Source: Mycobacterium heckeshornense
GTDB lineage: Bacteria; Actinomycetota; Actinomycetes; Mycobacteriales; Mycobacteriaceae
DNA length: 64,000 bases
Direction: 5' to 3'
NCBI RefSeq assembly: GCF_016592155.1
Contig: NZ_AP024237.1
Span: 3,038,001 to 3,102,000 of the forward strand
Shown here: piece by piece, positions 1 to 64,000 of the stretch
Numbering within the stretch: the first letter of the stretch is position 1
Layout: each line of letters starts with the position of its first letter
The notes under the pieces: generated by a model
The model's input: only the letters and a program-made list of their open reading frames with translations
What the model was told of the DNA's origin: nothing
The model's database searches: none
Position numbers and translations under genes: made by a program

Positions 1-144
1 CAGGCACACCCCGTTGACGGCGATCGAGTCGCCGTGCCCCGCGTCAGCGGTGACCACCGGGCCGCGGATGGTCAAGCGCGCGCAATCGCCCAGCTGCTGC
101 TTGGAAAGCACTTCGCCGACTTCCTCGACGATTCCGGTGAACAC
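1..144 (-). CDS. ribE: Riboflavin synthase alpha chain, N-terminal part (cut by window edge)
   Basis: The first 48 codons read V-FTGIVEEVGEVL...GDSIAVNGVCL, the conserved start of riboflavin synthase, which converts two 6,7-dimethyl-8-ribityllumazines to riboflavin in the cytoplasm. The start is a GTG at 144-142, directly before the invariant FTGIVEE motif. The rest lies beyond the left edge. It is divergent from lprG and near ribD, as in other mycobacteria (called ribC in H37Rv). The identification is firm although only the first lumazine-binding repeat is partly visible. Confidence 0.93.
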   Translation of the reverse strand, partial: MFTGIVEEVGEVLSKQQLGDCARLTIRGPVVTADAGHGDSIAVNGVCL

Positions 145-223
145 CTGACCAGGCTAGTAATTCAGCGCGGACCGCGGGAAGGCGCGCCAGCTTCGGCTTC
201 CCGGTGCAGCCTCGACAACCCTC

Positions 224-229
224 TACGAT
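224..229 (+). promoter_or_regulatory. Candidate -10 box for a leaderless lprG transcript
   Basis: TACGAT at 224-229 fits the mycobacterial SigA -10 pattern TANNNT. Only six bases separate it from the A of the lprG ATG at 236, so transcription would begin at or next to the start codon. No purine-rich ribosome-binding site lies upstream of the ATG, which agrees with a leaderless mRNA. This is inferred from spacing only. Confidence 0.5.
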
Positions 230-235
230 GCACCT

Positions 236-940
236 ATGCAGACGCCTCGCCGCCTCCTTGCCGCTGTTGCCGCCGTGAGCATCGCCGCCGTCGCCTCGAT
301 CAGCGGTTGCTCCTCGTCCTCGAAGTCCTCCAGCAAACCGCTTCCGGACGCGGCGACGCTGGTCAAACAGTCCAGCCAGGCCACCAAGAACGTCAAAAGT
401 GTGCATTTGGTGTTGTCGACCACGGGGAAGGTGCCGGGGCTGCCGATCAAAACGCTCACCGGCGACCTCACCACCGACCCCACCGCGGCGAAGGGCAACG
501 CCAAGATCACCATCGGCGGCTCGGACATCGACGCCGATTTCGTGGTCTACGACTCAAATCTGTACGCGACGCTCACGCCGGGCAAGTGGGACAATTTCGG
601 CCCCGCCGCCGACATCTACGACCCGTCGACGATCCTGAACCCCGACACCGGTCTGGCCAACGTGTTGGCTCACTTCACCGATCCCAAGGCTCAGGCGCGG
701 GAGAGCGTCAACGGCCAAGACACTGTCCGCATCACCGGACAGGTACCCGCCGACACGGTGAATCAGCTTGCGGCGCCGTTGAAAGCGACACAGCCGCAAC
801 CGGCGACGCTCTGGATCCAGGAGAACGGCGATCATGAGCTGGTTCAGGCCAAGCTGGATCAGAGCCCGGGCAATTCCATCCAGATGACCCTGTCGAACTG
901 GAACCAGCCGGTCCAGGTCACCAAACCACCGGTGAGCTGA
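236..940 (+). CDS. lprG: LprG lipoprotein, triacylglyceride/lipoglycan carrier
   Basis: This 234-residue protein has a lipoprotein signal: basic MQTPRR, a hydrophobic stretch, and lipobox SISGC with Cys25 as the acylation site, then a Ser-rich linker. The mature part is the LppX/LprAFG fold that carries triacylated lipids (LAM, LM, triacylglycerides) across the periplasm-like space to the outer membrane. It lies four bases upstream of the P55 transporter gene, and the pair is known to act together in lipid export and intrinsic drug tolerance. Length matches the M. tuberculosis protein (236 residues). Confidence 0.95.
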
Positions 941-944
941 CGAG

Positions 945-2483
945 ATGCAAGCCGGACGCCGAATCGCGATCAGCGCGGGCAGTCTCGCCGTGCTGCTGGG
1001 TGCCCTCGACACCTATGTCGTGGTCACGATCATGCGCGACATCATCACGACGATCGGCATCCCGATCAACAAGCTCGAGCGGATCACCCCGATCGTCACC
1101 TGGTACCTGCTGGGCTACATCGCGGCGATGCCGCTGCTGGGCCGGGCCTCGGACCGGTTCGGGCGCAAGCTGCTGCTGCAGGCCAGCCTGGCCGCGTTCG
1201 CGGTCGGCTCGGTAGTCACAGCGCTCTCCACCGAGCTGCACGTGCTGGTCGTCGGCCGCACCATCCAGGGCCTGGCCGCCGGCGCGCTGCTGCCGGTCAC
1301 GCTGGCGCTGGGCGCCGACTTGTGGTCGACGCGCAACCGCGCCGGGGTGCTCGGCGGTATCGGCGCCGCGCAGGAACTCGGCAGCGTGCTCGGGCCGCTC
1401 TACGGGATTTTCATCGTCTGGCTGACCAGCCGCTGGCAGGACGTGTTCTGGATCAACGTGCCATTAGCGATCGTCGCGATGGTGATGATCCAGTTCAGTT
1501 TGCCGTCGCGCGAGCGCAGCAGCGAGCCGGAGAAAATCGATCTGGTCGGTGGACTGCTGTTGGCGGTGGCGTTGGGCCTGGCGGTGATCGGCCTGTACAA
1601 CCCGGATCGCAGCGCTCAACAGGCGCTGCCCAGCTATGGGTTGCCGCTGGTGATCGGCGCGATGATCGCCGCGGTCGCGTTCGGGCTGTGGGAACGCTTC
1701 GCGCGCACCCGGTTGATCGAACCTGCCGGTGTGCACTTCCGGCCGTTCTTGGCCGCGCTGGGTGCATCGGTGGCCGCGGGCGCGGCGCTGATGGTGACGC
1801 TGGTCGACGTGGAGCTCTTCGCCCAGGGCGTGCTCGGCAAGGACCAGGACGAGGCCGCTCTGATGTTGCTGTGGTTCCTCGCCGCACTGCCGCTCGGGGC
1901 GCTGACCGGCGGGTGGATCGCGACCCGCATCGGCGACCGGGCGATGACGTTCCTCGGGCTGCTGATCGCGGCCGGCGGGTATTGGCTGATTTCCGGGTGG
2001 CGGCCTGACCTGCCGACCCGCCGGCACGACATCCTCGGCCTGGTGAGCTTGCCCGCGATGGACACCGATCTGGTCATCGCCGGGGTCGGGCTCGGGCTGG
2101 TGATCGGGCCGCTGTCGTCGGCGAGCCTGCGGGTCGTCCCGTCCGTGCAGCACGGCATCGCCGCGGCGCTCGTGGTGGTGGCCCGGATGACCGGCATGCT
2201 GGTCGGGTTGGCCGCGCTGAGTGCATGGGGGTTCCAGCGGTTCAACCAGATCGTTGCGGCCAAGACGGCGGCCGTTCCGGAAAACGCCAGCCTCGCCGAA
2301 CGGTTAGCCCTCAAGGCGGTGCTGTACCGGGATGCGTTCGCGGAGATGTACGGCGGGATCTTCACGGTCACCGCCGTGGTCTGCATGGTGGGGGCGCTGC
2401 TGGGTCTGCTGCTGTCCAGCCGGCGTGTTCACGCCGAGGAGCCAGAACTGCGCGAGCACGAGCCGGTGGGTCCTAAGGCGTAA
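945..2483 (+). CDS. P55-type MFS efflux transporter
   Basis: A 512-residue major facilitator protein with about 14 hydrophobic segments. It has an LDTYVVV motif in helix 1 (drug:H+ antiporter-2 type LDxTVVN) and MFS motif [14 protein letters not shown], after helix 2. It is the counterpart of P55 (Rv1410c), which moves triacylglycerides together with LprG and affects drug tolerance. The ATG follows the lprG stop by four bases, so the two are probably cotranscribed and translationally coupled. The long insertion near residues 340-370, rich in Pro/Arg, is typical of this subfamily. Confidence 0.93.
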
Positions 2484-2495
2484 CGGCGCGCTAGG

Positions 2496-3515
2496 CTAGC
2501 GCGGCACCAGGCTTAGCAGCAGGTCCGGTCCGACCCGCTGCACCCCGTCAAACCGCCACCGCAGCGCCCGCGCGATGCTCGGGACCCCGACATCGTCGAC
2601 CGCGGTGATCGGCCCACCCAGCAGGATCGGCGCGACATAGGCCAGGATGCGGTCGATGGCCCCGGCGCGAAGGAAGGCACCCGCCAGCGTCGGCCCACCC
2701 TCGAGCAACACGTCGGTGCGATCCGACAAGGCCTTAAGCACCTCGTGCGGATCATGGGTTCGGATCACCATGGTGCGCGAATCGTCGTTGAGAACCTGTG
2801 CCTCCGAGGGGATTTCGCGCTTACCGACCACTACCCGCAGTGGCTGGCGTTCGGCAAGACTGCCGTCGGCCAGCCGGGCGGTCAGGGCCGGATCGTCGGC
2901 GAGCACCGTCCCGGTGCCAACGACGATGGCGTCGGCGGCGGCGCGGCGGCGATGCAAGTCCGCGCGGGCGGCCTCGCTGGTGATCCACTGGCTGGAGCCG
3001 TCAGCGGCAGCGCTGCGCCCGTCGATGCTGGTGGCGTACTTCCACGTCACATGCGGCAACCCGGTGCGCTGCTTGTGCAGCCACTCGCGCAGCGGCCCGG
3101 CGGCCACCAGGTCGGTCTGCACACCTGGAACGACATGCACGCCGGCGGCGGCCAGCCGGGCTGCGCCGCCCGCCGCGACGGGATTCGGGTCGGCAACCGC
3201 GTACACCACTGTGGCGATACCGGCGTCGAGCAGAGCATCCACGCACGGCGGGGTCTTGCCGTAGTGGTTGCAGGGCTCCAGCGTCACGACCGCGGTCCCG
3301 CCCGCGGCCAGGCCGCCGGCGCGGCGCAGCGCCACGATCTCGGCATGCGCGCTGCCGGCCGGCTCGGTGCCGCCGGCGCCGGCGACCCGGCCCTCACGGT
3401 CGAGGATGACCGCGCCGACCGGCGGATTGGGATAGGTGCTGCCCTTGACCAGTTCAGCGTGCTCGACGGCGAGCCGCATGGCGGCGTCGTAGCTGATGGC
3501 CACGGGAGTGCTCAT
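2496..3515 (-). CDS. ribD: Bifunctional riboflavin deaminase/reductase RibD
   Basis: 339 residues. The N-terminal deaminase domain carries the zinc motif HAE near residue 58 and [12 protein letters not shown] near residue 83. The C-terminal reductase domain (from about residue 150, [11 protein letters not shown]) uses NADPH. Together they perform the second and third steps of riboflavin synthesis from GTP. The ATG at 3515 overlaps the rpe stop by four bases (ATGA), so the two are coupled. Called ribG in H37Rv, with the same neighbour order. Confidence 0.95.
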
Positions 3516-4201
3516 CGGCGCAGATGCGGTGACGTGGCCCTGGCCCGGCGGCGCAGCGCCTCCACGGCGGCGGCGGGGTCGTCGGCACCGTAGACAGCGG
3601 ATCCGGCGACAAAGCAGTCGACGCCGGCCTCGGCGGCCTGTTCGATGGTGTCGGCGTTGATCCCGCCGTCGATCTCGACGAGGATGGTCAGCTCGCCGGA
3701 GTCGACCATGCTGCGGACTTTGCGGACTTTGCCCAACACCTCAGGCATGAAGTCCTGGCCCCCGAAACCCGGTTCCACCGACATGACCAGAAACGTGTCG
3801 AAGTCCTTGAGGATGTCCAGGTAGGGCTCCAGCGGGGTGGCCGGCTTGATGCTCAGCCCGGCTTTGGCTCCCGCGGCGCGGATGTCGCGGGCCACCTTGA
3901 CCGGGTTGTCGGTGGCCTCGGCGTGGAAGGTCACGTTGTAGGCGCCCGCCTCGGCGTAGGGCGGGGCCCACCGATCGGGGTCCTCGATCATCAGGTGGCA
4001 GTCCATCGGGATGTCGGTGACCTTCAGCAGGCTTTCGACCACCGGCAGTCCGATCGTCAGGTTGGGCACGAAATGGTTGTCCATCACGTCCACGTGCAGC
4101 CAGTCGGCGCCGGTCACGGCGGCCACCTGGTCGGCCAGGTGGGCGTAATCGGCGTTCAGGATCGACGGCGCTATCAGGGGCCGATCGGTCGTGCCCGGCA
4201 T
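3512..4201 (-). CDS. rpe: Ribulose-phosphate 3-epimerase
   Basis: A 229-residue TIM-barrel enzyme interconverting ribulose-5-phosphate and xylulose-5-phosphate in the pentose phosphate pathway. Visible motifs are [12 protein letters not shown] at the N terminus, [13 protein letters not shown] and [10 protein letters not shown] (metal and base residues), [13 protein letters not shown], and the phosphate loop EIDGGIN. It is 10 bases downstream of rsmB and overlaps ribD, giving a fmt-rsmB-rpe-ribD operon. Length is normal. Confidence 0.96.
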
Positions 4202-4211
4202 GCGCCTCAGC

Positions 4212-5627
4212 CTACTTTGGGCCTACTTGAAGCGCCGCGGCGAACATGGCGTCGGTGCCGTGGCGATGCGGCCACAGCTGGACATACGGCCCGTCCCCGA
4301 GCCGGTCGACGGGCTCGAACAACGGCCGGGTGTCCAGCGCGCGTACCGGGTGCCGGCGCAGCGCGTCGGCGACCACGCCGACGGTTTCGGCCAAATGTGG
4401 TGAGCAGGTCGCATACATCACCACACCCCCGGGCCGGGTCAGCGCGATCGCCGCCGCCAACAGCTCGCGTTGCAGCTTGGTCAGCGCCGGGATGTCGGTG
4501 GGCCGGCGCCGCCAGCGCGCCTCCGGCCGACGACGCAGCGCCCCCAGACCGGTGCACGGCACGTCGACGAGAACGCGGTCGAAGCCCGGCGCCAGCCCGC
4601 TGCACCGAGCGTCGACCCGCACCACCTCCACCGGGAGCCCACGGGTGTTGCGCGCCACCAGCTCGGCGCGGTGCGCCGACGGCTCCACCGCGGTCACCCG
4701 CGCCCCGCTGCCCGCGCCCAGCGCAGCCACCAGCGCGGTCTTGCCGCCAGGGCCCGCGCACAGATCCAGCCAGCGTCCAGTGTCGCCGTCGACCGGCGCC
4801 AACGTCAGCGCGCGGGCCACCAGTTGACTGCCCTCGTCCTGAACCAGAGCGAGCCCGTCGCGCACCGCCGGCAACTGCGCGGGGTCACCGGTCGGCAGGT
4901 ACACCGCATACGGCGAATATCGGCCGACGCTGCCGCGCACGGCGTCGGCCAGCTCCCGAGCGCTCAGCGCATCGGGTCTTGCGGCCAAGTGGACTTGCGG
5001 CCGTTCGTCGTCGCTGGCCAGCAGTGCATCGAGTTCACCGGCCGCCGGGCCCAGCGCGTCGGCGAAGGCCTGCGCGATCCACCGCGGGTGGGCGTGCACG
5101 AAGGCGGTGTAGCCGATCGGGTCGCACGCGGGGTCGGGGGCCAACTCGGCTAGCCAGGACTGCTCGTCGCGGGCGTCGATGGCCCGCAGCACTGCGTTGA
5201 CGAAACCTGCTCTGGCCGAATCGAATTCGATGCCAGCTTGCTCCACGGTGGTGGACACCGCGGCGTGCGCGTCGACCCGGGTGCGCAGCAGCTGGTAGGC
5301 GCCCAGCCGCAGCAGATCAAGCAGGACCGGGTTTATGGACTCAGATGGGCGCCCGGCGGCGGCGCCGATGATCGCGTCGAGCAGACCGAGGGTGCGACAG
5401 GTGCCGTAGGTGAGTTCGGTGGCAAATGCCGCGTCCCGTCCGCGGATTCCGCGTTCTCGCAGCAGCGCAGGTAGCGCAAGGTTCGGGTAGGCGTCTCGCT
5501 CGGAGACCGCCCGCAGCACGTCGAAGGCGGCGCGGCGGGCCGGATCCAGGGGCCGGCGGCGCTGCCGATGCCGCGGTTTACCAGGGCGGGATGACCGGCT
5601 CTCCGGTGTACGCCTGCCGCGGGTCAT
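4212..5627 (-). CDS. rsmB: 16S rRNA m5C967 methyltransferase RsmB (Fmu/Sun)
   Basis: 471 residues. A basic, disordered N-terminal tail is followed by a NusB-like RNA-binding domain (about residues 30-165). A SAM-dependent methyltransferase domain comes next, with [17 protein letters not shown] as the SAM loop. [16 protein letters not shown] carries the catalytic cysteine and YATCSPH the second conserved cysteine. It methylates C967 of 16S rRNA. The ATG overlaps the fmt stop (ATGA), so it is translated from the fmt message. Confidence 0.93.
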
Positions 5628-6562
5628 ACCGCTCGCGCGTCCGGGTCGAGGCGAGCGCCGCGGGCCCAGTCGACCGCGTTCATGAACTTCTTTCCGGGCG
5701 GCTGGATCTGGCCCAGCCGTACCGGCTCCGACGAGGTGCCGATCCAGACGTCATGCCGACCGACGTGAATGCTGCCCGGTTCCAAGGGTTTCGGCGCTTG
5801 ATCGTCAATGCTGACCGGCCCGATTTTGACCCGCTGGTCGCCGATGAGTGTCCATGCACCGGGCTTCGGTGTGAAGGCTCGGATCCGCCGCTCGACGACC
5901 GGCGCGGGTAAGTCCCAGCGCACCCGCGCTCGGTCCACAGTGACCTTGGGAGCGAAGCTGACACCGTCGGCGGGCTGTGGCACCGGTGTGAGCGTGCCGT
6001 CGGCGATACCGTCGAGTGTGGTCTCCAGCAGCGCGGCGCCCGAAACGGCCAGTCGCTCAAGCAAATCGCCCGCGGTGTCGGTGGGCCGAATCTCCTCGGT
6101 GACGACGCCGTAGACCGGCCCCGAGTCCAGGCTCGGCTCGATGCGGAAGGTGGTCGCGCCGGTGATCGTGTCACCGGCCGCGATGGCCGCCTGCACGGGT
6201 GCGGCCCCGCGCCAGGCGGGCAGCAGCGAGAAGTGCACGTTGACCCAGCCGTGGGGAGGTATCGCGAGCAGCTCCTCGCCCAGCAGGGCACCGTAGGCCA
6301 CCACCGGGCAGCAGTCGGGTGCCAGCCCGCAGAGTTCGGCGACGAATTCAGCGGAGTTCGGCCGCCGCGGCCGCAGCAGCGGGATGCCCAGGTCGAGAGC
6401 CGCCCGCGCCACCGGCGACGGCTCCGGCCTGCCCCGGCGGCCGGACGCCGCGTCCGGGCGGGTGAGCACGGCGACCACGTCGTGCCGGGGCGAGTCGATG
6501 AGCCGACGCAACGCCGGCAACGCGGTTTCCGGGGTGCCGGCGAAGACGAGGCGCACCGGCAC
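5624..6562 (-). CDS. fmt: Methionyl-tRNA formyltransferase
   Basis: 312 residues. It formylates initiator Met-tRNA using 10-formyl-THF. The catalytic segment [16 protein letters not shown] (Asn/His) and the DSGPVYG segment are intact, and the C-terminal tRNA-binding domain ends near [10 protein letters not shown]. The start is a GTG at 6562 in front of [11 protein letters not shown], the usual N terminus. It heads the fmt-rsmB-rpe-ribD run. Nothing unusual is seen. Confidence 0.95.
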
Positions 6563-6598
6563 AGTCTAGGAACGGCGCCGCCGGACGTCGCCGGCCGA

Positions 6599-7078
6599 TC
6601 AGGCCCCGTCGTCGAGATGGGCGGCCGGCTCTCCCCCGGCGGCGGTGAACGCCGTGAGCGCGCGCACCAAGCCGTGACGTTCCGACGCCGGCATTCGTTC
6701 GACGATGCGGGCGATCTCGGCGCGCCGCTGTGCGGTGACCTTGCGCACCACCTCACGTCCGCGCTCGGTCAACGCGGCCAACAGTTCGCGGCGCGACGTG
6801 GGGTGAGGTTGACGGTCGACGAGCCCGGCGCCGACGAGCCGATCCACCATTCGGCCCGCGGCCGACGGCCGCACGCCCAGCACGGCGGCCAGGGTCGCGA
6901 GGTTGATCGGGCCGCGGTTGGACAGGATCACCAGGGTCCGGAACTGCGGGATGGTGATGGTCTCGTCGACCCGGGCGATGGAGTGAGCCGAGATGCCCAC
7001 CAGCAGGCGTGATGCGGTCAACAGCGCGTCGGTGATCGCGTCGAGCGACTCCTCGGTTGCAGTGGCTTTGGTGGTCAT
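6599..7078 (-). CDS. MarR-family transcriptional regulator
   Basis: A 159-residue winged-helix regulator. The helix-turn-helix spans roughly residues 55-85 (NLATLAAVLGVRPSAAGRMV), followed by the wing RQPHPTSRRELLAALT. I chose the ATG at 7078 (MTTKATATEES), which gives the length of the M. tuberculosis counterpart Rv1404; an upstream GTG would add 17 residues. It is divergent from a methyltransferase gene that it probably controls, and the AT-rich gap between them contains a candidate operator. The ligand is unknown. Confidence 0.85.
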   Translation of the reverse strand: MTTKATATEESLDAITDALLTASRLLVGISAHSIARVDETITIPQFRTLVILSNRGPINLATLAAVLGVRPSAAGRMVDRLVGAGLVDRQPHPTSRRELLAALTERGREVVRKVTAQRRAEIARIVERMPASERHGLVRALTAFTAAGGEPAAHLDDGA

Positions 7079-7141
7079 GGCCGCGCTTTCTGTGGTCACG
7101 CCGATCGTTTCGGCACACAGGGTTGCCACAGCATAGCAGCA

Positions 7142-7186
7142 GACAACTATAACCTACCAGAACTATTTCCTAAGACTACTATTGTC
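7142..7186. promoter_or_regulatory. Candidate MarR operator/promoter region
   Basis: The divergent gap between the marR-type gene and the methyltransferase gene is strikingly AT-rich for this genome. It contains the dyad GACAA (7142-7146) ... TTGTC (7182-7186) and two AACTAT copies. MarR proteins usually autoregulate from such sites. The exact site is inferred. Confidence 0.35.
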
Positions 7187-7219
7187 GTACGAACCCCGCA
7201 TTCCTGGAGGAGATTCTCA

Positions 7220-8044
7220 ATGAGCATTGACGTGCCCGCCGGAGCAGAGCACGCCTCGGCAATCAGCGACCGGGCGATGTGGGCATTGGGCGACTACGCG
7301 CTCATCGCCGAGCAGGTGATGGCGCCGCTCGGCCCGCTGCTGGTGGCCGCCGCCGGCATCGGTCCGGGCGATCGGGTCCTCGACGTCGCTGCCGGTTCCG
7401 GCAACGTGTCGGTTCCAGCCGCCAGGGTCGGCGCCCACGTGGTGGCCAGCGACCTCACACCGGAGCTGCTGCAGCGCGCCCAAAGACGCGCTGCCGACCT
7501 GCGTCTGCACCTCGAGTGCCGGGAAGCCAACGCCGAAGCGCTGCCGTTCGCCGACGGCGCATTCGACGCGGTGCTGTCCGCCATCGGCGTGATGTTCGCA
7601 CCGCGCCATCAACGCGCCGCCAACGAGCTGGTGCGGGTGTGCCGGGCCGGCGGGACGATTGGCCTGATCAGCTGGACCCCGGAGGGGTTCTTCGGTCAGA
7701 TGCTTGCCGCGATCCGGCCATACCGGCCGACACCGCAGCCGGGCATGCCTCCGGCGGCGCTGTGGGGTCGGGAAGACTACGTCACCGGCCTGTTGGGTCA
7801 GCGCGTCGGCGATGTCAGCGCGCGCCGGGGCATGCTGACAGTGGACCGGTTTGACAGCCCAGAAGCGGTGCACGAGTACTTCAAGCACCACTACGGCCCG
7901 ACGATCAGCGCCTACCGCAACATCGCCGACAACCCGGTCCTGGTCGCCAGCCTTGACGCTCAACTCATCGAACTAGCCCAAAGCCACCTCAGAGACGGCG
8001 TCATGCAGTGGGAGTACCTGCTCGTCATCGCCAGAAAGTGGTAG
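7220..8044 (+). CDS. Class I SAM-dependent methyltransferase
   Basis: 274 residues with a UbiE-like SAM fold: motif I VLDVAAGSGNVSVPAA, motif II VVASDLTPELLQRA, then ECREANAEALPF and VLSAIGVMFAP. A strong ribosome-binding site GGAGGAG lies at 7207-7213. It resembles the methyltransferases flanking marR in H37Rv (Rv1403c/Rv1405c). The substrate cannot be read from sequence. The divergent MarR gene suggests an inducible role, possibly in tolerance to a small toxic compound. Confidence 0.85.
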   Translation: MSIDVPAGAEHASAISDRAMWALGDYALIAEQVMAPLGPLLVAAAGIGPGDRVLDVAAGSGNVSVPAARVGAHVVASDLTPELLQRAQRRAADLRLHLECREANAEALPFADGAFDAVLSAIGVMFAPRHQRAANELVRVCRAGGTIGLISWTPEGFFGQMLAAIRPYRPTPQPGMPPAALWGREDYVTGLLGQRVGDVSARRGMLTVDRFDSPEAVHEYFKHHYGPTISAYRNIADNPVLVASLDAQLIELAQSHLRDGVMQWEYLLVIARKW

Positions 8045-8049
8045 AGCGG

Positions 8050-10017
8050 CTAGCTGCGTGTTGCCTCTTCTCCGGCCAGCCGGGGGATCAACCCGCCGGC
8101 TAGCACGTCCTTCACCTGGCGCTGTGAAAGCCGTTGCCGCACAGTCAGACACGTCTTTTTGGTGACGTTGTCGACCTGCAACGTGTCGCTGCGTGCCAAG
8201 GTGTCGCGAAGATTGCCGATGCGCAGCGTGTCGCCTTGCTCGATCGTGTCGTAGTCGTCCTCGTCGTCGAACTCGAGGGCGAGCACCCCGTAGTTGGCCA
8301 GGTTCTGCCAATGGATGCGGGCGAACGACTTGGCGATCACCACGCGCAGCCCCAGATAACGCGGTGCGATCGCGGCATGTTCGCGCGAAGATCCCTGGCC
8401 GTAGTTGTCGCCGCCGACGACGACGTGACCGGTCTGCTGGGCCTGCTGTGCCCGCTGGGGATAGGAGTCGTCGAGCTGGGCGAAACTGAACATCGACAGC
8501 TTCGGAATGTTGGAGCGATACGGCAGCGCTCGCGCGCCGGCCGGGGAGATCTCGTCGGTGGAGATGTTGTCGCCGACTTTGAGCAGCACCGGCGCCTCGA
8601 TCTCGTCGGGCAACGGCGAGAACTCCGGAAGGCTCGAAACGTTTTGCCCCTTCACCGGTTCGACGTTGCGCGCCTGCTCCTGTGGCAACGGCGGCACCAA
8701 CATCGCGGTATTCACCGAATTCTGCCGGGGAAGCTCAAGTTTCGGATACTTCACCTTTGCTTTGCGCGCCCACTCCCGCGGATCGGTGATCACTCCGGTC
8801 AACGCTGACGCGGCGGCGGTCTCCGGCGAACACAACCACACCGAGTCCTCTCTGGTGCCCGACCGACCGGGAAAGTTACGCGGCATGGTACGCAGCGAGT
8901 TTCGGCCGACTGCCGGGGCCTGACCCATGCCGATGCAGCCCATGTAGCCCGCTTGGTGAATTCGCGCACCGGCAACGACCAGCTCGGTCAGCGCGCCCAT
9001 CTTGGTCAGGTCGGCCAGGATCTCCCGTGAGGTCGGGTTGATGTCAAAGCTGACATGCGGTGCCGTCTGCCGTCCCGCCACCATCGCGGCGGCGATCGCG
9101 AAATCGCGAAGTCCCGGGTTGGCGCTCGACCCGATCACCACCTGCGCGACGTCTTTACCGGCGGCGTCACGAACCGGCACCACATTGCCCGGCGAGGACG
9201 GTTGTGCGATCAGCGGCTCGATCTTGGATAGGTCGATGGTCTCTTCGATGTCGTAGCCCGCGCCATCGTCTGCGACCAACTCGACCCAGTCGTCCTCGCG
9301 GCCTTCGGCCCGCATGAAATCGCGAACCGCTTGGTCGCTGGGGAAAACCGTTGTGGTAGCTCCTAATTCAGCTCCCATGTTCGCAATCACGTGCCGGTCC
9401 ATCGCGGTCAGGCCGGCCAGGCCGGGACCGTGGTACTCGATGATCCGGTTCACCCCGCCCTTGACGTCGTGTCGGCGCAGCATCTCCAGGATGACGTCCT
9501 TGGCCGAACACCACTGGGGCAGTTCACCTTCGAGCCTTATTCCCCACACCTCAGGCATCCGCAGGTGCAGTGGACGTCCCGAAATCGCCAGCGCCACTTC
9601 GAGACCACCCACTCCGATGGCCAACATGCCCAGCGAACCGGCCGCCGGGGTGTGCGAATCCGAACCCACCATGGTTTTGCCTGGAATCCCGAACCGCTGC
9701 ATATGCGTCGGGTGCGACACTCCGTTGCCAGGCTTGGAAAACCAGAGACCGAAGCGCTGGCAGGCGGTGCGCAGATATTCGTGGTCCTCGGCGTTCTTCT
9801 CGTCGGTTTGCAGCAGGTTGTGGTCGACGTACTGCACGCTCACCTCGGTACGCGCCCTGTCGAGCCCGAGTGCCTCGAGTTCCTGCATTACCAGCGTGCC
9901 GGTCGCATCCTGGGTCAGTGTCTGGTCGATGTGTATCGCAATCTCCCGGCCCGGCGTCATCTCACCGGATACCAGGTGTGAGTTGATCAACTTGCGGGTG
10001 ACGTTGAGCGCCATCAT
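8050..10017 (-). CDS. Aconitase-family hydro-lyase with missing Fe-S ligands
   Basis: A 655-residue aconitase/homoaconitase-superfamily protein, close in length to the short 'Aquifex-type' aconitases. The substrate loops VGSDSHTPAAG (near 117) and GSSREHAAIAPRYLG (C-terminal swivel domain) are kept. Two of the three cysteines that normally hold the [4Fe-4S] cluster are absent: the usual GSCTN reads GSSAN (Ser298), and the usual C-x-x-C-I-G reads YMGCIG (Tyr358, Cys361). So it may not carry a normal cluster, or may use another arrangement. It is divergent from a bfrB-like gene with IdeR-like boxes between. True aconitase activity is uncertain. Confidence 0.82.
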   Translation of the reverse strand: MMALNVTRKLINSHLVSGEMTPGREIAIHIDQTLTQDATGTLVMQELEALGLDRARTEVSVQYVDHNLLQTDEKNAEDHEYLRTACQRFGLWFSKPGNGVSHPTHMQRFGIPGKTMVGSDSHTPAAGSLGMLAIGVGGLEVALAISGRPLHLRMPEVWGIRLEGELPQWCSAKDVILEMLRRHDVKGGVNRIIEYHGPGLAGLTAMDRHVIANMGAELGATTTVFPSDQAVRDFMRAEGREDDWVELVADDGAGYDIEETIDLSKIEPLIAQPSSPGNVVPVRDAAGKDVAQVVIGSSANPGLRDFAIAAAMVAGRQTAPHVSFDINPTSREILADLTKMGALTELVVAGARIHQAGYMGCIGMGQAPAVGRNSLRTMPRNFPGRSGTREDSVWLCSPETAAASALTGVITDPREWARKAKVKYPKLELPRQNSVNTAMLVPPLPQEQARNVEPVKGQNVSSLPEFSPLPDEIEAPVLLKVGDNISTDEISPAGARALPYRSNIPKLSMFSFAQLDDSYPQRAQQAQQTGHVVVGGDNYGQGSSREHAAIAPRYLGLRVVIAKSFARIHWQNLANYGVLALEFDDEDDYDTIEQGDTLRIGNLRDTLARSDTLQVDNVTKKTCLTVRQRLSQRQVKDVLAGGLIPRLAGEEATRS

Positions 10018-10102
10018 GGTCCTTCCCGATCACGGTGGGCTGGTGTGCTACCCGATGTATTCCCATGACCGGCTCGCGGCTATCACTGCAGTTTCGACCA
10101 AT

Positions 10103-10121
10103 TCACCATAGGCTAACTTTA
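10103..10121. promoter_or_regulatory. Candidate IdeR iron box 1
   Basis: TCACCATAGGCTAACTTTA matches the mycobacterial IdeR consensus TTAGGTTAGGCTAACCTAA at 13 of 19 positions, including the core AGGCTAAC. It lies between the divergent aconitase-like and ferritin genes. IdeR with Fe(II) represses uptake genes and activates ferritin genes. Sites were matched by eye. Confidence 0.55.
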
Positions 10122-10150
10122 GCTGCCGAAAACTGCTCGCATTTGTCTAC

Positions 10151-10169
10151 TTAGGCAAAGCTGTCCTGA
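10151..10169. promoter_or_regulatory. Candidate IdeR iron box 2
   Basis: TTAGGCAAAGCTGTCCTGA matches the IdeR consensus at 13 of 19 positions, with a complete left half TTAGG. It is 48 bases from box 1 and upstream of the bfrB-like gene. Paired boxes upstream of bfrB are known in M. tuberculosis, where IdeR activates the gene. Confidence 0.55.
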
Positions 10170-10221
10170 ATTAGTGTTACCTTCGTTGCTAAGGCTATCT
10201 ACCTGCGCTAACGTTCACTTC

Positions 10222-10767
10222 ATGAGCAATCGAAATGTCCCCACAACGAAATTCAATGCGCTGGTGCAAGATCAAATACGTAATGAATTCACGGTCGCCC
10301 AGCAATATATTGCGATGGCGGTGTATTTCGACCGCGACAACTTGCCACAGCTGGCGAGACACTTTTACAGCCAAGCCGTCGAGAAGCGAAATCACGCGAT
10401 GATGTTGGTCCAGTACCTCCTCGACCGGGACGCGCCCGTGGAAATCCCGGGAGTAGACGAGGTGCGAAACCAATTCGACTCGGCCCGAGACGCGTTGGAG
10501 TTAGCGGTGCAGCACGAACGTGCGGTGACCGAACAGGTCGGCAGGCTTGCCGGTGTGGCACGCGAGGAAAGTGATTACCTCGGCGAACAGTTCATCCAGT
10601 GGTTCTGCAAGGAGCAGATCCGACAGGTGGCGCTGATGACAACCTTGGTGCGAGTCGCCGACCGTGCCAAAGCCAACCTGTTCGATCTGGAGAACTTCGT
10701 CGCCCGCGAGGTGGGCTCGGCGCCGAGTCCCTCCGGTGCTCCGCATGCCGCCGGAGGCAGCCTCTGA
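10222..10767 (+). CDS. BfrB-like ferritin with altered ferroxidase site
   Basis: 181 residues, the same length as M. tuberculosis BfrB and clearly its paralogue or orthologue (GAPHAAGG C-terminal tail, NEFTVAQQY, RNHAMMLVQ). Ferroxidase residues Glu22, His58, Glu99 and Gln132 are present. The bridging Glu55 of the E-x-x-H pair is Lys55, and the Glu134/Glu135 pair is Arg134/Gln135. Iron oxidation may therefore be slow or absent, and the protein might act as a mixed-cage subunit or a shell. IdeR-like boxes upstream suggest iron control. I chose the ATG at 10222 because it aligns with BfrB. Confidence 0.88.
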   Translation: MSNRNVPTTKFNALVQDQIRNEFTVAQQYIAMAVYFDRDNLPQLARHFYSQAVEKRNHAMMLVQYLLDRDAPVEIPGVDEVRNQFDSARDALELAVQHERAVTEQVGRLAGVAREESDYLGEQFIQWFCKEQIRQVALMTTLVRVADRAKANLFDLENFVAREVGSAPSPSGAPHAAGGSL

Positions 10768-10865
10768 ACCGATCCGCCCGGGTCGGCAACTCGGTTCAAC
10801 CGGTGCCATGTCCCGCGCTGCTGTGGTAGCGATGACCGCGAACGAACCGACTGAAAGGCGACTTT

Positions 10866-11414
10866 ATGGATCCACAGGTGGCTCATCAGCGTGCTCAGGA
10901 CATATTCGCCGCCGTGCTCGCCCGAGTCAGACCCGACCAGTTGGGAGCCGCAACACCGTGCTCGGAGTGGACGGTTCGCGACCTGATCGACCATGTGGTG
11001 AGCGGTAACGAGCGGGTCGGCCAATGGGCGGGCAGTTACGAGCAGCCGCCGGCCCGACCCGTCGATGTGACCGAGGCGCACCGCGCGTCCGCCGCCGCCG
11101 CACAGGAGGCGTTCGCAAAACCCGGTGCGTTAGACGCGACCTATCGGCTGCCGTTTGGCGAAGTCGCCGGCCGGGTCCTGATCGGGATGCGCACGACGGA
11201 CGTGCTGGTCCACGCATGGGATCTGGCCGCTGCCACCGACCAGTCCACCGACCTGGATCCCGAGTTGGCACTCGAGCAGCTGGCTGTCGCGCGCGCCAGT
11301 GTGCGGCCCGAATTTCGCGGCCCGGGCAGACCGTTCGGTGCCGAGCGGCCATGTTCGGCCGACCGTCCGCCCGCCGATCAGCTGGCCGCCTTCCTCGGCC
11401 GCGCAGTGGGTTAA
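10866..11414 (+). CDS. TIGR03086-type metal-binding protein (maleylpyruvate isomerase-like N-terminal fold)
   Basis: A 182-residue DinB/MDMPI-like four-helix protein. The N-terminal signature TPCSEWTVRDLIDHVVSGN and the later DVLVHAWDLAAAT supply the two conserved histidines expected to bind a divalent metal. Members are common in mycobacteria; a thiol-dependent enzyme role (mycothiol S-transferase or isomerase) is known for relatives, but the substrate here is unknown. A GAAAGG ribosome-binding site lies upstream of the ATG. Confidence 0.8.
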   Translation: MDPQVAHQRAQDIFAAVLARVRPDQLGAATPCSEWTVRDLIDHVVSGNERVGQWAGSYEQPPARPVDVTEAHRASAAAAQEAFAKPGALDATYRLPFGEVAGRVLIGMRTTDVLVHAWDLAAATDQSTDLDPELALEQLAVARASVRPEFRGPGRPFGAERPCSADRPPADQLAAFLGRAVG

Positions 11415-11426
11415 ATCAGCGCGCGG

Positions 11427-13427
11427 TCACCCGATGTGCAGGGGGTCGATCGCGACGCGGACGGGCTCGTGCGTTTGCCGCGCACTGAGCACGGCAACGG
11501 CGCGGCGCAGGGCGGCCGCCAGCGCCAGGCCCCGGTCGCGGTGCACCCGCAGCAGCATCCGGGTCACCGCCGCGCCGGCGGAAACGCCCGCCGGGCGGCG
11601 TGCGCCCGGCGGCAGCTGCACCGGGCCGAGGACATCGGTGCCGTCGGGCAGCCGAACTTCGTCGAGCAGCGCCGCCACCGCGTCCGCGGTGCCGTCGACC
11701 GCGGCGATGTGCACGCTCGGTGGCAGGCCAACGTCGGTACGCCCGGCGAGCTCGGCGTCCGCGTGGCCCACCGGGTCCCAGCGGATCAGCGCTTGGACGG
11801 TCGGGATCGATGATTCCGCGACGACGGTGACCACCCCGCCGTCCCGGCGGCTGCGAACCAGTGCCGCGGCGGTCATCCAGCGCCGCAGGGTGTCTTCGGC
11901 GGCACGCAGGTCCTGCCGGCCCAGCAGCGCCCAGCCGTCCAACAGCAACGCCGCCCCGTACCCACCCGGAACGCGGGGCTCGGCCCCGGGGGTGGCGACG
12001 ACCAGGGCCGGACGGGCTGCGACCTCGGAAACGACGGCGTCGCCCGCGGAGGTGATCACATTGATCCCGGGAAATGCCCTGCCCAGCTCCTCGGCCGTGC
12101 GCCCGGCGCCGACCACGACCGCGCGCACCGTGTCGGATCCACAGCGTGCGCATCGCAGCGCAGGCTCCACCCGGCCACACCAGCGGCACACCGGGCCGGC
12201 CGCCGCGCGATCGGGTAGCGACAGCGGCCCCCTGCAGTGCCGGCAGCGGGTGATGGCGCGGCAGCGTCCACACGCCAGTGCCGGGATGTATCCCCGCCGC
12301 GGCACCTGCACGAGCACCGGGGCGCCCGACCCCAGGGCCGAGCGGGCCGCGCGCAGGGCCACCGACGGTAGCCGCGCGGTGCGTGCCGCGGGGTCACGCG
12401 CTTCGGCGTAGCCGTGGTCGTCGATCGCCACCACCCGGGGCGCACACGCACGCACCAGCTGGCGCGCCGCGACGATGTCGTGCGCCCAGCCGCGTTGAAC
12501 GAGTGCGTGAGCTTCTGCGGTGCGGGCATAACCGCCGAGCAGCGCGGCGCAGCGGCGCTGGTGGGCCCGTAGCAACGCGACCTCACGGGCATGGGGATAC
12601 GGGGCCCGCGACTCGGCCAGGGTGTCGTCGCCGTCGTCCCACACCAGGACCAAACCCAGGTCGGTTACCGGCGCGAACACGGCGCTGCGGGTGCCGATCA
12701 CCAGCCGGGCGCGGCCCCGCAACACCGCCAGCCAGCGACGGTAGCGGGCGGCGGGCCCCAGCCCGGCCGACAACGCCACCACCGCGGCGTCGTCGATGTG
12801 CGTGATCGCCGCCCGCCACAGCGCGTCGACATCCCGCTGATCGGGGACGATCGCCAGCACGCCGTGCCCCGCGCGGACCGTCTGCGCGGCCGCTTCAGCG
12901 AATCGATGCACCCACAGCTCACCCGGCAACGCCTGCCATACGGCGCGCGCGGCGCGTGATTCGCCCAGCGCGGCCAGAAACTGGCCGCCGCGGCCGTAGG
13001 ACTCCCAACCGGTGGGGTCGACCGGCTCCACGACAGGCCGGCTGATCGCGGTCAGGGTTTCCCGCTCCGCGCCGGCATGCCGCGCCGGCACGGCCAGCCG
13101 CAACACGTCGGCCCGGGTTCCGGCGTAGCGCGCCGCTACCGCGTCGACCAGCCGGCGGATTTCCGGGGTGAGCACTGGCTCGGCGGAGATGACACGGTCC
13201 AGCCAGCCCAACCTGCCGGCGTGATCGGTGTCGGTGCGGCGCTCCAGCACGAAGCCGTCGACCAGCCGGCCATGGAACCGAATCCGGACCCGCACCCCTG
13301 GCTGGGCGTCGTCGGATTGCTCTGCGGCAACGAGATAGTCGAACTCGCGGTCCAGATGCGGCACCGACAACATCGGCAGCACCCGCGCGATCGGTTCGTG
13401 CTCGGCGGCCCGCCGGGTCGCGCTCAC
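11427..13427 (-). CDS. priA: PriA-like primosomal protein N', degenerate helicase
   Basis: About 666 residues from a GTG at 13427 that overlaps the upstream membrane-protein stop (GTGA). The N-terminal 3'-DNA-binding domain reads [18 protein letters not shown]. The paired zinc cysteines run CGRC-x5-CRHC then CRWC-x7-CARC. The Walker A GxGKT loop of true PriA is not seen and the Walker B DEEH region reads WDDGDD, as in other actinobacterial PriA proteins. It probably works in replication restart as a DNA-binding platform rather than a helicase. Confidence 0.88.
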
Positions 13428-14131
13428 CGGCCGGCCGCCGGCTCCGTCCGACCGAAGAAGAACCCGGCCGTGATCAGGATCTGCGCCAGCGCGTAGGCCC
13501 ACCAGACCGGGACCGCCAGCGCCTCGTTGTCGAGCACGAAGCGCTCGATGCCGATCATCGCGTCCGAGACCGCGAAGCACACCGCACCTACCGCGGTCCA
13601 CACCGTCGGCAACCGTGCCAGCAGTGCGGCGCACACCATCGCGGCCAACACCACGATGTACGCGGTCACCGGGACCGTGTGCGCCTGCAGCCGCGGCCAC
13701 AACCACGCCAGCAGCGCCGCACACGCCAGGCAGGCCAGCACCACCGCGATCAGGCGCACCGCGGACCGTCGGGCCAGTGGAATCAGTGCTGCCAGAAAAC
13801 ACAAGTGCGCCAACAGAAATGACGCGAGTCCTGACACGAACGACAACGACCACCACGGGATGGCCAGCAGCCAGTCGCCGACGGCCGACGCCAGCAGCGC
13901 CGGCATCAGCCAGCGTCGCTCCCGCACAATCGGATGCGCGGCGGCGCCCACGGCCAGCAGCAGCGCCATCGACGCCTTGAACGCGGGTTGTGCCACCCAG
14001 TGGCCGGTCAACTCGGCACCCGGCGACGACCGCAGTGCGGTCACGGTCACAAAGATCCCGTAGCCGACACCGAACCAACCGGCAGCCACCCACGCACCGA
14101 GCACCACCCGGGGTGCGTACGGTGGGCCCAT
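13424..14131 (-). CDS. YhhN/TMEM86-type membrane protein (lysoplasmalogenase-like)
   Basis: About 235 residues with roughly eight hydrophobic helices. The conserved YhhN segments [12 protein letters not shown] and [16 protein letters not shown] place acidic residues within the membrane, and relatives hydrolyse lysoplasmalogen or act as flippase-like proteins. It corresponds to Rv1401 next to priA. The ATG at 14131 overlaps the opposite-strand ATG of the esterase gene, so a start a little downstream is possible. Confidence 0.75.
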
Positions 14132-15080
14132 GCCCAGCTTCGACAAGACCGGTCCCGCCATCGATCCCACCATGCTGAAGGTACTGGATAAGGTTCCGTT
14201 CCGGCTCTGCGCCGACGAGGGCGTCGAGACGGTGCGGCAGCGGATGCGTGACCTGCCCCGCCGCCCGGTTCATCCAGACGTACGGGTCGAAAACAAGACC
14301 ATCGGCGGGCCGGCCGGCGACATCGGGGTCCGAATCTATTGGCCGCCAGAGGCTTTGGAAACACCACTGCCGATGATGCTGTACTTCCACGGCGGCGGTT
14401 TTGTCGCCGGCGATCTTGACACCCACGACGGCACCTGCCGCCAGCACGCCGTGGGCGCTGACGCGGTTGTCGTTTCCGTCGACTACCGGCTGGCGCCTGA
14501 GCACCCCTACCCCGCCGCTGTCGACGACGCCTGGGCGGCAACGCAATGGGTCGCCGAGCACGGTGACGAACTCGGCGCCGACCCCGCCCGCCTCGCGGTG
14601 GCCGGCGATTCGGCCGGCGGCACCCTTTCCGCGGTGATCACGCAGCGTGCCCGCGACGAGGGCGGGCCACCGCTGACCTTCCAGCTGTTGTGGTATCCGT
14701 CCACGCTGTGGGACACTTCGCTGCCGTCGTTCACCGAGAACGCGTCTGCGCCCATACTGGACCGGGCCGCAATCGCGGCGTTCTCGCGTTGGTACGCAGG
14801 CGAACTCGACTTGACCAACCCGCCGCCGGGGCTGGCGCCGGGACGGGCGGCCAACCTCGACGGCTTGCCGCCCGCCTATGTCGCGGTCGCCGGCCACGAC
14901 CCGCTGCGCGACGACGGCATCCGCTACGGCGAGCTGCTCGCCGCGGCGGGCGTGCCCGTCGAAGTCCACTGCGCTGAAACCCTCATGCACGGCTACCTCG
15001 GATACGCCGGCGTGGTGCCCGCCGCCACCGAAGCCATGGACCGTGGGCTGGTGGCCCTGCGCAAGGCGCTGCACGCCTAG
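14130..15080 (+). CDS. LipH-type alpha/beta-hydrolase (hormone-sensitive lipase family)
   Basis: A 316-residue carboxylesterase. The oxyanion motif FHGGGFVAG lies near residue 86, the nucleophile elbow GDSAGG places Ser161, the acid is Asp in GHDPLRDD near residue 257, and the His is in LMHGYLG near residue 289. The N-terminal cap [13 protein letters not shown] matches LipH (Rv1399c), supporting the ATG at 14130. It probably cleaves short-chain acyl esters in the cytoplasm. It is followed by a P450 relic and a monooxygenase gene. Confidence 0.88.
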
Positions 15081-15089
15081 CGCCGCGAG

Positions 15090-15273
15090 TATGTGCTGGG
15101 GCGCCACACCGTGCCACCGTTTGACCGCATGCGAGAGAGCTTCGCGCTGATGGAAAATGGTCCTGATGACGGCGATCATCGACCTCATGCCCGGGCATCC
15201 GATAGAACTCGAGGCGACGCTCACGCTGCGGCCCAAGCAGGGTGTACACGTCGTCGCGCGGAGACGCCCATGA
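15090..15273 (+). pseudogene. Relic of a cytochrome P450 gene (C-terminal fragments)
   Basis: Two scraps of a P450 C terminus can be read. RESFALME (from 15129) is the helix after the haem cysteine. After removing one A from the AAAA run near 15152 the reading continues MVLMTAIID, then LMPGHPIELEATLTLRPK and VHVVARRRP, stopping in the TGA that overlaps the monooxygenase ATG. The haem-binding FxxGxRxCxG segment and everything upstream are gone. In H37Rv the equivalent monooxygenase Rv1393c is preceded by cyp132, which supports the reading. Confidence 0.7.
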
Positions 15274-16745
15274 CCGATTACCACACCGTCGTCGTCGGCG
15301 CAGGATTCTCGGGCATCGGCACCGCGATCAAACTCGGCCAGGCCGGATTCGGCGACTACCGGGTGATCGAAGCCGGCGATGGCGTCGGCGGCACCTGGTA
15401 TTGGAACACCTATCCCGGTATCGCCGTGGACATTCCGTCGTTTTCCTACCAGTTCTCGTTCGAACAGAGCGCGCACTGGTCGCGAACCTATGCGCCCGGA
15501 CACGAACTTCGGGCCTATGCAGAACATTGCGTCGACAAGTATGGGATCCGGCCGAAGATCCGCTTCAACACCAAAGTTCTCGCCGCGCGGTTCGACGACG
15601 ACCACGACCTGTGGCGGGTGCAGATTGACCCCGGCGGCGACATCACCACCAGATTTTTGGTGAACGCCAGCGGCGTGCTCACCGTGCCCAAACTGCCCGA
15701 CATCGACGGCGTCGACTCGTTCGCCGGCATCACCATGCATACCGCACGCTGGGATCACAACCAGGACCTGACCGGCAAGCGGGTCGCGGTCATCGGCACC
15801 GGTGCCTCGGCTGTGCAGGTGATCCCGGAGATCGCCCCGATTGTCAAGCATCTCACCGTGTTTCAGCGCACGCCGATCTGGTGCTTCCCCAAGTTTGACG
15901 TGCCGTTGCCAGCGCCGGCGCGCTGGGCGATGCGGCTGCCGGGCGGCAAGGCCGTGCAGCGGCTGGCCAGCCAAGCCTTCGTCGAAGCGACGTTTCCCAT
16001 CCCGGCGCATTACTTCACCGTCTTCCCGCTGGCCAAACGGATGGAAGCGGCTGGCCTGGCCTACTTGCGTCGGCAGGTCCGCGATCCCGTCGTGCGCGAG
16101 AAGCTCACCCCGAACTACGCCGTCGGCTGCAAGCGCCCAGGCTTCCACAACGGCTACCTGGCCACCTTCAACCGTGACAACGTGCGGCTGGTCACCGAGC
16201 CGATCGACAAGATCACGCCCACCGGCGTGGCCACCCGCGACGGCGAAACCCACCAGATCGACGTGCTGGTGCTGGCGACCGGCTTCAAGGTGATGGACGC
16301 CGACAGCGTGCCCACGTTCGCGGTGACCGGCAGCGGTGGCCGCTCACTAAGCGCATTCTGGGACGAACACCGGCTGCAGGCCTACGAGGGTGTCAGCATC
16401 CCCGGATTCCCGAACCTGTTTTCGGTGTTCGGCCCCTACGGCTACGTCGGCTCCTCCTACTTCGCGCTAATCGAGACCCAGACCCACCACATCATCCGGT
16501 GCCTGAAGCGGGCCCGGCGCCGGGGCGCCACCCGGGTGGAAGTCACCCGGGAAGCCAACGACCGGTATTTCGCCGAGATGATGCGCCGCCGGCACCGCCA
16601 GGTTTTCTGGCAGGACAGCTGCCGACGGGCCAACAGCTACTACTTCGACAAGAACGGCGACGTGCCGTTGCGGCCCACCACCACCGTCGAGGCCTATTGG
16701 CGCAGCAGGCGTTTCGACCTTGACGACTACCGGTTCACCTCGTAG
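15270..16745 (+). CDS. Flavin-containing Baeyer-Villiger-type monooxygenase
   Basis: 491 residues, counterpart of Rv1393c. The FAD loop is VVGAGFSGIG near residue 8 with GVGGTWYWNTYPG downstream. The Baeyer-Villiger fingerprint FAGITMHTARWDH (FxGxxxHxxxWP/D) and the NADPH loop VAVIGTGASAVQ follow. It should insert oxygen into a ketone or sulfide using NADPH and O2; the substrate is unknown. The ATG at 15270 overlaps the P450 relic's stop, so the two were once coupled. Confidence 0.9.
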   Translation: MTDYHTVVVGAGFSGIGTAIKLGQAGFGDYRVIEAGDGVGGTWYWNTYPGIAVDIPSFSYQFSFEQSAHWSRTYAPGHELRAYAEHCVDKYGIRPKIRFNTKVLAARFDDDHDLWRVQIDPGGDITTRFLVNASGVLTVPKLPDIDGVDSFAGITMHTARWDHNQDLTGKRVAVIGTGASAVQVIPEIAPIVKHLTVFQRTPIWCFPKFDVPLPAPARWAMRLPGGKAVQRLASQAFVEATFPIPAHYFTVFPLAKRMEAAGLAYLRRQVRDPVVREKLTPNYAVGCKRPGFHNGYLATFNRDNVRLVTEPIDKITPTGVATRDGETHQIDVLVLATGFKVMDADSVPTFAVTGSGGRSLSAFWDEHRLQAYEGVSIPGFPNLFSVFGPYGYVGSSYFALIETQTHHIIRCLKRARRRGATRVEVTREANDRYFAEMMRRRHRQVFWQDSCRRANSYYFDKNGDVPLRPTTTVEAYWRSRRFDLDDYRFTS

Positions 16746-16819
16746 CCGCGACCAGACAGAGAATCGCGTTACCCCGCGGCGATTTGTGCGATTCTGCGTC
16801 TGCTCGCGGTAGTTGGGTC

Positions 16820-18031
<1,212 letters not shown>

Positions 18032-18139
18032 ACCCAGATCCTTCCGCCACATCCATCCACATCCATCAAAATGTTAGCCAGACAAATTATATCGTCGCGC
18101 TGTCCACCCGCCCGGCCCGCGCGGGCGTCGCGAGCGGAC

Positions 18140-19381
18140 TTACCCGCTGCCGCTGCGCAGAAAGGCGGCGATGGCGTCCACGATACGACTGGCCATCAGC
18201 GTCTTGGAGCCGTGCTGCAACGCCAACTCGGTGCCGTCGGAGGCCAACAGCCAGCCGTCGTTGCTGTCGACCTCGAACGCCCTGCCTTCACCGACCGCGT
18301 TGACGACCAGCAAGTCACAGCCCTTGCGGCGCAGCTTATTTCGGGCATGGAACAACACGTCGCCTTCCGCGTCGCCGGTCTCGGCCGCGAACCCGACGAT
18401 GGCCCGCATGTTGGGCAGCTGCCCGTCGGCGCGGGCCCGCACCGCGCCGGCCAGCACGTCGTCGTTACGCACGAGTCGGATGGTCGGGGGTCCCTCGACC
18501 CCCTTTTTGATCTTGGCGGACGCGGCCTGGGCCGGGCGGAAATCGGCGACCGCGGCCGCCATCACCAGCACATGGGCGTCGGGAGCATGCTTGGATACCG
18601 CGTCGCGCAGCTGCTGCGCCGAGCTGACGTGCACCACGTCGACACCGGCGGGATCGATGAGCCCCGCGGTGTGCCCGGCGATCAGGGTGACCTCGGCTCC
18701 TCGCTGCGCGGCGACGCGGGCCAGCGCGTAGCCCTGCTTGCCCGAACTGCGGTTGCCGATGAAGCGCACCGGGTCGATCGGCTCGCGGGTGCCGCCGGCG
18801 GTCACCAGCATCTTGTAGCCGCGCAGGTCGTAGGGCAGGGCGTCGGGCCGCTCCAACAGCAGTTGGGCGAACGTCGTGATCTCCTCGGCCTCGGGGAGCC
18901 GCCCGGCACCGCTGTCGGTGCCGGTCAACCGTCCGGATGCCGGTTCCAGCACCACTGCGCCGCGGCGCCGCAGCGTGGCCACGTTCTCGACGGTGGCCGG
19001 ATGCAGCCACATTTCGGTATGCATCGCCGGCGCGAACAGCACCGGACATCGGGCTGTCAGCAGTGTCGCGGTCAGCAGATCGTCGGCCCGGCCGGCCACC
19101 GCGCGGGCCAACAGGTCGGCGGTCGCCGGGGCCACCACCACCAGGTCGGCCTCTTGGCCGATGTGCACGTGCGGCACCAGCGGCACGTCGTCGAAGACCC
19201 CGGTGTGTACCGGTTCGCCGGAGAGCGCCTCGAACGTGGCCGCACCGATGAAACGCAACGCTGATTCGGTGGGGACCACCTTGACCCGGTGGCCCGCTTC
19301 GGTGAGCTGACGGACGACCGTGCACGCCTTGTAGGCGGCGATGCCTCCCGAGACGCCGACGACGATCCGTTTGCGGTCCAT
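18140..19381 (-). CDS. coaBC: Bifunctional phosphopantothenoylcysteine decarboxylase/synthetase CoaBC (Dfp)
   Basis: 413 residues. The FMN-dependent CoaC half shows VSGGIAAYKA, the catalytic His in PHVHIG, and the substrate motif APAMHTEMW. The CoaB half (from about residue 188) begins MLVTAGGTREPIDPVRFIGN, followed by SSGKQGYALA, and binds CTP. It makes 4'-phosphopantetheine precursors for CoA. It sits in the mihF-gmk-rpoZ-coaBC-metK run typical of actinobacteria. Confidence 0.95.
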   Translation of the reverse strand: MDRKRIVVGVSGGIAAYKACTVVRQLTEAGHRVKVVPTESALRFIGAATFEALSGEPVHTGVFDDVPLVPHVHIGQEADLVVVAPATADLLARAVAGRADDLLTATLLTARCPVLFAPAMHTEMWLHPATVENVATLRRRGAVVLEPASGRLTGTDSGAGRLPEAEEITTFAQLLLERPDALPYDLRGYKMLVTAGGTREPIDPVRFIGNRSSGKQGYALARVAAQRGAEVTLIAGHTAGLIDPAGVDVVHVSSAQQLRDAVSKHAPDAHVLVMAAAVADFRPAQAASAKIKKGVEGPPTIRLVRNDDVLAGAVRARADGQLPNMRAIVGFAAETGDAEGDVLFHARNKLRRKGCDLLVVNAVGEGRAFEVDSNDGWLLASDGTELALQHGSKTLMASRIVDAIAAFLRSGSG

Positions 19382-19395
19382 GCCGCGACGCCTAC

Positions 19396-19719
19396 TTACT
19401 CGCCTTCGGTGTGCTCGAGCAAGTCGGCGTGGATTTCGCGCAGCGCGATGGACAGCGGCTTTTCCTGCAGTCCCGGCTCCACCAGCGGACCGACGTACTC
19501 CAGGATGCCCTCGCCCAGCTGGTTGTAGTAATCGTTGATCTGCCGCGCCCGTTTCGCCGCGTAGATCACCAGGGCGTATTTGCTCGAGACGCGCTCCAGC
19601 AACTCGTCGATGGGCGGGTTCGTGATACCCAGCGGCGGGTCGTAGGTCACGGTGCCACCCAGAGTCGGATCGAACTGATCCTTGGTGGCAGACGGCGCGT
19701 CAGGCTGCGGAGTACTCAC
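19396..19719 (-). CDS. rpoZ: RNA polymerase omega subunit
   Basis: 107 residues. The omega core [20 protein letters not shown] and the stretch [13 protein letters not shown] are conserved. The acidic tail ends in HTEGE. Omega helps assemble beta' into RNA polymerase and is non-essential in mycobacteria. It is 14 bases upstream of coaBC and downstream of gmk, its usual place. Confidence 0.96.
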
Positions 19720-19780
19720 TGAAAAAATTCTCCTGGCAAACTAGTGCGGCTGGGAACGGCTAACGACCAGACAAGCCGAT

Positions 19781-20404
19781 TCACCCGGGATCCGGCGTTC
19801 CCACCAGCAAGGATACCAATTGCGCGCACGCGGTCTCCAATCGATCGTTGACCACGACCTCGTCGAAGTCACCCTGAGCCGCCAGTTCGGCGCGGGCCGT
19901 GTCGAGCCGCCGCTGGATCACCTCCGGTGTCTCGGTGCCGCGGCCGACTAGCCGGGCCTGCAAATCCTCCCAGCTCGGCGGCGCCAGGAAAACCGTGATC
20001 GCCTCGGGCATCGCCTTTTTGACCGCCCGGGCGCCAGCCAGGTCGACCTCGATCAGCACCGGGTGTCCGGTCGCGGCGGCGTCGCGAATCGGCTGCGCAA
20101 GCGTGCCTGACCGGTGCAGTCCGCCGTGGATCTCGGCCCACTCCAGCAGCGCGCCTTCCTCGATCAGTTGCTGGAAGCGCTCCGGTGTGACGAAGTGGTA
20201 GTCGACACCGTCGACCTCGCCGGGCCGCGGTGCCCGCGTGGTGACCGACACGCTGAAGTGCAGGTGGGGAATCCGCTCGCGCAGACATCGAACCACCGTC
20301 GACTTTCCGACGGCGGAGGGACCGGACAGCACGACCACGCGCCCTGCCGACGCCGGCCGCAGGTTCTGGTTGCGCTCGCCGTCCGGTCCCCCGTCGGCGC
20401 TCAT
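19781..20404 (-). CDS. gmk: Guanylate kinase
   Basis: 207 residues from the ATG at 20404 ([10 protein letters not shown]). P-loop [12 protein letters not shown]-binding [19 protein letters not shown], and the lid [12 protein letters not shown] are all present. It phosphorylates GMP to GDP. It begins eight bases after the mihF stop, so the two are cotranscribed. Confidence 0.96.
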
Positions 20405-20412
20405 CTGTCGGG

Positions 20413-20730
20413 CTAGGCGGAGCCGAACTTTTCCAGCAGTGCCTTGCGCTGGCGGTCGCCGAGCCCACGCAGCCGACGGGTCGGTGCGATCTCGAGCTCG
20501 GTCATGATTTCCTGCGCCTTGACCTTGCCCACTTTCGGCAGGGCCTCGAGCAGCGCGGAAACCTTCATCTTGCCCAAGACCTCGTCGGTCTCGGCATCCT
20601 TGAGCACTTGCTTGAGGTTGGTGCCGCCGCGCTTGAGCCGATCCTTGAGTTCGGCTCGCGCTCGACGTGCGGCAGCAGCCTTCTCCAACGCGGCGGCGCG
20701 CTGCTCGTCGGTCAACTGGGGAAGGGCCAC
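20413..20730 (-). CDS. mihF: Mycobacterial integration host factor
   Basis: 105 residues, the short actinobacterial IHF, with a basic helical N terminus and a helix-two-turn-helix core ([20 protein letters not shown] ... [18 protein letters not shown]). It is a nucleoid protein that bends DNA non-specifically and is essential in mycobacteria. It heads the operon. I keep the ATG at 20730 giving [10 protein letters not shown]; longer versions in some annotations are questionable. Confidence 0.95.
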
Positions 20731-21156
20731 GATTCCTCCGTCTCATCGATCTTTGTTTGTCTCAGCCGGGTACTCCAGCCAGCGGAGACGACCGTACCCA
20801 CGCTGCCTGACGAAATCTAACCCGCCCCCCTGCTTGAAGCCACAAAGATGCAGCTTGTGGCGTCCTCAACCGCCATGCCTGACCGCGCCGAAGCCCGCCC
20901 GGCCGGACGTGCCCAGCGCGGTCACACGCGGCTGCCCCGGGCCGAGATCATGCTATCTACCAGGCATTTTTCCTGTAGCCGCAGGCTGCGCAGCCCGCAA
21001 CGCACGACCGGCCGCCGCGCCGGCAACGGCCATCGAAGGCCAATCTTGACCCATTTCGCATGTCGCGGCGTGTCGCGCGTGTCGCGCGGCGGGTCGCACG
21101 CACAAGAGAACGCAACTACGTCGCGTAGTAGCTGGGCCGGCCGGAGCCGGAGAACC
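20731..21156. other. 426-base intergenic region upstream of mihF
   Basis: I see no supported gene here. The part next to mihF should hold its promoter. The part near 21060-21100 is a low-complexity run of TGTCGCG repeats. In M. tuberculosis a PE/PPE pair lies next to mihF, but no PE or PPE remnant can be read here. Confidence 0.5.
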
Positions 21157-22620
21157 CTACTTGGCGCTGCGCCAGGCTCGGTCGAACGGAAGCCGCCACG
21201 CGTGCGGGGCGATGAGCTGGTGAATGGCGTTCGGGCCCCACGAGCCGACGTCGTAGCTGCGCACCGGCGGTGGATCTTCGAGCAGCGGGGCGGAGACTTC
21301 CCAGAGCCGCTCGATTCCTTCCGACGTGGTGTACAGCGTATGGTCGCCGTGCATGGCGTCCAGGATCAGCCGCTCGTAGCCCTCCAGCACGTCGCGAACG
21401 GCCTCGGTCTCGGCTATCGCGAACTGCAGGCTGTGCTTGTCCAGCTTCATGCCGGGCCCGGGACGTTTGCCGTAGAACGACAGCGACACCTTGGACTCGT
21501 CGGCGAGGTCGAACGTGAGGTGATCGGGGCCGTGCAGGCCGATGCCGCAACCCGGCGGGAACATGCTCTTGGGAGGTTCCCGAAACGCGATCGAGATGAT
21601 CCGCTGGCCCTCCGCCATACACTTGCCGGTACGCAGATAAAACGGCACACCCGCCCAGCGCCAGTTGTCGATCTCGCATTTGAGCGCGACGAATGTCTCG
21701 GTGTCGGAATCGGATGAGACGCCGGGTTCTTCGCGATATCCCCGGTATTGGCCTCGCACCACGTTGTGTGGGTCGAGCGGCACCATGGACTCGAACACCT
21801 TGTTCTTCTCGGCACTGATCGCCCGCGAAGCCAGAGCGGTCGGCGGCTCCATCGCCACGAACGCCAGGATCTGGAACAGGTGAGTGACCACCATGTCGCG
21901 AAAGGCTCCGATGGGCTCGTAGAACGCCGCTCGTCCTTCCAGCGACAACTTTTCCGGCACGTCGATCTGAACGTGGTCGATGAATGTCCGGTTCCAGATC
22001 GGCTCGAACAAACCGTTGGCGAATCGGAACGCCAGGATGTTCTGCGCGGCTTCTTTACCCAGGAAATGGTCGATCCGGAAGATCTGCGATTCGTCGAACT
22101 TCTCGTGGATCGCGGCGTTGAGCGCCACCGCGCTCTCCAGATCGGTGCCGAATGGTTTTTCCATCACCACCCGGGCGCCCTTGACGAGTCCGGCATCTTC
22201 GAGGATCTGGATCACCGGGATCACGGCTTTGGGCGGGACGCTCAAGTAGTGCAGCAGCCGCACTTCGCCCTCGAGTTGCGCAGCCTGCTCGGTCACCGCG
22301 GCCGAGAGCGCGCCGGCTCCGCTGCTCTGCGGGACGTACCGCAGGGTCTGCAGCCAGTTGTCGAGGTCCTCCCGGGACACCGCGCGCCGCGAGAACTGCA
22401 TGCATGCCTCTGCGGCGAGCTTGCGGAAACCTTCGTCGTCGAGCTCCTCCAGCGACGTTCCGACCATCCGCAATTCAGGCGCCAGCCTGGACATGCACAG
22501 GTGGAACAACCCGGGAAGCAACTTGCGACGCGCCAAATCACCTGTGGCGCCGAACAAGACGACGACGTGGGGTGCGGCGCCACTGGCCTGGCCTTTGGTC
22601 CGCGCGGCTGAACCGGTCAC
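21157..22620 (-). CDS. zwf: Glucose-6-phosphate dehydrogenase
   Basis: 487 residues from a GTG at 22620 (V-TGSAARTKG). The nucleotide loop VVLFGATGDLARRKLLP and the catalytic segment RIDHFLGKEAAQN are intact; position 5 is Phe rather than the common Tyr. It oxidises glucose-6-phosphate to 6-phosphogluconolactone and feeds the pentose phosphate pathway. It stands alone here between mihF and the molybdate-type regulator, where H37Rv has PE/PPE genes, so it was probably moved. Mycobacteria often have two zwf genes. Confidence 0.93.
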   Translation of the reverse strand: MTGSAARTKGQASGAAPHVVVLFGATGDLARRKLLPGLFHLCMSRLAPELRMVGTSLEELDDEGFRKLAAEACMQFSRRAVSREDLDNWLQTLRYVPQSSGAGALSAAVTEQAAQLEGEVRLLHYLSVPPKAVIPVIQILEDAGLVKGARVVMEKPFGTDLESAVALNAAIHEKFDESQIFRIDHFLGKEAAQNILAFRFANGLFEPIWNRTFIDHVQIDVPEKLSLEGRAAFYEPIGAFRDMVVTHLFQILAFVAMEPPTALASRAISAEKNKVFESMVPLDPHNVVRGQYRGYREEPGVSSDSDTETFVALKCEIDNWRWAGVPFYLRTGKCMAEGQRIISIAFREPPKSMFPPGCGIGLHGPDHLTFDLADESKVSLSFYGKRPGPGMKLDKHSLQFAIAETEAVRDVLEGYERLILDAMHGDHTLYTTSEGIERLWEVSAPLLEDPPPVRSYDVGSWGPNAIHQLIAPHAWRLPFDRAWRSAK

Positions 22621-22762
22621 AACTACGATGTTCCCACTTGCTTTCCACGCTCGCCGACCGATTAGGCGGGCCGACACCGCGGTGATCCGCGAGGCGGGAC
22701 CATCTGGCGTTTTGCGCCGTATTCGCGGCGATTGGGCCGCCCCAGGCGCCGCACGTCGTGCA

Positions 22763-22768
22763 TACGAT
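22763..22768 (+). promoter_or_regulatory. Candidate -10 box for a leaderless Mop-like transcript
   Basis: TACGAT at 22763-22768 is followed after five bases by the ATG at 22774, with no ribosome-binding site. This is the same arrangement as at lprG and supports the ATG at 22774. Confidence 0.45.
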
Positions 22769-22773
22769 TGGCT

Positions 22774-23181
22774 ATGCGGAAAATGCGGATCCGGGAAGCG
22801 GCCGAACTGCTGGGCGTCAGCGACGACACCGTGCGACGGTGGATCGACCAGGGCAGCTTGTCGGTCAGCCTCGACCGGTCCAGTCGCAAGGTGATCGCCG
22901 GGGACGAGTTAGCCGAATTCTGGCGCACCAACGCGCGCCCGTTGCCGCCGAATCCGCTGGGCGTGGCAAGCTCGGCGCGCAACCGATTCGTCGGCTTGGT
23001 CACCAAGGTGATCACCGACAAGGTGATGGCGCAGGTCGAGATGCAATGCGGGCCGTTCACCGTCGTGTCCCTGATGAGCAGCGAGGCCGCGCGCGAGCTG
23101 AAACTGGAACCGGGCAGTGTGGCCGTAGCCGTGGTCAAGGCCACCAACGTCATCGTCGAAACCCCTGACGAACTCTCCTGA
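22774..23181 (+). CDS. Molybdenum-pterin-binding (Mop/TOBE) protein with MerR-like HTH
   Basis: 135 residues. The N terminus (MRKMRIREAAELLGVSDDTV) is a MerR/excisionase-type helix-turn-helix, followed by a linker rich in Pro. The C-terminal TOBE/Mop domain, SSARNRFVGLVTKVITDKV through GSVAVAVVKATNVIVETP, binds molybdate or tungstate. It is probably a molybdate-responsive regulator or storage protein. No mod transporter genes lie nearby. Confidence 0.85.
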   Translation: MRKMRIREAAELLGVSDDTVRRWIDQGSLSVSLDRSSRKVIAGDELAEFWRTNARPLPPNPLGVASSARNRFVGLVTKVITDKVMAQVEMQCGPFTVVSLMSSEAARELKLEPGSVAVAVVKATNVIVETPDELS

Positions 23182-23190
23182 CGGCCCCGG

Positions 23191-24015
23191 CTATACCGCC
23201 GCGAGATAGGCGACGGCGTCTCGCATCCGTTCCGCCGCCGCGCGCAAGTCTGCGACACGAGGGCCCGCCCGCAGCACGTCGCGCGACACCGCGGGCAGAA
23301 GTTGCCCGGGCACCGCGCCGCCCAGCCCGCCGAGCGCCTGCACCCGTCCCCCCTGCGCCCCGACACCGGGCACCAGGACCGGGCCGTTCAACGCGCTGAC
23401 GTCGGGCGGGTCGGGCGCGGTGGCACCGACGACCACGCCGACGAAGCCGGGCCCGGGCCCGGCTGCCCGGTTGACCGCCGCCGCCGCGTCGACGATGCGC
23501 TGGGCCACCGTCTGCCCATCGGCAACGGCCCGTTGCAGCGCTGCGCCCTCCGGGTTAGATGTCGCAGCCAGCACGAAAACCCCGCGCGCGTGCGCGGCGG
23601 CGGTGTCCAGCAGCGGTTGCAGCGCACCGAAACCCGGATACGGCGACGCGGTGACGGCGTCGGCCGCCAGCGGCGAGTCGGCGACCCAGGCCTGGGCGTA
23701 GGCGGCCATCGTGGAGCCGATGTCGCCTCGCTTGGCGTCGGCCAGCACCAGCACGCCGGCCGCGCGAAGCGCCGCGATGGTGCGCTCCAGCACCGCGTAG
23801 CCGGCGGCACCGTAAGCCTCGAAGAACGCCACCTGGGGCTTGACCACGGCGAAGCCGGCATAGGCCTCGACACAGGTGTCGCAGAACGCGGCGAGGCCCG
23901 CGGCGGTGGCGGGCAGCTCCCAGGCGCGCAGCAGCTCGGGATGCGGGTCGATGCCCAGACACAGCGGGCCGCGTTGCGACGTGGCGTCGCGCAGCCGGGC
24001 GCCGAATCCGGGCAT
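23191..24015 (-). CDS. pyrF: Orotidine 5'-phosphate decarboxylase (type 2)
   Basis: 274 residues. The active-site motif [15 protein letters not shown] is intact, with [12 protein letters not shown] at the N terminus and [11 protein letters not shown] near the phosphate site. It decarboxylates OMP to UMP, the last step of pyrimidine synthesis. It is the last gene of the pyr operon, two bases after carB. Confidence 0.95.
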
Positions 24016-24017
24016 GG

Positions 24018-27364
<3,347 letters not shown>

Positions 27365-27365
<1 letters not shown>

Positions 27366-28519
27366 TAGTGCTCCTCTCCTGCCATCAACTCCACGAACTG
27401 GTCGAAAAGGTATTCCGCGTCGTGCGGCCCGGCCGCCGCCTCGGGGTGGTACTGCACCGAAAACGCGCGCCCGTTGGTCAGTTTGACGCCTTCGACGACA
27501 CCGTCGTTGGCGCAGGTGTGGCTGACGATCGCCGTTCCGAACGGGGTGTCGAATCGCTGACCCGCTTCGCCCTGCAGCGCAAAGCCGTGGTTCTGCGCGG
27601 TGATCGCGACCCGCCCGGTCGCATGGTCGATCACCGGCACGTTGATGCCGCGGTGGCCGAACACCATCTTGTAGGTGGACAGACCCAGTGCGCGGCCCAG
27701 GATCTGGTTGCCGAAACAGATGCCGAACAAGGGGATTCCGGCGTCCAGCACCCGTCGGGTGACGGCGACGACGTGGTCGGCGGTGGCGGGATCGCCGGGG
27801 CCATTGGACAGGAAGACTCCATGCGGCTTGATCTCGGCGATCTGCTCGAACGTCGCCGACGACGGCAGCACATGGCTGCGGATCCCGCGCCTGGCGAAAT
27901 TGCGCGGCGTGTTGGTCTTGATCCCGAGATCGACTGCGGCCACGGTAAACCGATGCGGCCCTTGGGGTTCGACGATATAGGTGTCGTCGGTGCTGACCTG
28001 GCCGGCCAGGTCGGCGCCGAGCATCGGCGGCTGGGCGCGCACCCGCTCGAGCAGTTCCTCGCGGTCGGCCAGCGCGGGACCGGAGAACACACCCGCCTTC
28101 ATCGAGCCGAAGTGGCGAAGGTGCCGCACCACGGCGCGGGTGTCGATCCCGGCGACGCCGACAATGTGCTGGCGGACCAGTTCGTCCTCCAGCGTGGTGG
28201 TTGCCCGCCAGTTCGAGGCCCGCGGTGACGGGTCGCGCACCGCGTACCCGGCCACCCAGATCCGCTCGCCGCGGCTTTCGGAGTCTTCGGTGTTCCAGCC
28301 GGTGTTGCCGATCTGCGGCGCGGTCGCCACCACGATCTGGCGGTGATAGCTGGGATCGGTCAAGGTTTCCTGATAGCCGGACATCCCGGTGGAAAACACC
28401 GCCTCGCCGAGGGTTTGGCCGATCGCGCCGAATGGTGTCCCGGTGAAAATCCGGCCGTCCTCGAGAACCAGTACGGCCTTGCCGACGGGACCTCCTGCGG
28501 CCGGCGTGTGCGAATTCAT
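27365..28519 (-). CDS. carA: Carbamoyl-phosphate synthase small subunit (glutaminase)
   Basis: 384 residues from the ATG at 28519, which forms an ATGA overlap with the pyrC stop. The class I glutaminase nucleophile lies in [12 protein letters not shown] and the His/Glu pair in [11 protein letters not shown]. It supplies ammonia to CarB. In H37Rv a membrane protein gene (Rv1382) separates pyrC from carA; here nothing does. Confidence 0.96.
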
Positions 28520-29808
28520 ACCGGGCACTTCCCGTCGCGGGCGGTGATTTTGCCGCGCAGCAACGTCGCGGTCACCGTCGCCGGCAACGACATTGACTCG
28601 TAGGGGGTGTTGGCCGAGCGGCTGGCCAGTTCAGCGCCGGCGACGGTCCAGGTGGCGTCCGGGTCGACGACGACGAGGTTGGCCGGCTCGCCCACCTCCA
28701 GCGGGCGGCCGTGACCGGGCAAACCGGCGATGCGCGCCGGGTTCTCGCTCATCACCCGCGCGACGTCACGCCAGGTCAATAGCCCGGGCACCACCATGGT
28801 CTGCGCCACCACCGACAGCGCGGTCTGCAGCCCGAGCATGCCCGGACGCGCCGCGGCAAACTCCACACACTTCTCGTGGTCGGCGTGCGGGGCGTGATCG
28901 GTGGCCACACAGTCGATTACCCCATCGGCCAGGGCCTGACGCAATGCGGCGGCGTCGGCGGACTCACGCAGCGGCGGGTTGACGCGGTACACGCCGTCGT
29001 AGGTTGCGAGCCTGGAATCGTCGAGCATCAGGTGATGCGGGGCGACCTCGGCGGTAATCGAAATACCTTGTGCCTTAGCCCATTTGAGAATCTCGACGGT
29101 CCCGGCGGTGGAAGCGTGGCAGATATGCACCCGGGCCCCGGCGTCGCGGGCCAGCAGCGCGTCGCGCGCGACGATCGACTCCTCGGCCGCCCGCGGCCAT
29201 CCGGCCAGGCCAAGCCGGGCGGCATTGGGCCCCTCGTGGGCGACGGCGCTGACGGTGAGTCGCGGCTCCTCGGCGTGCTGGGCGATCAGCACCCCCAGCC
29301 CGGTGGCGTACTCCAGGGCGCGGCGCATGACCAACGGATCGGCCACACAGTTGCCGTCGTCGGAGAACATCCGCACCTGAGCGGCGCCGGCGGCCATCAT
29401 GCCCATCTCGGTGAGCTCTTTTCCGGCCAGTCCCATCGTCACCGCGCCGACCGGGTGCACGTCGACCAAACCCACCTGCTGGCCCCGCTGCCAGACGTGG
29501 TCGGTGACCACCGGGCTGTCGGCGACAGGGTTGGTGTTGGCCATCGCGAACACTGCGGTGTATCCGCCCAAAGCGGCTGCAGCCGAACCGGTTTCGATGT
29601 CTTCCGCGTATTCGCGGCCCGGTTCACGCAGGTGAGCGTGCAGGTCGACAAACCCCGGCAGCAGGACCTGCCCGGTGGCGTCGATCACGTCGGCGTCTTC
29701 TGGAATCTGAAGTCGCGCACCGATGTCGACGATCTGCCCGTCATCGACCAGTACGTCGACGCGATTGCCCTCGCCGTAGCGGCGCACACCGCGGATCAAC
29801 ACGCTCAC
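28516..29808 (-). CDS. pyrC: Dihydroorotase
   Basis: 430 residues from a GTG at 29808 ([14 protein letters not shown]) that overlaps the pyrB stop (GTGA). Metal ligands are seen in [21 protein letters not shown] and [14 protein letters not shown]. It is the class I type that forms dihydroorotate. The frame is open further upstream, but that part is antisense to nothing and overlaps pyrB, so the GTG is preferred. Confidence 0.96.
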
Positions 29809-30749
29809 GCCGCGACCTCCTGTGCTCCTACCAAGACGTGGAACAGCACCGCCATCCGCACGTGCACGCCGTTGGAAACCTGTTGCAGCACAGCGGACTG
29901 CGACGAGTCGGCCACCGAGGACTCGATCTCCATGCCGCGCAGCATCGGGCCGGGATGCAGCACCACGGCATGGCCGGGCAGCAGCGCCTGGCGCCGGTCG
30001 GAGAGCCCGTAGAGCACCGAATACTCGCGGGCGGACGGGAAGAAACCGCCGTGCATCCGTTCGGCCTGCACCCGCAGCATCAACACCGCGTCGGCGGCGG
30101 GCAGTTCGGCGTCGAGGTCGTAGGACACCGTCACCGGCCATTCGGTCACCCCGACCGGCAGCAGCGTCGGCGGTGCCACCAGCACCACCTCGGCGCCCAG
30201 CGTGGCCAGCAGCATCACGTTGGAGCGGGCCACCCGGCTGTGCAGGATGTCGCCGACGATCACGATGCGCCGCCCGTCGATGCCGCCGAGGCGCTGCCGG
30301 ATGGTCAGCGCGTCCAGCAGGGCCTGCGTCGGGTGCTCGTGGGTGCCGTCGCCGGCGTTGATCACCGAGGGGCCTGAGCCGTTGGCGCAGGTCCAGTCGG
30401 CCAACCGGTGCGCCGCACCGGAGGCGGGATGGCGGATCACCAGCGCGTCGGCGCCGGCGGCGCGCAGGGTCAGCGCGGTATCGCGCAGCGATTCGCCTTT
30501 GCCCACCGACGATCCCGTCGCGCTGACGTTGATCACGTCGGCGCTCATCAACTTGCCGGCGACTTCGAAGGACACCCGGGTGCGGGTGGAGTTCTCGTAG
30601 AACATCGTGATGATGGTGCGGCCGCGCAGCGTCGGCAGCTTCTTGACCTCACGGCCCACCAGGGCCTGCGCGAACCGGTCGGCGTCGTCGAGGATCGCGG
30701 TCGCCTCGTCGCGGCTCAGGTCATTGGCAGCCAACAAGTGTCGCGTCAT
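29805..30749 (-). CDS. pyrB: Aspartate carbamoyltransferase catalytic subunit
   Basis: 314 residues. The carbamoyl-phosphate loop [17 protein letters not shown] and the aspartate-side loop [11 protein letters not shown] are intact. It forms carbamoyl aspartate. No pyrI partner is present, as expected in actinobacteria. The ATG overlaps the pyrR stop (ATGA). Confidence 0.97.
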
Positions 30750-31318
30750 CGCGAAATCACCACCTGATCGCGCCCGTCGTGTTCGGCCAGCAGCACGTGC
30801 ACGCTTTCGCTGCGGGAGGTGGGCACGTTTTTGCCGACGTAGTCGGCGCGCAGCGGCAGTTCACGGTGGCCGCGGTCGACCAGCACCGCCAGTTGCACGG
30901 CGCGGGGCCGACCGATATCGCGCAGCGCGTCAAGTGCGCAGCGCACCGAGCGCCCGGAGTACAACACATCGTCGACCAGGATCACCAGCGCGTCGTCGAT
31001 GCCCGCGGTCGGGATGGAGGTGGCCTCCAGCGGCCGCGGCGGCTTTTGCATCAGGTCGTCGCGGTACAGGGTGATGTCGAGCGCGCCGTGGTCGACCTGG
31101 ACGCCGGAAAACTCGGCGATGCGGGAGGCCAGCCGCTTCGCCAGCGTCACTCCGCGGGTGGGGATGCCGAGCAGCACTACCCGCGGACCATCGGACCCGT
31201 CGAGTGCGGTCTTTTCGATGATTTGGTGGGCGATGCGGGAAATGGTGCGCCCCACGTCGGCCGCCGACATCAATTCGCGGGGCTCGCTGCCTACGCCGGT
31301 CTTGCCCGCAGCACCCAT
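30746..31318 (-). CDS. pyrR: Pyrimidine operon regulator PyrR / uracil phosphoribosyltransferase
   Basis: 190 residues with the PRPP motif [13 protein letters not shown] and the PyrR signature [18 protein letters not shown]. PyrR binds the 5' end of pyr mRNA when UMP is high and blocks expression; in mycobacteria this is thought to act on translation. It heads the six-gene operon pyrR-pyrB-pyrC-carA-carB-pyrF, in which each gene overlaps or nearly touches the next. Confidence 0.95.
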
Positions 31319-31487
31319 CCGAAACTTGACCTCCTTCTCCGCCTCGCCGGACGGATCGTTAAAGGATGTCGACTGCCGGCCAGCGTAGCATTGCGCGGCT
31401 CACGGATGTCCGCTGCGGCCCGCGCGTGGCAATGCGGTGCGAGCACGCACACGCCAACTGTCGGTGCCGTGGTTTAGCATCGCAAGT

Positions 31488-32777
31488 ATGTTCGATTCGG
31501 GTGTGCTGACGGCGGTGGATCCGCAGGCCGACGAGGCAGTGCTGATCGCGCGCATCGCGGAGCTTGAGCGGCTGAAGTCCGCCGCCGCCGCAGGTCAGGC
31601 GCGGGCGGCCGCGGCCCTGGACGGATTGCGGCGCTCGACTGAGGCCGCTGCCGGGGTGCCGGCAGCCCAGCGAGGGCGCGGCGTGGCCAGCGAGATTGCG
31701 CTGGCGCGACGGGATTCGCCAGCGCGCGGCGGCCGGCACCTGGGGTTCGCGAAGGCGTTGGTGTACGAGATGCCGCACACGCTGGCCGCGCTGGAAGCCG
31801 GGCAGCTGTCCGAGTGGCGGGCCACGCTGATCGTGCGGGAATCGGCCTGCCTGGACGTCGAGGACCGCCGGACGCTCGATGCGCAGCTGTGCGCCGACAT
31901 GTCCAAGTTGGACGGGATGGGCGATGCGCGGATCACCGCGGCTGCGAAAGACATCGCCTACCGGCTCAATGCGCAGGCCGTGGTCGATCGCGCTGCCAAA
32001 GCCGCCTCCGAGCGTACGGTGACAATCCGCCCCGCCCCCGACACCATGACTTGGGTGACGGCGTTACTTCCGGTCGCACAGGGTGTTGCGGTGTATGCCG
32101 CACTCAAGCGGGCGGCGGACACGACATTCGATGACCGCTCGCGCGGCCAGGTGATGGCGGACACGTTGGTCGAACGGGTCACCGGACGGCCCGCCGGCGT
32201 AGCGGAACCGGTCGCGGTCAACGTCGTCATCTCCGACGAGACGCTGCTGGGCGGCGACAATGCCGCCGCAGTAGTCGACGGGTATGGGCCGATCCCGGCG
32301 GCCGTTGCGCGCAGTCTGGTCAGCGACGCGGTCACCGACACCCGGTCGCGGGCCACGCTGCGCCGGCTTTACCGTCATCCCCGCTCTGGGGCCTTGGTGG
32401 CGATGGAGTCGCGGGCGCGCTGTTTCCCGAAGGGCCTCGCCACCTTTATCGGGTTGCGGGATCAGCGATGTCGCACCCCCTACTGTGATGCCCCTATCCG
32501 GCACCGCGACCACGCCCAGCCACACAATCGCGGCGGACCCACCAATGCGGCGAACGGACTTGGGTCATGTGAGCGCTGCAACTACGTCAAGGAAGCTCAC
32601 GGGTGGCACGTCAGCACCACGATGGACGAAACTGGCTGGCACATAGCCGAATTCATCACACCGACCGGCGCGCACTACTGCTCGACGGCGCCGCCGCAAC
32701 CGGGGCGGCCCGAGATATTCGTTCACGAGGTCGAACCCCGAATCGGCATCACCCTGCCCCGACTGCACGCCGCCTAG
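31488..32777 (+). CDS. 13E12-family DUF222/HNH endonuclease-like protein
   Basis: 429 residues. The long helical DUF222 region (about 30-300) is followed by an HNH module: CRTPYCDAPIRHRDHAQPH then NGLGSCERCNYVKE with two CxxC-type pairs. These REP13E12-type proteins are repeated in mycobacterial genomes and are linked to prophage attachment, but their role is unknown. A TAGCAT at 31475-31480 may be its -10 box, making it near-leaderless. It is divergent from pyrR and begins the accessory island. Confidence 0.85.
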   Translation: MFDSGVLTAVDPQADEAVLIARIAELERLKSAAAAGQARAAAALDGLRRSTEAAAGVPAAQRGRGVASEIALARRDSPARGGRHLGFAKALVYEMPHTLAALEAGQLSEWRATLIVRESACLDVEDRRTLDAQLCADMSKLDGMGDARITAAAKDIAYRLNAQAVVDRAAKAASERTVTIRPAPDTMTWVTALLPVAQGVAVYAALKRAADTTFDDRSRGQVMADTLVERVTGRPAGVAEPVAVNVVISDETLLGGDNAAAVVDGYGPIPAAVARSLVSDAVTDTRSRATLRRLYRHPRSGALVAMESRARCFPKGLATFIGLRDQRCRTPYCDAPIRHRDHAQPHNRGGPTNAANGLGSCERCNYVKEAHGWHVSTTMDETGWHIAEFITPTGAHYCSTAPPQPGRPEIFVHEVEPRIGITLPRLHAA

Positions 32778-32828
32778 CTGACGCACGACTCAGGCTAGGC
32801 TGGCAAATATGACGGGCTTTCCCGTCTA

Positions 32829-32936
32829 GATTTCGACGCTCTGTACTGTCTCGACGACGACGGCAAGCACAGCTACGCCAACGCGGTGCACCGCGCCACC
32901 CGCGACGGCGAGCCGGCCACGGTGCGGCGGAAGTAG
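32829..32936 (+). pseudogene. Short gene remnant, unrecognised
   Basis: An open stretch of 36 codons reads DFDALYCLDDDGKHSYAN and then AVHRATRDGEPATVRRK before a TAG. There is no plausible start, since an in-frame stop lies just upstream, and its composition is protein-like. It looks like the tail of a lost gene between the 13E12 gene and the hydrolase. I do not recognise the family. Confidence 0.4.
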
Positions 32937-32965
32937 AGGGCACCGAGGTCAGTAGTCTCACCCGG

Positions 32966-34171
32966 GTGAATCTCGAGGGCAATCAGGCCTCCATCCGCGA
33001 AGCCTGCGACGCGGGTCTACTCGCCGGCGCGGTGACAATGGTCTGGCGACACGGAAAAGTATTGCAGGTCAACGAGATCGGCTATCGCGACGTCGGCGCC
33101 GGGCTGCCGATGCAGCGTGACACCTTGTTTCGCATTGCTTCGATGACCAAGCCGGTCACTGTCGCGGTGGCGATGAGTCTGGTGGACGAGGGCAAGCTGG
33201 CGCTGCGCGACCCCATCGTGCGCTGGCTGCCGGAGTTCGCCGATATGCGCGTGTTGGACGACCCCGTTGGCCCGCTGGATCGCACGCACCCGGCGCAACG
33301 GGCGATCCTGGTCGAAGACCTGCTCACCCATACCAGCGGTCTGGCGTACGGATTCTCCGTGTCCGGGCCGATCTCACGGGCCTATGTCCGGCTCCCGTTC
33401 GGACAAGGCCCCGACGTGTGGCTGGCCGCGCTTGCCGAACTGCCGCTGGTGCACCAGCCCGGTGAGCGAATGACCTACGGCCATGGCATCGACGTGGTCG
33501 GCGTGCTGGTGTCGCGGATCGAGGCCAAACCATTTCACCAGGTCCTTGACGAGCGCATCCTGCAGCCACTGGGCATGCACGACACCGGCTTTTACGTCCC
33601 GGCCGAAAAGCGCTCCCGGGTGGCGACGATGTATGCGCTCGACGAGAACGATCGGTTGCGCCACGACGTGATGGGCCCGCCGCAGCTGGCACCGCCCGCG
33701 TTTCCCAACGCCGGCGGTGGATTATGGTCGGCCGCCGACGATTACCTGCGGTTCGCGCGGATGCTGCTGGGCGACGGCGTGATAGACGGGGTGCGGGTGC
33801 TGTCGGCCGAATCGGCGCGAGCTATGCGCACCGATCGGCTGACCGCCGAGCAGAAACAGCATCCTTTCCTGGGTGCGCCGTTCTGGATTGGCCGTGGGTT
33901 CGGACTCAATCTCTCGGTCGTGACCGACCCGACGAAATCCGGGCCGATCTTCGGCCCGGGCGGGGCGGGGACGTTCAGTTGGCCCGGCGCTTACGGGACG
34001 TGGTGGCAGGCTGACCCGTCCGCGGACCTGATCCTGCTGTACTTCGTGCAAAACCTTCCCGCGCTGTCGTCGGACGCGGCTGCAGCCGTCGCCGGCAACA
34101 CGTCCCGGGCGAAACTGCAAGCGGTACAACCGAAGTTCGTTCGCCACACCTATCGCGCGCTGGAGCTATAG
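32966..34171 (+). CDS. Beta-lactamase-fold serine hydrolase (family VIII esterase type)
   Basis: 401 residues from a GTG. The class C beta-lactamase-like nucleophile motif SMTK places Ser59 and Lys62, with the second-motif Tyr in MTYGHGID near residue 172 and a C-terminal WPGAYGTWWQADP segment in the place of the KTG box. No signal peptide is visible, so it is probably a cytoplasmic esterase like mycobacterial LipD/LipL relatives. The substrate is unknown. Confidence 0.85.
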   Translation: MNLEGNQASIREACDAGLLAGAVTMVWRHGKVLQVNEIGYRDVGAGLPMQRDTLFRIASMTKPVTVAVAMSLVDEGKLALRDPIVRWLPEFADMRVLDDPVGPLDRTHPAQRAILVEDLLTHTSGLAYGFSVSGPISRAYVRLPFGQGPDVWLAALAELPLVHQPGERMTYGHGIDVVGVLVSRIEAKPFHQVLDERILQPLGMHDTGFYVPAEKRSRVATMYALDENDRLRHDVMGPPQLAPPAFPNAGGGLWSAADDYLRFARMLLGDGVIDGVRVLSAESARAMRTDRLTAEQKQHPFLGAPFWIGRGFGLNLSVVTDPTKSGPIFGPGGAGTFSWPGAYGTWWQADPSADLILLYFVQNLPALSSDAAAAVAGNTSRAKLQAVQPKFVRHTYRALEL

Positions 34172-34200
34172 GGCCTCACCGAACTAGTCTGCGGGTACCG

Positions 34201-34761
34201 CTAATGACGCAGCATCACATCGAGGAACCACTCCCGGCGGCCGGCGGCCTGCGGGTTGGGCCGCGGACCCGACAGATACAAGAACCCGATCCCCGCGGCG
34301 AAGGTAACGTCGGCGCGCATGTCGGCCTCTTCGGGGTCGAAACCGTCGTCGAGGTATGCCCGCCGTACCGCGGCCACCACCCGTCGGTCCGAATCGCGCA
34401 CCGCCGCAGCCACCGCAGGCTCCGACCGGGCCCATTCCCGCATCGCGCGCTCGAGCATCCAGTGCCGAGGACCGACCAACGCGGTCATCATCCGCGACAG
34501 CCGCTGCCGCGGCGGATCGGCCGCGAGTGCGTCGAAAAATCCGCGATCCTCATCGCGAACAGCGGCCCAGGTATCGAGAAGTGCGCGACGGTAGGCCCTC
34601 ATGTCGCTGAAATGCCAATAGAAACTGCCCCTGGTCACACCGAGCCGACGGCATAATCGGTCGATCGTCAGGGCTTTGATGCCATCCTCGGCGAGAATCC
34701 GAAAACCGGTCTGGACCCAGTCATCCACCGTCAGGCGGTGATTGGCGCAGCCGCTCGTCAC
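34201..34761 (-). CDS. TetR-family transcriptional regulator
   Basis: 186 residues from a GTG. The N-terminal helix-turn-helix ALTIDRLCRRLGVTRGSFYW is clear; the C-terminal ligand domain is not conserved. It is divergent from a flavin monooxygenase gene, and a perfect 12-base palindrome lies between them. It probably represses the monooxygenase and itself. The inducer is unknown. Confidence 0.87.
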   Translation of the reverse strand: MTSGCANHRLTVDDWVQTGFRILAEDGIKALTIDRLCRRLGVTRGSFYWHFSDMRAYRRALLDTWAAVRDEDRGFFDALAADPPRQRLSRMMTALVGPRHWMLERAMREWARSEPAVAAAVRDSDRRVVAAVRRAYLDDGFDPEEADMRADVTFAAGIGFLYLSGPRPNPQAAGRREWFLDVMLRH

Positions 34762-34807
34762 GCCAGGAAAGCGTAGTCAGTAAGCTGCCGATAGACCGGT
34801 GTAATTG

Positions 34808-34819
34808 GACATATATGTC
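34808..34819. promoter_or_regulatory. Candidate TetR operator palindrome
   Basis: GACATATATGTC is a perfect 12-base palindrome in the 72-base divergent gap between the tetR-type gene and the monooxygenase gene. It lies 15 bases before the monooxygenase ATG, where binding would block the promoter. Assignment to this regulator is by position. Confidence 0.6.
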
Positions 34820-34833
34820 ATAGTGTTACGCGC

Positions 34834-36072
34834 ATGTCGCAGCCGACAGTCCTGATCAGCGGAGCCGGGATCGGTGGACCCGCCCTGGCCCACTGGCTCA
34901 CCCGGTATGGATATCGGGTCATCGTTGTCGAGGTCGCACCGGATCTTCGTCTGGGCGGCCAGACCGTCGACCTGCGCGGTGCCGGGCGGACCGTGGTCGA
35001 GCGGATGGGCCTGATGGACCGGATGCGGGAACGCTGTCTGTATCAGAGGGGAATTGCGTGGGTGACCGCCGAGGGGCGGCGGCGCGCGGAGATGCCGGTC
35101 GGCGCATTCCACGGCAACGGCGTGGTCAGTGAATTCGAGATCCTGCGCGGCGATCTCGTCGATGTCCTCTACCAGGCCACCGCCAGGCACGTGGAATACC
35201 GTTTCGGGCAGCGCATTACGTCGTTGGAACAACACGACGACGATGTCGTGGCGACGCTGTCGGATGGCAGCACGATCCGCGCCGGCCTGGTGGTCGGGGC
35301 CGACGGCCCGCATTCTGGTGTGCGCCGGCTGGTATTCGGGCCAGAAGAGCGCTACCTTCGCCCGCTGGGCGGCTACCACGCCTGGTTCACCGCACCCGAC
35401 ACCGCTGGCCTGGATGGCTGGTTTCTGATGTATGTCGCGCCCGGCGGGCTCAATGCCTCCATGCGGCCCTCGCATGAGGCCGCTGTCGCCAAGGCCGGTT
35501 TGGCCTTTCGCTCAGATCCATTGGATTACGACCGCAGTGACCGCGACGCGCAATGCGACCTGCTGGCACAGCGGTTCGCCGGCGCGGGCTGGCAGTGCGA
35601 CGCCTTGGTCGCGGCCGCGCGCAAGGCCGACGACTTCCATTTCGATGCGTTCGCCCAGGTTCACATGGACGCCTGGTCGGCGGGACGGGTCACGCTGGTC
35701 GGTGACGCCGGCTACTGCGCATCACCGCTCAGCGGTATGGGTACCAGCCTGGCGCTGGTGGGCGCCTACGTGTTGGCCGGCGAACTCGGCCAGGCCGACG
35801 GTGCGGGGATCGGCACCGAGCGGTTGCGGGCCGCGCTGCACCGCTACCACACCGTCATGCGACCGTATGTGGATCGGTGCCAGAAGATACCCAACGGCAT
35901 CGACGGCTTCGTTCCCAAGTCCGCCTTCGATATTCGCTTGAACGCTCTGGCTATGAAGTACATGCAACGCTGGCCGTTCCGGCCCCTTGCCGAACGGCTG
36001 TGGTTTACCACCGCCGACGCTATCGACTTGCCCGACTACACAGCTTCACGCCCGGAGGCGCGTCGCGCATAG
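34834..36072 (+). CDS. FAD-dependent aromatic-hydroxylase-type monooxygenase
   Basis: 412 residues of the PHBH/UbiH class. FAD motifs: VLISGAGIGGPALAHWL near residue 6, the DG motif VVGADGPHSGVR near 150, and the GD motif VTLVGDAGYCASPLSGMG near 287. It resembles mycobacterial tetracycline-destructase/Rv1751-like hydroxylases, so it could modify an antibiotic or aromatic compound. The divergent TetR gene points to induction by its substrate. Its 3' end overlaps the opposite-strand HEAT-repeat gene by 37 bases. Confidence 0.87.
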   Translation: MSQPTVLISGAGIGGPALAHWLTRYGYRVIVVEVAPDLRLGGQTVDLRGAGRTVVERMGLMDRMRERCLYQRGIAWVTAEGRRRAEMPVGAFHGNGVVSEFEILRGDLVDVLYQATARHVEYRFGQRITSLEQHDDDVVATLSDGSTIRAGLVVGADGPHSGVRRLVFGPEERYLRPLGGYHAWFTAPDTAGLDGWFLMYVAPGGLNASMRPSHEAAVAKAGLAFRSDPLDYDRSDRDAQCDLLAQRFAGAGWQCDALVAAARKADDFHFDAFAQVHMDAWSAGRVTLVGDAGYCASPLSGMGTSLALVGAYVLAGELGQADGAGIGTERLRAALHRYHTVMRPYVDRCQKIPNGIDGFVPKSAFDIRLNALAMKYMQRWPFRPLAERLWFTTADAIDLPDYTASRPEARRA

Positions 36073-38728
36073 GCCCGCACGTCGGCGTCGCTGTCTTTGA
36101 CCGCGATGCCGAGCGCGTCCCGCGCGGCGGGTTCGTCGACCCATCGCGTGAGGGCCAACACCGCCGCCTTGCGCACGTCGGGATGCTCGTCGCCCAACAG
36201 GGGCGTCAGCCTCGGCACTGCGCTCTTAGCCGCCGCACCCGCCAGCGCCCGCGCGGCACCCTGGCGCACCTGCCAGGCCGATGACCGCGACGCTTCGTCG
36301 ACGGTCACGAGATCGCTCTCCTCGCAACCTAAATCACCCAACGCAGCGAGGGCTGCCGCCCGCACCAGCGGGTCGGTGTCGGCGACCAAAGCGCGGACGG
36401 TGTCGGCGCCGGCCCGCAGGGTGGCCAGGCCGTTGGCCGCAGCGATGCGGACTTCGCGGTTGTCGTCGCCGACCGCAGCGCCAACCCCGGCAGCGTCGTC
36501 GATCGATACCAGCGCGCGTACAGCCTCGACGCGCACCCGGTGGTCAGCGTCGGACAGTGCGCGGCGGTAGTGACCGGGGGGTGCCCTCGCGGCGCGCGGC
36601 CAGAACATGGACTGCAACTGCCCGGACAACCGCATCCGGAGAATGCAGATAAGACTGGGCCGCAACGGGTTGCGGCAAGATTTCGACAAGTTCGCGGACC
36701 CCGTCGGCCGCGGCGCGTCGGACCCCCCGGGTCGTCGTCGTCAAGGGCAGCTAGCAGCGCAGGCGCGTAGTCGGTCGGCGTGTGTTCGGTCAGGATCGCC
36801 ACCGCAGTCCGGCGCACCCGCGGGTCCGGATCGCCTAGGTAGGCCGCCAGGTCGGCGGTGCTCGGATGTTCGCATGCGAGCACTTCGGCGATGCGGGATG
36901 ATGGCGGATCGGTCGGGGCGGGCGCCTGTGGTTTCGGAGCTGTGGTGCTGGTCGGCGCCCGACCGCCGACCAGCGCCGGCTGCGGCACGACCCGCACCGT
37001 CTGATCGGCTGGCGGCAGCGTGTCCAGTCCGGCGACCGGAATGAAATACGGTGCTACCGGCCGTTTCAAAAACTGCATGTCGCCGTTGCCATCCTTGCGC
37101 AGGATGAGGTGGTAGGCCCACTGCCGGTCGTCGCGGTCGGGCAGGTCGGCGCGGTCATGATAGAGACCCCAGCGCGATTCGGTCCGTGTCAGCGAGGCTC
37201 GGGCGGCCATCTCGGCGCAGTCCCGGATGAACGACACTTCGACGGCGCGCATCAGCTCGTGCGGCGTGCGCGCCCCCATCTCGGCGATCTCGGCGCGCAT
37301 TCGCTCGAACGTGCGGACCGCGATCGACAGCTTGGCCGCGGTTTTCGGCGGCGCGACATAGTCGTTGACGAACCGGCGCAGCTTGTATTCGACCTGCGGC
37401 TGGGGCGGTCCGTCGGGGTGGCGCAACGGCCGGTAGATCAGCTCGTGGGCTTCTGCTAGCTGGTCTTCCGGAAGACGCTGCGGGGCCGGCACCTCGGCAA
37501 GAGTCGAGGCCGCCTGCTCACCGGCCAGGTCGCCGAAGACGAACGCCCCGATCATGTAGTTGTGCGGGACGCAGGCCAGGTCACCTGCGGCGTACAACCC
37601 GGGAACGGTGGTGCGGGCGTGCTCATCGACCCACACCCCGGACGCGGAATGACCTGAGCACAAGCCAATTTCGGAGATGTGCATCTCGACATCGTGGGTG
37701 CGGTAGTTGTGGCCGCGGTTGGCGTGGAAGGTGCCGCGAGTGGGCCGTTCGGTGGTGTGCAGGATGTTTTCCAGCGCGCTCAGCTTCTCGTCGGGCAGGT
37801 GCGACACCTTCAAATAGATGGGGCCGCGGGCGGACTCGATCTCGCTGCGCACCTCGGCCATCATCTGCCCCGACCAGTAGTCGGAGTCGACAAACCGTTC
37901 CCCCAACGCGTTGACCTGGTAGCCACCGAATGGGTTGGCCACATACGCGCACGCCGGCCCGTTGTAATCCTTGATCAGCGGGTTGATTTGGAAGCACTCG
38001 ATGCCCGAGAGTTCCGCGCCGGCGTGATACGCCATCGAATACCCGTCACCGGCGTTAGTCGGGTTCTCGTAGGTGCCATACAGATACCCCGAAGCGGGCA
38101 GGCCCAGCCGCCCGCACGCCCCGGTGGCCAGGATCACCGCCTTGGCACCGACAGTGACGAATTCGCCGGTGCGGGTGTGCAATGCGGCCGCGCCCACCGC
38201 CCGGCCATCGGCGACCAGCACCCGCACCGGCATCACCCGATTCTCGATGCGGATCTTCGCCCGCATCGAGCGTTGCCGCAGCACCCGGTACAGCGCCTTT
38301 TTGATGTCCTTGCCTTCGGGCATGGGCAGCACGTAGGAACCGGAGCGGTGCACGCGGCGCACCGCGTATTCGCCGCGCTCATCTTTTTCGAACTTGACGC
38401 CGTAGCGTTCGAGCCGCTGTACCATCGCGAACCCGCGGGTGGCGGTCTGGTAGATGGTGCGCTGGTTGACGATTCCATCGTTGGCGCGGGTGATTTCGGC
38501 GACGTAGTCCTCGGGTTTAGCCCTGCCCGGGATGACGGCGTTGTTGACCCCGTCCATTCCCATCGCCAGCGCGCCGGAATGGCGCACGTGCGCCTTCTCC
38601 AGCAGCAGCACGTTCGCGCCACGCTCGGCGGCCGTCAGCGCGGCCATGGTGCCCGCGGTGCCGCCGCCGATCACCAGGACGTCGCAGTCCATCCGCTCCG
38701 GTCGGGTCAGGTCGGGAATCTCCATCAT
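36036..38728 (-). pseudogene. AprA/FrdA-like flavoprotein fused to HEAT repeats, two frameshifts
   Basis: The first ~600 residues are an FAD protein of the fumarate reductase/adenylylsulfate reductase alpha class: CDVLVIGGGTAGTMAALTA (residue 15), LATGACGRLGLPASGY, and GVWVDEHARTTVPGLYAAGD. A Pro-rich linker leads into nine HEAT/PBS-lyase-type repeats with the pattern D-x-D-x-x-VR-x-A. The reading frame breaks twice: removing one base from the six-base G/C run at 36722-36727 and one from the run at 36576-36581 restores a continuous protein of about 896 residues. Either a decaying gene or homopolymer sequencing errors. The ATG overlaps the ABC ATPase stop (ATGA). Confidence 0.78.
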
Positions 38729-39465
38729 TCGGCGATCGAATGCTCCAGTGCAGCAATGACTTCAGCCCGCAATGCCGGCCTTGCCCCGGCCGTTCGTGGC
38801 GCCGGCACATCGAGGAGAGCGCGCAGCGGTTGCCCGGTTCGGCCCAGCACCGCGACCCGGTCGCCCAGCGCGAGAGCTTCGTCGACGTCGTGGGTCACGA
38901 ACACGATCGTGGTCGGATGTGTGCGCCAGGCGCCGATGAGCAGCCGCTGCATGGCGGCACGAGTCTGGGTGTCCAGCGCACCGAACGGCTCGTCCATCAT
39001 CACCGCTCGCGGCGCACCGGCCAGTCCGCGCGCCAGCTGCACCCGCTGGCGCATCCCACCCGAAAGGCTCTTGGGCAGGTAGTCGCCGAAGCCGGTCAGC
39101 CCGAGCTCGGTGATCCAGCGGTCGGCCTGGGCGCGGCGGGTGGCTCGCGGTTCGCCGCGCAGTCGCAGCGCCAGCTCGATATTGGAGCGCACGCTGCGCC
39201 ACGGCAGCAACGCATTGTCCTGGAATACCACGCCGCGCTCGCCAGAGGTGCCGGTGACCTCGACGCCGTCGGCCAGCACCCACCCCCGGTCGGGTGCCAG
39301 CAGCCCGGCCAGCGCACGCAGCACCGTCGTCTTACCGCAGCCCGATGGCCCCGTCAGCACCAGGATCTCGCCCGACCCCACGTCCAGGCTTAGCCCGTCG
39401 ATGACCGGAATCCCGTTGTAGGACAACCTGACTCGGTCCAGCTCAAGGCGCATCCCGGACGTCAT
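38725..39465 (-). CDS. NitT/TauT-type ABC transporter ATP-binding protein
   Basis: 246 residues with Walker A GPSGCGKTTVL, signature LSGGMRQRVQLARGL, Walker B AVMMDEPFGALD, and switch His in VFVTHDVDEAL. It belongs to the SsuB/TauB/NrtD class that imports sulfonates, taurine, nitrate or related anions. It overlaps both the permease and the flavoprotein gene by four bases. Confidence 0.92.
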   Translation of the reverse strand: MTSGMRLELDRVRLSYNGIPVIDGLSLDVGSGEILVLTGPSGCGKTTVLRALAGLLAPDRGWVLADGVEVTGTSGERGVVFQDNALLPWRSVRSNIELALRLRGEPRATRRAQADRWITELGLTGFGDYLPKSLSGGMRQRVQLARGLAGAPRAVMMDEPFGALDTQTRAAMQRLLIGAWRTHPTTIVFVTHDVDEALALGDRVAVLGRTGQPLRALLDVPAPRTAGARPALRAEVIAALEHSIAE

Positions 39466-40310
39466 CGCGCGTTGTCCTCACCGCGGGGCAGCCAGCGCGT
39501 CACCCGGCGGCCCACCAGTTCCACTGCCGCGGACGTGGCGAACCCGAGCACCCCGATCGTGATGATGCCGACGAACACGTGCGGGTAAGCCAGCACCGTA
39601 TAGGCCTGCCAGGTGCGATACCCCACACCGAGACGACCGGAGATCATCTCTGCCGAGATCACGCAGATCCAGGCCACGCCCATGCCCACCGAAAGTCCGC
39701 CGAACACGCCCGGCAGGATGCCCGGCAACACCACCTGGGTCAGCACGTCCCACCGGCCACCACCCATCGTGCGAACGGAGTCCTCCCAGAGGGTGGGCAG
39801 CGCCCGCACCGCGTGTCGGGTGCTGACCATGACCGGGAAATACGCCGCCAAGAACGTGATGAACACCACCCCGGCTTCGTCGGTGGGAAATAGCAGGATC
39901 GCCACCGGCACCACCGCGATTGCCGGGATCGGGCGAGCCAGCTCGGCCAACGGGCCGAGCAAGTCGCCGGCCAACCGCGACCGGCCCAGCATGATGCCGG
40001 TCGCCACACCAACGACCGCGGCTAGCCCGAAGCCGGTGAGGATGCGAACCAGCGACTGGGCCAAGTCAAGCCAGTAATCCTGAGTGCAGAGTCGGTGAAC
40101 CAGTGCCATGGTGATCTCGTCCACCGTCGGCAGGGTGTCAAAGCGCAGCCACAACCGCGCATGGTTGGCGGTGAGCGCCTGCCACAGTCCCAGCGCGGCG
40201 GCCACCGACGCCAGGCGAAGCAGCCGAGACCGCCACGGAGAACGCCCGTTTCGGGGTGGCGCAGTGACCGGCTCGAGTTCTACCGGGGCGCTGACACTGA
40301 CGGCAGTCAT
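39462..40310 (-). CDS. NitT/TauT-type ABC transporter permease
   Basis: 282 residues from the ATG at 40310, which overlaps the binding-protein stop (ATGA). About six hydrophobic segments, with the EAA loop MGGGRWDVLTQVVLPGILPG that contacts the ATPase. It is of the SsuC/TauC class. The N-terminal 40 residues are Pro/Arg-rich and cytoplasmic. Confidence 0.9.
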   Translation of the reverse strand: MTAVSVSAPVELEPVTAPPRNGRSPWRSRLLRLASVAAALGLWQALTANHARLWLRFDTLPTVDEITMALVHRLCTQDYWLDLAQSLVRILTGFGLAAVVGVATGIMLGRSRLAGDLLGPLAELARPIPAIAVVPVAILLFPTDEAGVVFITFLAAYFPVMVSTRHAVRALPTLWEDSVRTMGGGRWDVLTQVVLPGILPGVFGGLSVGMGVAWICVISAEMISGRLGVGYRTWQAYTVLAYPHVFVGIITIGVLGFATSAAVELVGRRVTRWLPRGEDNAR

Positions 40311-41674
40311 GCCGCGCCCGCCAAGGCTTGCTGGTAGTCCAACGCGACGCTGCCCGGATGCGACGCGACATAACGCTGTGCACCTGCCGGGGTATCGAAT
40401 GGCAGATACTGTTCGCCATCCTTTACCCACGTCGACCTGTCGGCGAACCAGCGGGTGCCCAGCTCGGCGTCGTGGACATAAGCCGCCCGCACGCGCGCGC
40501 CATGGGCGGTCGCGTCACGCACCGCTTTGAGCAGGGCTCCCGGGTCGGAAACTGGTCGGGTGCGCTCTGATCCGTACAGCCACAGCTCACCGCCGGTCCG
40601 CGACGGGCTGTTGAGGACGGCGACCGCCTTGCCGTAGTCGAGCTTTCGTGTGGCGAAGGCCGCACGCAGTGGCGCGTCCTGGACGAAGCCGCCGACATCG
40701 AGATCTGCGAAGTCACCGATCGATTTCAGGTATAGCACATCGTTTTTCAAGGCTTCAACCAGCGACGGTTTGAGCGTGGTGTCGAACGACGTGCCACCCG
40801 GACCGTTGTAGAGGTACACGACCTCTTGCGGCAGCCCACTGCTCTCGGCGACGATGCGGGCTGCTTCCAGCGGGTTGTCGTTGAGGAAGTCGGTGGCATC
40901 GAGCTGGGCCTGCAGGAAGGCGTCGAGCACCTCGGGGTGGGCCGTCGCGTAGGCGCGGCGCACCACCACACCGTGCAAGGTCGGGTAGTTCAGCTCGGCT
41001 CCGTCGTAGAGCAGTTTCGCCTTGCCCTGGTAGACCAGCAGGCCTGGCCAGGCCACGAACTGCGAAAGCGCTTGCACCTGACCTGATTCCAGCGCAGAAG
41101 CCCCGACCTGCGGCTGCTGGTTGAGCACTTCCACACCGGTACGGGGATTGATGCCGGCGGCGGACAATGCCCGCACCAGGGTGCCGTGACCCGCTGAGCC
41201 GACACTGGCCGACACCTTCTTGCCGGCCAAGTCGGTCATCGCTGTCGCGGTGGAATTCGGCGCCACCACCACCATGTTCAGCGCGCCCTTGGGTTGATAG
41301 CCGGTGACCGACACAATCTCGGTGCGGGCGCGCTCGTTGGCCTGCGTTTTGGAGCCGTTGATCAACATCGGGAAGTCGCCCATCGAGCCAATGTCGATCT
41401 TCTCGGCCACCATCTGCGCGGTGATCGGCGCGCCGGTGTCGTAATCCTGCCACACCACGCGGTATTTGGTACCGGTGCGCTTGGTGATGTCGGCCAGCCG
41501 GTGCTCCAGGAAGCCTTGCGCGCGCAACAGCGTGCCGGCAGTCACGGTATTGATGGTCTTGGATTGATAGCCGACCACGACGTTGACGGCGCCAGCGGAG
41601 TCCAGCGCGCATCCGGCGGCCGCCACACCGAACACAGTGGCGGCCGAGGCCAATCGGACCATGGGTCTGCTCAT
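40307..41674 (-). CDS. Substrate-binding lipoprotein with C-terminal extension
   Basis: 455 residues. The signal ends in a lipobox AAGC (Cys22). Residues 30-340 form an SsuA/TauA/NMT1-like periplasmic-binding fold (SKTINTVTAGTLLRAQGF, DIGSMGDFPMLING, ALESGQVQALSQF). The last ~110 residues go beyond the usual fold and end with YLPFDTPAGAQRYVASHPG, which resembles a NosL-type domain. The ligand is unknown; aliphatic sulfonate-like anions are the commonest ligands of this class. Confidence 0.85.
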   Translation of the reverse strand: MSRPMVRLASAATVFGVAAAGCALDSAGAVNVVVGYQSKTINTVTAGTLLRAQGFLEHRLADITKRTGTKYRVVWQDYDTGAPITAQMVAEKIDIGSMGDFPMLINGSKTQANERARTEIVSVTGYQPKGALNMVVVAPNSTATAMTDLAGKKVSASVGSAGHGTLVRALSAAGINPRTGVEVLNQQPQVGASALESGQVQALSQFVAWPGLLVYQGKAKLLYDGAELNYPTLHGVVVRRAYATAHPEVLDAFLQAQLDATDFLNDNPLEAARIVAESSGLPQEVVYLYNGPGGTSFDTTLKPSLVEALKNDVLYLKSIGDFADLDVGGFVQDAPLRAAFATRKLDYGKAVAVLNSPSRTGGELWLYGSERTRPVSDPGALLKAVRDATAHGARVRAAYVHDAELGTRWFADRSTWVKDGEQYLPFDTPAGAQRYVASHPGSVALDYQQALAGAA

Positions 41675-41689
41675 GAGATTCCCTGGTGT

Positions 41690-41917
41690 CTATCGAATCA
41701 GGTAGGGCATGTTGACGGTGACCGCATCGGTCGGGCAGCGGGCCGCACACGGGCCGCAGTACCAACACTCGTCAACGTGCATGAAAGCTTTGCCGGTCTC
41801 AGGGTTGATCGCCAGTGAGTCCAGCGGGCAGATGTCGACACAGAGCGTGCAGCCGTCGATACACAGGGATTCGTCGATCGTCACAGGGACATCGACACGG
41901 TGGGTGACCAGCGTCAT
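41690..41917 (-). CDS. 2[4Fe-4S] ferredoxin, AprB-like
   Basis: 75 residues with eight cluster cysteines: CIDGCTLCVDICP (C-x3-C-x2-C-x3-CP) and CWYCGPCAARCP (CxxCxxCxxxCP). The wider first cysteine spacing recalls adenylylsulfate reductase beta subunits. It would pass electrons to or from the flavoprotein encoded at the end of the operon. It overlaps the GntR stop by four bases and is 15 bases upstream of the binding-protein gene. Confidence 0.9.
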   Translation of the reverse strand: MTLVTHRVDVPVTIDESLCIDGCTLCVDICPLDSLAINPETGKAFMHVDECWYCGPCAARCPTDAVTVNMPYLIR

Positions 41918-42651
41918 TGTTTGCTCCTAATCAGGTTGCCGCGCATTGTGATTCGATCACCGCGCATCCTGATGTATTCCAGATCAACAGGCTGGCCGTC
42001 GTCGAGGCGGGTGAGGCGCTCCAGCATCAGCAGCGGAGCGCCGTCGGGAATCTGCAACGTGGCCGCCGAATGGGCATCGGCGGGAATGGCCTCCAATGCC
42101 AGGGTTGCTGCGCCCAGCCGCTGTCCGCTGACTTGTTCGATCAGCGCGAAGATGTCATGGGTTTCCAGCTGATGGGCGGCGACTAAATCGCCGATGTGGG
42201 GAGTGAGGTAGGTCAGATCCAGGCTGAGCGGCAGCTCGTCGAGGTAGCGCAGACGTTCAATGAACATCACCGGCTGGCCGGGCTGTACTCGCAACCGGTG
42301 GGCGACCGCCGGTGGAGCGGTCACCTGCGTCGCGGCCCGTACCTCGTTGCGGACCTCGCCGTGCCCGGTCAGCGTCTCCTTTAAACCGAGCAGCCTATCG
42401 AGGCCGTGGGCGTACTTGCGCTGCGCGATTTGTGTGCCGACCTTGGGGCCCCGATCGATCAGCCCCTCGCTTTTCAGGACGGCCAGCGCCGCACGAATGG
42501 TATTGCGAGACACGAAGAATTCCGCAGCCAACTGCTGTTCGGCGGGTAGCCCCTCGTCGTAGGCGCCGGCGTGGATCGCCTGCCGCAGCACGTCGGCGAC
42601 CTGGCGGGCACGATCGGCCCGGGGGCGATGGATCGGCAACGGCACGGTCAC
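41914..42651 (-). CDS. GntR/HutC-family regulator
   Basis: 245 residues from a GTG. The N-terminal winged helix reads LPAEQQLAAEFFVSRNTIRA and the C-terminal half is a UTRA ligand domain (PVMFIERLRYLDELPLSLDL). It is the first gene of the operon GntR-ferredoxin-binding protein-permease-ATPase-flavoprotein and is coupled to the ferredoxin gene, so it probably senses the imported compound and autoregulates. Confidence 0.9.
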   Translation of the reverse strand: MTVPLPIHRPRADRARQVADVLRQAIHAGAYDEGLPAEQQLAAEFFVSRNTIRAALAVLKSEGLIDRGPKVGTQIAQRKYAHGLDRLLGLKETLTGHGEVRNEVRAATQVTAPPAVAHRLRVQPGQPVMFIERLRYLDELPLSLDLTYLTPHIGDLVAAHQLETHDIFALIEQVSGQRLGAATLALEAIPADAHSAATLQIPDGAPLLMLERLTRLDDGQPVDLEYIRMRGDRITMRGNLIRSKQ

Positions 42652-42836
42652 GCCGACACGCTAATGCGATTCGCCGGTCGGCCCGACCGGCGTGGACGGC
42701 GACCGCGGCGCCGGTCCGCACATTGCGCCGCCCGCGTTTCCGCGGTCATCAGGCGAAAGCACTGCGTCAGCCGGCGATTACGCCACCTGCGAGGCAAACC
42801 GTGCGATTTGCATCCGGCTGAGCAGAACCCCGCGGG
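42652..42836. other. 185-base gap holding the GntR-operon promoter
   Basis: No gene is seen. It lies between the GntR operon start and the end of the PPOX gene (both minus strand), so it should contain the operon promoter and possibly a terminator. I could not pick a convincing GntR operator. Confidence 0.4.
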
Positions 42837-43505
42837 TCAGGTGAGGTAGCTCGCCAGGTAGGCCGGCGTCGGGATGGCGGGGTCGAGATCGCCGGCCGGT
42901 ATCGGCGCGCCGGCGGCCAGCCTCAGCGGCACGGTACCCGCCCAATGGGGCAGCGCGGTGTCCGCCGGCCCATCGACCGGGCCGCCGGCCCGCACTTTGG
43001 CCGAGACCTCGACCAGGTCGAGCCCCAGCACGCCGGTGGCGGCGAGTTCGCGAGTGTCGGGGAGCCGGCTATCGGCGGCTCGGCCGGGCACGACGTGATC
43101 GACAAGTGCTTGCAGCACAGCCATTTTCAGCTGTGGATCCTCGACGAGATGTGCGGTGCCGACGATGACGACCGAGCGGTAATTCACCGAGTGGTGCACC
43201 GCCGCGCGGGCCAGCACCAGGCCGTCGACGACGGTGACCGTGACGCACACGGGCAAACCCGTCGACGCCTTCGCGGCCAACATCGGACCGCTACCGGTGG
43301 AGCCGTGTATATACAGCGTCTCGCCCACGCGGGCATGCACCATCGGCAGCACGACCGGGCGGCCCGCGTTGAGGTAACCCAGGTGGCACATCAACGCCTC
43401 ATCGAGAACTTCGTGGACGGTCTCACGATCGTAGCGGGCGCGCTCTCGATAGCGGGTCGGCGTGGTGCGCGGTGTTGGCGGGTAGGCCGGCTGTGCTGGT
43501 CGCAA
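42837..43505 (-). CDS. Pyridoxamine 5'-phosphate oxidase-like FMN protein
   Basis: Up to 222 residues with the FMN-binding split-barrel fold: ALMCHLGYLNAGRPVVLPMV, LYIHGSTGSGPMLAA, and HHSVNYRSVVIVGTA. It belongs to the pyridoxamine-oxidase-like group rather than to classical PdxH. The only start far upstream is TTG (43505); a more internal start is possible. It is divergent from a MocR-type regulator with a palindrome between, suggesting a role in vitamin B6 or amine metabolism. Confidence 0.8.
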   Translation of the reverse strand: MRPAQPAYPPTPRTTPTRYRERARYDRETVHEVLDEALMCHLGYLNAGRPVVLPMVHARVGETLYIHGSTGSGPMLAAKASTGLPVCVTVTVVDGLVLARAAVHHSVNYRSVVIVGTAHLVEDPQLKMAVLQALVDHVVPGRAADSRLPDTRELAATGVLGLDLVEVSAKVRAGGPVDGPADTALPHWAGTVPLRLAAGAPIPAGDLDPAIPTPAYLASYLT

Positions 43506-43525
43506 CGGGATTGACTTCCCATCTT

Positions 43526-43537
43526 TGTACTAGTACA
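43526..43537. promoter_or_regulatory. Candidate MocR operator palindrome
   Basis: TGTACTAGTACA is a perfect 12-base palindrome in the gap between the divergent MocR and PPOX genes, 11 bases before the MocR GTG. A related half-site, CAGTACAGTACA, lies at the very start of the MocR gene. Direct or inverted GTAC-type sites are typical of MocR-family targets. Confidence 0.55.
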
Positions 43538-43548
43538 TAATTGTTTTT

Positions 43549-44871
43549 GTGCCAGTACAGTACACCATCCGCGGTGCGGGTGCGCAGGGCATTGCGACGG
43601 ACGTCGAGGAGGCAATTTCGCGCGGCGCGCTCGCCCCGGGCGCCGCCCTGCCGCCGATCCGGGAGCTGGCCACACAGCTCGGTGTGAATCCCAACACCGT
43701 TGCGGCCGCATACCGTCTGCTGCGCGATCGCGGGGCCGTCGAAACCGCCGGGCGGCGCGGAACCCGGGTACGCGAACGACCGGCGACCACACCGAGATCC
43801 TTGCGGGGGCCGGTGATCCCGCCAGGGGTGCGCGACCTGTCGACGGGCAACCCGGACCCGGGTCTGCTCCCGATCGCTGACGCTGTTCTGCCACCGCGCG
43901 GTCAACCGGTGCTGTATGGCGAGGCTCCGATATCGCCGGAGCTCGCCGAGCACGCTCGTGCGGACCTGAGCAGCGACGGCATCCCCGGCGAACACCTGGC
44001 AGTCACCAGCGGGGCGCTCGACGCGATCGAGCGGGTGCTCACCGCACACCTGCGGGCCGGCGCCCGGGTTGCCGTCGAGGATCCGGGGTGGGCGAACCTT
44101 CTGGATCTGCTGGCGGCTCTCGGGCTGGCCGTGGAGCCGCTGCGGCTCGACGACGACGGGCCGCTACCCGACGACCTCCGTCGGGTGCTGGATCGCGGCG
44201 TGCAGGCGTTGATCGTGACCAGCCGCGCCCAAAATCCAACGGGCGCAGCTGTTTCCGCGCCTCGCGCCGCCACGCTGCGGCGCCTGCTGGCGGACCGGGC
44301 ACGCGACCTGCTGGTGATCGAAGACGACCACTGCGCCGGCATCGCGGGCGCACCGCTGCACTCGGTGGCCGGCTGCACGCAGCGTTGGGCCTTCGTCCGG
44401 TCGCTCGCCAAGGCGTACGGGCCGGACCTGCGCCTGGCGGTGCTCGCCGGGGACCGTCGCACCGTCGAGCGGGTCCAGGGCCGGCTGCGGCTTGGCCCGG
44501 GCTGGGTCAGCCACCTGCTGCAAGACCTCGCGGTCAGTGTGTGGCGCAACGACGCAGCGACCCGGCTGGTGCATGCGGCCCAAATTGCCTATGCCGACAA
44601 GCGCTCGGGCTTGCTGACGGCACTGGCCGAACGCGGTGTCGTCGCGCACGGCCGTTCCGGCCTTAACGTGTGGGTGCCGGTTCCCGACGAGCCGACCGCC
44701 ATCGCCGGGCTGCTGGCCGCGGGGTGGGCGGTGGCTCCGGGCAACCGGTACCGGTTGGTCACCGCGCCCGGTATCCGGATCAGCATCGCCGGCCTCGACG
44801 CCGCCGAGATCGATCCGCTGGCCGACGCCGTCGCCGCGGCGGTCCACGGTGCCGGACCCCGCAGCGTCTGA
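43549..44871 (+). CDS. MocR/PdxR-type regulator (GntR HTH fused to aminotransferase fold)
   Basis: 440 residues from a GTG. The N-terminal winged helix (LPPIRELATQLGVNPNTVAA) is joined to a fold-type I aminotransferase domain. The PLP lysine lies in VRSLAKAYGPDLR. Such proteins sense PLP or amino-compound adducts and control B6 or amino-acid genes. The divergent PPOX gene is the likely target. It begins next to a palindrome with no clear ribosome-binding site. Confidence 0.88.
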   Translation: MPVQYTIRGAGAQGIATDVEEAISRGALAPGAALPPIRELATQLGVNPNTVAAAYRLLRDRGAVETAGRRGTRVRERPATTPRSLRGPVIPPGVRDLSTGNPDPGLLPIADAVLPPRGQPVLYGEAPISPELAEHARADLSSDGIPGEHLAVTSGALDAIERVLTAHLRAGARVAVEDPGWANLLDLLAALGLAVEPLRLDDDGPLPDDLRRVLDRGVQALIVTSRAQNPTGAAVSAPRAATLRRLLADRARDLLVIEDDHCAGIAGAPLHSVAGCTQRWAFVRSLAKAYGPDLRLAVLAGDRRTVERVQGRLRLGPGWVSHLLQDLAVSVWRNDAATRLVHAAQIAYADKRSGLLTALAERGVVAHGRSGLNVWVPVPDEPTAIAGLLAAGWAVAPGNRYRLVTAPGIRISIAGLDAAEIDPLADAVAAAVHGAGPRSV

Positions 44872-44898
44872 CAGCGAGCACGCATACGTCAAGGTGGT

Positions 44899-45930
44899 GT
44901 GGTGACACGCGAAGCTTTTGGCGCCGAGTTTGACGGTGCGGACGGATTCCTGGACACCGCGACCTATGGTGTGCCGCCCCGGTTCGTCGCCGAGGCATTG
45001 CGCGACTGTGTGCGCTCGTGGCAGCACGGCAGCCTCGAGGTCAGCACCTTCGTCGAGCTGATGACTACGAGCCGGGCCGCGTACGCCTCGCTGACCGGGA
45101 CGGACCCGCACCGGGTAGCCATCGGCAGCAGCACGTCGTCGCTGATCGGTCTGGTCGCCGCCGCCATCCCGGACGGCAGCCGGGTGGCGACCCTGCCCGG
45201 CGAATAAACCAGCGTCACTTTTCCGTTCGCGGCCCAAGCAGCCCGCGGCGTCACGCTCACCGAACTGCCGCACGGCCAGCTCGAGGGCAGCGCCGGGGAC
45301 TTCGACGTGGTCGCCGCCAGCCTCGTGCAGTCGGCCGACGGCGCCGTGCTTGATGTCGAATCGCTGCGCCGCAGCGTCGCCGGGTCCGCGACCGTCACGG
45401 TGATCGATGTGGTGCAGGCGCTGGGATGGAAGGACGTCGAGCTGTCCTGGGCCGACGTCGCGGTCGGCGCCAGCTACAAGTGGTTGCTGGGGCCGCGGGG
45501 CGTGGCCTGGATGTCGTTGAGCGACCGGATGTTCGAGAAACTGGTTCCGCATATGGCGAATCCGTTTGCAGCAGAAGACATGTGGTCCTCGCTGTATGGG
45601 TTGCCGATGCGGCTCGCCGGTGACGCCCGGCGGTTCGACTCGTGGCCGGCGTGGTTCAGCTTGTTCGGCGCGGGACTGTCGCTGGCGTGGCTGGCGACGC
45701 TGGATCGAGACGCTGTGCAGGCGCACACAGTGGGGCTTGCGAATCAGCTGCGGACCGAATTAGAGCTCGCACCAACGGATTCCGCAATCGTCTCAATCCC
45801 CATTGCCAAGTCGGCTGATGCGTTGCACAACGCCGGGATCCGCGCAGCCGTGCGCGCGGGAGCGGTGCGTGTCGGGTTTCACCTCTACAACACCGAGGAC
45901 GACCTGGAGCGGCTCTTGGATGCGCTCTAG
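44899..45930 (+). pseudogene. Class V aminotransferase, interrupted by a TAA stop
   Basis: The frame is otherwise continuous over 344 codons and encodes a class V PLP enzyme: FGAEFDGADGFLDTATYG at the N terminus and the PLP-lysine segment VGASYKWLLGPRGVAW. A TAA at 45205-45207 follows TLPGE, where a Phe or similar residue would be expected before TSVTFPF. No frame change is needed to read on. So one nonsense codon splits it at residue 103. The IS1182 copy begins immediately after its natural stop, using that TAG as part of its CTAG target. Confidence 0.82.
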
Positions 45931-47823
45931 GGCGGTGCTGTTTTAGTCGCTGACTTTCGGCGTGCCTGAGCGGATTTCGCGTAGGTGGTCGACGAGGATC
46001 TGATGTGTGGCTTTGGGACGGGAGAATCGGCAGGGCCGGTTCGATGACGTGATGCTGCTGGTGGGTGATCAGCTGCCGGCGGGCAGTATTTACCGGCTGT
46101 TGGCCGAGCACGGCGGTGCACTGTTTGACGATGACTATTTCGCTGATCTGTTCAAGCGCTCGGCGCTGGGTCGACCGACGGTGCCGGCGCGGGTGATGGC
46201 CACAGTGATGCTGCTGCAGGCCTATGAGGGATTGTCGGATCGGGAGGCGTGTGACCGGTTGGCCTTTGATCTGCGCTGGAAAGCGGCCGCCGGGTTGACG
46301 GTGGACGCCGAGGCTTTTCATCCCACGGTGCTGGTCGGCATGCGCAACCGGCTACGCGCATCGGATCGGCCACGGCGGTTGTTCGAAAACGTGAACACCA
46401 CCGCGCGAGCGGCGGGGTTGTTGCGGGGACGACGCCGGGTGCTGGATTCGACGCCGCTGTTGGATGCGGTGGCCACCCAGGACACGGTGATCCAGCTGCG
46501 GGCCGCGATCCGCAAACTGCTGACCGTGGCTGATCGGGCCGATCCGGAAGTGGCCGGTGCGGTGCGCACCGTGCTGACCCGCGACGATGACTACGCCAGC
46601 CTGGGCAAACCACCGTGTGACTGGGATGACCCCAAAGCGCGTGAAGCCTTGGTCGATGCGCTGGTGCGCGACGCCAACGCCGCACTGGAGGCCCTCGACG
46701 GCCGCAAGCTCGATGGGGCACTGGGTGAGGCGGTCGAGTTGTTGGCGCTGGTGGCCGGCCAAGACGTCGAAGCCGGCGACGACGGAATCTTCCGCATTGC
46801 CCGGCGAGTGGCCAAAGACCGGATGATCTCCACCGTCGATACCGAAGCCCGCCATGGGCATAAGTCGCGGGCGCGGACCTTCGATGGCTACAAGTCCCAT
46901 CTGGGTATCGACCCCGACGACGAGCTGATCACCGGGGTGGCCATCACCGCGGCCAACGCCGCCGACCGTGAGGTCATCGATGAGCTGTTGGGCAACCCCG
47001 CCACCGACATCAGAAGTGCTGCACCCGCCACCGCCCCCGACACCGACACCAGCACCGATGCCGCCACCGATGCCGATGCCGATGCCGATGAAACGATCAC
47101 CGATCACGGCGAGCATGTGCACAACGAGTCGGAGCCGAACGTCTTTGAGGTGTATGGCGATTCGGCTTACGCCGATGGGGCCACCCTGGATGAGCAGACC
47201 GGGCGGGGTCATGACATGCGCGCCAAGGTGCCCCCGGTGCGCAACGCCAACGGCTATTCCAAAGACCGGTTCGGTATCGACCTGGCCGCCGGCACCGTGA
47301 CCTGCCCGGCCGAGCACACCGTGGCGATCAGCACCGGCCGACGTCAGCAGGTCGCTCGCTTCGGTTCGTTCTGTGGGTCCTGCCCACTGCAGGCGGAGTG
47401 CACCAAAGCCCGTCGCGGGCGGGTGATCACCATCCATGCCCATGAAGCCGCCCTGCAGCACGCCAAGGCCCGCCAACGCGATCCGGCCTGGCAGGCCGAT
47501 TACCGAACGTATCGGCCGGTCGTGGAACGCAAGATCAGTCACTTCACCCGCCGCCCCTGGGGTGGTCGCAAGGCGCGGTGCCGCGGCCAAAAACGCATCC
47601 TGACCGACATCCTGGCCCGAGCAGGAGCGATCAACCTCGCCCGGTTGGCCACCTTGGGCTTGCACCCACACGCCGGGGGTTGGGCCATCGCCTGATCCGG
47701 GACCACCGGGCCACCCGGCCGCACGGCTACCCCGATGAGATCAGCCAGCGAAAGCCATCACAGCCGTCGAAATCTCGATACCGCCAAATCCCCGCCCCAC
47801 GGGGTCACTACATCAGCGTCGTC
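45931..47823 (+). mobile_element. IS1182-family insertion sequence, copy 1
   Basis: 1893 bases flanked by CTAG at 45927-45930 and 47824-47827, read as a 4-base target duplication. Imperfect terminal inverted repeats begin GGCGGTGCTGTTTTAGT on the left and GACGACGCTGATGTAGT on the right (complement). It lies exactly between the class V aminotransferase stop and the stop of the Rv2532c-like gene, harming neither. It is nearly identical to the copy at 57.6 kb, so both are recent. Confidence 0.9.
46007..47695 (+). CDS. IS1182-family DDE transposase, copy 1
   Basis: 562 residues from a GTG. The DDE residues are probably Asp in RRVLDSTPLLD, Asp in VYGDSAYADGA, and Glu in VVERKISHFTRR. A CGSCPLQAEC motif lies near residue 460. 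An Asp/Ala-rich insert (TDAATDADADADE) is encoded by a short GCCGAT tandem that differs in length between the two copies. The gene appears intact, so the element may be active. Confidence 0.92.
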   Translation: MALGRENRQGRFDDVMLLVGDQLPAGSIYRLLAEHGGALFDDDYFADLFKRSALGRPTVPARVMATVMLLQAYEGLSDREACDRLAFDLRWKAAAGLTVDAEAFHPTVLVGMRNRLRASDRPRRLFENVNTTARAAGLLRGRRRVLDSTPLLDAVATQDTVIQLRAAIRKLLTVADRADPEVAGAVRTVLTRDDDYASLGKPPCDWDDPKAREALVDALVRDANAALEALDGRKLDGALGEAVELLALVAGQDVEAGDDGIFRIARRVAKDRMISTVDTEARHGHKSRARTFDGYKSHLGIDPDDELITGVAITAANAADREVIDELLGNPATDIRSAAPATAPDTDTSTDAATDADADADETITDHGEHVHNESEPNVFEVYGDSAYADGATLDEQTGRGHDMRAKVPPVRNANGYSKDRFGIDLAAGTVTCPAEHTVAISTGRRQQVARFGSFCGSCPLQAECTKARRGRVITIHAHEAALQHAKARQRDPAWQADYRTYRPVVERKISHFTRRPWGGRKARCRGQKRILTDILARAGAINLARLATLGLHPHAGGWAIA

Positions 47824-47829
47824 CTAGGG

Positions 47830-48222
47830 CTATCCCCCGAGGTCGTCGTTGCCGTCGTCGCCGCGCCCCGACCTGCCGCGGGTGATCTCCATCCACCGTC
47901 GCACCGGCGAGTCCCAGCGCCGCGGCGGCAGGTCGGTGACGTCGCCGAGCGAGCGCACCACGGCCTGAGTCAGGCCCATGATCGCGGCCATCACCGGAAG
48001 CAGCGGCTGGAACGGTTTGGCCGCCGAGCGCACCGTGCTGATGCGGTGGGCAACGAGGTAGCGCTCGATGCAGTGATACAGCCAGGCGCCGACACCCAGC
48101 GCGTAGATCGCCAACGCCGCAGCGACGAGGGCCAGGCCGTAGGCGGCGCACGCGACGGCGCCCAGCACCACCGTGGCCGCCAGGACGGCGGCAATCGCGA
48201 CACGCAGTTCCAGCCGGGTCAT
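47830..48222 (-). CDS. Small membrane protein, Rv2532c-like
   Basis: 130 residues from the ATG at 48222, overlapping the nusB stop by four bases. Two hydrophobic segments lie at about residues 8-28 and 32-50, followed by a cytoplasmic part with [16 protein letters not shown] and an acidic Gly-rich tail. Function unknown. It is the usual last gene of the efp-nusB operon. Confidence 0.75.
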
Positions 48223-48695
48223 GGCTCGCGCGGTCCCCGGACCGCCTGGGCGGCCGCGCGGATTTGCGGTGTCACCAACATGATCTGACCCAGCACCCCG
48301 TTGACGAAGCCGGGCGACTCGTCGGTGGACAGCTCCTTGGCCAGCTGAACCGCCTCGTCGACGGCGACCGGCCCCGGCACGTCGTCGGCGTGCAGCAGTT
48401 CCCACACCGCCACCCGCAGAATGGCCCGGTCCACCGCGGGCAGCCGCTCCAGCGTCCAGCCCTGCAGATGCGAAGCGATCAGCTCGTCGATGTGTGCGGC
48501 GTGCTCACTGACGCCGCGGGCCACCGCCGCCGTATAGGGGTGCAAGGGTGCCACCTCGGGGTTGGTTTCGGCCAGCGCTGCGCGGGCGTCGGCCATCTCG
48601 GCGGAGCTGCACCCGCGGGCTTCGGCTTCGAACAGCAAGTCGACCGCCCGCTTGCGGGCCTGGTGGCGGCCCTTGACCGGCTTACCGCCAGGCAT
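48219..48695 (-). CDS. nusB: Transcription antitermination factor NusB
   Basis: 158 residues. The all-helical NusB core is clear: [20 protein letters not shown] at the N terminus, [17 protein letters not shown] and [20 protein letters not shown]. With NusE it binds boxA in rRNA leaders and prevents termination. It begins two bases after the efp stop. Confidence 0.95.
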
Positions 48696-48697
48696 GG

Positions 48698-49255
48698 TCA
48701 GGCGCGGCCCAGGTAGCTGCCGTCGCGGGAGTCCACCTTCAGCTTGTCGCCGGTGTTGATGAACAACGGCACCTGGATCTGTGCGCCGGTCTCCAACGTC
48801 GCGGGCTTGGTGCCGGCGCTGGAGCGATCACCCTGCAGACCCGGCTCGGTGTGGGTGACCTCCAGCTCGACGGTCACCGGCAGCTCGATGTACAGCGGCG
48901 TCCCGTTGTGGAAGGCCACCTGCACGGGCATCCCGTCCAGCAGGAACTTGGCGGCGTCGCCGACCAGCGACTCCGGCAGGTGGTGCTGCTCGTAGTCCTC
49001 GCTGTCCATGAACACAAAGTCGGAGCCGTCGCGATACAGATAGGTGGTGTCGCGGCGGTCCACGGTGGCGGTTTCCACTTTCACGCCGGCGTTGTAGGTC
49101 TTGTCGATGATCTTGCCGGACACCACGTTCTTGAGCTTGGTGCGCACAAACGCCGGGCCCTTACCGGGTTTGACGTGCTGGAACTCGACGATCTGCCACA
49201 GCTGGCCGTCGATCACCAGCACCAGTCCGTTTTTGAAGTCGGCAGTCGTTGCCAC
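48698..49255 (-). CDS. efp: Elongation factor P
   Basis: 185 residues. The three-domain EF-P reads [16 protein letters not shown], then [10 protein letters not shown] with Lys32 at the tip that contacts the peptidyl-transferase centre, and ends [17 protein letters not shown]. It relieves stalling at polyproline. The flanking proline loop has no recognised modification genes nearby. It is 14 bases downstream of pepQ. Confidence 0.96.
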
Positions 49256-49269
49256 GGTCGGTGACTCTC

Positions 49270-50364
49270 CTACAGGATCGCCAGTTCCTTGGGGAACCGG
49301 GTGAGCAATTCCGGTGCGTGTCCGGACGTTTCGTCGGCCACAACCAGGGTGTCCTCGATGCGGACACCGCCGCGGTCGGGCAGATAGACACCGGGCTCCA
49401 CGGTTACCACGGAACCCGCCAGTAGTGTACCGGCGGCTGTGGCGTTGATCCCTGGCGCTTCGTGGATCTGCAGGCCCACCCCGTGCCCCAGGCCGTGGCC
49501 GAAGCGCTCGCCGTGGCCGGCGTCGGTAATGACTTGGCGGGCCGCGGCATCCACGTCATGCAGGTTCGCGCCCGCCCGCAGCGCCTCTCGCCCGGCCCGT
49601 TGTGCGGCGGCGACCAGTTGATAGATCTCGCGCTGCCAGTCTGCGGCCCGGCCTAGCACAAACGTGCGGGTCATGTCCGAGTGGTAGCCGGCGACCAGCG
49701 CGCCGAAGTCGATCTTGACGAAGTCACCGGTGCCCAGCACCGCGTCGGTGGGCCGGTGGTGCGGGATCGCCGAATTCGCCCCGGTGGCCACGATCGTGTC
49801 GAACGACACGCCGTCGGCGCCGTGGTCGAGCATCAACGCCTCGAGCTCGCGGCTCACCTCGCGCTCGGTACGGCCCGGCCGTAAACCGCCGCGCTCGATC
49901 AGGTCGGTCAGCGCGGTGTCGGCCGCCTCGCAGGCCAGTCGCAGCAGCGCCACCTCGCCGGCGTCCTTGACCTCGCGCAGCGCCTCCACCATGCCCGAGG
50001 CACGCGCCAGCTCGGTCGTTCCCGCTTCGGCGGCCAGCGCGTCGAACCCGTCGACGGTGACCACATGGCTTTCGAAACCCAGCCGCCGGACACCGCCGGC
50101 CGCGGCCCGCCCGACCAGATGCCGTCCACATGCCCGCTCGACGGCGATCTCGAGATCGGGCGCCTGCTGCGCGGCCTGAGTGCGGTAGCGCCCGTCGGTG
50201 GCCAGCACCGGGGTCCGCTCGTCGGCGAACACCAGCAGCGCGGCGTTGGAGCCGGTGAAACCGGAGAGGTAGCGCACGTTGACCAGGTCGCTGACCAGCA
50301 GCGCGTCCAACCCGGCGGCACGAATCCGCGCGCTGAGATTTTCTCTACGCTGGGAATGTGTCAC
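49270..50364 (-). CDS. pepQ: Xaa-Pro aminopeptidase (M24 family, PepQ-like)
   Basis: 364 residues from a GTG at 50364. The creatinase N-terminal domain is followed by the pita-bread metal site: Asp ligands in [17 protein letters not shown], His in [16 protein letters not shown], and Glu in [20 protein letters not shown]. It cleaves N-terminal residues before proline. It heads the pepQ-efp-nusB run and is divergent from the Rv2536-like gene. Confidence 0.93.
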
Positions 50365-50397
50365 AACCGTTGACGCTACTCGCTACGCTGTGGCCCC

Positions 50398-51059
50398 ATG
50401 ACTAACTGGAGGCTGCGCGGACTGGTGTTCGCGGCTGCGATGGTCGTCGTCCGCTTGTTCCAAGGGGCGCTGATCAACGCGTTTCCCACCCACGCGGCGT
50501 TGATCAGCACCGTGTTGGTACTCCTTTTCGCCATCGCGGTCGTCGCCTGGGGGCTGATCGACGGTCGCGCCGACGCCGCAGCGCAACCCGACCCGGACCG
50601 CCGCCAGGATCTGGCGATGACGTGGCTGCTGGCCGGCTTGGTGGCCGGGATTCTCGGTGGCGCGGTGGCGTGGCTGATTTCCCTGGTCTACACCGGTCTT
50701 TACACCGGCGGGCTGATCAACGAGGTCTCGACGTTCGCCGCGTTCACCGCGCTGCTGGTGTTTCTGCCCGGCATGGGCGGAGTGACCTTGGGCCGCTGGC
50801 TCATCGACCGCCACGCTCCCCCGGTACCCAAGCACGGGCACCGCGAGGAGGACACCGACGTGTTCGCCGCCGTCCACCAGGACGAGGCACCAACCGAGGG
50901 GATGGCCGCGGTCAAGGGCCACGACCAGGAGCAAACCGCCGCCAGGGCAGGGGAACGGCCCACCGCGGTGGCCACGGCCGAAGGTGAAAAACCCACTCAG
51001 GCGACGCCGACGACGCCCGACGCGGAGCAGACCAAGCGCGCCCCCCGGGCCGGCGACGA

Positions 51060-51069
<10 letters not shown>
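50398..51069 (+). CDS. B-4DMT-type four-helix membrane protein, Rv2536-like
   Basis: 223 residues. Four hydrophobic segments lie at roughly residues 8-25, 35-58, 75-100 and 110-135, followed by a long polar Ala/Thr/Glu-rich C-terminal tail of about 75 residues. Function is unknown. Its 3' end overlaps the aroQ 3' end by 10 bases on the opposite strand. Confidence 0.8.
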
Positions 51070-54425
<3,356 letters not shown>

Positions 54426-54574
54426 GTGTCCCATCTTCCCATGCGGGGCGGTGAACGTGAGCAATGCGTGGAGCGATCCAATAGCCGACCACCAGGGCGA
54501 GTCGGAGTGCTCCACGCCGCGGCTGGGGGTACGCGAACCCGGAGAACGCATGGGTTACTGGCCACAGCGTCGGT

Positions 54575-54785
54575 TCACATCGGATGACGCACTGCGGTAA
54601 ACACGACCATGGGAAGGCTGACAATCGACGCGGTGAGCGACGTCGCGAGGTAGCCGATGAGGACTCCCCGACGGCTTGCACGGCCTTCCCCCAATTAGCA
54701 TCAATAACGCCGCGACAGGCAACACAATCGCCAACGCAACCGCGAAGGAGTACAGCGAAAAAACACGTACGGCGCCCACATTCAT
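54575..54785 (-). pseudogene. Small membrane protein gene, frameshifted
   Basis: From the ATG at 54785 the reading is MNVGAVRVFSLYSFAVALAI and on through a first membrane helix. After removing one base from the five-G run at 54688-54692 it continues RRGVLIGYLATSLTASIVSL (second helix) to a TGA at 54575. Without the correction the frame runs into unrelated Pro/Arg-rich sequence. It is the last gene of the decayed toxin-like cluster. Family not recognised. Confidence 0.6.
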
Positions 54786-54882
54786 GTCGCGGTCCCGACG
54801 ACGGCGACGGTTACCAGCGCTGCGACGAAGCCGGTCGGACCGTAGCGCCGCGCCGCGGGGGCGATTGTGCGTCCGCCATCAG

Positions 54883-55254
54883 TCAGCGGGCTCCAACCAC
54901 GGCAGCAGCCAGAGCGCGTACGCGGTTGCGCCGGCCAACAACGCCACGCCCGATCTCGCGACGCTCAGCCCAACGGCACGGCGGCGGGTGATTCCCTTGA
55001 ACGCGTCCACAACCGCCGACCAGCGATGACAACGCTGTCGCGATGATCGCCCCAGTCAGCCCCAGAGCCCCGAACGGGTCGTGCCCGCGAAACGGACCTC
55101 GGGACAGCAGCTACATCACACCTGCACCGAACGCCATCACGGCCTGGACGGCAACCGGTACGAGCCAGGTGGCTATTCGCCAGACATCTGTATCCCGCGC
55201 TCGCGTTCGGGCATCCTCCACAATCGGCGCGGACGCTCCGTCGACTTCCGTCAT
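54883..55254 (-). pseudogene. Membrane protein gene with stop and frameshift
   Basis: The ATG at 55254 overlaps the toxin-like gene's TGA (ATGA). It reads MTEVDGASAPIVEDARTRA, then a membrane helix VWRIATWLVPVAVQAVMAFG, an in-frame TAG, a second helix FGALGLTGAIIATALSSL, and, after a frame change, VDAFKGITRRRAVGLSVARS with a third helix. Position and overlap suggest a former partner of the toxin-like protein, perhaps an immunity or transport helper. This is inference; the family is not recognised. Confidence 0.55.
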
Positions 55255-56618
55255 GCCCAGACTCCTCCGCCGCTCGCTGGCCCGGGAACCGATGGCGGCG
55301 TGGTGACCGGACCGAACGGCGTGGGCGGCAGCGGCGCGGGCACATCATAGCGGGGGTTCCATCCGCCCCGGTCGAACGGCTCGAACGCGCGTCCTCCGAT
55401 TCCGATGTCGTGGTGGCGGTGCAGATTTAACGCCGACCCCTCGCCACTACCTGAGCGCGCCGGGTCGATCAACACTGTGCGCGTAGTCCCGTTCGGCATG
55501 TCCTGATAAACCTCCATTGAGGGGTAGTTGGTCCGCGTGCCGTCAACGTGGACACCGCCAGTCCCAGGGTGAAAACCAGACCACCATTGACTGAGACCTA
55601 ATGGTCACCGAGCGGCCCGGAGGTATTTGTTGTGGGACCCGGTGCGTATGGGTTCCCCGCGTCGTATTTGATCCGCACCGCCCCGTCCAGGGATCTGTGT
55701 GACACTGTCCTGCGGGACGCCGACTTTCACGTGTCCGGGCGTAGTCACGTCGCGTTGTGGAATCCACTGTGACGCCCGCACCACCCCTTGCCCCGGCACA
55801 GGGTTGATCCTGACCACTCGGACCTCCGCCTGCGTCCCCTTGAAGTCAGGGGTGTAGGTGTGCGGGTCCAGCGCTGTCGCCATCTCCCAGTCACTCGGGC
55901 TGGTTGGAGCGCGTCCGTACACCTGCTTGAAGGCTTCTTTCTGGTTTTTCTTGCGATCGTCGTCCGTGTCAGATCCACCGCCGGTCTTCCAGCGATGGTC
56001 GACTGGGCGCACCTCTCCGTTCTCGCCGCCCAAGCCGTCCTCGGGAAACGTCAGGTTGCCCCACCCGGCAGTCATCGCCTTCAGCTCGCTGTCCATGGCC
56101 GACTGGTGGTCGACGGCGTGGCGACCCGGTGCCAGACGAACCCGGCGTGCCTGTCGCCGGCAGCCTGGCGCGCATCGCGTTCGGCTGGCGACGCGCAGGA
56201 GGTACGGCTGTCGGTGACCGTGTAGTCGTCGCCGACCTCAAAGCCGTCGCCCTCGGCCTCGTCGATCGCGTCGAAGAAGAGCCGCTGCCCGGCCTCCAGG
56301 GTGTCCTGCCACGGCGGAAGCCGTGCCCGCACATCGTCCCACGACCACGCTGCCGACCGCACCCGCGCCACGTCGAGCCCGGCCTGCTCGATCGCCGCCT
56401 GGCCGGCCGCGCCCTGCCACTCCGCGCCGCCGGGCTTTTTCACATCCTGAGATAGCTGCTCCAACGCACCCAGCACTTTCGACGAAATTGCCTTCAGGTC
56501 GTCAGCCGCCTGCCTGAAGTACGAGAAGGAAGTACGAGAAGTCAGTGTCAGCGAGCTCAGACTTCGTGGGCCAGCCCTTGTTGACCGTCTCTTTGGATGG
56601 CGACCACGGGGTGGCCAT
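55251..56618 (-). pseudogene. Decayed WXG100-like secreted toxin-like protein gene
   Basis: A product of about 450 residues can be pieced together from the ATG at 56618 (MATPWSPSKETVNKGWPTKS). The N-terminal helical hairpin carries a W-x-G turn (GGAEWQGAAGQAA), as in type VII secretion substrates. The middle has KEAFKQVYGRAPTSPSDW and VVRINPVPGQGVV; the end has SALNLHRHHDIGIGGRAF and a Pro-rich tail. Three lesions break it: a 13-base tandem duplication near the 5' end, a one-base loss near 56115, and an in-frame TGA at 55605-55607. It overlaps a membrane gene downstream. The toxic activity is not identifiable. Confidence 0.65.
56516..56541. repeat. 13-base tandem duplication that breaks the toxin-like gene
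   Basis: GAAGTACGAGAAG occurs twice in direct contact (56516-56528 and 56529-56541). Deleting one copy restores the frame ELADTDFSYFRQAADDL. Thirteen is not a multiple of three, so the duplication is a simple inactivating slippage event. Confidence 0.85.
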
Positions 56619-56775
56619 TCTTCATTGAGTCTGCCGATGTGACGGTCGGTGTGGCGGCGGGGTTGATCTTGTTCGTGTGCACCGTCAGTGTGACGAGGAA
56701 CTGATGGGTGCGCGGCACCCCGCTGAAGTCTTGGTCGGCTTGCGGGGTGCCGCGCTGTAGTGCTCGGAGGCACCG

Positions 56776-57367
56776 ATGGTGACGGTAGAGGCTGATGTTG
56801 TCCGCGTCGAGTCCCGGTTGGCGGCTGGGGAGATCGCGTGTCCGGCATGCGGGGACGGGGTGCTGGGTGGCTGGGGGTATGCCCGGGCCCGTCAGATCGA
56901 GGGACTGCGTGATGTGGTGCGGCCGCGGCGGGCGAGATGCCGAGTGTGCATGGTGACCCACGTGTTGTTGCCGGTGACTGTGTTGTTGCGTAGAGCGTAT
57001 GCAGCGGAACGGATTTGGGCCGCGTTGATAGCTCGTGCTCAGGGGTTGGGGCATCGCCGGATCGCCGCGGATGTGGGGGTGCCGGCGGCGACGGTGGGGT
57101 TGGCTGCGCCGGGCGGCGCAGCGGCTGGAGGTGATCCGGTCGTGGTTTATCGGTGTCGCGGTGGCCGCCGGGGTGGACGTGGTGATCCCGGATGGGACGG
57201 GTTGTGCGTGGCGGGATGCGTTGGCCGCGGTGGCGACCGCGACCGTGGCGATCCGGTTCCGCTTCGGTGCGGGTGGGTTGCTGGGCGCGGTGACGCCAGA
57301 TCGGGTAGCGGTCGCGGCCAGTGGTGGTCGGCTGCTGGCACCGCGCTGGTCGCCACCGCGGCGCTGA
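56776..57367 (+). pseudogene. Zinc-ribbon/HTH protein of a transposon, frameshifted
   Basis: The start reads MVTVEADVVRVESRLAAG with two CxxC pairs (CPACG and CRVC), a compact zinc ribbon, then an HTH-like helix GHRRIAADVGVPAATV. There the frame breaks near 57095: the next frame continues GWLRRAAQRLEVIRSWFIGV to DRVAVAASGG and a stop at 57367. Two lost bases would explain it. I recall this type (DUF6431-like) lying beside the DDE/ATPase transposon genes found here in other actinobacteria, so it is likely the element's first gene. Function unknown. Confidence 0.6.
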
Positions 57368-57485
57368 GGCTGCGCAACACGAATCGCCCCTGACGCGTAA
57401 GCGGCGTGATCGGTGATCCTCACCAAGGCACCTGCGCGGCAACGGTTTCGGGCAGGGCCTTCGATTGGAGAGGAAAACCGAGAAG

Positions 57486-57567
57486 ATGTCGTTGGAGGAG
57501 CACAAGCGCCGCGAGCGAGCCCAAGCAATCGGGTTGTTCCGCTATCAGCTGATCTGTCCGGCCCTAG
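57486..57567 (+). pseudogene. 5' fragment of the DDE transposase gene, cut by IS1182
   Basis: From the ATG at 57486, preceded by GGAGAGGAAAA, 27 codons read MSLEEHKRRERAQAIGLFRY and QLICPAL up to the CTAG target. Joining this across IS1182 copy 2 at a single CTAG gives ...PALDAGLSTKQRG... in frame with the rest of the transposase at 59472. The original gene would encode 486 residues. Confidence 0.88.
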
Positions 57568-59467
57568 GGGGGTGCTGTTTTAGTCGCTGACTTTCGGCGT
57601 GCCTGAGCGGATTTCGCGTAGGTGGTCGACGAGGATCTGATGTGTGGCTTTGGGACGGGAGGATCGGCAGGGCCGGTTCGATGACGTGATGCTGCTGGTG
57701 GGTGATCAGCTGCCGGCGGGCAGTATTTACCGGCTGTTGGCCGAGCACGGCGGTGCACTGTTTGACGATGACTATTTCGCTGATCTGTTCAAGCGCTCGG
57801 CGCTGGGTCGACCGACGGTGCCGGCGCGGGTGATGGCCACAGTGATGCTGCTGCAGGCCTATGAGGGATTGTCGGATCGGGAGGCGTGTGACCGGTTGGC
57901 CTTTGATCTGCGCTGGAAAGCGGCCGCCGGGTTGACGGTGGACGCCGAGGCTTTTCATCCCACGGTGCTGGTCGGCATGCGCAACCGGCTACGCGCATCG
58001 GATCGGCCACGGCGGTTGTTCGAGGACGTGAACACCACCGCGCGAGCGGCGGGGTTGTTGCGGGGACGACGCCGGGTGCTGGATTCGACGCCGCTGTTGG
58101 ATGCGGTGGCCACCCAGGACACGGTGATCCAGCTGCGGGCCGCGATCCGCAAACTGCTGACCGTGGCTGATCGGGCCGATCCGGAAGTGGCCGGTGCGGT
58201 GCGCACCGTGCTGACCCGCGACGATGACTACGCCAGCCTGGGCAAACCACCGTGTGACTGGGATGACCCCAAAGCGCGTGAAGCCTTGGTCGATGCGCTG
58301 GTGCGCGACGCCAACGCCGCACTGGAGGCCCTCGATGGCCGCAAGCTCGATGGGGCACTCAGTGAGGCGGTCGAGTTGTTGGCGCTGGTGGCCGGCCAAG
58401 ACGTCGAAGCCGGCGACGACGGAATCTTCCGCATTGCCCGGCGAGTGGCCAAAGACCGGATGATCTCCACCGTCGATACCGAAGCCCGCCATGGGCATAA
58501 GTCGCGGGCGCGGACCTTCGATGGCTACAAGTCCCATCTGGGTATCGACCCCGACGACGAGCTGATCACCGGGGTGGCCATCACCGCGGCCAACGCCGCC
58601 GACCGTGAGGTCATCGATGAGCTGTTGGGCAACCCCGCCACCGACATCAGAAGTGCTGCACCCGCCACCGCCCCCGACACCGACAGCAGCACCGATGCCG
58701 CCACCGATGCCGATGCCGATGCCGATGCCGATGAAACGATCACCGATCACGGCGAGCATGTGCACAACGAGTCGGAGCCGAACGTCTTTGAGGTGTATGG
58801 CGATTCGGCTTACGCCGATGGGGCCACCCTGGATGAGCAGACCGGGCGGGGTCATGACATGCGCGCCAAGGTGCCCCCGGTGCGCAACGCCAACGGCTAT
58901 TCCAAAGACCGGTTCGGTATCGACCTGGCCGCCGGCACCGTGACCTGCCCGGCCGAGCACACCGTGGCGATCAGCACCGGCCGGCGTCAGCAGGTCGCTC
59001 GCTTCGGTGCGTTCTGTGGGTCCTGCCCACTGCAGGCGGAGTGCACCAAAGCCCGTCGCGGGCGGGTGATCACCATCCATGCCCATGAAGCCGCCCTGCA
59101 GCACGCCAAGGCCCGCCAACGCGATCCGGCCTGGCAGGCCGATTACCGAACGTATCGGCCGGTCGTGGAACGCAAGATCAGTCACTTCACCCGCCGCCCC
59201 TGGGGTGGTCGCAAGGCGCGGTGCCGCGGCCAAAAACGCATCCTGACCGACATCCTGGCCCGAGCAGGAGCGATCAACCTCGCCCGGTTGGCCACCTTGG
59301 GCTTGCACCCACACGCCGGGGGTTGGGCCATCGCCTGATCCGGGACCACCGGGCCACCCGGCCGCACGGCTACCCCGATCAGATCAGCCAGCGAAAGCCA
59401 TCACAGCCGTCGAAATCTCGATACCGCCAAATCCCCGCCCCACGGGGGTCACTACATCAGCGCCGTC
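57568..59467 (+). mobile_element. IS1182-family insertion sequence, copy 2
   Basis: 1900 bases flanked by CTAG at 57564-57567 and 59468-59471. It is almost identical to copy 1; the seven-base size difference comes from one extra GCCGAT unit (6) and one extra G near the right end. It sits inside the DDE transposase gene of another element. Excising it with one CTAG restores that gene exactly, which proves the 4-base CTAG duplication. Confidence 0.93.
57644..59338 (+). CDS. IS1182-family DDE transposase, copy 2
   Basis: 564 residues from a GTG, differing from copy 1 at about five residues plus two added residues in the Asp/Ala tandem. All catalytic motifs (VLDSTPLLD, YGDSAYADGA, VERKISHFTRR) are intact. 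Two intact, almost identical copies suggest recent transposition within this genome. Confidence 0.92.
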   Translation: MALGREDRQGRFDDVMLLVGDQLPAGSIYRLLAEHGGALFDDDYFADLFKRSALGRPTVPARVMATVMLLQAYEGLSDREACDRLAFDLRWKAAAGLTVDAEAFHPTVLVGMRNRLRASDRPRRLFEDVNTTARAAGLLRGRRRVLDSTPLLDAVATQDTVIQLRAAIRKLLTVADRADPEVAGAVRTVLTRDDDYASLGKPPCDWDDPKAREALVDALVRDANAALEALDGRKLDGALSEAVELLALVAGQDVEAGDDGIFRIARRVAKDRMISTVDTEARHGHKSRARTFDGYKSHLGIDPDDELITGVAITAANAADREVIDELLGNPATDIRSAAPATAPDTDSSTDAATDADADADADETITDHGEHVHNESEPNVFEVYGDSAYADGATLDEQTGRGHDMRAKVPPVRNANGYSKDRFGIDLAAGTVTCPAEHTVAISTGRRQQVARFGAFCGSCPLQAECTKARRGRVITIHAHEAALQHAKARQRDPAWQADYRTYRPVVERKISHFTRRPWGGRKARCRGQKRILTDILARAGAINLARLATLGLHPHAGGWAIA

Positions 59468-59471
59468 CTAG

Positions 59472-60850
59472 ATGCGGGGTTATCGACCAAGCAGCGCGGC
59501 AAGCTGGTGCGCCAGATCGCCGCCGGTACCCATAGCGACCCATTCGGCAATCAGGTGCGGATCTCGCGGGAGACGCTGGACCGTTGGATCCGCCGCTACC
59601 GGTCCGGCGGGTTCGAGGCGCTGGTGCCCGCGCCGCGCCGGCTGGCCGCGCGTACCGACGCGCAGGTGCTGGAGCTGGCCGCGTCGCTCAAGCGGGAGAA
59701 TCCGACCCGCACCGCCACACAGGTGGCTCGGATCCTGCGCACCGCGACCGGGTGGGCGCCCTCGGAGTCCACCTTGCTACGCCATTTTCACCGGCTGGAA
59801 TTGATGGGCCCGGCCACCGGCGAGCTACCCGGGGTGTTCGGCCGGTTCGAGGCCGCCGACCCCAATGAGCTGTGGTGCGGCGATGCTCTGCACGGCCCGC
59901 GGGTTGGCGACCGCAAGACCTACCTTTTCGCCTTCATCGACGATCACTCTCGGTTGTTGGCCGGCTACCGGTTTGGCTTCGCCGAAGACACCGTGCGCTT
60001 GGCCGCAGCGTTGCGCCCCGCACTGGCTGCCCACGGGGTGCCTGGCTCGGTCTATGTCGATAACGGCTCGGCGTTTTGTGACGCCTGGTTGTTGCGGGCA
60101 TGTGCGAAACTCGGGGTGCGCCTTGTTCATTCCCAACCAGGTCGGCCTCAAGGTCGGGGCAAGATCGAACGATTCTTTCGCACCGTACGCGAACAATTCC
60201 TGGTGGAGGTGACTGACACCAGCACCGAAGACCTCGCTGCCGCCGGGGTCGATCACGCCACCGCGTTGTTGGAGCTTAACCGGCTGTTCGTCGCCTGGGT
60301 GGAAACCGAATATCACCGCCGCACCCATACCGAGACCGGGCAAAGCCCGCTGGATCGGTGGGAGGCCGGCTGGGACCGGCTCGGGCGGACCCCGGCCATG
60401 CCGACCGCCGATGATTTGACCGAGGCGTTTTTGTGGTCCGAATACCGCGTGGTGACCAAGACCGCCACCGTGTCGCTGCACGCTAACACCTACCAGGTCG
60501 ACGCGGCCCTGGTTGGGCGCAAGGTGGAGCTGGTGTTCTCCCCATTCGACCTGGAAACCGTCGAAGTCCGCTACCGCGACAAGAGTTTCGGCAAAGCCCT
60601 GCCGCACAGCATCTCTCGCCACACCCACCCCAAGGCCAAACCGGAAACACCCGAGCTCGAGCCGCCGGCAGCGACGGGGATCGACTATTTGGCGCTGACC
60701 GCCGCCGCTCACCACGAGCAGCTACGCCGCGACGAACGCATCGGCTATCACGCCCTCTACGGCCAGGACAGCGAGATTGCCGGCCAGCTATCCCTCGACG
60801 ACCTTGCACCCAGCGGCGACGCCGATCACGATGGTGAGGTGTCGGCGTGA
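59472..60850 (+). pseudogene. DDE (rve) transposase, main part, separated from its start
   Basis: The remaining 459 codons of the 486-residue transposase. HTH region RISRETLDRWIRRYRSGG, then the integrase core: Asp in WCGDALHGP, Asp in SVYVDNGSAF, Glu in GRGKIERFFRTVREQF. A Mu-transposase-like C-terminal barrel follows (TVSLHANTYQVDAALVGRK). A GTG at 59507 could still allow a shortened protein of 447 residues lacking the first 39. It overlaps the ATPase gene by four bases (GTGA). Confidence 0.85.
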
Positions 60851-61662
60851 GTATCCAACGGCTGCAATCACATTGGGGATTCACCCGGATGCCGTTCGGA
60901 CGTGACCTGGCGCCAGCCATGCTGCACCGCCATAGCGGCCACGGTGAGGCGGTCGCCCGCATCACCTGGTGTGTGGACCAGCGTGCGATCGGAGTGATCA
61001 CCGGCGAGGTCGGCGCGGGCAAGACCGTGGCCGTGCGGGCGGCCACCGCCAACCTGGATCCGTCTCGGCACGTGTTCATCTACCTGGCCAACCCCACCAT
61101 CGGGGTGCGCGGCATGCTCACCCACATCGTGGCCGCGCTCGGGCACACCCCCGCCTATCACAAATCAGCCCTGGCCCCCCAAGCCGCCGAGGCGCTGGCC
61201 ACCGAACACGCCGAACGGGGCCGCAATCCCGTGCTGGTCGTCGATGAGGCCCACCTACTCGATAACCACCAGCTCGAAGCGATCCGGCTCTTGACCAACC
61301 ACGAGATGGACAGTGGATCCCCGTTCGCCGTCGTGCTCATCGGCCAACCCAGCCTGCGCCACCGGCTCCGGCTCGGGGTGCTCGCCGCGTTAGATCAGCG
61401 CATCGCAGTCCGCTACACCATCGCCGGGATGAACGGCGCCGACACCGCCGACTACATCCGCCATCACTGCAAAATCGCCGGACGCTCCGACACCCTCTTC
61501 TCCGAGGACGCCATCGGGCTGATCCACAACGCCTCCCGCGGTCACCCCCGCGCGGTCAACAACCTGGCCCTGCACGCGCTGACCGCCGCGTTCGCCGCCG
61601 ATCACGCCATCGTCGACGAAAAGGCCGCTCGCATCGCGATCAGCGAAACCGCCGCGGACTGA
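60847..61662 (+). CDS. ExeA/TniB-like AAA+ ATPase of the transposon
   Basis: 271 residues from a GTG. Walker A GEVGAGKTVAVRAA, Walker B PVLVVDEAHLLD, sensor region VVLIGQPSLRHRL, and a C-terminal helical domain with NASRGHPRAVNNLALHAL. This ExeA-type ATPase paired with a DDE transposase matches the target-selecting ATPase role of TniB/TnsC/IstB in two-gene transposons. It is still intact, whereas its partner is interrupted. Confidence 0.88.
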   Translation: MSIQRLQSHWGFTRMPFGRDLAPAMLHRHSGHGEAVARITWCVDQRAIGVITGEVGAGKTVAVRAATANLDPSRHVFIYLANPTIGVRGMLTHIVAALGHTPAYHKSALAPQAAEALATEHAERGRNPVLVVDEAHLLDNHQLEAIRLLTNHEMDSGSPFAVVLIGQPSLRHRLRLGVLAALDQRIAVRYTIAGMNGADTADYIRHHCKIAGRSDTLFSEDAIGLIHNASRGHPRAVNNLALHALTAAFAADHAIVDEKAARIAISETAAD

Positions 61663-61728
61663 ACCTGATTCACGTCAACACGACCAGCACCGCATCAACC
61701 CGACCAGCACTCCGTCACCACGCCCACC

Positions 61729-61760
61729 ACGGCCCCGCTCACCACACCGAGCGGGGCCGT
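61729..61760 (+). terminator. Hairpin terminator after the ATPase gene
   Basis: ACGGCCCCGCTC (61729-61740), loop ACCACACC, GAGCGGGGCCGT (61749-61760): a perfect 12-base-pair stem 66 bases after the ATPase stop. It lacks a U-tract, as is common for mycobacterial hairpins. Confidence 0.7.
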
Positions 61761-62319
61761 TCTCATCATCGGATCGTCGTCAACATCGATGACGCCCTCA
61801 TCGTCATCTTCAGCGACGCGCAACAGCCCTCCAGCCCGAATGGCGCGGCATCCATCAGCGCTCCAGGTGCCGGAAACCGCTCGGCGTTGCCCTTGTCATT
61901 ATCGGTAAACATCGCGGTGACCCGGCTATATGCGGCGCCCCGCGCCGCGACACGCTTGCCCGCGGAGCCCGTGTCCTTGCCCGGATCCGACCGCGGTTGC
62001 CAGGGTCGACAGCGTCGATGCCCACCCGAAGGTCTTGCGGGAAGCGGCGACGCGACCTCAACGGCCAGCTCCGGGCCCGTCTTGTCGCAGCCGACGGCGA
62101 GCTGCTGGGGCCAGAGGCGAGCAGCCGCAACCGCGTGCCGAAACCAGGGAATTCGGCTGGCACACCGGGAGAGTAACAGTGATGCCGAACATGGCGGGAG
62201 CATGTTGAGGGAGCACGGAACCCGCCGAAGCTTGTAAGTCACCACTCTTGGGTAAGAGTCCTCCCCCTAGCCGCAGCGAACGGCGAATCCGTTAAGCACA
62301 GACGCTCACTCTCCCGCGT
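61761..62319. other. Non-coding or relic stretch between transposon and CRISPR array
   Basis: No gene can be supported. Open frames on both strands lack protein-like composition or known motifs. The right end of the DDE/ATPase element must lie here or just before, but I could not match a terminal repeat to the sequence upstream of 57486. The last ~100 bases, next to the first degenerate CRISPR repeat, are the distal flank of the array. Confidence 0.4.
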
Positions 62320-63661
62320 GCCGCAATGGAGTCCAGGCGAAATCACCTGGGAGATGCGATAGACAAGGCGACAGGTTCAACGGCTGCTGCGGCCGCAATG
62401 GAGCCCAGGCGAAATCACCTGGGAGATCCAACGCCGCAACCGCACGCATCTACACCATCGACGCCGCAATGGAGCCCAGGCGAAATCACCTGGGAGATTC
62501 AGCGTCCGAAGCGGATGAACGCGCGCCTCAGGCGCGCCGCAATGGAGCCCAGGCGAAATCACCTGGGAGATGCGCGCTGGCATCACCGGGTCAGCGTGAT
62601 CAACGCCGCCGCAATGGAGCCCAGGCGAAATCACCTGGGAGATGCGCGCTGGCATCACCGGGTCAGCGTGATCAACGCCGCCGCAATGGAGCCCAGGCGA
62701 AATCACCTGGGAGATGCGCGTCGCGAATCGCCAAGTCGCACGGCATCGAGCCGCCGCAATGGAGCCCAGGCGAAATCACCTGGGAGATCTTGGGTTCATA
62801 CATTTCGTCCACCTGCCGGATCTCGCCGCAATGGAGCCCAGGCGAAATCACCTGGGAGATCGGGATCGGTGGGCCAGCCGGTGATCCCGCCTTCATCGAG
62901 CCGCAATGGAGCCCAGGCGAAATCACCTGGGAGATACCAGTTAGGTGGCGTGGGCCGGTGAAACACAACAGGCCGCAATGGAGCCCAGGCGAATCACCTG
63001 GGAGATCCGCCATCCTTACCGAACAACTCAGAGCCAACGCCGCCGCAATGGAGCCCAGGCGAAATCACCTGGGAGATGTTTGATGTCCTCGGACTGTTTG
63101 GCCGCTGTGCGGGCCGCAATGGAGCCCAGGCGAAATCACCTGGGAGATGTTCGCGGCAGCGCGGGCTTTGCCGCGGCGTAACAAGCCGCAATGGAGCCCA
63201 GGCGAAATCACCTGGGAGATCGGCGACGGCTACACCCTGGTGGAATGGGTTTAACAGGCCGCAATGGAGCCCAGGCGAAATCACCTGGGAGATGTTTCAG
63301 TGACGGCGTGAACCTGGCGCGCCGGTCCCGCCGCAATGGAGCCCAGGCGAAATCACCTGGGAGATGGGCGGTGGGGTCTGATCGCATGTGGGAGCGCAGT
63401 CGAGCCGCAATGGAGCCCAGGCGAAATCACCTGGGAGATCAATAAGTCCGCACGCCAGCTCGCTCTCGTTGGCAACGCCGCAATGGAGCCCAGGCGAAAT
63501 CACCTGGGAGATGTGCGTATCGGTTGGCGACTTCGATCAGCATGCCCCGGAGCCGCAATGGAGCCCAGGCGAAATCACCTGGGAGATGTGCGGGCGTCTG
63601 GGGATGGGTCGTGCCCGCCCCTATAGCCGCAATGGAGCCCAGGCGAAATCACCTGGGAGAT
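62320..63661 (-). CRISPR. CRISPR array, 19 repeats of 36 bases, 18 spacers
   Basis: Repeats start at 62320, 62392, 62463, 62536, 62608, 62680, 62753, 62825, 62900, 62972, 63042, 63113, 63185, 63258, 63330, 63404, 63477, 63552 and 63626. Spacers are 35-39 bases. On the plus strand each repeat begins GCCGCAATGGAG and ends CACCTGGGAGAT, with inverted CCCAGG...CCTGGG. Read on the minus strand it ends CTCCATTGCGGC, whose last eight bases ATTGCGGC resemble type III crRNA handles (ATTGCGAC, ATTGAAAC). The only base-substituted repeat is the first, favouring a leader on the right and transcription leftward. No cas gene lies in the window. Confidence 0.95.
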
Positions 63662-63678
63662 TGGCGAGTCCCCGATAC

Positions 63679-64000
63679 TGAGTCCACCCGGTTCTAGAGT
63701 CGGGTTTTGTTGTTCTGGATTCAGTTGATTTCGCAGGCCACAGGGGTGTGGGTGTGGCTGCATCGGGCAGCGTACTCGGCCGGGGTGAGGTAGCCCAGCG
63801 CGGAGTGACGATGCCGGTGATTATGTTCGTGCTTGAAGTCACCGATGACTACTCGGGCCTCCAGCAGGTTGGTCCAGTGGTTGCGGTTGAGGCACTCCTT
63901 CCTGAGCCTGCTGTTGAACGATTCGATGTAGGCGTTGTCCCACGGCGCTCCGGGTGGAATGTAGGACAATCCGACTGTGCCGTCACAAAACTGTTGCAAC
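63679..64000 (-). mobile_element. IS3-family element, end with partial transposase (runs off window)
   Basis: The likely IS end begins TGAGTCCACCCGG at 63679, only 17 bases after the last CRISPR repeat. It is followed by 42 bases of non-coding terminal sequence and the 3' end of an OrfB transposase gene on the minus strand. The other end lies beyond 64000. The insertion probably removed or displaced the CRISPR leader. Confidence 0.75.
63721..64000 (-). CDS. IS3-family OrfB transposase, C-terminal part
   Basis: The last 92 codons read GLSYIPPGAPWDNAYIESFN, with the catalytic Glu of the DDE triad in YIESFNSRLRKE, then the family tail HNHRHRHSALGYLTPAEYA and a TGA at 63721. The upstream part is outside the window. 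It belongs to the integrase-core group of IS3 elements. Confidence 0.88.
   Translation of the reverse strand, partial: LQQFCDGTVGLSYIPPGAPWDNAYIESFNSRLRKECLNRNHWTNLLEARVVIGDFKHEHNHRHRHSALGYLTPAEYAARCSHTHTPVACEIN

Follow-up and report, generated by a model that had tools for sequence, protein, structure and literature searches.

What does an operon do that encodes an AprAB-like redox pair together with an ABC importer of the sulfonate class? The question is raised by six minus-strand genes of Mycobacterium heckeshornense, located in the window, the 64,000-nucleotide stretch of contig NZ_AP024237.1 (positions 3,038,001 to 3,102,000) analysed here. A sequence-only reading of this DNA had described six genes joined by 4-base overlaps and one 15-base gap, and these junctions are present as claimed, the sole gap lying between the ferredoxin and the binding-protein genes. 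The features, in window coordinates, are:

41914..42651, minus strand: GntR/UTRA-family transcriptional regulator, 245 aa (PF00392, 9e-15; PF07702, 3.8e-33)
41690..41917, minus strand: 2[4Fe-4S] ferredoxin, 75 aa, AprB-type Trp within CWYCGPC (Fer4_7 and related models)
40307..41674, minus strand: SsuA/TauA-class lipoprotein substrate-binding protein, 455 aa, with a NosL-like C-terminal extension (SsuA_fam, AlphaFold, Foldseek)
39462..40310, minus strand: ABC permease, 282 aa from the ATG at 40310, start checked (PF00528, 4.6e-19)
38725..39465, minus strand: ABC ATPase, 246 aa (PF00005, 3.8e-30)
36329..38728, minus strand: AprA-class FAD flavoprotein frame, 799 aa (PRK13800, 1419.5 bits, cut-off 1196, residues 2-666)
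36036..36689, minus strand: HEAT-repeat tail of the flavoprotein, in a displaced frame (HEAT_2, 4.2e-24; PRK13800 positions 717-895)
42722..42784, minus strand: tandem GGCGYAAT boxes, candidate operator upstream of the GntR gene (recurrence in relatives)

For the permease, a longer alternative GTG frame starts at 40430.

Conservation of the operon and the frame of its last gene

Relatives were taken as the best 80 of the 533 loci found, all 80 of them actinobacterial. All six genes were present in the same order in 74 of the 80, which places the arrangement far beyond chance, and the co-occurrence that the sequence-only reading had called on as a check was thus found. Four of the six incomplete loci (L011, L022, L026, L062) run into a contig end. 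L051 is a 4.3-kb MAG contig with the ferredoxin directly before the flavoprotein. In L035 the ferredoxin, situated 4.8 kb away from the binding protein, is truncated by the end of the retrieved stretch. The genes inserted in L040 and L041 were not taken as operon partners: those of L040 are house-keeping genes on a scaffold with Ns, and that of L041, which separates the permease from the ATPase, resembles a transposase. Clustering of the ORFs flanking the actinobacterial loci, a set polluted by antisense frames and with unannotated families, gave no recognisable functional partner.

The layout is not unique to one genome, as Actinobacteria, Proteobacteria and Cyanobacteria all include carriers of related modules. 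In the proteobacterial and cyanobacterial modules the HEAT part is a separate gene and the regulator is often different. The ferredoxin and flavoprotein genes are adjacent in the proteobacterial relatives and separated by the three ABC genes in the window; a LysR-domain gene lies close to the cyanobacterial modules. The flavoprotein family is large, with 6,370 of the 7,998 scored candidates reaching E 1e-100 against a Pseudomonas member, counted by score and not by clade placement. The earlier remark that no described pathway with this layout is known holds among the open-licence full texts listed, which yielded no account of it. The available portions of four sulfonate papers (PMC7661421, PMC13352529, PMC3596284, PMC4070957) do not mention the operon.

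The flavoprotein gene, the last of the operon, is frame-broken in the window. Its frame is genuine to about residue 668 (about position 36725), and the last ~130 residues are off-frame. A single frame to 36036, as previously assumed, does not exist: the frame stops at 36329 and the C-terminal HEAT tail, missed earlier together with the break, lies in another frame. About 50 PRK13800 family positions between the two frames are matched by neither. By comparison, the HEAT tail lies within the flavoprotein ORF in 77 of the 80 actinobacterial relatives; of the remaining three loci, two stop at a contig end and one is a scaffold with Ns. The break may reflect decay or an assembly error. With the HEAT part frame-broken in the M. 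heckeshornense genome, enzyme function may be impaired. Searches that used the 799-aa frame as query carried the ~130 off-frame residues along. An AlphaFold model of the homologous flavoprotein of L006 reached a pLDDT of 62 overall; the catalytic domain failed, and only the HEAT part was well predicted.

A third clade beside AprA and PAPS reductase

The first frame alone makes the window protein a member of PRK13800 (NF010374) by curated score. It stays far below the cut-offs of the SdhA/FrdA model TIGR01812 (157.9 against 567.3 bits), and the APS-reductase models TIGR02061 (AprA; 129.9 against 641.75) and PRK06854 (275 against 557), the latter considered here together with the PAPS reductase of M. 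thermolithotrophicus (MtPAPSR). Two other proteins, L111 and L112, pass the PRK06854 cut-off with 812 and 756 bits. In a midpoint-rooted tree, whose SdhA, FrdA and AprA references were identified through curated models, the flavoprotein falls in a third clade whose sister group is AprA plus MtPAPSR, with UFBoot 100 for its own clade, for the sister and for both joined. The tree omits 75 of the 80 best actinobacterial loci, the close duplicates L123, L127 and L131, the locus L113, which yielded no long ORF, and L004, L005, L093 and L094.

The five tree members passing TIGR01812 sit outside the flavoprotein clade, and the name “fumarate reductase/succinate dehydrogenase flavoprotein subunit” carried by PRK13800 and PRK08275 is therefore unsupported. 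Tree position and model scores led us to reject an FrdA or SdhA identity. From sequence comparison, the placement of the enzyme in a third branch of the AprA/PAPS-reductase group is well supported. The earlier label, AprA/FrdA-like, was right about the nearness to AprA, and wrong in that the protein is neither AprA nor FrdA and has its own clade and an altered active site. No characterised member of this clade was found, and neither of the outcomes that the earlier reading had named as refuting it occurred.

In the accessible text on AprA, Asn74 and His398 hold the sulfo group and Arg317 clamps the adenine (PMC2211403, PMC10322725). The equivalents of Asn74, His398 (numbering checked) and His446 are kept in 14 of 14 clade members, and those of Asn74 and His398, together with the Leu at the Arg265 position, are invariant in 43 aligned members. 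Three other positions are replaced in all 14: Arg265 by Leu, Arg317 by Met and Trp234 by Tyr. In a second alignment, the Trp234 column holds a Thr that adjoins the same Tyr. These losses make APS or PAPS an unlikely substrate. In contrast, MtPAPSR, the closest solved relative by sequence (alpha subunit, 8a8o) with the same type of partner, and two MtPAPSR-like proteins keep all three residues.

The dissimilatory APS reductase AprBA of A. fulgidus (1jnr/2fja) shares with the window pair the FAD fold, the two-cluster ferredoxin with its relay Trp and the Asn74 and His398 equivalents. Unlike AprBA, the window flavoprotein also lacks a Gln145 equivalent, and its operon adds the HEAT tail and an importer. 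The hosts of the operon, unlike those of AprBA, are presumably largely aerobic.

Ferredoxin, importer, regulator and sulfur context

The ferredoxin carries the AprB features, two [4Fe-4S] clusters and an electron-relay Trp beside a cluster Cys, at a score below the AprB model TIGR02060 (30.8 against 135.65 bits). The Trp, in a CW motif, was present at all 89 loci with a ferredoxin found, out of 93 searched.

The importer class is well supported as SsuA/TauA-type. The binding protein has a lipobox-like start, whose Cys is invariant in 35 aligned homologues. Its AlphaFold model (pLDDT 86) retrieved SsuA or TauA structures at Foldseek ranks 1-8 (20-22% identity, query TM 0.50-0.56), and CmpA and NrtA ranked lower. 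Compared with ssuABC and tauABC, which share the importer class and the binding-protein fold, the scores are lower, the binding protein has the extra NosL-like C-terminal domain, and the operon has no SsuD or TauD. The binding protein reached 126.3 bits against 163.5 for SsuA_fam TIGR01728, and the best NCBIfam match of the ATPase, the taurine ATPase PRK11248, gave 212.7 bits against 357. None of the three importer proteins, the permease included, reaches the curated cut-offs of the taurine and sulfonate families, which counts against a sulfonate-scavenging role of the operon. The NosL model matched 9 of 44 aligned binding proteins, the window's own not among them. The NosL-like domain has no Cys in 43 of 80 binding proteins, including that of the window, so its absence is no defect of the window copy, and metal binding through a Cys pair was rejected as a general property of the domain.

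Upstream of the GntR gene, at least one GGCGCAAT occurs in 56 of 74 relatives and two in 31 of 74; the reversed word, and the same word 1 kb downstream, each gave 0 of 74. A single box is not rare per se (1 in the window, 4.1 expected). The tandem box occurs once in the M. heckeshornense genome, and with no second copy there a wider regulon cannot be read from it. No perfect dyad operator was found upstream of the GntR gene.

In other genomes the flanks of the module are enriched in sulfur genes. Across 21 regions, 22 of the 219 flank genes outside the module bear a sulfur-related name, and they are spread over 12 of the regions; six control regions gave 2 of 259 (Fisher 1.8e-6; 5.6e-5 with two near-duplicates removed). 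Every control was drawn from a record that also had a positive region, and plasmid-transfer blocks are among them. The other 9 of 21 regions hold no sulfur-named gene, which counts against a sulfonate-scavenging role. In the M. heckeshornense genome two genes pass the CysH cut-off and none passes that of SsuD. Each CysH lies 0.4 kb from a siroheme-reductase-like gene (597-601 residues, below the CobG cut-off), which is taken to be a sulfite reductase.

Proposed function and its alternatives

The earlier pairing of an AprAB-like couple with a sulfonate-class importer, and the suggestion of a small sulfur anion as likely substrate, are both supported. We give about an even chance to the operon being a self-contained sulfur-scavenging unit, which imports an organosulfonate-type anion and releases sulfite from it on FAD, driven by ferredoxin; its substrate and chemistry we infer. 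On shortage of the preferred sulfur source, the GntR/UTRA repressor would release, and the SsuA/TauA-class importer would take up a small anion of the organosulfonate type (R-SO3-). Electrons from the ferredoxin would reduce the FAD of the flavoprotein. The -SO3 group, gripped by the conserved Asn74- and His398-equivalent residues, would pass to the flavin N5 and form a sulfite adduct, as in APS reductase, and sulfite, once freed, would be handed on to sulfite reductase. For the HEAT domain, the probable role is that of a docking scaffold. Reductive C-S cleavage would be hard owing to the carbanion leaving group, which counts against this reading.

In the cases known to us, aerobic desulfonation is carried out by oxygenases (SsuD, TauD, the ssu/asf system) or by C-S lyases that require a particular neighbouring group (Xsc, SuyAB, CuyA). 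The most far-reaching claim is tentative and on balance rather unlikely: that these proteins form a third AprAB-type class in aerobic bacteria, a ferredoxin-driven desulfonase acting through a flavin N5-sulfite adduct, without monooxygenase or activated nucleotide, in at least three phyla and hidden as fumarate reductase. If true, such a widespread AprAB-like enzyme, encoded next to an importer of the sulfonate class, could bring another chemistry to desulfonation and could explain organosulfur use by bacteria without SsuD, and the name of a very large “fumarate reductase” family would be corrected.

By likeness of parts and task, the closest functional counterpart is the asfABC set for aromatic desulfonation. 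AprAB, named as such before, holds as a sister clade, and the asfRABC precedent had been overlooked. According to the portions of the papers at hand, asfRABC joins a flavoprotein, a ferredoxin and a binding protein in aerobic desulfonation, with no HEAT or NosL-like part mentioned (PMC4267179), and P. putida S-313 needs asfA, a gene also reported from Rhodococcus and Williamsia, to desulfonate aromatic compounds (PMC4267179, PMC9694294). An asfABC-like role, in which flavoprotein and ferredoxin feed a separate or shared monooxygenase and the flavoprotein never touches the substrate, is in our view rather unlikely. The kinds of parts (reductase, ferredoxin, sulfonate-binding protein, ABC transporter) and the aerobic sulfur scavenging agree with S-313, and the LysR-domain gene beside the cyanobacterial modules recalls the LysR regulator of asf. 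In 6 of 21 regions, oxygenase-type genes stand within 8-9 kb (flavin monooxygenases in H15, H6 and H30; TauD/TfdA in H43 and H42; a Rieske protein in H47), which would suit an electron-donor role and counts against the proposed scavenging unit. However, the actinobacterial operon contains no oxygenase, its regulator is GntR, and its ferredoxin and flavoprotein genes are not adjacent as asfA and asfB are. The replicon of C. metallidurans, said in the accessible text to carry asfAB (PMC2864759), gave four matches to the window flavoprotein, all partial, at 30-42% identity. The most likely AsfA there (L092, picked by position and neighbours) is the one AsfA candidate compared, and it falls in another clade; the ferredoxin of L092 has no Trp at the AprB position. 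Among the 120 matches listed per search, many of them nameless, no source name shown is AsfA.

Three further readings are weighed against the proposed sulfonate-scavenging unit. The pair could work oxidatively, on an imported reduced sulfur or sulfinate compound with electrons passing to ferredoxin; the scavenging type of the importer and the loss of the AMP-binding residues of AprA make this improbable. To our knowledge, most of the hosts seen are not sulfur oxidisers, which also counts against it. In its favour, flavoprotein, ferredoxin and HEAT genes occur in Acidithiobacillus, sulfite or sulfate exporters adjoin the module in three cyanobacteria, and AprAB is thought, in the text available, to run in reverse in sulfur oxidisers (PMC2211403). 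An assimilatory AprAB-type APS or PAPS reductase, fed by import of sulfate or a sulfate donor, would agree with the two-cluster partner and with the MtPAPSR alpha subunit as nearest solved structure (E 1.2e-60; 1.1e-79 with a profile). It is very improbable given the altered active site, the low PRK06854 and AprA scores and the two CysH genes, and the canonical form was rejected on the active site and CysH. Least probable is a sulfur-free anion, for example a phosphonate or carboxylate, with the flavoprotein as its dehydrogenase, against which stand the fold ranking of the binding protein, the clade position and the sulfur enrichment of the flanks. What speaks for it are a PhnF-like match of the regulator (111.5 bits, below 156.8), a weak Phosphonate-bd match in 44 of 44 binding proteins, and HAD, VOC and amidase genes as neighbours in Nostoc.

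Operon layout, frame break and regulation

The operon is real, conserved and of a sulfur type. Its parts lie in the window as follows.

42722-42784, upstream of the GntR gene: tandem GGCGCAAT boxes
41914-42651, minus strand: GntR/UTRA regulator
41690-41917, minus strand: ferredoxin
40307-41674, minus strand: binding protein
39462-40310, minus strand: permease, with an ATG start
38725-39465, minus strand: ATPase
38728 to a stop at 36329, minus strand: open frame of the flavoprotein, residues 2-666 fitting the family
36036-36689, minus strand: HEAT repeats of the flavoprotein family model (positions 717-895), in a separate frame

The spacing described in the sequence-only reading was recovered, with 4-base overlaps at four junctions and a 15-base gap between ferredoxin and binding protein. 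Its single flavoprotein frame down to 36036 was not, as the frame ends at 36329 and the HEAT repeats sit in another. The last gene of the window copy is broken. In relatives, the HEAT part lies within the same flavoprotein ORF in 77 of 80 loci; of the other three, two end at a contig edge and the third is on a scaffold containing Ns. In the genus sample, three other genomes (G031, G045, G076) carry the same gene in pieces, in different frames within one contig, which suggests recurrent decay or recurrent sequencing errors. A plus-strand FAD monooxygenase-like gene (34834-36072) converges with the HEAT-tail frame, overlapping it by 37 bases at 36036-36072.

Upstream of the GntR gene, at least one GGCGCAAT box was found in 56 of 74 stretches, and two in 31; the reversed word, and the same word 1 kb downstream, gave 0/74 each. 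Single boxes are not rare. The tandem is the only one in the 4.96-Mb, single-contig M. heckeshornense genome, which fits a local repressor acting on this operon alone, and the GntR protein probably binds these boxes.

Flavoprotein phylogeny and active site

By curated score the window flavoprotein belongs to NCBIfam PRK13800 (1419.5 bits, cut-off 1196). The comparison with AprA, FrdA and SdhA proposed in the sequence-only reading was carried out as a midpoint-rooted maximum-likelihood tree (38 sequences, 533 columns), in which 14 family members formed a single clade (UFBoot 100). The sister clade (UFBoot 100) holds Archaeoglobus fulgidus AprA, three more AprA-type proteins, the PAPS reductase of M. 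thermolithotrophicus (MtPAPSR) and two MtPAPSR-like proteins, and both clades group together, again at UFBoot 100. Among the labelled sequences, L120 passes the AprA model and L111 and L112 pass PRK06854; L118, L122, L126, L128 and L132 pass the SdhA/FrdA model, L126 also FrdA and L128 also SdhA. The SdhA/FrdA proteins fall outside both clades, as do two paralogues from the same genome and a Cupriavidus metallidurans AsfA candidate. Among solved structures, the closest is 8a8o, the alpha subunit of PAPS reductase. The catalytic flavoprotein forms a third branch within the AprA group, wrongly labelled fumarate reductase, and its enzyme class is firm. The database name "fumarate reductase/succinate dehydrogenase flavoprotein subunit" (PRK13800/PRK08275) is unsupported, since the tree places SdhA/FrdA elsewhere. 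One family member (P0241) is named adenylylsulfate reductase subunit alpha by its source.

In AprA, Asn74, Trp234, Arg265 and His398 are described as holding the sulfo group, with Arg317 and Leu278 binding the adenine (PMC2211403). In the tree alignment, the 14 family members retain Asn74, His398 (numbering checked) and His446, and have Leu for Arg265, Met for Arg317 and Tyr for Trp234; Arg265, Arg317 and Trp234 are all retained in MtPAPSR, L111 and L112. Across a wider alignment (n=43), Asn, His and Leu are invariant at positions 74, 398 and 265. The Tyr assignment is soft, because in a second alignment the Trp234 column lands on a Thr adjacent to that Tyr; neither alignment gives a Trp there. 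Taken together, the pocket retains part of the equipment for a sulfo group and has lost that for the nucleotide. The operon ferredoxin also resembles AprB, in which a Trp next to a cluster Cys relays electrons: this Trp was present in all 89 loci with a ferredoxin found (93 searched).

Conservation and distribution

Co-occurrence of the six genes across actinobacteria, a check suggested in the sequence-only reading, was borne out: a scan of species genomes gave 533 relatives, and 74 of the best 80 loci, all actinobacterial, hold the full set. Of the remaining six, four run off the end of a contig, L051 sits on a contig of 4.3 kb, and the stretch fetched for L035 stops within the ferredoxin. 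Among the fetched loci, those nearest to the window operon come from Mycolicibacter and Mycobacterium. The PRK13800 cut-off was exceeded in 42/98 sampled genomes of the genus, and that of PRK08275 in 8/296 genomes sampled phylum-wide, indicating a patchy distribution. Plasmid records with 55-62% identity come from rhizobia, Methylobacterium, Methylocystis, Paraburkholderia, Caballeronia, Cupriavidus, Variovorax, Aquabacterium, Acinetobacter, Acidithiobacillus and cyanobacteria.

From about 48 full-length hit regions listed, 21 were fetched, one from Tsukamurella and twenty non-actinobacterial. In each of these twenty the HEAT protein has a gene of its own, and 16 carry a DUF971/GBBH-like or Mrp/NBP35 gene. 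In the gene tables, which are incomplete, 17 of the 21 regions have binding protein, permease and ATPase annotated together; importer genes are partial in H3 and H42, none is annotated in H44, and H48 has a distant ATPase only. The regulator varies: GntR/UTRA adjoins the module in seven regions, Crp/Fnr occurs somewhere in eleven, and a LysR-domain gene is present in three cyanobacterial ones; hence the enzyme-importer module is conserved, and the whole six-gene layout is not.

In Nocardia salmonicida (L041:5780-7216), a transposase-like gene, TnpB-like by eye, lies between permease and ATPase. On a Nostoc edaphicum plasmid (L089:7986-15392), genes for two HAD proteins, a methyltransferase, a GNAT and a VOC protein separate flavoprotein and ferredoxin, and may hint at the substrate there. 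On three cyanobacterial plasmids (L134, L141, L147), the "LysR substrate-binding domain" gene diverges from the flavoprotein gene; its length of ~2 kb is unusual for LysR.

Importer class and proposed reaction

The eight best structure matches of the binding protein model (pLDDT 86) are SsuA and TauA, with DszB, CmpA and NrtA ranking lower. All three transporter proteins score under the curated cut-offs of named sulfonate/taurine families, so that what is firm is the sulfonate-type importer class, not the substrate. The C-terminal extension of the binding proteins matches NosL in 9/44 (best 1.2e-6); it lacks Cys in 43/80, including the window protein.

Sulfur-related names were counted by hand in the flanks for 22 of 219 non-module genes, spread over 12 of the 21 regions, and for 2 of 259 in six 49-kb control regions, which were drawn from six of these records. 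This enrichment (Fisher 1.8e-6; 5.6e-5 without two near-duplicate regions) is to be read with nine regions free of sulfur-named genes, records related to one another, control records that all had a positive region, and some controls that are plasmid-transfer blocks. Near the module lie TauE/SafE together with YeiH or a sulfate exporter (three cyanobacteria), TauE/SafE (Aquabacterium), TSUP (Acinetobacter), TauA (Mesorhizobium), TauD with ABC genes for sulfate and sulfonate (two Sinorhizobium), SsuA-type or sulfonate binding proteins (Cupriavidus, Nostoc, S. fredii), and 3-mercaptopropionate dioxygenase with rhodanese (Paraburkholderia).

We consider it an evenly balanced call that the operon imports an organosulfonate-type anion and releases sulfite on FAD by ferredoxin-derived electrons; substrate and reaction are tentative. 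The ferredoxin would reduce the FAD, the -SO3 of the imported anion would pass to flavin N5, and sulfite would then leave, as modelled on the APS reductase scheme (PMC10322725; PMC2211403). An amine, alcohol or thiol, rather than a carbanion, would probably suit that chemistry best as leaving group, as in sulfamates, sulfate esters or S-sulfonates. That such a desulfonase works with neither monooxygenase nor activated nucleotide seems somewhat unlikely. The flavoprotein and ferredoxin could instead donate electrons to a separate monooxygenase, as an asf-like pair, which we regard as unlikely. Oxygenase-type genes flank the module in 6/21 regions (H15, H6 and H30 have flavin monooxygenases, H43 and H42 TauD/TfdA, and H47 a Rieske protein), and together with the cyanobacterial LysR neighbours they strengthen the electron-donor explanation and weaken both sulfite release on FAD and the monooxygenase-free desulfonase. 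No alkanesulfonate monooxygenase scored above cut-off in the M. heckeshornense genome.

The closest functional analogue is asfRABC of Pseudomonas putida S-313, compared here by description. Against NC_007974, which we take to be the second chromosome of C. metallidurans, the window flavoprotein gave four matches (30-42% identity over parts only), so a protein called AsfA there would lie outside the flavoprotein clade, whichever match it is. Position and sulfur-type neighbours singled out L092, with its neighbouring ferredoxin, as the AsfA candidate; asfAB is reported from the second chromosome (PMC2864759). In S-313, asfRABC is described as a LysR-regulated reductase/ferredoxin system with binding protein and ABC transporter, required for aromatic sulfonates (PMC4267179), and asfA is reported from Rhodococcus and Williamsia (PMC9694294). 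The titles and abstracts listed in literature searches, with full texts limited to those under open licence, gave no account of the flavoprotein family or operon layout.

Freed sulfite could be used by the M. heckeshornense genome, which has two CysH genes, each adjoining a siroheme-reductase-like gene that, from its size and neighbour, we take to encode sulfite reductase. These four genes (L162, L163, L165, L166; C1:1858977-1867739) form an inverted pair ~4.5 kb apart that looks like a duplicated assimilatory sulfate-reduction set.
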